Part shown: positions 1-25,044 of the stretch, piece by piece
How the letters are laid out: each line of letters opens with the position of its first letter
Position numbering within the stretch: position 1 is the stretch's first letter
Notes under the pieces: model-generated
The model's database searches: none
What the model was told of the DNA's origin: nothing
What the model saw: the letters and a program-made list of their open reading frames with translations, nothing else
Made by a program: the position numbers and the translations under genes
Virus record (IMG/VR): IMGVR_UViG_3300044733_000994
Coordinates: 1 to 25,044 of that record
From: a virus
Direction: 5' to 3' (one strand)
DNA: 25,044 nt

Positions 1-2
1 TA

Positions 3-260
3 GGTTTTGGGGTTGTGCTAACCCATAAGTCTGTGTTTGAGGCTATGCCGCAGCCTTGGTTTGATGTAGTATGGGGGGCGGGTGGTCTAATTGGCGAAGA
101 TGTGCATTTTTGCGTGAAAGCCCTAGACCACGGGATAAAGACTTTCGTGGATCACGAATTGAGCCTCGAAATAGGACACATCGGGACGCACGAATACCGG
201 TGGAGCGACGTCGAATATGGCCCTAAACAGTTACGGCAATCTACAGACAACGATAGCTAA
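3..260 (+). CDS. Glycosyltransferase, C-terminal part (5' truncated by window edge)
   Basis: The frame is open from the left edge and ends at 260, so only about 85 C-terminal residues are visible. The stretch GEDVHFCVKALDHGIKTF followed by a conserved HIG resembles the end of GT-A (GT2-like) glycosyltransferases, where GED acts near the catalytic base and the downstream His helps bind metal. A PWFD motif precedes it, also common in phage-encoded members. The likely role is transfer of sugar to a virion protein or to a host glycan, but the acceptor cannot be told. Its 3' end overlaps the adaptor gene by 44 bases in another frame. A GTG at 15 could look like a start, but homologous-looking sequence continues to the edge, so I read it as internal. 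Confidence 0.7.
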   Translation, partial: GFGVVLTHKSVFEAMPQPWFDVVWGAGGLIGEDVHFCVKALDHGIKTFVDHELSLEIGHIGTHEYRWSDVEYGPKQLRQSTDNDS

Positions 261-837
261 TTATCTCTCACGAGATGATCTTACTGCCGCGATCCCAGAC
301 TTCATCCAGCTTGCCGAAATACGGCTTCGTCGAGATTTACGCCTGCGGCAGATGCTTACACAAACATCGACAGCGGCAACAGGTGGGGTCGCTACGATTA
401 GCCTCCCTAGCGACTTCTTGCAAGCAAGGGATGTGTACGTTGATTCTGATCCCGACTTCCCGATCACATACTCAACGCCAAGTACGTTCATCAGAAATGG
501 CAGGACGAACGAGAGTGGTGTACCGGCTTTCTACACGATCCTCGGCTCGACAATTCAGTTTGCGCCAATTCCTGACAGCAATTACACGATTAAGATTTTG
601 TACTACGCCGCACCTGACTTTCTCTCGACTTCCAACACATCGAACGTCTTTCTAGCCAATTGTCCTGACGCGGTCTTGTATGGAGCGTTAGGAGAGGCTG
701 AACCCTATCTTATGAACGATCCTCGGTTGCAGACCTGGGGTGCTTTGTATGATCGTGCGGTTGCGTCTCTCACGAGGTCTGACGAAGAGTCTCAGTATTC
801 GGGCGTTCCTCTCACGATGATGGTAACCAAGCGATGA
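217..837 (+). CDS. Head-to-tail adaptor protein (SU10/P22 gp4-type)
   Basis: A 206-residue protein. The N-terminal pattern (YGNLQTTIANYLSRDDL, then IPDFIQLAEIRLRRDLRLRQM) is the helical start seen in podovirus-type adaptors that form a ring under the portal. It is followed by a beta-rich middle (SLPSDFLQARDVYV, GSTIQFAPIPDSNYTIKILYY) and a C-terminal helical part (CPDAVLYGALGEAEPYL). This architecture is common in phage adaptor families such as that of phage SU10. The ATG at 217 lies inside the glycosyltransferase end; its upstream SD is weak (TGGAG), so coupling is likely. It precedes the tail tube/nozzle gene by an ATGA overlap, the expected order for a short-tailed virion. Assignment rests on sequence pattern, not a search. 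Confidence 0.72.
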   Translation: MALNSYGNLQTTIANYLSRDDLTAAIPDFIQLAEIRLRRDLRLRQMLTQTSTAATGGVATISLPSDFLQARDVYVDSDPDFPITYSTPSTFIRNGRTNESGVPAFYTILGSTIQFAPIPDSNYTIKILYYAAPDFLSTSNTSNVFLANCPDAVLYGALGEAEPYLMNDPRLQTWGALYDRAVASLTRSDEESQYSGVPLTMMVTKR

Positions 838-2285
838 GAGTGAACTTCGGCGAGTGGCTCCCAGATCAGCCTGGTGTTGCTGGAGCCCTTGTAGACGCTA
901 AGAACGTTATCCCTCAGCAGGTTGGATATGGTCCTCTACCTTCGCCTAGTGAATGGAGCAATGCGGCTTCAGAGTCGCTTAATTCGGTGGTTGCTGCGGC
1001 GGCTCCTGACGAAGCGGTCACGGTCTTTGCGGGTGGCGAGACAAAGCTCTTTAAGCTAGGAACAAACCTAAATCTATCTGATGTTTCTAAGTCCGGTGGG
1101 TATACAACCCCATCAGATCAGAAATGGCGATTTACACAGTTTGGCAACCGAGTGATCGCGGCTAATGGAGGCGACAGGCTCCAGGGTTACCTGATGGGCT
1201 CATCGACCTTGTTTGCGGATCTTGGTGCTGCTGCTCCTAAGTCTCGGTATGTTACGACCGTAAGGGACTTTGTTGTTGCTGGCTTTAACAACGGGGCAAC
1301 GGTCTACCCTAATCGTGTTGAGTGGTGTGCGTTAGGTGATGAAACGAGCTGGACTCCTGCCGCAACGACTCAAGCGGACTATCAGGACATCCCTGACGGT
1401 GGGCATGTCAAGGGATTGACAGGAGGCGAGTACGGCATTGTGTTTATGGACCGCGCGGTGGTCAGGATGTCGTACGTTGGAAGCCCTCTTGTATTCCAAT
1501 TCGACACGATCTCTAGGGGTCTTGGGTGCATGGAACCCAACTCGATCATCCAGTACGCGGGGATGTCGTTCTTTTTGTCTGACGATGGGTTTTACAGGTG
1601 CAATGGTCAAGCGGTCGAGTCCATTTCTGTCGAGAAGGTGGACAGATGGTTCTTCAATAACGTCGATATATCGCAACTCTCCTCGATGTCTGCTGCGGTA
1701 GACCCGCTTAAGAACCTCGTAATCTGGTCGTTTAAGACGGTCGATCAGTCAACTTTCGTGCTTATCTACAACTTCAACCTCAATAAATGGTCTTACGGTG
1801 AGGTGAATGTAGACACAATAGCCTCATCTACCGCAATCACGACAACTTCCTCGTCCGGTCTTACATTAGAGCAACTAGACGCTTACGGAAGCCTTGAGAC
1901 GCTACCTGCAAGCCTTGACTCCTTTGGGTATACGGTTACATCTACACTCTTGACGGGTACGTTGGGGACCAAGATCGTTGCCTTTTCGGGCTCCAATCTG
2001 ACAGCCAATATCGTTACGCCTGATCTCTCGCTCAACGACACGCCAAGCGTTATTACCTTGGTTAGGCCTGTTATTGATGGCGGTTCTTGCTCGGTTCAAA
2101 TCAACTCAAGACGCAGGCTCAACCAACAAACCGACTTTACCGGCTCGACCTACTCGGCTAATGACGATAATCGGATTGGCTTGAGGTCTGCCGGAACCTA
2201 CCATCGACTTAAAACCATTCCGTCTGGTGTTTGGTCATCTGCTGTTGGTTTGGATGTCACGATTGTCCCGCAGGGTTTGAGATGA
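834..2285 (+). CDS. Tail tube/nozzle protein, P22 gp10-like stabilisation family
   Basis: A 483-residue beta-rich protein. The N-terminus (FGEWLPDQPG, then DAKNVIPQQVGYGPLPS) and the middle segments RVEWCALGDETSWTPA, GGEYGIVFMDRAVVRMSYVG and SFFLSDDGFYRCNGQ match the repeating blade-like pattern of the P22 gp10 / T7 gp12-type proteins that extend the short tail below the adaptor. In the virion it would form the nozzle through which DNA leaves. The start ATG overlaps the adaptor stop (ATGA at 834), and the end overlaps the next gene in the same manner. Length fits the family (roughly 450-800). The C-terminal third (from about residue 330) is less recognisable and may be a peripheral domain. 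Confidence 0.72.
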   Translation: MRVNFGEWLPDQPGVAGALVDAKNVIPQQVGYGPLPSPSEWSNAASESLNSVVAAAAPDEAVTVFAGGETKLFKLGTNLNLSDVSKSGGYTTPSDQKWRFTQFGNRVIAANGGDRLQGYLMGSSTLFADLGAAAPKSRYVTTVRDFVVAGFNNGATVYPNRVEWCALGDETSWTPAATTQADYQDIPDGGHVKGLTGGEYGIVFMDRAVVRMSYVGSPLVFQFDTISRGLGCMEPNSIIQYAGMSFFLSDDGFYRCNGQAVESISVEKVDRWFFNNVDISQLSSMSAAVDPLKNLVIWSFKTVDQSTFVLIYNFNLNKWSYGEVNVDTIASSTAITTTSSSGLTLEQLDAYGSLETLPASLDSFGYTVTSTLLTGTLGTKIVAFSGSNLTANIVTPDLSLNDTPSVITLVRPVIDGGSCSVQINSRRRLNQQTDFTGSTYSANDDNRIGLRSAGTYHRLKTIPSGVWSSAVGLDVTIVPQGLR

Positions 2286-3064
2286 TCTTCCGTACGCTAC
2301 CTCCGTTTGGTGGCGATCAACGCGCTGTTGCCGAGATTGTTCGCGGCATCATGGACGGTAAGACCAACAACACGGGAACGGTCACGTTAGCCACAGGAAA
2401 CGCGACTACAACCACGATCACAGACGCTAGGATAGGGGTAGAAAGCAAGATCATCCTTGTCCCTTACTCCGCTGCCGCTTACGCTGATTCGATCCCTTAC
2501 GGCTCGTTTTTCGACCTTAACGATCAATCTGCCGCGAGCACAACAACAGCTTATGCAATTACGTTTTCCAATACCGACCTATCGAATAACGTCTACCTGT
2601 CGAACTCATCGAGGATCAATGTAAGGGCTGCTGGTAAGTACAACTTTCAATTCTCAATCCAGTTTGCAAACGATGATTCGCAGATTCAAGATGTTGATGT
2701 TTGGATTAGAAAGAATGGCACTAATGTCGCTGACAGCAACTCAAGGTTTTCAGTTAACTCAAAGCATGGCTCAATAAAGGGGCATGTTATTGCTGCGCTC
2801 AATCTTTTTGTAGACCTTGCGGCTAACGACTACATCGAGTTGATGTGGGCTACAACATCAACGCTGGTCATCATCGAGCATATCGCCACTCAAACGAGTC
2901 CTACGCGACCTGCGACTCCTTCGGTGATTGCCACGATGCAATTTGTGAGCGGGTTTTCTAACGGTGGGGTTTACATCTCTTCGGTTACGAACGGGTCCGC
3001 GACGATTACGCATTTTCCAAATGCAACCTCTGACAAAACTTACGGTTATGTGGTGGTCGGATGA
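2282..3064 (+). CDS. Virion protein with C1q/TNF-like jelly-roll domain
   Basis: I place the start at the ATG at 2282, which overlaps the upstream stop (ATGA), rather than an ATG 51 bases earlier; this gives 260 residues. The N-terminus (MIFRTLPPFGGDQRAVAEIV, then GIMDGKTNNTGTVTL) is a type I recognise from phage structural clusters just after the tail nozzle gene. Residues about 95-235 read like a C1q/TNF-type fold: YNFQFSIQFANDDS, DVDVWIRKNGTNVADSNS, AALNLFVDLAANDYIELMW, then an IATMQFVSG closing strand. Such domains form trimers on phage surfaces and can bind glycans. Probable tail spike or decoration protein. The exact location on the virion cannot be told. Confidence 0.6.
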   Translation: MIFRTLPPFGGDQRAVAEIVRGIMDGKTNNTGTVTLATGNATTTTITDARIGVESKIILVPYSAAAYADSIPYGSFFDLNDQSAASTTTAYAITFSNTDLSNNVYLSNSSRINVRAAGKYNFQFSIQFANDDSQIQDVDVWIRKNGTNVADSNSRFSVNSKHGSIKGHVIAALNLFVDLAANDYIELMWATTSTLVIIEHIATQTSPTRPATPSVIATMQFVSGFSNGGVYISSVTNGSATITHFPNATSDKTYGYVVVG

Positions 3065-3447
3065 ATGTGCAATACATCAAACCAGATGAACTCAGAAAGG
3101 TTTGGCAGTACATCAAGCCAGGGCTTGAGGTTGTTCTCAAGAAGAGTCCAGAAGCGTGGATACCAGAAGACATCTATTCTGACTGTTTTAACCAGCGATC
3201 AATGCTTTGGGCTTTTGTTGAGGACAACACTGTTGTTGGCTTTGTTGTTTTGCAGCCTATGGGCGATAATTTGCATGTTTGGGTTGCTTATGGCAAGGGG
3301 GATTTTGATGCAGGCATGGATCATGTTCTCCGAATTGCAAGAGATGGTGGCGCGAAAACTATCAGCTTTGATTCTTGGCGTAAAGGCTGGGATAAAAAAG
3401 CTAAGGCGTTAGGTTTTAGACCCAGGAAATGGGTGAGAGAGGTTTGA
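3061..3447 (+). CDS. GNAT-fold protein, T7 gp13-like
   Basis: A 128-residue protein starting with an ATGA overlap. The order of elements (AWIPEDIYSDCFNQRSMLWA, then EDNTVVGFVVLQ, DNLHVWVAYGKGDFDAGMD, a helix, AKTISFDSWRKGWDKKAKAL and GFRPRKWVREV) follows the GNAT acetyltransferase fold. Proteins of this kind occupy the position of T7 gp13, which is needed for assembly of the internal (ejection) proteins. The classical acetyl-CoA loop (Q/RxxGxG/A) is not evident, so I infer a structural or assembly role rather than enzymatic activity. It lies directly before three ejection-protein candidates, which supports this reading. Confidence 0.6.
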   Translation: MNVQYIKPDELRKVWQYIKPGLEVVLKKSPEAWIPEDIYSDCFNQRSMLWAFVEDNTVVGFVVLQPMGDNLHVWVAYGKGDFDAGMDHVLRIARDGGAKTISFDSWRKGWDKKAKALGFRPRKWVREV

Positions 3448-3448
3448 T

Positions 3449-4408
3449 ATGGCTGGCGGTTCAACAAACACGGTAACCAGGACAGAACTTGATCCTACGA
3501 TGCGTCCGTATGTTCAGTACGGATTAAGCGAGGCTCAACGTCTCTACCAGGCTGGCGCTCCCGAATACTTTACAGGCCAGACGTACGTAGGACCGTCTCA
3601 GCAGACGCAATCTGCTCTGTCGGCCATGCAGTCTAGGGCCATGCAAGGCAATCCGCTTGTGCCTTTGGCGCAACAACAACTTGCAACGACATTAGGCGGA
3701 TCTCGTGCTGAAACGCTAGGGTCTGCAACGTCTCCAACGCTTGCGAACACGATTGCAGGTGGTTATTTAGGACAGAACCCCTATTACACGGCAGCTCTCC
3801 AACCAGGCTTCCAGGCAGCAAGTACGTCCTATCAGGACGCAATCAACCAGATGAGATCGAGAGCGTCTGCTGCGGGAAGGTACGGAACCAACGAAGCACT
3901 TATGTCCCAAGAGCAAAGGGCTCAGGGCGCTCTTGCTAACGCACTTGCTAACCAAGCGGCGCAGCTAGGTTATTCCGGTTATGAGGCTGAACGTGGAAGG
4001 CAACAGCAGGCTTTGGGTATGGGTCTTGACCTTTACGAGGCCGAGAGAGCAAGACAACAAGCGGCGATTGGTGCTGCGCCAGGTTTGGCTGCTCAGGACT
4101 ACACAGACATTGCTCAACTCGCACAAGTCGGCCAGGCGGCAGAGGGCTACCAACAAGCTGCCCTGCAAGACGCAATCCAGAGGTTTAACTTTCAGCAACA
4201 AGCTCCCTACTCGTCGCTTCAATCGTTTTTATCTGCTGCCTACGGCGCTCCAATGGGCCAGCAAACGGTTCAGCCTACTTATTCAAACCCGCTTGCAGGT
4301 GTTCTTGGTGGCGCATTAACCGGAGCTAGGTTAGGCAGTGCTGTACCTGGACTTGGAACGACTGCCGGAGCAATAGGCGGCGGTTTACTTGGTTTGCTTG
4401 GGAGGTAA
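3449..4408 (+). CDS. Internal virion / DNA ejection protein 1
   Basis: A 319-residue protein rich in Ala, Gln and Gly, starting one base after the previous stop. The opening (TRTELDPTMRPYVQYGLSEA, QRLYQ, then FTGQTYVGPSQQTQSAL) is a pattern I recognise from the first ejection protein of many short-tailed phages, in the place of T7 gp14 / P22 gp7. The middle (about 85-240) is helical with many Gln/Ala repeats (AERGRQQQALG, AERARQQAAIG). The C-terminus (GGALTGARLGSAVPG, GAIGGGLLGLLGR) is a glycine-zipper-like, potentially membrane-inserting segment. It probably travels in the capsid and helps to form the conduit across the cell envelope. Its last codons carry the GGAGG ribosome site of the following gene. 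Confidence 0.6.
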   Translation: MAGGSTNTVTRTELDPTMRPYVQYGLSEAQRLYQAGAPEYFTGQTYVGPSQQTQSALSAMQSRAMQGNPLVPLAQQQLATTLGGSRAETLGSATSPTLANTIAGGYLGQNPYYTAALQPGFQAASTSYQDAINQMRSRASAAGRYGTNEALMSQEQRAQGALANALANQAAQLGYSGYEAERGRQQQALGMGLDLYEAERARQQAAIGAAPGLAAQDYTDIAQLAQVGQAAEGYQQAALQDAIQRFNFQQQAPYSSLQSFLSAAYGAPMGQQTVQPTYSNPLAGVLGGALTGARLGSAVPGLGTTAGAIGGGLLGLLGR

Positions 4409-4410
4409 TT

Positions 4411-5871
4411 GTGTCTACATCTAACTTCCTTGGCGGCATCTTTGGTGAGATGCCTAGTTATATGGGCGGTCTTTTGGGTGCTGAAGAGCAGGAAAAGCTA
4501 AGACAGCAAGCGCAAGACCAAGGATTGCTTAACCTGGGTCTTTCTCTACTAGCGGGGTCAGGAAGAAGTCCTGTTCGTAGAACTACAGGGGAATTAGTAG
4601 CACAAGGTTTACAAGCAGGCCAGCAAGCCTACCGCGGTGCTATGCAGCAAGCGGTGCAGGACAGGATGACTGCGCTCCAACTTGGCGAGATGGCAAAGAA
4701 ACAAAGAGCCGAGCAAGCATTGCCTGGTCTTATTCAGGGCGCTATGGTTGCTCCTCAAAGAGAGTTTACGGATCTTGAGCGGATGGAGATGCGTACTCCT
4801 TCGGTCGCTACGGGACCAGCTCGATTTGATCCTCAGCAGTTTTTACAGAGAGCAACCGCTGCTGGTGTATCGCCAACGGTTGCCATCCCGCTAGGCCAAC
4901 AGATTCAATCTTTTACTAAGCCACAAACAAAGGTTTACAAGCCTGGCGATGTAATCATGGACGAAGTAACTGGTCAGGTTTTGCATACTGTCCCAGAAAA
5001 GTCTGAGATGGGGTATATGTCAACAGACCAAGGTATTTTTGCGTATGACAAAAATGCAAAAACACCGTCTTTAGTAAAGGTCATGGATGCTGGCGGCAAA
5101 GGTTTTACAGGGGAAGCGGCAAATTATGCGCTTAGTGAATATGGCACTAGCGATCCTGCGAAATTAACCCCAAAACAAAGGCAAGACGTTTGGCAGAAAG
5201 GTGTCATAGAGTCTAAAAAAGCTGGGGCGACTAATGTTGGGGTTAACGTCCCAACTCAAAGCGAATTTGGAAAAGGTGTTTTTGCTAGCTATCAGGGTAT
5301 TCAAGATGCTGCTGGCAATGCAAGAACAACGCTTGGTGTTGTTGGTCAGCTACAAGGATTCCTTGATGCTGGAGTGAAAACAGGTTTTGGAGCCGAGTCT
5401 AGGGCAACTCTTAATCGAATCGGTCAGGCAATTGATCCTAACTTTAAGGTTCCAGAAACCGCTGGTATTGAGGCAGTTCAGGCAGCTACGGCGCAGCTTG
5501 TTTTACCGCAGGTTAAATCGCTTGGCGCAAATCCGACAGACAAAGATTTGGCATTTATTGCTAAATCATCGCCGGAATTATCTAAGTCAGTTGAAGGTAA
5601 TAAACTAATACTCGAAGCATTACGAGTCAAAGCGGAGCGACAACTTGCTGACGCTGATTTCTCTTCAAGATGGGTTCAAGAAAACGAAAAAATTATTGCG
5701 TCAAACCCTATCAAAGCTAAGGCTGAACAAGACAGGGCTTTGGAAAACTTTAGGCAAACGTCTCCTGTTTACACAACGTCTGGAGACCAATTAAGGCGTA
5801 AGTTTGAAGGGCTTAAATCTGTCGGGTCTGCCGGACTGCCTCCAGGCGTAAGAGTTACTAGGGAACGCTAA
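4411..5871 (+). CDS. Internal virion / DNA ejection protein 2
   Basis: A 486-residue protein starting with GTG at 4411; GGAGG at 4401-4405 with five-base spacing makes this start convincing. The N-terminal part (GLLNLGLSLLAGSGRSPVRR, then GELVAQGLQAGQQAYRGAMQ) is typical of phage internal virion proteins, with helical Gln/Ala-rich segments. The centre contains a phage-type segment around KVYKPGDVIMDEVTGQVLH, and the C-terminal half (about 290-440) is predicted helical with LVLPQVKSLGANPTDKDLAF and WVQENEKIIASNP. No enzymatic motif was found. It sits between two other ejection candidates, so a role in DNA delivery is inferred from order and composition. The stop and the next start share one base (TAATG). 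Confidence 0.55.
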   Translation: MSTSNFLGGIFGEMPSYMGGLLGAEEQEKLRQQAQDQGLLNLGLSLLAGSGRSPVRRTTGELVAQGLQAGQQAYRGAMQQAVQDRMTALQLGEMAKKQRAEQALPGLIQGAMVAPQREFTDLERMEMRTPSVATGPARFDPQQFLQRATAAGVSPTVAIPLGQQIQSFTKPQTKVYKPGDVIMDEVTGQVLHTVPEKSEMGYMSTDQGIFAYDKNAKTPSLVKVMDAGGKGFTGEAANYALSEYGTSDPAKLTPKQRQDVWQKGVIESKKAGATNVGVNVPTQSEFGKGVFASYQGIQDAAGNARTTLGVVGQLQGFLDAGVKTGFGAESRATLNRIGQAIDPNFKVPETAGIEAVQAATAQLVLPQVKSLGANPTDKDLAFIAKSSPELSKSVEGNKLILEALRVKAERQLADADFSSRWVQENEKIIASNPIKAKAEQDRALENFRQTSPVYTTSGDQLRRKFEGLKSVGSAGLPPGVRVTRER

Positions 5872-7775
5872 TGAAAACCTACAGCGTCGAGATTCCAGGC
5901 CAAGGTCGGTTTCGCGTAGAGTCCGAGCAAGAACTTACGGACGAGCAAGCGTATCAAGCGGCACTGACGCAGGCTCAAAAGGAGCCTCCTACGCAAAGAC
6001 TTCGCGCTGCCGCTCAAGGTTTTACGATGGGTGCGTCTGACGAGGCTGAGGCTGCGATTGTTTCTCGATGGACGGGAAGGCCGTACGACGAGGTTCTTAG
6101 CGAGATCCGTACAAAGATCAAGGCTTACCAACAAGCACAGCCCGTTGAATCAACTGGCGCTGAATTGATGGGCGCAGCGGGTATGGGTTTACTAACCGCT
6201 CCGCTTACCGGAGGCGCATCTATCCCAATGACGCTAGGACGCGCTGCTGCGCTTAGTGGGGCGCAAGGTGGTATCACTGGATTTGCGTCTGCTGAAGGTG
6301 GGATGCAAGAGCGTGGTGCAGGCGCGATTACTGGAGCGGTTACAGGTGCTGCGCTCGGTCCGATTGCCCAGAAGGGCATGGAGGCTCTTGGTTTTACTGC
6401 CGACAAGGTTGTCGATTGGGCTAGGCGCAACATAGGTGGCCGAGGAAGCAAAGCTGTTGAGACAGAAATCCAGAGGCTTGCAAGCACTAGCGGCATGACA
6501 ACGGATGAGATCGTTGATCGTATTGCCAAGGGCGAGATCATGGCAGAAAACGAGACGCTGAGAACAGCGGTCCGCGCTCTGTACTCGCAAGGAGGTTCTG
6601 CTTCCAACATTATTAGGGAGGCATTAACGGTCCGACCTGAAGCGTTTAGAAAGTCTGCTCAAAGCATGATGCAGGCAGGCTTAACACCTGGCGTTAATAA
6701 GAGCGTGCTTCGCTCTATGAAGATGACTGATGACGCTGCAAGAGCAGCAGAGCGTCAGGCATACAAGCAAGCCTTTGAACAAGGCGGGATCATATCTCCT
6801 GAGCTAACACTAGCCTTTGGCGATGCAATCAAAAAAGTTCCTAATGTAGTTGAAAACATCAACCGCAATTACCGAGCAGAAACAGGTAAGAAAAACTTTT
6901 TTGAGGTTGTTGATGGCAATGTGAAGTTTGATAAAGGCGCAACACTTGAAGATTTCGAGATTGCAAGAAGGGCTTTGCGCGACGAGGCAGATCAAGCCTA
7001 TCGAGCAGGGCAGGGGTCTTATGGAGAGATCCTTAAAAACCTTGAGTTAAATATCAAGACCGCACTAGACGCAGCGTCTCAACCTTTGGCTAAGGCCAGG
7101 GCGGGTGCTGCTGCGTTACGTCAGGCAAGAGAAGCGTTTGGCGAAGGAAGAAAGGCTCTCACGAAAAGTGCAGACCAGGTTGATCTTGAAGTTCAGGGGT
7201 TAAACGCACAGCAATTACAGGCATATCGCTCTGGCGTTATGGACTCATTCCGAAACAAGTTCACTACGGGTCAGCGAAAGTCTTTGATGAACACACTTGC
7301 AGACCCTGAGAGCAAAGAAGCAAAAATCTTAAGGTCTGTGTATCCGCAAGACTCGCTTTCTGACCTGATGAAGAAAATTGATCTTGCGTCTCAATCTCAA
7401 AAAACCGCAACCTCGGTTCTTGGCGGGTCTCAGACCGCTCCTAGCTTGTTACAAGCTCAAAAGGTTGGTTCTAACGTGTCTGCCCAAGAGATGGTTTCTG
7501 CTATGGGTGGAGATCCCTTCGCTTTATTGAACGTAACCCGTAAAATCCTAAGTAGCAAAACCCAAAATCTTTCTGAGCCTGAACGTGAGCGTGTTGCAAA
7601 GATTTTGGTTGAAACAGACCCGACTCTTGTTAGAAGGGCATTACAGGACGATAGTGTGATGGCAGATTTACAGCGTAGGGTCGGTCAAATTATGGGCGGC
7701 ACTGCGGTAGGCGCAAGAAGCGCAGGGGCGTATGGCGCTGGGGCTTACTTAACCCCATCGTTGCTAGCGGAGTAA
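5871..7775 (+). CDS. Internal virion / DNA ejection protein 3
   Basis: A 634-residue, strongly helical protein. It begins with a short beta module (YSVEIPGQGRFRVESEQELT followed by DEQAYQAALTQAQ). Next come two hydrophobic glycine-rich runs at about 95-175 (LMGAAGMGLLTAPLTGGAS, GAGAITGAVTGAALG), then a long charged helical region to the end. This layout (glycine-rich membrane-active part plus long alpha-helical body) is common in the largest ejection protein of short-tailed phages. I found no lytic transglycosylase or peptidase motif (for instance no clear ES..NPxA), so the cell-wall-cutting activity seen in T7 gp16 is not evident here. Confidence 0.55.
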   Translation: MKTYSVEIPGQGRFRVESEQELTDEQAYQAALTQAQKEPPTQRLRAAAQGFTMGASDEAEAAIVSRWTGRPYDEVLSEIRTKIKAYQQAQPVESTGAELMGAAGMGLLTAPLTGGASIPMTLGRAAALSGAQGGITGFASAEGGMQERGAGAITGAVTGAALGPIAQKGMEALGFTADKVVDWARRNIGGRGSKAVETEIQRLASTSGMTTDEIVDRIAKGEIMAENETLRTAVRALYSQGGSASNIIREALTVRPEAFRKSAQSMMQAGLTPGVNKSVLRSMKMTDDAARAAERQAYKQAFEQGGIISPELTLAFGDAIKKVPNVVENINRNYRAETGKKNFFEVVDGNVKFDKGATLEDFEIARRALRDEADQAYRAGQGSYGEILKNLELNIKTALDAASQPLAKARAGAAALRQAREAFGEGRKALTKSADQVDLEVQGLNAQQLQAYRSGVMDSFRNKFTTGQRKSLMNTLADPESKEAKILRSVYPQDSLSDLMKKIDLASQSQKTATSVLGGSQTAPSLLQAQKVGSNVSAQEMVSAMGGDPFALLNVTRKILSSKTQNLSEPERERVAKILVETDPTLVRRALQDDSVMADLQRRVGQIMGGTAVGARSAGAYGAGAYLTPSLLAE

Positions 7776-7777
7776 TC

Positions 7778-10700
7778 ATGGCAAAAACAAAGATTTCCGA
7801 GTTCTCCTCAACTCCAGGCAACAACACCGATATTGATGGCATTGACATTGCCGAGGGCTGCGCTCCCAGTAACATCAATAACGCGATTCGTGAGCTTATG
7901 TCACAGCTCAAGAATCAGCAGGCCGGATTAGATGGCGACACCTTTACGACCAATGACGTTCTTACGGTCTCAGGTGTCACGGCTAATGCAGGTCGCGTAA
8001 GGTTTGGCGAGGATGCTGATAACGGTTCCAACTACATAGAACTTCGTGCGCCTGCAACCATCTCATCGAATACAGCCTTTGTCTTACCTTCCGCAGATGG
8101 TTCTGCCAACGCAGTCTTAGGCACAGACGGAGCAGGCAACCTTTCGTTTTCCAGTTCTACGGGAACGGGTGACGTTGTACGCGCAACCTCACCATCCCTG
8201 ACGACCCCTAACCTTGGCACTCCTTCTGCCGCGACCTTAACTAACGCGACAGGTCTACCCATCTCAACGGGTGTGTCTGGATTAGGTTCAAACGTAGCCA
8301 CAGCACTAGCCGTTAACGTGGGCTCTTCTGGAGCCTTTACGACCTTTAACGGCGCGATGGGAACACCATCGAGCATTACCCTTACCAACGCCACAGGAAT
8401 GCCTCTATCGGGCGTTACGGGCCTGGGAACAAACGTAGCAACTGCGTTAGGCATAGCGGTAGGTTCTTCTGGCGCATTTGTCACAACATCGGGATCAGGT
8501 GCTAGCGGTAGTTGGAATATCAACGCAGCAACCGTAACCAACGGTGTCTATACGAATGGTTCTTATGCTGATCCTGCGTGGCTTACATCTCTAGCGGCTA
8601 CAAAACTAACGGGGTCTATTCCGATCTCGGCCGGAGGTACAGGACAAAGCGCAAAAGACGCAGCGTTTAATGCTCTGGCCCCAACAACCACAAAAGGCGA
8701 CATCATTGCTAATTCGGGAACGACGAACATTCGCGTTCCTGTAGGCACTGATGGGCAGATCCTTATTGCTGACTCCACGCAGACAAGTGGTGTTAAGTGG
8801 GGGTCAGTAACAGGCGCAGGAACGGTCACATCGGTAGGTATTACGCCTCCTGCGTTTTTGACTGCAAGCTCTGCGATTACCTCGTCAGGAAACATATCGC
8901 TTACCTACAACGGTACAGCGATCCCTGTTACGTCGGGTGGAACGGGACTTAACTCGTTAGGTGCTGCCCTTCAAGTTCTACGCGTTAACTCAGGAGGAAC
9001 GGCTCTTGAGTTTGCAACGCTTTCTACTGGCGGTGATGTCTCTGGCCCAGCTTCCTCGACAGACGCGCAGTTAGCGATCTTTGATGGCGGAACAGGCAAA
9101 GTCATCCGCGCAGCAACAACCACCGGAGTCTTGAAGGCTACGTCAGGTGTTGTGACTGCGGCTTCTGCTGGAACAGATTACATAGCCCCAGGTGGAGCGT
9201 TAGGGACACCTTCATCAGGCACGTTAACCAATGTCACGGGCTTACCAATATCTACAGGCGTGTCTGGATTAGGTACTAACGTAGCGACTGCGTTAGGTGT
9301 AAGCGTAGGGTCTGCTGGATCATTTGTACTTAACGGTGGAGCACTAGGAACACCGACATCTGGAACCCTGACGAACGCTACAGGGCTTCCTGTTTCCACG
9401 GGTATATCTGGGCTTGGGACTAATGTCGCTGCTGCCTTAGCGGTCAACGTAGGATCTTCTGGTGCTGTAGTCACTAACGGTGGTGCGCTAGGCACACCTT
9501 CGTCGGGTACGCTAACCAACGCCACTGGATTGCCTTTAACGACAGGCGTTACAGGGACGCTTCCTGTAGCCAACGGTGGTACAGGACTTTCCTCTTTAGG
9601 CTCTGCCAATCAATACTTGAAGGTTAACTCCGGTGGTTCTGCGCTGGAGTTTGCAACCTTAACGGCAGGAGATGTTTCTGGCCCAAGTAGTGCGACAGAT
9701 AACCGGATTGCAAGGTTCGACGGAACCACTGGAAAGCTGATTCAGAATTCGTCTGCAAGCATCACAGATACTGGACAGGGTTCTTTTGTTGGCTACATGC
9801 AGGTTACGGCCAATACGGGTGCAGGAACTTCTGGTTATCTTGAACTCCAATCGGCAGACGCAGGATCAGGCACAAAGACTCTTCGTCTACAACCATCGAG
9901 TTCTGCATCTACCTCGACACAAACCTACACGTTCCCGACCTCTTACGGAACGAATGGGAATGTCCTGACATCTGACGGTTCAGGTGGGCTATCTTGGGGT
10001 GCTGCTGGTGGTAATCCCGCGGGGTCAAACACTCAGATCCAGTTCAACTCCTCTGGTGCGTTTGGCGCATCTGCAAACCTTACTTGGGATGGCTCTAACG
10101 TCCAACTAGGGGCTACGGGCGCACTTCGTTTAGCAGACCTTGACTCAAGTAACTACATCGGAATCAAGGCTCCTAACACCGTAGCGTCTAACGTCACGTA
10201 CACCTTACCGAGTGCAGATGGTTCTAACGGTCAGGCACTCACAACAAACGGGTCTGGCACGTTGTCTTGGACTTCGTTATCTGCAAGCCCTGGTGGTTCT
10301 AGCACTCAGATTCAGTTCAATAGCTCAGGTTCTTTTGGTGGCTCCGCAAACCTAACCTGGGATGGCGTAAACGTCCAGCTAGGCGCAACTGGAGCGATGA
10401 GGTTTGCTGATACCGACTCAAGCAACTACATTGCTCTAAAGGCTCCTGGGACGGTTTCTGCCAACGTAACCTTTACGCTTCCAAATGCCGACGGTACTAC
10501 AGGCCAGTTTCTTAAGACCGACGGTGCTGGTGCGCTGTCTTGGTCTACGCCTACCGGAGGCGGTGACGTTGTAGGCCCAAGCTCATCGACTGACAACTTC
10601 ATTGCTGTCTTTAACGGGACAAGCGGTAAGGCAATCAAGCAAAGTTCTGCGCTCTACTGGACGAGCGTTTTAGTTGGTCAGGGTTATTTAGCGGCAGACG

Positions 10701-10960
10701 GTTCTGTTTACGCAGACGGGACTATCGACCTCGTAAACACGGGTGGGTCAGGTAAAGGCGTAAAGCTAACTTACGGTTCTTCTGGCACTGCATCTGTTTT
10801 ACTTAAGGCTGCTTCATCAGGAACGACAACGCTGATCTTCCCGTCTAGCGCAGGGTCTAGCGGTCAATACTTGTCTACTGATGGTTCTGGTAATTTGTCA
10901 TGGGCATCTGTAAGCGGTGGTAGTACTACAGCGCAAAATTACGCTTGGTTTCTAAGTTAA
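7778..10960 (+). CDS. Large repetitive tail-fibre/structural protein
   Basis: A 1060-residue protein low in Cys and rich in Gly, Ser, Thr, Ala and Asn. The ATG at 7778 has GGAG upstream. After an N-terminal anchor-like segment (MAKTKISEFSSTPGNNTDID) it contains 48-residue tandem units with the signature LGTPSSGTLTNATGLPISTG, two near residue 144 and three near residue 473. A second repeat type (SSNYIGIKAPNTVASNVTY followed by LPSADG) occurs near the start and twice more after residue 780. A third short motif (GGTGLSSLG or similar) appears between them. Such proteins are thought to form trimeric beta-structured fibres. No chaperone/peptidase S74 domain is visible at the C-terminus. Receptor specificity is unknown. 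Confidence 0.75.
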   Translation: MAKTKISEFSSTPGNNTDIDGIDIAEGCAPSNINNAIRELMSQLKNQQAGLDGDTFTTNDVLTVSGVTANAGRVRFGEDADNGSNYIELRAPATISSNTAFVLPSADGSANAVLGTDGAGNLSFSSSTGTGDVVRATSPSLTTPNLGTPSAATLTNATGLPISTGVSGLGSNVATALAVNVGSSGAFTTFNGAMGTPSSITLTNATGMPLSGVTGLGTNVATALGIAVGSSGAFVTTSGSGASGSWNINAATVTNGVYTNGSYADPAWLTSLAATKLTGSIPISAGGTGQSAKDAAFNALAPTTTKGDIIANSGTTNIRVPVGTDGQILIADSTQTSGVKWGSVTGAGTVTSVGITPPAFLTASSAITSSGNISLTYNGTAIPVTSGGTGLNSLGAALQVLRVNSGGTALEFATLSTGGDVSGPASSTDAQLAIFDGGTGKVIRAATTTGVLKATSGVVTAASAGTDYIAPGGALGTPSSGTLTNVTGLPISTGVSGLGTNVATALGVSVGSAGSFVLNGGALGTPTSGTLTNATGLPVSTGISGLGTNVAAALAVNVGSSGAVVTNGGALGTPSSGTLTNATGLPLTTGVTGTLPVANGGTGLSSLGSANQYLKVNSGGSALEFATLTAGDVSGPSSATDNRIARFDGTTGKLIQNSSASITDTGQGSFVGYMQVTANTGAGTSGYLELQSADAGSGTKTLRLQPSSSASTSTQTYTFPTSYGTNGNVLTSDGSGGLSWGAAGGNPAGSNTQIQFNSSGAFGASANLTWDGSNVQLGATGALRLADLDSSNYIGIKAPNTVASNVTYTLPSADGSNGQALTTNGSGTLSWTSLSASPGGSSTQIQFNSSGSFGGSANLTWDGVNVQLGATGAMRFADTDSSNYIALKAPGTVSANVTFTLPNADGTTGQFLKTDGAGALSWSTPTGGGDVVGPSSSTDNFIAVFNGTSGKAIKQSSALYWTSVLVGQGYLAADGSVYADGTIDLVNTGGSGKGVKLTYGSSGTASVLLKAASSGTTTLIFPSSAGSSGQYLSTDGSGNLSWASVSGGSTTAQNYAWFLS
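8207..8494 (+). repeat. Two tandem 144-bp repeats in fibre gene
   Basis: The GGC-ACT (8216) and GGA-ACA (8360) positions of the LGTPS motif are exactly 144 bases apart, and both units continue with TLTNATG, SGV-GLG, NVATAL and VGSSGAF in the same register. The units are diverged at third codon positions, so they are old or under protein-level selection. Confidence 0.85.
9194..9625 (+). repeat. Three 144-bp repeats in fibre gene (last one diverged)
   Basis: Unit starts at 9194, 9338 and 9482 give a precise 144-base period (48 residues) with GALGTPSSGTLTN / [13 protein letters not shown] / GALGTPSSGTLTN. The third unit keeps only its first twenty or so residues, then switches into a GTLPVANGGTGLSSLG segment, so it is a repeat-to-linker junction. 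Confidence 0.85.
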
Positions 10961-10969
10961 GGAAAGATA

Positions 10970-11875
10970 ATGGGAACTTTAGTTCTTGACGCAACCACAA
11001 AGACGATCCAGGCGGTGATGTCTGGTGCTGCGGCTACCAGTAACCCCGAATTTACGGTTGCTTATGCTGATAGCACGTCATCATCACTTACGGAAGGTGC
11101 AAGCGACGGTGCTCTTAACGGCACTACTGCTGTAACACTTGTATCCTCTCCTGCCTCTTCTACGAGGAGGGTAGTTAAGTGGGTCACCATCCAAAACAAG
11201 GATACGGCTGCTGTAACCGTTACCCTCACCTACAACAACTCTAGCGGGTCTACCAGTAGGCAGATAGCCAAGGTGACACTGGCTGCTAACGACACTTGGA
11301 CAACCGACGGAACATTTGATTCCACAGGTTCTCTTAAGCAGACAGCGGGATCAGTTGCAGTCGGAAACATCACTGGTTTAGGAACTGGCGTAGCGACATG
11401 GCTTGCAACACCTTCGTCAGCTAACTTAGCTTCTGCGGTTACAGACGAAACGGGTACAGGTGCGCTAGTCTTTGCTAATACGCCGACTCTAGTAACGCCT
11501 GTACTTGGTACACCTACATCAGGCACTTTGTCCAACTGTACAGTAGACGGAACAAATAAAGTTGGCTATATCGGTGCGCCACAAAGTACAAATACCACCG
11601 TAGCTGCAAGTGATGCAGGAAAGCATATCTACTTTACTGGTGGATCTACAGCAACATTAACAGTAAACACCAATGCAACAACAGCTATTGATGTCGGTAC
11701 AACTATCCTTGTTGTTAACAACAACTCAGGAAACCTGACTATCTCTGGTTCTGGTGTTACGTTTCAATTAGCTAACGGCGCAACAGGAAACAGGACTGTA
11801 GCAACAAAGGGCATGGCTACATTGTTAAAAGTAGCTACCGATACTTGGTATGTTTCTGGTGCGGGAGTGACCTAA
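10970..11875 (+). CDS. Fibre-associated structural protein sharing repeat motif
   Basis: A 301-residue protein with AAGGAAAG just upstream of its ATG. The first half contains a beta-domain ([47 protein letters not shown]) that resembles small phage head/tail decoration folds. Residues about 165-190 hold [13 protein letters not shown], a copy of the repeat motif of the preceding fibre. The C-terminal part ([36 protein letters not shown]) is another beta-sandwich-like module often found at the end of phage fibres. It is likely part of the same adhesion apparatus, possibly a distal fibre subunit. No enzymatic motif is seen. Confidence 0.6.
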
Positions 11876-11876
11876 T

Positions 11877-14126
11877 ATGGCTGGCGCACTTACAGCGGCA
11901 ATAGCGGCGGCATTCGCAGGAAGCTCTGTCGTTACGGATGATTACTTTGAATACACAACGCTCCTGCTTCCAGGCTCTGGAACCAATGGCGCACAGAACA
12001 ACACGTTCTTAGACGGCTCTACCAATAACTTCACCATAACTAGGAACGGCAACACGACACAGGGTACGTTCTCACCGTTCAGTCAGACTGGGTGGGGGAA
12101 TTACTTTGATGGTAGTTTGTATTACTTAACCGCGTCTGGTAATCCAAATATAACCACTAACTTTACTATTGAGTTTTGGTTTTATATGCCATCTTGGGGG
12201 GATAGAGTGTTTTTATCCCAAGGTGGTGGAGCTGCTAGCTTTAGTACATCAAATGGGGTTGCTTACCAGATATACGCAACTTCAACAACGTTTTATGTTC
12301 AATGGTCTAATGGTGCTGGTGGTCAAGTAGAAATCAGCACCCCAACGTCTGGTATTGCTACAAACACATGGCATCATGTAGCAATAGGAAACAATGCTAC
12401 AACAACAAGGTTATGGATTGATGGCACATCAGTAGGAACTAATACATCAAACCCAACTTGGTATTACCCAACCACGAGAAGTACATATGTTGGGTATATT
12501 AGTTACACATCTTCGTACAGAGCTACTGGGTACTTATCAAATGTACGAATAGTTACGTCAGATGTTTATGGGGCTAATAACAGCACTATAACAGTACCAA
12601 CATCACCTTTAACAGCGATTACTAATACTCAACTATTGACATGTCAGTCAAACAGATTTAGTGACGCAAGCAATACATATACTTTAACTGTCACGGGGAC
12701 TCCATCTGTAGTCGCCTTCTCCCCATTCAACCCCACTGCAAGCTGGAGTGCTGCGACTAATGGTGGGTCAGGGTATTTCGATGGGACTGGGGATTATTTG
12801 AGTGTTACTGATAATGCTGCTCTTCAATGGGGAATAGGTGACTTTTGTTTTGAAACGTGGGTTTATCTAACCGCAATAACAGGCGGCTTTCAAGACTTAA
12901 TAGCAAAAGGAACAAATAATGCAGGTACGTTTGAAATATCAATAACAAATACTGGAAAGATTGGGTTTTATACGACTGTATCTGTATTATCTAGTTCTGC
13001 AACATTAACTACTGGGCAATGGACTCATGTAGCTTTAACTAGGTCAGGTACGACACTACGGTTATTTGTTAATGGCGCTCTTGACACAACAGTTTCATCA
13101 TTTTCAACTAATTTTAATAACACAGGAAACCTAATAATAGGTGCTTTTGGTAGTGGTAGTGGTAATAACTTAAATGGTTTTCTATCTGGGTATAGATGTG
13201 TAAAAGGCGATGCTGTATATACCACAGCTTTCACACCTCCAACATCCCCACCCACCAACATCACTAACACATCCCTCCTCCTCAACTTCACCAACGCTGG
13301 TATCTACGATGCCACAAGCAAGAATGATCTGGAGACGGTGGGCAATGCTCAGATAAGTACGGCGCAGAGCAAGTTCGGTGGTAGCAGTATTTATTTGGAT
13401 GGTAATGACACCATAGCCATTCCAGATAGCGTTAACTTTGCAATCGGAACAGGCGACTTTACGTTTGAAACGTGGTTGCTTGTTAGTTCTGCCATTTCTT
13501 CGTATGGCACTATCTTTTCAAAATATTCAGCCGGTGCGATTGGGACTGATGATGCGTGGCAGTGGTACATTGAAAATGTATCAGGGAATATGCAAATTGT
13601 ATTCGGCCCTATTTCTGGAACCACGCAAACATTGATGACATTCGCTCTTACTGGCGCATCGACAACCTTAAACGGTGTTTGGAATCACATCGCGCTAACA
13701 AGAAGTGGAAGTTCTGTTAGATTATTTTTTAATGGGACTCAAGCAGGCACAACACAGACGTATAGTTCTTCTATTAATCAAGGGACAAATCCAATAACAA
13801 TTGGTGCTAGAACTATTACGTCACCTGACTTGTATATAACAGGGTACTTTCAAGATGTCCGCATCACCAAAGGCGTAGCTCGCTCTGCTTCAAGCACTGC
13901 ATCATACATTTCAGGCACGACATTAACTGTTGGTGGAACCGTAACAGGAACATTTGCAGTCGGTATGGTTCTATCCGGCACAGGTGTCACCGCAGGAACG
14001 ACAATCACGGCATTAGGAACTGGAACCGGAGGCGCAGGAACCTATACGGTAAGCGCAAGCCAAACTGTATCCTCAACGACAATTACTGGTTACCCACTGC
14101 CAACAGCAGCGTTTCCCACCTTATGA
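11877..14126 (+). CDS. Adhesin/tail protein with three LamG-like (concanavalin-type) domains
   Basis: A 749-residue protein. Three LamG/jelly-roll domains can be followed by their signatures: domain 1 about 25-240 ([36 protein letters not shown]), domain 2 about 295-475 ([45 protein letters not shown]) and domain 3 about 495-690 ([43 protein letters not shown]). The tail after 690 has a Gly/Thr-rich module ([17 protein letters not shown], then [15 protein letters not shown]) also common in phage structural proteins. LamG domains bind carbohydrates or proteins, so it may bind host surface glycans. Base composition alternates along the gene (see findings). It ends in an ATGA overlap. Confidence 0.75.
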
Positions 14127-14446
14127 GCTTAACTATGTACTGGACTAAAAACGGGTCTATCCCATCACAAGAGACAGATGGCACAGAGGGCTGGCAACAG
14201 GCTCCATCACCACCGACAGAAATTCCTGAAGGCAAGGAGTTGGTATGGCTAAACTGGGAATGGGTCGTAAGAGACCCTAAGCCACAAGACAGAGCAGGCT
14301 ACCAGTGGAATTGGCAGCACGATACAAGAAGCTGGGTAGAAGGTTCGTGGGGTACGGTTCCTGAGATCACAATAAGCACCTCAGAGCAAATAAGCAACTT
14401 AACTACAGCGCAAGTTTCTAACTTAACTACGGCGCAGATGCTATGA
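14123..14446 (+). CDS. Small tail-tip or fibre-assembly protein, unknown
   Basis: A 107-residue protein starting on an ATGA overlap with the LamG gene. It is Trp-rich and charged ([38 protein letters not shown]). The C-terminus ends in a short internal repeat, SNLTTAQ twice in a row, encoded by a near-perfect 24-base duplication. LTTAQ-type repeats are common in adhesive or fibre-linked proteins. Position directly after the adhesins suggests a small tip subunit or a fibre-assembly partner. I do not recognise a named family. Confidence 0.5.
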
Positions 14447-14661
14447 CACCGGAACAAAAGAGCGATGTGCTTACGGAGGCTGTAAAAGCTGCGCCTCCCA
14501 TAGCCATTACAACGGCTGTGACTGTTGGTGGTCTGACTCTGAATGAATGGGTGGCAGTTGCTACCTTGCTCTACATTGTGTTACAGTCCGGCTGGCTTGT
14601 CTGGAAATGGTTCCATGCCATAAAAGATAAGAAGAATGAAGCACAATCTTCCAATAGTTAA
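14443..14661 (+). CDS. Small holin candidate
   Basis: A 72-residue protein with ATGA overlap at its start. Residues about 16-56 are hydrophobic (IAITTAVTVGGLTLNEWV, then VATLLYIVLQSGWLVWKWF), enough for one long or two short membrane spans. The C-terminus is short and charged (HAIKDKKNEAQSSNS). A short hydrophobic body plus a basic/charged tail close to an endolysin fits small class II-type phage holins, which form pores at the time of lysis. Because a second holin candidate follows the endolysin at 16305, one of the two might be an antiholin or another membrane protein. No experimental family assignment is possible from sequence alone. Confidence 0.55.
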   Translation: MTPEQKSDVLTEAVKAAPPIAITTAVTVGGLTLNEWVAVATLLYIVLQSGWLVWKWFHAIKDKKNEAQSSNS

Positions 14662-14902
14662 AGTAGTTTGGGAAGATGCCTGCCACGACACTTTGGGTTG
14701 GGGTGATAGCCCAGAGAAAGCCAAGGACTTTCAGGTTCCGCTTGTTGTCTCGATAGGATTCTTGTTAGCAGAGACCAAGCAGGGCGTGAAAATTTGTCAG
14801 TCATTGACTGACGACGCAATTGCTCAGTCTTTGGTGATTCCGCGCAAGATGATCCAGAGCATAGAGCGCGGAGCTTGGCGTGAGAAAAAAGTCGGAAGAT
14901 GA
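14636..14902 (+). CDS. Conserved small phage protein, unknown function
   Basis: An 88-residue protein beginning KHNLPIVKVVWEDACHDTLG and ending with PRKMIQSIERGA. It has a beta-type core (VPLVVSIGFLLAETKQGVKI), no signal peptide and no clear catalytic residues. I recognise the general pattern from short phage hypothetical proteins. It overlaps the holin candidate by 26 bases and the next gene by 23 bases, which supports a real, co-translated gene rather than a random frame. Confidence 0.6.
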   Translation: MKHNLPIVKVVWEDACHDTLGWGDSPEKAKDFQVPLVVSIGFLLAETKQGVKICQSLTDDAIAQSLVIPRKMIQSIERGAWREKKVGR

Positions 14903-15815
14903 AGAGTTCATCGCAGTCTGGAAAGAACTAGGTAGCCCAACGAAGATTTCAGACCGTATCGGTCTTACTCTTCGCAATGTTTACGAGCGAAGAAGGGCAA
15001 TCGAGAAGAAATACAACATCCTTTTACCGACAAAGGACGCTCGTTTTACCTTACCCGAAAATCGTAGGCGAGCGACGCTAGAAACGGAAGGCTATGTGAT
15101 CGTATTCTCTGACGCTCACTTTATGCCTGGTGAGCCTTCTGCTGGGTTTAATGCTCTCTTAAAACTCATCAAGACCCTAAAGCCAAAAGCCATTATCGCA
15201 AACGGAGATATTCTCGACGGCGGGACAATCTCTCGTTTTGGCCCTATGGATTGGGAGCCAGTCACAAGCCTGCGCGATGAACTCGAAGCAGTTCAGTGGC
15301 ATATGGATCAGATCGTCAAGGCTTGTAAAGGTCTAGGTACTTTCTTACATCGAACCACAGGCAACCACGACATACGGTTTGACAAAAGATTAGCTGGCTC
15401 TGTCCCTGAGTTCAAAGGCATCCAAGGCACGACGCTCAAAGATCATATACCTGAGTGGTCTGTCAGTTGGTCGGTGATGGTCAATGACATCTGCATGATT
15501 AAGCACAGACTTCAACATTCAGGTATCCACTCTGGCTACAACAATACCTTGAAAGCAGGTATTTCTACGGTCTCAGGGCATACTCATCTTTTGGAGGTTA
15601 AAGGATGGGGAGACTATCGCGGGCGTAGATACGGTGTGTCTACAGGGATGTTAGCCGATCCTGATGGCGGTCAATTCTCTTACATCGAGGACAATCCTGT
15701 TCCTTGGTGCTCAGGCTTTGCTGTCTTGTGTTTCAGGGATGGTTTACTCTTGCCTCCTGAACTTGTCGAGGTCATCGAGGGAACTGCTTACTTTAGGGGT
15801 CAAGCTGTTGGCTAA
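14880..15815 (+). CDS. Metallophosphoesterase with N-terminal HTH-like region
   Basis: A 311-residue protein starting with GTG (GGAG at about 6 bases upstream). Residues 10-45 read like a small helix-turn-helix (KELGSPTKISDRIGLTLRNV). The calcineurin-like motifs are complete and in order: SDAH at 77-80, NGDILD at 108-113, GNHD at 161-164, a later metal His in KHR at about 209, and GHTH at 233-236. These residues hold a di-metal centre that hydrolyses phosphodiesters or phosphomonoesters; the substrate (DNA, nucleotide or other) is unknown. The fusion to an HTH-like end points to a nucleic-acid-related target, as an inference. It overlaps the endolysin gene by 8 bases. Confidence 0.85.
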   Translation: MRKKSEDEEFIAVWKELGSPTKISDRIGLTLRNVYERRRAIEKKYNILLPTKDARFTLPENRRRATLETEGYVIVFSDAHFMPGEPSAGFNALLKLIKTLKPKAIIANGDILDGGTISRFGPMDWEPVTSLRDELEAVQWHMDQIVKACKGLGTFLHRTTGNHDIRFDKRLAGSVPEFKGIQGTTLKDHIPEWSVSWSVMVNDICMIKHRLQHSGIHSGYNNTLKAGISTVSGHTHLLEVKGWGDYRGRRYGVSTGMLADPDGGQFSYIEDNPVPWCSGFAVLCFRDGLLLPPELVEVIEGTAYFRGQAVG

Positions 15816-16308
15816 CTTTGAACAAGCGTACGACAAGATGATGGAGGACGAGGGAGGTTATGTTCTTCATGAAGTCCAAGGAGACCGAGGTGGTCAGACC
15901 TATGCGGGTATTGCTCGCAAGATGCACCCTAAATGGGATGGCTGGCAGCATATCGACTACACAGAAACGCCTCCAACCCAGATGGTCCGAGACTTCTACA
16001 AAGCAAACTTCTGGGACAAGATCAAGGGCGATGAGATCGAGTCAGACGTTATCGCCTCTTCCATCTTCAACTTTGCGGTCAACACAGGTGTTTCTGTCGC
16101 CTCTAAATTGGCTCAAATATGCGTCAAAGTTGCTCCAGATGGGGCCATCGGGCCCAAGACCATACAAGCCTTTAACCAGGCCAATCCTGAGCTTTTTGTG
16201 GCCTACTACGCGCTGGCAAAGATCGCTAGGTACAGAGACATCGTGACCAGGGATAGAAGCCAGATGAAGTTCTTATTAGGTTGGCTAAATCGGACGCTGA
16301 AATTATGA
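15808..16308 (+). CDS. Endolysin, GH108 family with C-terminal peptidoglycan-binding domain
   Basis: I choose the TTG at 15808 (AGGGG 8 bases upstream), giving 166 residues; an upstream ATG at 15664 would run deep into the metallophosphoesterase gene and is unlikely. The N-terminal part has EGGYVL at 15-20 with the probable catalytic Glu15, then DRGGQT at 26-31 and AGI at 33-35, the hallmark of glycoside hydrolase family 108 lysozymes that cut the MurNAc-GlcNAc bond. PDGAIGPKT at 110-118 is the usual motif of the attached peptidoglycan-binding domain. No signal peptide is seen, so holin-dependent release is expected. It sits between two holin candidates. Confidence 0.9.
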   Translation: MANFEQAYDKMMEDEGGYVLHEVQGDRGGQTYAGIARKMHPKWDGWQHIDYTETPPTQMVRDFYKANFWDKIKGDEIESDVIASSIFNFAVNTGVSVASKLAQICVKVAPDGAIGPKTIQAFNQANPELFVAYYALAKIARYRDIVTRDRSQMKFLLGWLNRTLKL

Positions 16309-16718
16309 ACTTTCTAGGCATAGGGTCGGTGATTGAAAGTGTCGGCAAGGTCGCATCGGACTTAATTACGACCGATAAAGAGCGGATGCAGCTCGAGCTC
16401 GAGGCCAAACGCATCGACCAGGCTATCGACCTCGGCCAGATGGAAGTTAACAAGGTCGAAGCAGCTAACCAGAACATGTTTGTTGCTGGTTGGCGACCGG
16501 CTATTGGTTGGGTTGGTGCTGGAGCGATGTTCTACCAGTTTTTTGCTTATCCGTTACTGGTCTGGGCGTGGACTTGGATGCAAGCAGAACAGATTGTCCC
16601 GCAAGATGTAAAGCCTCCTCCCATGCTAGATACCGACGCTCTATGGGTTATTTTGAGCGGTATGTTGGGGATCGCTGGGATGAGGTCTTTTGAGAAAGCG
16701 AAAGGTGTTGCGCGGTAA
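16305..16718 (+). CDS. Holin of the 3TM family
   Basis: The ATG at 16305 overlaps the endolysin stop (ATGA), giving 137 residues; a TTG at 16281 is in frame but has no well-spaced SD. The first part is an amphipathic helical region (DKERMQLELEAKRIDQAI) followed by QMEVNKVEAANQNMFVAGWR and the hydrophobic PAIGWVGAGAMFYQFFAYPL segment, then a second hydrophobic run (ALWVILSGMLGIAGM) and a short charged tail. This matches the GTA_holin_3TM family found downstream of endolysins in phages and gene transfer agents, which permits lysozyme escape. Its last 71 bases overlap, on the opposite strand, the end of the minus-strand operon. Confidence 0.8.
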   Translation: MNFLGIGSVIESVGKVASDLITTDKERMQLELEAKRIDQAIDLGQMEVNKVEAANQNMFVAGWRPAIGWVGAGAMFYQFFAYPLLVWAWTWMQAEQIVPQDVKPPPMLDTDALWVILSGMLGIAGMRSFEKAKGVAR

Positions 16719-16923
16719 CTTCGTCTCGCACCATTTGCCCGATCTTGTCCCCGTGTATTTTGTCGATCTTCTCGATGATCGGAAGTCGTTTGCTTTTAGC
16801 TAACTTTAAGATCATCTTTGCCCAGTCCTGAACGACAAACGGCAACGCTTGGTTATACGCTGCCGTTATCTCCTCAACATCAGATGACTTAACCTGCTTG
16901 ATAAGGTTGATCCACGATTCCAC
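16648..16923 (-). CDS. Last gene of minus operon, unknown
   Basis: A 91-residue protein starting with GTG at 16923; AAGGAG lies 10 bases upstream on the minus strand. It is mostly helical and lysine-rich (WINLIKQVKSSDVEEIT, WAKMILKLAKSKRLPIIEKI) and has no recognised domain. It overlaps the preceding gene by 35 bases. Its last 24 codons lie antisense to the holin gene end. It could contribute DNA-binding or regulatory functions, but nothing in the sequence proves it. Confidence 0.5.
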   Translation of the reverse strand: MESWINLIKQVKSSDVEEITAAYNQALPFVVQDWAKMILKLAKSKRLPIIEKIDKIHGDKIGQMVRDEVTAQHLSLSQKTSSQRSPTYRSK

Positions 16924-17077
16924 GGATCGACCACTCCTTAAACGCTTTGTGCTTTGCCATTGTGTCCGGACAATGTGTGGACGGTGGAATCCATCCGTGT
17001 TCCCTCCAGATTTCCTCGACGGGTCTGAAGCGATCTTTCATCGTCTGATTCTCGATTAACTCTTTCCAGTTGCTCAT
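16889..17077 (-). CDS. Small unknown protein of minus operon
   Basis: A 62-residue protein; its ATG overlaps the upstream stop as ATGA. Composition is mixed charged and aromatic (DRFRPVEEIWREHGWIPPS), with a C-terminus KEWSIRGIVDQPYQAG. No domain is recognised. A competing 66-residue frame (16938-17138) lacks the coupling and good composition, so this frame is favoured. Confidence 0.5.
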   Translation of the reverse strand: MSNWKELIENQTMKDRFRPVEEIWREHGWIPPSTHCPDTMAKHKAFKEWSIRGIVDQPYQAG

Positions 17078-17304
17078 AGTAAGCCTTTCGGGAACGGATA
17101 GACCGCATCCTCGTGAGGAGTTCCTGGCCGTGGTGCATTAAAGAACCTCCGCTTCTCTAGTTCCGTAGGCTTCCAGAAACACTCCGGAGCCTCAGACTTG
17201 ATGATGTGAATGACCCTCTCTAAGACCGGAGAATCGTCGGAAATGTTTGCAGGACGCTTTGCAAACGCCTTTTTAAGCATGGTTTGGTGGTGTACGCTTA
17301 ACAT
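17074..17304 (-). CDS. Small unknown protein of minus operon
   Basis: I place the start at the ATG at 17304, one base after the stop of the preceding gene (TGATATG), giving 76 residues; an ATG 27 bases upstream is possible but overlaps that gene. The sequence (HHQTMLKKAFAKRPANISDD, VLERVIHIIKSEAPECFWKP) suggests a small helical domain and a proline-rich end (APRPGTPHEDAVYPFP). No family is recognised. Downstream it is coupled to the next small gene through ATGA. Confidence 0.5.
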   Translation of the reverse strand: MLSVHHQTMLKKAFAKRPANISDDSPVLERVIHIIKSEAPECFWKPTELEKRRFFNAPRPGTPHEDAVYPFPKGLL

Positions 17305-17305
17305 A

Positions 17306-17524
17306 TCAAAATGGCACTGAATCGTCGTCATCGACTTTGGTTGATCTTACTTCCTCTTTTGCTTGGAACTTTAGCCCAAGATACTTCCCGTCGGAACCCT
17401 CGTTAACCCATCCTGAGATCCAGTATTCAGTCCCGTTAATCATTGCTGAACCTCGGTAATCTGGATGTACGTCTTTTTCTTTCTTCTTGTTCTTGCTAAT
17501 ACTTCCTGTTAGTTCTTTTGGCAT
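17306..17524 (-). CDS. Small protein with SSB-like acidic C-terminal tail
   Basis: A 72-residue protein with GGAG seven bases before the ATG. The N-terminal part is lysine-rich (GSISKNKKKEKDVHPDY) and is followed by a beta-rich middle (GSAMINGTEYWISGWVNEG, KYLGLKFQAKEE), an arrangement that could form a small OB-like or barrel domain. The end, VDDDDSVPF, closely resembles the acidic tail ending in PF by which bacterial SSB proteins bind partner enzymes. Located right after the YqaJ exonuclease gene (16-base overlap). A single-stranded-DNA-binding or SSB-mimic function is inferred, not shown. Confidence 0.55.
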   Translation of the reverse strand: MPKELTGSISKNKKKEKDVHPDYRGSAMINGTEYWISGWVNEGSDGKYLGLKFQAKEEVRSTKVDDDDSVPF

Positions 17525-18105
17525 AGCGACAACTCCATTTGATTAACTTCGTTTAGGAAAGCAACTAGATCAGCCTCGATCTTGGTTAGCTCTTCCGGTT
17601 TTGGCTCGTAACGAACGACGAATAACTGTAGATGTTCGGGCAGTCTTGGGTCGAACGACACAAAGTCGCACCAAGTCCTACCTGTCACGAGCATTTGAGT
17701 AAGCATTTGTGGCTTGTATTTAGTGGGAACCTCCTTAGCTAGTAAATAATCGACGTGAGTGTTTGAGTTAGGGCACTTGATCTCGATCAGACCCGACCCT
17801 GCAAACCCATCAGGACTCGCTCCAAGCCACTTTATCGACTTGTGGGTATGAAACCCTGTCTGCTCAACAAAATGGCCTGTATGGACTTCGTAGGCGGCTC
17901 TGGCAACAGGTTCTTGTTCAGTTCCCCATTGCATACTTGCGTTAGTGAATGAATCACCCTGTAAGCCCGTCAGACGCTCTGTAACGAGTTGGATCTGGTA
18001 GTTACGGCGCGTAGCCGTACCAGGCTTCGCAAGCGCGTCTGAGGCCCTGCTAGCGGTTAGGTGGCCTAGTCTTGCCTTAAACCAATCATCAGTTCTTTGT
18101 TCCAT
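17509..18105 (-). CDS. YqaJ-family viral recombinase exonuclease (lambda Exo-like)
   Basis: A 198-residue PD-(D/E)XK nuclease; AAAGGTG precedes the ATG. The N-terminus has the family motif RTDDWFKARLGHLTASRASD (4-23). The active-site elements are GTEQEP (61-66), GASPDG (95-100, metal-binding Asp99), LIEIKCP (106-112, with the E-x-K pair 108-110) and the QxxxQ at 133-137. Such enzymes chew 5' ends of double-stranded DNA to leave 3' overhangs for an annealase. Here the annealase candidate is the DUF1071 gene upstream in the same operon. Length fits the usual 190-230 residues. Confidence 0.9.
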   Translation of the reverse strand: MEQRTDDWFKARLGHLTASRASDALAKPGTATRRNYQIQLVTERLTGLQGDSFTNASMQWGTEQEPVARAAYEVHTGHFVEQTGFHTHKSIKWLGASPDGFAGSGLIEIKCPNSNTHVDYLLAKEVPTKYKPQMLTQMLVTGRTWCDFVSFDPRLPEHLQLFVVRYEPKPEELTKIEADLVAFLNEVNQMELSLCQKN

Positions 18106-18382
18106 GTTGCACCTTTAATATCCCTCGTTCGATCATTGCTTGCATCGTGTTTATGTATGCCTGGTTCCAGAAGTCTCGGCGTTCCTCACGAGACATTTCT
18201 TTTCCCTGGTCTAAGTATGAGTGGCATTTGTAGCAAAGAGATGCTACTAAAGCATCAGATACCTTGATGCCCATGCCTTTGCCTTGGTTCCTGTGGGCAG
18301 CAACTACTGTCCCGTCCTCACAAAAACATGACCCGCAAGGCATATTTCTACAAGCCTCAAGCAACTTTTTGTTGGTGTACAT
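18089..18382 (-). CDS. YbcO/DUF1364-like nuclease
   Basis: A 97-residue protein with AAGGAAG upstream of the ATG. Cys residues at 11, 16, 19 and 21, His30 (VVAAHRNQGKGMG) and the CYKCH motif at 50-54 suggest a zinc-bound HNH-type fold. The general order (C-rich start, AH followed by a G-rich loop, then CxxCH and a helical end FWNQAYINTMQAMIERG) resembles DUF1364/YbcO, a phage nuclease from the lambdoid nin-like region. It may process branched DNA during recombination, consistent with NinB directly upstream. It overlaps NinB by 26 bases and YqaJ by 17. Confidence 0.65.
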   Translation of the reverse strand: MYTNKKLLEACRNMPCGSCFCEDGTVVAAHRNQGKGMGIKVSDALVASLCYKCHSYLDQGKEMSREERRDFWNQAYINTMQAMIERGILKVQHGTKN

Positions 18383-18776
18383 TGATCTTCCTTAGGTCAA
18401 GTTCAGCGTCCTTCATTTCATCCGTCCAGATCAAGCCTTTCTCTATTGCGTACTGTAGAAGTTGCTCTACTAAGTCCGAGAACTCAGAAACGGTCAGCGA
18501 AGCAGTCGAAGGCTCGATCTCTTTGACTTGGCCGCCAGGAAGTTCTACGACACGAGAAGGAAGAAACCTCGTCTTAGCCCACTCATGCCAGATGTCCTGT
18601 GTATATTGCTGGCCCATTAGTTGTTCCGAACAAGCTGTCAGGATCGACCAATAAAACCGATTTTGAGCCGCTGTTCGAGGAGGTTTGGAGATAGTTACCA
18701 TGTAGCCTAGTTCAGTGGCTTCTATGGCCTCTATGACCCTTCTACGGTCAGTCTCAGTCGTTAATATTGATCTCAT
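18357..18776 (-). CDS. ninB: NinB recombination protein
   Basis: A 139-residue protein. The region KPPRTAAQNRFYWSIL (31-46) followed by DIWHEWAKTRFLPS is the recognised core of NinB (Orf of lambda), which binds ssDNA and SSB and mediates loading of strand-exchange or annealing proteins. NinB would help the annealase in this operon. The gene overlaps its neighbours on both sides (23 bases with the upstream gene, 26 bases with the YbcO-like gene), which fits translational coupling. Confidence 0.85.
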   Translation of the reverse strand: MRSILTTETDRRRVIEAIEATELGYMVTISKPPRTAAQNRFYWSILTACSEQLMGQQYTQDIWHEWAKTRFLPSRVVELPGGQVKEIEPSTASLTVSEFSDLVEQLLQYAIEKGLIWTDEMKDAELDLRKINVHQQKVA

Positions 18777-19107
18777 TTCTCAGATACCAGTTGTAGTTAG
18801 CTCTAAAGGCTCGTCTCTCGAAGTCAGTGAACTTATCGTGACGCTCTGAGTACATGGCATTGACCATGCGTCTCTTGAACTCTTTACTGTCAACGTCAAG
18901 CCACATTAGATAATTATCGAGCCCTGACTCGTGGAGGTCTCCGAATAGGAACCTAAGTGCGGTAATCGTTTCGTCTGTTGGTCTAGTTTTATAGGGTGCT
19001 TTGCAAGCATCATCGACTGCCAACTGAATGACAGACCAGAGCAGTTTCTTGCAACGCTCTGTCTGGATCGAGTCCAGCAGTCCTTCTTCAAATGTGTTCA
19101 GGTTCAT
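18754..19107 (-). CDS. Conserved phage protein, unknown
   Basis: A 117-residue protein coupled by ATGA to the upstream winged-helix gene. Recognisable segments are AVDDACKAPYKTRPTDETIT (positions about 30-49), FLFGDLHESGLDNYLMWLDV and DFERRAFRANYNWYLRN near the end. I have seen this pattern in phage recombination operons but know no function. It is acidic, helical and lacks Cys/His clusters, so an enzyme with metal centre is unlikely. Confidence 0.6.
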   Translation of the reverse strand: MNLNTFEEGLLDSIQTERCKKLLWSVIQLAVDDACKAPYKTRPTDETITALRFLFGDLHESGLDNYLMWLDVDSKEFKRRMVNAMYSERHDKFTDFERRAFRANYNWYLRNEININD

Positions 19108-19406
19108 TTTCGTTTGTAGTAGTAGGCCCAGGCTTGCCTGTAAAGTTTTTCTTTCGTTACCAGCTTACGAGCCTCTAAAGCGCGGATCATTTTTAAGGCG
19201 TTTTGTGGTGTGCAACCGAATTTGTTTGCTAGATCGTTGAGCGACATCCAGTCATCGAGTGCTGACAAGTAAGCCGTTTGTGTTGGCGTTAGCGGTTTAG
19301 ACTTGTTAAGCATCAACCGGCCAAACTTTTCCACCGACTTCAGGAACTCATCTCGGTGAGAGATGAGAACCCCTGATTGCTTGGCAATAAAAAGAATCTG
19401 ACTCAT
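19104..19406 (-). CDS. Winged-helix/HTH DNA-binding protein
   Basis: A 100-residue protein, ATGA-coupled on both sides. The C-terminal half shows a winged-helix pattern: TPTQTAYLSALDDWMSL, NDLANKFGCTPQNALKMIR (recognition helix), ALEARKLVTKEK and an aromatic end (YRQAWAYYYKRK). The N-terminal thirty residues are less clear. It could regulate the early operons or assist recombination as a DNA-binding factor; it lies between the annealase and NinB, and could be the regulator for the divergent promoter region at 20.3 kb, which is conjecture. Confidence 0.6.
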   Translation of the reverse strand: MSQILFIAKQSGVLISHRDEFLKSVEKFGRLMLNKSKPLTPTQTAYLSALDDWMSLNDLANKFGCTPQNALKMIRALEARKLVTKEKLYRQAWAYYYKRK

Positions 19407-19933
19407 TTAATCTCCGTCAGTTCTTTCTTGCGCTGTTCCTTGAATGCATCTATTTGCTTGATGGACTCAGGATCGTTCTTAAAGACCTTGTAGGCACTCG
19501 TGAATGCTGCCTTCAAGTCGTCAACTGTTTTGGCCTCTAAGATCGTTTTAATGTGGTCGTCTACGGAAGGCTTATCTTCATCTGGAAGATCCTCTCCAGC
19601 GTAGATATAAAGCCCGATACCGTGGAGGCTGATAGCTTTAGCTAGACATCTTTGCATAGCTGTATTGACCTGGAAAGCATCTGGCTCAGAGATCGCTTTG
19701 TTACGGTGATCCATGACAGGCAGTTGTGCAGTGCGAGAGACACCGAATGCTTTGACCTCACAAAACACCATCACCGTGTCTCCCCACATTTGGTGAGGCT
19801 TGTACTCCCATGTAGCCGTAGGATCGTGTTGCAACAATGTATCTACAGCCCAGGCCCAAGAGAGGTAGGAAAGCCCGTTCTTCTTCTCGACCTTTTCGGT
19901 TACGTTGATCTTTCTAAGTTCGTTGAATTTCAT
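19403..19933 (-). CDS. Single-strand annealing protein, Sak3/DUF1071 family
   Basis: Start chosen at the ATG at 19933, where CGGAG lies about 7 bases upstream, giving 176 residues; the longer in-frame reading to 19999 would run into upstream genes. Family marks: LSYLSWAWA at 21-29, TWEYKPHQMWGDTVMVFCEV in the middle, and NTAMQRCLAKAISLHGIGLY (90-109) with IYAGEDLP at 110-117. DUF1071 proteins (Sak3-type) are Rad52-related ring-forming annealases that pair complementary ssDNA. Residues after about 120 form a linker and a helical end (DAFKEQRKKELTEIK) that probably binds partners. Operon partner is the YqaJ exonuclease. Confidence 0.85.
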   Translation of the reverse strand: MKFNELRKINVTEKVEKKNGLSYLSWAWAVDTLLQHDPTATWEYKPHQMWGDTVMVFCEVKAFGVSRTAQLPVMDHRNKAISEPDAFQVNTAMQRCLAKAISLHGIGLYIYAGEDLPDEDKPSVDDHIKTILEAKTVDDLKAAFTSAYKVFKNDPESIKQIDAFKEQRKKELTEIK

Positions 19934-19944
19934 GTTTGGCTCCG

Positions 19945-20076
19945 TTACTTTATGAACAGGAAGAGCAGTGTTCCGTAGCAAATCCCCAATAGCGCGCATA
20001 GTGCCCAGTCACTCCTCGTTATCTTGTACTTCGTCAAGTTCAAATTCCTGTTGTTCCAACTGTTGTTGGTAGTCAT
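19945..20076 (-). CDS. Membrane mini-protein in an alternative frame
   Basis: A 43-residue frame starting at ATG 20076 with GAGAGGGA about 5 bases upstream on the minus strand. The N-terminus is Asn/Thr-rich (TTNNSWNNRNLNLTKYK) and the C-terminus is one hydrophobic span (WALCALLGICYGTLLFLFIK), a plausible single membrane anchor. Its first half lies inside the 44-residue gene 20009-20143 in another frame, its second half fills the gap before the annealase, ending 12 bases before that start. Filling of the gap and the SD make it more likely than chance, but it is unproven. Confidence 0.5.
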   Translation of the reverse strand: MTTNNSWNNRNLNLTKYKITRSDWALCALLGICYGTLLFLFIK

Positions 20077-20143
20077 TTTGTTCCCTCTCGCGGTCGTATT
20101 CGTAAAGTTTTCTGTCAAGCCAAGCATCGTAGTCAACGCTCAT
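20009..20143 (-). CDS. Small acidic protein, 44 aa
   Basis: Start ATG at 20143 overlaps the upstream stop (ATGA). The protein (SVDYDAWLDRKLYEYDRERE, then QNDYQQQLEQQEFELDEVQ) is highly acidic and glutamine-rich, probably one helix. A YDAWLD-type N-terminus is frequent in small early-region phage proteins. No function is known. It is too short to be found by size alone, but the coupling and its own SD (AAGGAAG just before) support it. Confidence 0.6.
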   Translation of the reverse strand: MSVDYDAWLDRKLYEYDREREQNDYQQQLEQQEFELDEVQDNEE

Positions 20144-20289
20144 GGTGCTTCCTTTGTATGGATGACGCAGAATTCTTCTAAATAGTTCGTTAAGTCAAAC
20201 GTAATTTCTCCAGTCTTTACGTTGTAGTTGTCATAAAAGTATTCTTTTAGGATTTTTTCTAGCTGCTCTTGTGTAAGTACGATTTTCAT
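20140..20289 (-). CDS. First gene of minus operon, small protein of 49 aa
   Basis: ATG at 20289 with AAGGAG six bases upstream on the minus strand, the best SD of the operon. The product (KIVLTQEQLEKILKEYFYDN, then YNVKTGEITFDLTNYLEEF) is acidic and helical/beta mixed without a recognised family. As the first gene after the divergent control region it would be expressed early. It is linked to the following acidic gene by ATGA. Confidence 0.6.
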   Translation of the reverse strand: MKIVLTQEQLEKILKEYFYDNYNVKTGEITFDLTNYLEEFCVIHTKEAP

Positions 20290-20301
20290 GTTGGCTCCTT
20301 G

Positions 20302-20348
20302 TTGTGATGGAGTAATCTTAGGCTTATCAACCCCATAAGACTGTCATC
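20302..20348 (+). promoter_or_regulatory. Candidate sigma70-type promoter in the divergent early region
   Basis: On the plus strand TTGTGA (20302-20307) and TATCAA (20325-20330) are 17 bases apart, each matching four of six consensus bases. The predicted start of transcription (about 20337) is only some 12 bases before the GTG at 20349, which has no visible SD; this would make a nearly leaderless message. Minus-strand transcription of the recombination operon must also start in the 60-base gap, but I see no good minus-strand -10. Moderate support only. Confidence 0.35.
20323..20339. promoter_or_regulatory. Inverted repeat, possible operator
   Basis: CTTAT-N7-ATAAG is a perfect 5-bp inverted repeat inside the space between the two divergent early operons and overlapping the -10 of the candidate promoter. 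Such placement suits a repressor or regulator binding site. It is short, so chance is not excluded. Confidence 0.3.
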
Positions 20349-20702
20349 GTGACGACAATCCCTGCCGCTGATACCAAAAAGAAACGCCGTTCGTCGGTAA
20401 GTCCTACTCAGAGGTCTTTAGCTGCGCTTCGTGAGCGAGGTTACTTATGTCAGATCGTCGAGCACTGGAACCCGTGGGCTCGTATACGCCAGGACTTGTT
20501 TGGGATCGGCGACATACTTTGTCTCAAGGACGAGGAGACCCTCTTAGTACAGACGACCTCAAGAGGTAACGTCTCAGCTAGGGTAAAGAAGATTGCAGAG
20601 AGCGAACATCTTCCGGCTATCTTGCGAGCAGGCTGGAAGATAGAAGTTCACGGATGGGGTAAGTTAAAAGAAGGGTGGACTTGCAAGGTTGTGGAGATCT
20701 GA
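20349..20702 (+). CDS. PD-(D/E)XK-like phage protein with QTTS motif
   Basis: A 117-residue protein starting with GTG. The stretch TQRSLAALRERGYLCQIVEH, the following WNPWARIRQDLFGIGDIL and then TLLVQTTSRGNVSARVKK is a pattern I know from a family of small phage and bacterial proteins related to restriction-endonuclease-like folds: Asp in GIGD, beta strand, then a second motif. Here the usual (D/E)-x-K is replaced by Q-T-T, so it might be a nuclease with changed catalytic residues or only DNA-binding. It is followed by a strong terminator, so it may be a monocistronic early gene. Confidence 0.6.
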   Translation: MTTIPAADTKKKRRSSVSPTQRSLAALRERGYLCQIVEHWNPWARIRQDLFGIGDILCLKDEETLLVQTTSRGNVSARVKKIAESEHLPAILRAGWKIEVHGWGKLKEGWTCKVVEI

Positions 20703-20737
20703 TAAGATTAGTTTGTTGTCGTAGCAGACAATGTATT

Positions 20738-20818
20738 AAGGCCGTTTACTCATGCTCTCGACCCTTGTTGCAAGACTTGGGTTCTGCTACCGAGAGCAGC
20801 AGTAAGCGGCCTTTTTTA
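20738..20818 (+). terminator. Long-hairpin intrinsic terminator, possibly a small RNA
   Basis: AAGGCC plus GTTTACT (20738-20750) pairs with AGTAAGC plus GGCCTT (20801-20813), with one G-U pair; after a 2x2 internal loop, TGCTCTCG pairs with CGAGAGCA (20753-20760 / 20791-20798). The run of six T (20812-20817) follows. The 30-base apical part contains further complementarity (ACCC / GGGT and CTTG / CAAG). This stem of about 21 bp is far longer than needed for termination and may belong to a stable RNA. Confidence 0.8.
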
Positions 20819-20821
20819 TTG

Positions 20822-21062
20822 TCTATACGATGACCGGCGAGAACGGTCGTAAATCGCTCTATGCGCGAAGAGCAAGCGCATTCAAGCAAGAATGCTTAGC
20901 CGGGCTTGAGGCCGCAGAGGATATGGCTGCGGAGCCGGGGTCGACACCCGCTAGAGCCTTGAGTATTGGGTCAGGCCAACTCAAAGAGTGTTATACGCAA
21001 TACGGCACCTGATTAGCTCTACGAACTTTGTTCGTAGTTGGTCGTGGTTTTGCCTGGAGAAA
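20822..21062 (+). ncRNA. Hairpin-rich noncoding stretch before the HNH gene
   Basis: No convincing gene: a 60-codon frame from 20830 has no SD and unrelated composition. In the + strand, successive hairpins can be drawn: GACCG/CGGTC (20832-20848), GCATTC/GAATGC (20878-20895), CCGCAG/CTGCGG (20912-20932), CGGG/CCCG (20936-20950), GAG-TTGG/CCAA-CTC (20961-20982) and CTACGAAC-TTT-GTTCGTAG (21019-21037). The density suggests a structured RNA or a leader of the HNH gene. I could not match it to a known RNA family such as tRNA or group I intron. Confidence 0.35.
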
Positions 21063-21065
21063 ATG

Positions 21066-21473
21066 ATGGGTAGCTACTCAGATCTGTTGCGGAGTCCGAT
21101 GTGGCAAAAGAAAAGGCTGGAAGTTATGCAAGCAAAGGGGTTTGCTTGCGAGATATGTGGCAATACAGAGCAAATGCTGCATGTTCATCACAAAGAATAC
21201 TTCAAGGGGTACAAGCCTTGGGAATACGATGTGGAACAACTTGCCCTTCTTTGCGAGCAATGTCATACGAAAGTTCATAGCGAAACCGATTTTTTGAAGT
21301 ACGTTATATCAAGACTTCCTCTTGATGGCCCAAATTCAAGAGATGAGATAACAGGTTTGCTTGTTGGATACCTTGGTTATTTCACAGAAGAAGAGGCTAA
21401 AGAAGGAAGGATGAATCGGTACGTTTTGTTAGGCATTGAAGCAAAGAAAAAGGGGAATCAAGATGGAGTTTGA
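21066..21473 (+). CDS. HNH endonuclease
   Basis: Two ATGs lie at 21063 and 21066; GGAG (21056-21059) is spaced 6 bases from the second, so I use 21066, giving 135 residues. The zinc/catalytic elements are CEIC (28-31), HVHH (39-42, HNH catalytic His) and CEQCH (63-67), with the usual DVEQLALLCEQCHTKVH order. The C-terminal part is helical with an unknown role (EEEAKEGRMNRYVLLGIEA). It could be a free-standing homing endonuclease or a DNA-processing phage enzyme. It lies directly after the structured noncoding region, and its end overlaps the next gene by 11 bases. Confidence 0.85.
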   Translation: MGSYSDLLRSPMWQKKRLEVMQAKGFACEICGNTEQMLHVHHKEYFKGYKPWEYDVEQLALLCEQCHTKVHSETDFLKYVISRLPLDGPNSRDEITGLLVGYLGYFTEEEAKEGRMNRYVLLGIEAKKKGNQDGV

Positions 21474-21768
21474 AGAGTTTTGGATGGAGTATCCAAAGAA
21501 AGTTGCAAAGAAAGCCGCTCAAAAGGCTTGGAAGCGTCTTAAGTCTGAGGATAAGAATGCTGTTGGAACGGCTATAAAGCAGCATAAAAAATTTTGGGCA
21601 ATGAAAGAAACGTCGATCGATTACATTCCTCACCCGTCAACTTGGCTTAATCAGGGTAGATGGGATGATGTGCTTGAATTTGTTACACCAAAGGCCGCTA
21701 ACAAGCAGATAGCCCTTGAGGAAAAGAATCGTCAAGTTGCTTTAGAGTGGGCAAGGAGCAAGCAATGA
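21463..21768 (+). CDS. Replication-type protein, DnaT/replisome-organiser-like C-terminal domain
   Basis: ATG at 21463 with AAGGGG a few bases upstream; the longer frame would start inside the HNH gene. The 101 residues begin with EFEEFWMEYPKKVAKKAAQK and include YIPHPSTWLNQGRWDDVLEF, which match the short domain found at the C-terminus of phage replication initiator/DnaT-like proteins (FxxFWxxYPxK...P..WLNxxRW). Here it exists alone, without the N-terminal winged-helix part. It probably acts together with the next gene in loading of host replication enzymes. ATGA overlap follows. Confidence 0.65.
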   Translation: MEFEEFWMEYPKKVAKKAAQKAWKRLKSEDKNAVGTAIKQHKKFWAMKETSIDYIPHPSTWLNQGRWDDVLEFVTPKAANKQIALEEKNRQVALEWARSKQ

Positions 21769-22376
21769 ACGCGTCTGAAAGAGTTGAATTTGCAGAACTA
21801 GTTTCATCAGTAATGGCCTATTACAAACAAGAGACGAGTCCTTTTGTGGTTGATATTTGGTGGCAGGCTTGTCAGCACTACGAATTTGAGCAAGTAAGGA
21901 AGGCTTTAACAAAACACGCCACAGACCCTGAGCGAGGCCAGTTTGCGCCAAAGGTCGCAGATATTGTTAGGCAGCTATCAGGAACGCCAACAGATAAGGC
22001 TCAGCAAGCATGGGCTAAAGCATATGCAGCTATAGGCAGGGCCGGCCCTTGGCAGGATGTTGTTTTTGATGACCCAGTTATCCATTCTGTAATTGACACG
22101 ATGGGAGGATGGGTTAAGTTTGCCAACGTTTCAATGGATGAGCTTAGTTATACGCAGCATCGTTTTATGGAGTCTTACAGGGTGTTTTTTAAGAATCCAA
22201 GGGAAGAATATCCAAAGGTGTTGAGAGGGGCAAGATCTCCAGATGATGAATACGATAGAAAAGGTTTGGCGTTGCCTGCTCCTATTGTTATTGGAAGCCC
22301 TGAAGTTGCCGCATTGGTTATGGCCGGGAAGCAGATTTCTTATAGAGATCGTGCTTTGATTGAAAACACGGCTTAG
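21765..22376 (+). CDS. Phage replication-region protein (DUF6475-like)
   Basis: ATG at 21765, with AAGGAG six bases upstream and ATGA overlap, gives 203 residues. The N-terminal half (YKQETSPFVVDIWWQACQHY, then FEQVRKALTKHATDPERGQF and APKVADIVRQLSGT) is helical, and the second part (DVVFDDPVIHSVIDTMGGWV, FMESYRVFFKNPREEYPKVL, then LPAPIVIGSPEVAALVMAGK) has a recurring phage pattern I know as DUF6475-type, though I cannot verify the number here. The position next to a replisome-organiser-like gene suggests a part in replication initiation. Confidence 0.65.
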   Translation: MNASERVEFAELVSSVMAYYKQETSPFVVDIWWQACQHYEFEQVRKALTKHATDPERGQFAPKVADIVRQLSGTPTDKAQQAWAKAYAAIGRAGPWQDVVFDDPVIHSVIDTMGGWVKFANVSMDELSYTQHRFMESYRVFFKNPREEYPKVLRGARSPDDEYDRKGLALPAPIVIGSPEVAALVMAGKQISYRDRALIENTA

Positions 22377-22454
22377 CGATAAGACTAAAGGACTAGAGCA
22401 GGTTGCAAAACTCAAGCAAATAATTAGACCTCGCAATTTAGAAGGGGAATTTTG

Positions 22455-22640
22455 ATGACAGATAAAGAAAAAGCCTACGCACTGCTGAGAAAGCTAGCAG
22501 ACGAAACAACGTATGTGATGGTGCATCCCAACGAGCTAAGAATCTTGCTACACGACTTAGACCAGATGAGACTAAAGGTTGATATAGCTAGAGATAATTT
22601 GATGGATGCTTGGAACCTTTACAAAGGGGATATGGCATGA
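22455..22640 (+). CDS. Small unknown protein, 61 aa
   Basis: ATG at 22455 with GAAGGGGA upstream; the upstream 78 bases after the last gene hold no other gene. The product (DKEKAYALLRKLADETTYVM, then PNELRILLHDLDQMRLKVD) is a helical, mixed-charge protein without a known family, perhaps a coiled coil. The end overlaps the next gene through ATGA. Confidence 0.55.
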   Translation: MTDKEKAYALLRKLADETTYVMVHPNELRILLHDLDQMRLKVDIARDNLMDAWNLYKGDMA

Positions 22641-23041
22641 GCATAGAAGCTATGAAACAACCCGAAGCCTTGCGGCTGGCTGATGCTTTGGATGACGAGT
22701 TCGTGCAAGGCAGAATCAGTAACCACAACGGGCGCAAAGCCGCCGTTGAACTGCGCCGGTTGCATGAGGTCAATCAGGATCTGCTGAAGGCGTTGCACGA
22801 AGCACTGGAAACAGAGCAAGAACCTGTGGCGTGGCGCTACAAATACCCGGATGGGTTCTGGCGATTCAGCAACGGCGAGCGAGTGAACGGCAGCGATTCA
22901 ATTAAAAGCCAAGCCCTCTACACCGCACCACCAAAGAAGCAATGGGTTGGGCTTCCTGAATCTGCGTGTGCAGCAATGACCTTGCAGCAAGTCAGCGCTA
23001 TGAAGTACGCGGAATTGGTGTTAAAGGAGAAGAACACATGA
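22637..23041 (+). CDS. Phage accessory protein with MS-EAMKQ-type N-terminus
   Basis: ATG at 22637 (ATGA overlap, AAAGGGGA upstream) gives 134 residues. The start MSIEAMKQPEALRLADALDD and the segment NHNGRKAAVELRRLHEVNQD occur in modular small genes of phages of Betaproteobacteria and relatives. The second half, EPVAWRYKYPDGFWRFSNGE then SQALYTAPP, resembles a short domain common in such genes. The codon choice and GC are higher than in the neighbouring phage genes, suggesting more recent acquisition. Function unknown. Confidence 0.65.
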   Translation: MSIEAMKQPEALRLADALDDEFVQGRISNHNGRKAAVELRRLHEVNQDLLKALHEALETEQEPVAWRYKYPDGFWRFSNGERVNGSDSIKSQALYTAPPKKQWVGLPESACAAMTLQQVSAMKYAELVLKEKNT

Positions 23042-23241
23042 GCAGAGAAGCTATGAAGCAGGCGCTGGAGGCAAAGTCTCTCGCGGGCATTTTGCTGCGA
23101 GAACACGACAACGTAGAGCAAGCCATCAACTATGCCGAGCGCATGGCGCAACGCTGCGCGGATTCACGCAGCCTGATGGCTATGGAATACCAAGACGCCG
23201 CCAAGGAGTTGAAAGCATGGAAGCAAAGCAAACCCCTTTGA
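23038..23241 (+). CDS. Small accessory protein, paralogous N-terminus
   Basis: ATG at 23038 with AAAGGAGA upstream and ATGA overlap gives 67 residues. The N-terminus MSREAMKQALEAKSLAGI is similar to that of the preceding gene product; the rest (NYAERMAQRCADSRSLMAME, YQDAAKELKAWKQ) is helical. Probably modular and interchangeable with other small phage genes. Function unknown. Base composition is again GC-richer than the surroundings. Confidence 0.6.
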   Translation: MSREAMKQALEAKSLAGILLREHDNVEQAINYAERMAQRCADSRSLMAMEYQDAAKELKAWKQSKPL

Positions 23242-23510
23242 TTGAACTGTTGGAGCAAGTGCCGCACGACGCACGGGTGGTCGTTGAGCATGACCAATTC
23301 AGCAGCAGTTCACATCCGGTTGGCCGTCTTTGCCACGAAGCCGCTGCCGCCCTACGCGCAAGGCTGGCGCAGCCAGAGATGAATCAATGGCATGGGCTGA
23401 CGGATGAGGAAATAAACAGCGTGCGTTATAACCGAGATTGGACTGCGCCTTGGACTGATACGACTTTTGCAAGAGCCATCGAAGCCAAGCTAAAGGAGAA
23501 GAATCAATGA
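23217..23510 (+). CDS. Small accessory protein, 97 aa
   Basis: ATG at 23217 with AAGGAG (in the previous gene) upstream; it overlaps that gene by 25 bases. The protein has VVVEHDQFSSSSHPVGRLCH, EAAAALRARLAQ and the segment WHGLTDEEI, found in small phage genes in similar cassettes. The end AKLKEKNQ matches in composition the LKEKN end of the gene at 22637, and both encode the SD of the gene that follows. Function unknown. Confidence 0.6.
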   Translation: MEAKQTPLIELLEQVPHDARVVVEHDQFSSSSHPVGRLCHEAAAALRARLAQPEMNQWHGLTDEEINSVRYNRDWTAPWTDTTFARAIEAKLKEKNQ

Positions 23511-23773
23511 GTGGCGATCACAATATGAAAGATTCTTTTGAATGCCCAAGGTGCGGACATTGTGAATTGGAAGGTCAAGACAACGTAAACCATCCTAAGC
23601 ACTACACATCACATCCTTCTGGCGTAGAGTGCATCGAGATCACGGAGCATATGAACTTCAACCTTGGTAATGCTACGAAATACGTTTGGAGAAGTAGCCT
23701 AAAAGGTAAAAATGTTGAAGATCTCAAGAAGGCTATTTGGTATTTAGAAAGAGAAATTGCGAGGATAGGATGA
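23507..23773 (+). CDS. DUF3310 family protein
   Basis: An 88-residue protein, ATGA-coupled to the previous gene. Cysteines at 13, 16 and 19 (CPRCGHCE) may form a small metal site. The core from DNVNHPKHYTSHPSGVECIE to ATKYVWRSSLKGKNVEDLKK and AIWYLEREI is the well-known DUF3310 pattern (about 60 residues, helical), common in phages and often near nucleotide-metabolism genes. The biochemical function is unknown; a nucleotide-kinase-like role has been proposed for some members only by annotation. Confidence 0.85.
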   Translation: MSGDHNMKDSFECPRCGHCELEGQDNVNHPKHYTSHPSGVECIEITEHMNFNLGNATKYVWRSSLKGKNVEDLKKAIWYLEREIARIG

Positions 23774-24093
23774 CTGACGAGCAAAAGAAGATTCTTACTT
23801 ACCTGAAAAAGCGTAAGACACCTGCTGACCTAAAGTCAGTGAGGCTACAGACAAAGATCGACAAACAAACGACTGTGAATTGCCTAAACGCTTTGCTTAA
23901 AAAAGGTTGTATAAAGACTTCGTTTAGGATAGACCCGTTTACCAAGGAACGTGTTTGGGAGTGGGTCAAGGACGAGTACGAGGTCAAGAAGGTGTCCAGA
24001 CCGAAGAAGAAGTTCAAGCCTGTCTTGGCTAAGCAGGAAGAAGGTGTTGGCGTTAGTTTCTTTAATAATCCGTTCAATCTGAGGGTCGCATGA
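23770..24093 (+). CDS. Winged-helix-type DNA-binding protein
   Basis: ATG at 23770 overlaps the upstream stop (ATGA), giving 107 residues; an upstream ATG at 23737 would lie inside the DUF3310 gene. The first half (DEQKKILTYLKKRKTPADLK, SVRLQTKIDKQTTVNCLNAL, LKKGCIK) reads as a winged helix. The second half is basic (VKKVSRPKKKFKPVLAKQEE) and probably unstructured. May regulate transcription of the phage. Its end is ATGA-coupled to the next gene. Confidence 0.6.
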   Translation: MTDEQKKILTYLKKRKTPADLKSVRLQTKIDKQTTVNCLNALLKKGCIKTSFRIDPFTKERVWEWVKDEYEVKKVSRPKKKFKPVLAKQEEGVGVSFFNNPFNLRVA

Positions 24094-24278
24094 ATCTAAA
24101 CGAAGCAGCAGCCATGAGTGCAGCACAAGAAGTCATCGAGCAGGCGCAGTCAACAAGTGCGCTAGAACAACGAGCGTTAGCGATCGTCAATCTGTCTGTA
24201 GAGCTACATAGGAAAGCCATAGACCTGAGACTGCAAGCAGAAGAGATTCTCAAAGAAATAAGGTATGGGTTAAAATGA
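24090..24278 (+). CDS. Small coiled-coil protein, 62 aa
   Basis: Starts on ATGA. The 62 residues (NLNEAAAMSAAQEVIEQAQS, then TSALEQRALAIVNLSVELH and RKAIDLRLQAEEILKEIRYG) are helical with heptad-like hydrophobics, so a coiled-coil dimer is likely. No family is recognised. The stop overlaps the start of the mini-ORF at 24275. Confidence 0.55.
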   Translation: MNLNEAAAMSAAQEVIEQAQSTSALEQRALAIVNLSVELHRKAIDLRLQAEEILKEIRYGLK

Positions 24279-24334
24279 AAGTTGGCTCCTTCCCCTCCTT
24301 TGCCCGACGCGATGTTGGGCGTTTTTTTGTATGA
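24275..24334 (+). CDS. 19-aa leader-type mini-ORF through a terminator
   Basis: ATG at 24275 overlaps the previous stop (ATGA), and the TGA at 24332-24334 overlaps the ATG of the glycosyltransferase (ATGA again). The peptide is MKVGSFPSFARRDVGRFFV. Its codons span the whole hairpin and T-run of the terminator at 24302-24328. No strong SD is seen, so its translation would depend on coupling. This arrangement suggests leader-controlled read-through or re-initiation for the next gene; unproven. Confidence 0.45.
   Translation: MKVGSFPSFARRDVGRFFV
24302..24328 (+). terminator. Intrinsic terminator in front of glycosyltransferase
   Basis: GCCCGAC (24302-24308) pairs with GTTGGGC (24314-24320), seven base pairs including one G-U, around a five-base loop, followed by seven T (24322-24328). 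The start codon of the glycosyltransferase is only two bases after the T-run, so most transcripts would stop before it unless a ribosome or an antiterminator prevents folding. Confidence 0.8.
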
Positions 24335-25032
24335 AAGCGGCGGTCTATACGGCGATCTTTGGCAACTATGACCCGTTGCACTACGCGGTCAGGCAAAGCG
24401 TTCCCACGGCCTTCTACGCAATCCTAGACGGTGCTAAGAAGCCTCAGGGATGGCAGCAAGTCATCACAAGCAGGCGTTTCTCAGATCCTCGTATGGATGC
24501 CAAGTGGTTCAAGGTATTCCCAGACAAGCTAGAGTTCGCTGAGGATTACGTGATCTGGATAGACGGGTCGATAAGGATCACAAGTCAAGAGTTTGTGGCT
24601 TACATGATCGAGCAGGCCGGAGATACGATGGCGGCATTTCAACACCCCTGGAGGACTTGTATCTACCAAGAAGCCGGAGAGTGTTGGGACATGGTCAAGT
24701 ATCAAGACCAGCCTATTCTCGCTCAAGTCGAGCACTATCGGGATCAGGGTTGGCCGCAGGACTCAGGCCTCATTGCTGGCGGGGTTCTATGTTGGAAGCG
24801 GAGCTATATCAATCCCCAGGCTAATCAAGACTGGTGGATCGAGATGATGAAGTGGACGCTCCAGGATCAGCTGTCGTTTCCGATCATCGCAGACAGAAAC
24901 GGGTTAGAGGTCAATGTGTGTACAGAAAACCTCATGAATAACAAATACTTTCAGGTGGTAGCCCACCATAGGATGGCGGAGTATGAAAAAAGTTCCGATA
25001 CTCATTTGTACGGTAGGGAGTCCAAGTCTTGA
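24331..25032 (+). CDS. DUF616/TOD1-type glycosyltransferase
   Basis: A 233-residue protein starting with ATG at 24331, without an SD. The pattern of the DUF616 (TOD1/MUCI70-like) glycosyltransferases is visible: TAIFGNYD at 7-14, FKVFPDKLEFAEDYVIWIDG (60-79) with the acidic WIDGSI motif at 76-81, HPWRTCIYQEA at 105-115, a Gly-rich SGLIAGGVLCWKR, and QDQLSFPI at 178-185. Such enzymes transfer sugars, often with an acidic motif holding metal and nucleotide-sugar. In this phage it may modify host surface, virion protein or DNA; unknown. The end overlaps another glycosyltransferase-like gene by 50 bases. Confidence 0.8.
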   Translation: MKAAVYTAIFGNYDPLHYAVRQSVPTAFYAILDGAKKPQGWQQVITSRRFSDPRMDAKWFKVFPDKLEFAEDYVIWIDGSIRITSQEFVAYMIEQAGDTMAAFQHPWRTCIYQEAGECWDMVKYQDQPILAQVEHYRDQGWPQDSGLIAGGVLCWKRSYINPQANQDWWIEMMKWTLQDQLSFPIIADRNGLEVNVCTENLMNNKYFQVVAHHRMAEYEKSSDTHLYGRESKS

Positions 25033-25044
25033 AATCACGTTGTC
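24983..25044 (+). CDS. Start of a second glycosyltransferase-like gene (3' truncated)
   Basis: An ATG at 24983, with GGAG very close upstream and GGATGG a few bases further, opens a frame that continues to the window edge: MKKVPILICTVGSPSLEITL. The VPILICTVG pattern resembles the first beta strand of GT2-type glycosyltransferases. It overlaps the end of the DUF616 gene by 50 bases in another frame. Only about 20 codons are visible. Confidence 0.5.
   Translation, partial: MKKVPILICTVGSPSLEITL

Follow-up and report, generated by a model that had tools for sequence, protein, structure and literature searches.

The pR'-6S RNA-tR' region of phage lambda combines a strong promoter, a short leader and an intrinsic terminator with a long operon that needs read-through. 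Read-through there is under Q-type control, and the pR' leader is not known to be a conserved knotted family. In phage HK022, putL is found just downstream of PL, and the put RNAs are ~70 nt long, consist of two stem-loops and occur in two copies per genome (PMC9378689). According to PMC12286853, GOLLD, ROOL and OLE are large structured RNAs that came out of comparative genomics, GOLLD being lake-derived. Here, we analysed a 25,044-nt virus fragment (the window), in which a preliminary description had pointed to a hairpin-dense non-coding segment at 20822-21062. This flagged segment most likely forms the downstream half of a long non-coding RNA, predicted to lie at the operon starts of many uncultured phages. 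As in lambda pR'-tR', the window holds a predicted promoter followed by a predicted intrinsic terminator within ~200 nt, a likeness at the sequence level only. Compared with GOLLD, ROOL and OLE, the present RNA is shorter and built of exchangeable modules. None of these three families had an Rfam match in the element loci.

Table 1. Features of the RNA element and its flanking genes (window coordinates).
Feature	Position	Strand	Remarks
Conserved 117-aa phage gene	20349-20702	+	Directly upstream; stop overlaps promoter
Predicted sigma70-type promoter	20681-20708	+	TTGCAA 20681-20686, 16 nt, TAAGAT 20703-20708, extended TGA; start ~20715
P1 5' hairpin	20715-20732	+	GTTGTC/GACAAT, loop GTAGCA; 91% paired (set A1), 96% (set A3)
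Pseudoknot 5' strand GTAGCAGA	20721-20728	+	Pairs with 20783-20790; covariation
Terminator-like hairpin	20738-20817	+	Fold z -7.2, R1 98.7 bits, outer-stem covariation
Outer stem	20738-20750/20801-20813	+	Covariation in set A3
Inner stem	20753-20760/20791-20798	+	Conserved CA/GC internal loop between outer and inner stems
Apical stem	20761-20764/20779-20782	+	
Pseudoknot 3' strand TCTGCTAC	20783-20790	+	Sits between apical hairpin and inner stem
U-run	20812-20817	+	Ends terminator-like hairpin
P0 3' strand ATTGTC(TATA)CGATGAC	20818-20834	+	Candidate long-range partner of RNA 5' end, directly past U-run
60-codon open frame	20830-21012	+	Probably untranslated
3' module, cluster 2 (most of flagged region)	20835-21055	+	Position and hairpin density
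GGAG ribosome site and HNH endonuclease gene	21056-21059; 21063-21473	+	PF01844 2.8e-7, phrog_119 2e-17

The flagged segment is as rich in hairpins as had been described. Both of the stems named at the time are present, the perfect 8-bp stem CTACGAAC-TTT-GTTCGTAG at 21019-21037 and the CCGCAG/CTGCGG stem at 20912-20917/20927-20932. We counted non-overlapping, perfect Watson-Crick hairpins in 20822-21062 and compared the counts with 500 dinucleotide-preserving shuffles. Five of the hairpins had 5 bp or more in the stem (1.39 on average in shuffles, P 0.002), three had 6 bp or more (0.36 on average, 0/500 shuffles as high) and one had 8 bp (P 0.024). The global folding energy of the segment was ordinary (z -1.5, second estimate -1.9), a measure that is uninformative for this part of the element, since counterparts in other phages that match Rfam family RF02932 or covary strongly also have z near 0. 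No Rfam family matched the flagged region even at E 10, where there were only chance miRNA and snoRNA scores far under the cut-off. ARAGORN detected no tRNA in the window, and neither program matched a group I or II intron, tRNA, tmRNA or known riboswitch there, as the inspection by eye had indicated for tRNAs and group I introns. Relatives of the segment among the viral contigs searched were near-identical copies only. The flagged coordinates begin 5 nt past a U-tract and miss the main element, which adjoins immediately upstream (20681-20817). The idea of a structured, undescribed RNA was right, although most of the proof comes from beyond the flagged coordinates, namely from the 5' module that ends in this U-tract (20715-20817) and from other types of the 3' module that follows it.

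The window contains virion structural genes, then a minus-strand recombination set (Sak annealing protein, NinB and YqaJ exonuclease) and then a plus-strand replication-type set. The 117-aa protein encoded directly upstream of the element had no Pfam, PHROG or NCBIfam match, and its PDB matches (thrombin) were taken as chance. Searches for its gene gave 216 relatives in viral contigs, from which we kept 80 loci, and five in INPHARED; in other phages, antiterminator genes are found close to its relatives. Three situations were found after this gene: a type A element, as in the window, a type B element with another sequence and the same layout, or neither. The gene itself shows ~90% DNA identity across many viral contigs, and the sequence past its stop switches abruptly between unrelated segments. 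The stop is evidently a recombination boundary. Loci of clusters 3 and 8 (3' module clusters, see below) have another upstream neighbour, a PDDEXK/Holliday-resolvase-like gene (L104 1355-1903, phrog_244, 1.1e-14).

The 5' module is an RNA of ~105 nt and a near palindrome, whose aligned copies finish in a GC-rich stem and a U-run. In the window, 20703-20822 folds at -49.7 kcal/mol, far better than chance (z -7.2). Sigma70-like boxes were found at a near-constant distance before P1 in 46 non-redundant loci, so the transcript should begin at P1. Several of these promoter copies are exact consensus, such as TTGACA-N17-TATAAT in L169; the copy in the window is weaker, at 8/12 to consensus. A standard consensus scan of the window listed neither the promoter nor the terminator, because the promoter was under its threshold and the hairpin loop was too large for it.

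Sequence and covariation make it very clear that the 5' module is a structured RNA family absent from Rfam, found in well over 150 viral contigs. A first scan with a 16-base outer-stem pattern returned at least 120 stretches of viral contigs, and almost all of them fit the sequence profile of the element as well. We aligned 51 diverse members (set A1) over P1, the pseudoknot and the outer, inner and apical stems, and 95.4% of the cells were paired. The covariation score of this set was 0.357; shuffles gave 0.174 (0/500), and slid alignments did not exceed 0.104. Five of the seven pseudoknot pairs change on both sides, and all four Watson-Crick types occur at two of them. Since the first pattern had fixed the outer stem, the flanks were left free in a second scan, which relied solely on TTACTCATGC and GCAGYAGTAA, separated by a gap of free length. 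This again gave at least 120 stretches, nearly all of them real. Among 59 non-redundant elements in this second set, 57 had a perfect pseudoknot match of at least 6 bp, and the two exceptions also lacked the outer stem, as expected of chance matches. The outer stem varies yet stays paired in the second set (GCCGT/ACGGC, GCCAC/GTGGC, GACTCC/GGGGTT and others). In set A3, comprising 52 sequences picked without constraint on the outer stem or pseudoknot, the covariation score was 0.453, against 0.178 in shuffles (none of 500 as high) and no more than 0.129 when slid. The conservation of the TTACTCATGC...GCAGYAGTAA core is partly built in by the search. Type B elements do not contain the TTACTCATGC core and share the layout, pseudoknot, promoter and position.

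Model R1 of the 5' module matches the window at 20709-20816 (98.7 bits, E 3e-23), a sequence that was in its training set. An independent match was found in the complete circular genome of a seemingly uncultured phage, MW202484.1 (77.6 bits, E 1.2e-18), which was reached by a route other than the viral-contig scans and has a new pseudoknot pair, GTAACGGT/ACCGTTAC. The element occurs in a single copy per contig, in contigs of up to 50 kb and also in this complete genome; copy number and gene order are partial, as the collections hold fragments. In MW202484.1, the 5' module lies at 33505-33608, and the 'hypothetical protein' UOF77725.1 (33533-33892, corresponding to L241 2491-2850) overlies the RNA element and is probably a misannotation. 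Among 84,980 bacterial genomes, all 19 exact 16-mer matches were chance by inspection and profile score. Searches without a positive control, whose negative outcome carries little weight, found no R1 match in 369 genomes of one class and no RF02932 match in 274 genomes of one class. Nucleotide BLAST of the window element against known phages returned nothing relevant.

Past the U-run, the elements continue for 200-350 nt as a structured, GC-rich 3' module. These modules fall into at least 16 sequence clusters that are unlinked by BLAST over 150 nt. Clusters 5 and 9 correspond to RF02932, the Betaproteobacteria-1 RNA, at 82-93 bits (gathering score 49.4). The family forms the core of the 3' module in these clusters, in the same position behind the 5' module, which it does not include. 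RF02932 can also stand alone, as it matches at 93.4 bits in the isolated Acidovorax phage AP1 (OM049504.1; L240 2450-2573), between the primase and the next gene and without a 5' module. No RF02932 match was found in the window, in L001 (E 5) or in window 20690-21100 (E 10). In cluster 1, double changes were seen at 17/59 predicted pairs, with a covariation score of 0.262 versus 0.133 (0/500), a structure favoured somewhat by having been predicted on the same alignment. Cluster 0 had double changes at 10/47 pairs with poorly aligned members left out, a count that replaces an earlier 33/65 which included them. Other 3' module types are structured, by covariation or by their match to RF02932. 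The structure of the window's own 3' module is suggested by position and hairpin density rather than by covariation, since cluster 2 consists of near-identical copies only. Small frames that start inside the 3' end of the RNA (L112 7531-7758, cluster 0 ends) share STLGEPM/TTLGEVM and are perhaps a leader peptide.

In cluster 0, the 3' module is preceded by a 5' module of type A in some loci and of type B in others, and contigs whose upstream gene differs by ~10% share a flagged block with 100% identity. The 5' and 3' modules evidently recombine between phages. A mobile RNA, as had been considered for the flagged segment, was not borne out, even though modules are swapped in this way. Many 3' modules extend without a break to the ribosome site of the following gene, and some end in a terminator-like run of their own (cluster 4; L241).

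The ~18 nt at the start of the RNA are also able to pair with 20818-20834, just past the terminator, in a helix that we call P0. Own ends paired better than swapped ends, both in a first set (-13.4 versus -11.2, sd 0.36, 0/200) and in an independent set (-14.6 versus -12.7, sd 0.33, 0/300). Column-wise covariation showed no excess over shuffles, so that P0 failed this strict test and was kept on the partner-swap comparisons alone, and the pairing is weak in clusters 3, 5 and 8. We therefore regard P0 as a supported but unproven helix. As the 5' end can pair past the terminator, both modules are likely to be part of one read-through RNA. If real, P0 excludes P1 and the pseudoknot and forms in the read-through RNA only.

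In the window, the HNH gene directly downstream is the first gene of an operon. HNH genes are recurrent neighbours, being downstream in 43/137 loci as two subfamilies, with 25 near-identical copies of the one in the window. The link to an HNH gene that had been noted is correct for the window and not obligatory. Elsewhere, the HNH gene is replaced by replication-type, PAPS-reductase-like, ParB-like or queuine tRNA-ribosyltransferase-like genes, in some loci by a major capsid gene (PF19821, 1.2e-78) and in some by terminase genes (assigned by eye). This variety of neighbours indicates that the RNA is not an HNH accessory, and it is what would be expected of an operon-level leader. Relatives of the window's HNH protein (L008-L011) were found without the RNA element.

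With some reserve, we lean towards reading the flagged region as the 3' portion of a terminator-gated phage leader RNA, which would yield both a small RNA set free at the terminator and a leader made by read-through. Transcription would start at ~20715 from the predicted promoter, and the first ~105 nt would form a hairpin whose loop makes a pseudoknot with a strand lying within a strong intrinsic terminator. By default, polymerase would stop at the U-run and a small, compact RNA would be released, protected at its two ends. Some polymerases might read on, through RNA folding or a factor, to transcribe the 3' module and the operon behind it. The 5' end of this longer transcript could then exchange P1 and the pseudoknot for P0, which would close the first domain so that the 3' module could fold beside the ribosome site of the first gene. 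The structure of the 5' module, its pseudoknot, the promoter position and the structure of other 3' types are established on computational grounds. The regulatory RNA proposed in the preliminary description is thus the reading we favour, with termination, read-through, the switch and operon control as the parts that we infer. Weighing against this leader model are the window promoter, with only 8/12 to consensus, the ordinary folding energy and exclusively near-identical relatives of the window's 3' module, and the weakness of P0 in the column test and in three clusters. If terminator gating is true, the element represents a switch made of RNA that sits where phage operons begin and is open to testing in a laboratory strain with reporter plasmids. 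The orphan family RF02932 gains a genomic setting, that of a leader of phage operons placed after a knotted terminator, and our clusters suggest that it is one among at least 16 types of 3' module that can replace one another. More tentatively, a constant input of promoter, knot and terminator could combine with exchangeable structured outputs to control any downstream operon by RNA alone, possibly diversified by an arms race or by HNH-driven gene conversion.

The main rival to terminator gating is a stand-alone, trans-acting RNA, which we consider rather unlikely. In that case, the 5' module would be a small-RNA gene, the 3' module would give another, larger RNA directed at the host or at defence, and the downstream gene would be incidental. 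The element's own predicted promoter and terminator speak for such an RNA, and the location beside unrelated genes fits it as well. RF02932 is an sRNA gene in Rfam and does without a 5' module in phage AP1, and the terminator-like runs of cluster 4 and L241 would give their 3' modules an end of their own. Were read-through a rare event, the element might be no more than a gene for a small RNA. Against this, many 3' modules continue directly to the next ribosome site, and P0 would link the 5' end to sequence beyond the terminator. A put-like RNA, which would bind RNA polymerase at the beta' zinc-binding domain and make it resist later terminators as in HK022, is improbable. The present RNA is likewise a structured phage RNA at an operon start, as putL is, but compared with the description of put (PMC9378689) it differs in size, fold and terminal U-run; it has a pseudoknot and its own terminator-like end, and its single copy contrasts with two put sites per genome.

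A short protein gene that is hairpin-rich by accident is a very improbable reading of the flagged segment. The frame is open over 60 codons and its codon score of 0.07 is intermediate, between the 95th percentile of wrong frames (-0.07) and the 5th percentile of genes (0.126). However, as the preliminary description had stated, it has no ribosome site: no Shine-Dalgarno sequence precedes it, and its ATG falls within the predicted long-range helix (20828-20834), which would bury it. The frame matched no protein family, phage records gave no homologue for it at E 1, only identical copies were found in viral contigs, and other 3' modules also hold chance frames on both strands. Finally, the 5' module has next to no chance of being a DNA element such as a cruciform or a recombination or replication site, as its near palindrome and the recombination of modules could suggest, given the recurrent G-U pairs in its stems (GU 36/51 and UG 22/51 at two outer pairs), the constant orientation of promoter and U-run and the pseudoknot, which is a single-strand feature.

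Away from the element, two of the viral contigs contained hammerhead type II ribozymes above the gathering score, one at L265 1104-1163 (plus strand, 38.2 bits) and the other at L289 2726-2785 (minus strand, 41.9 bits).
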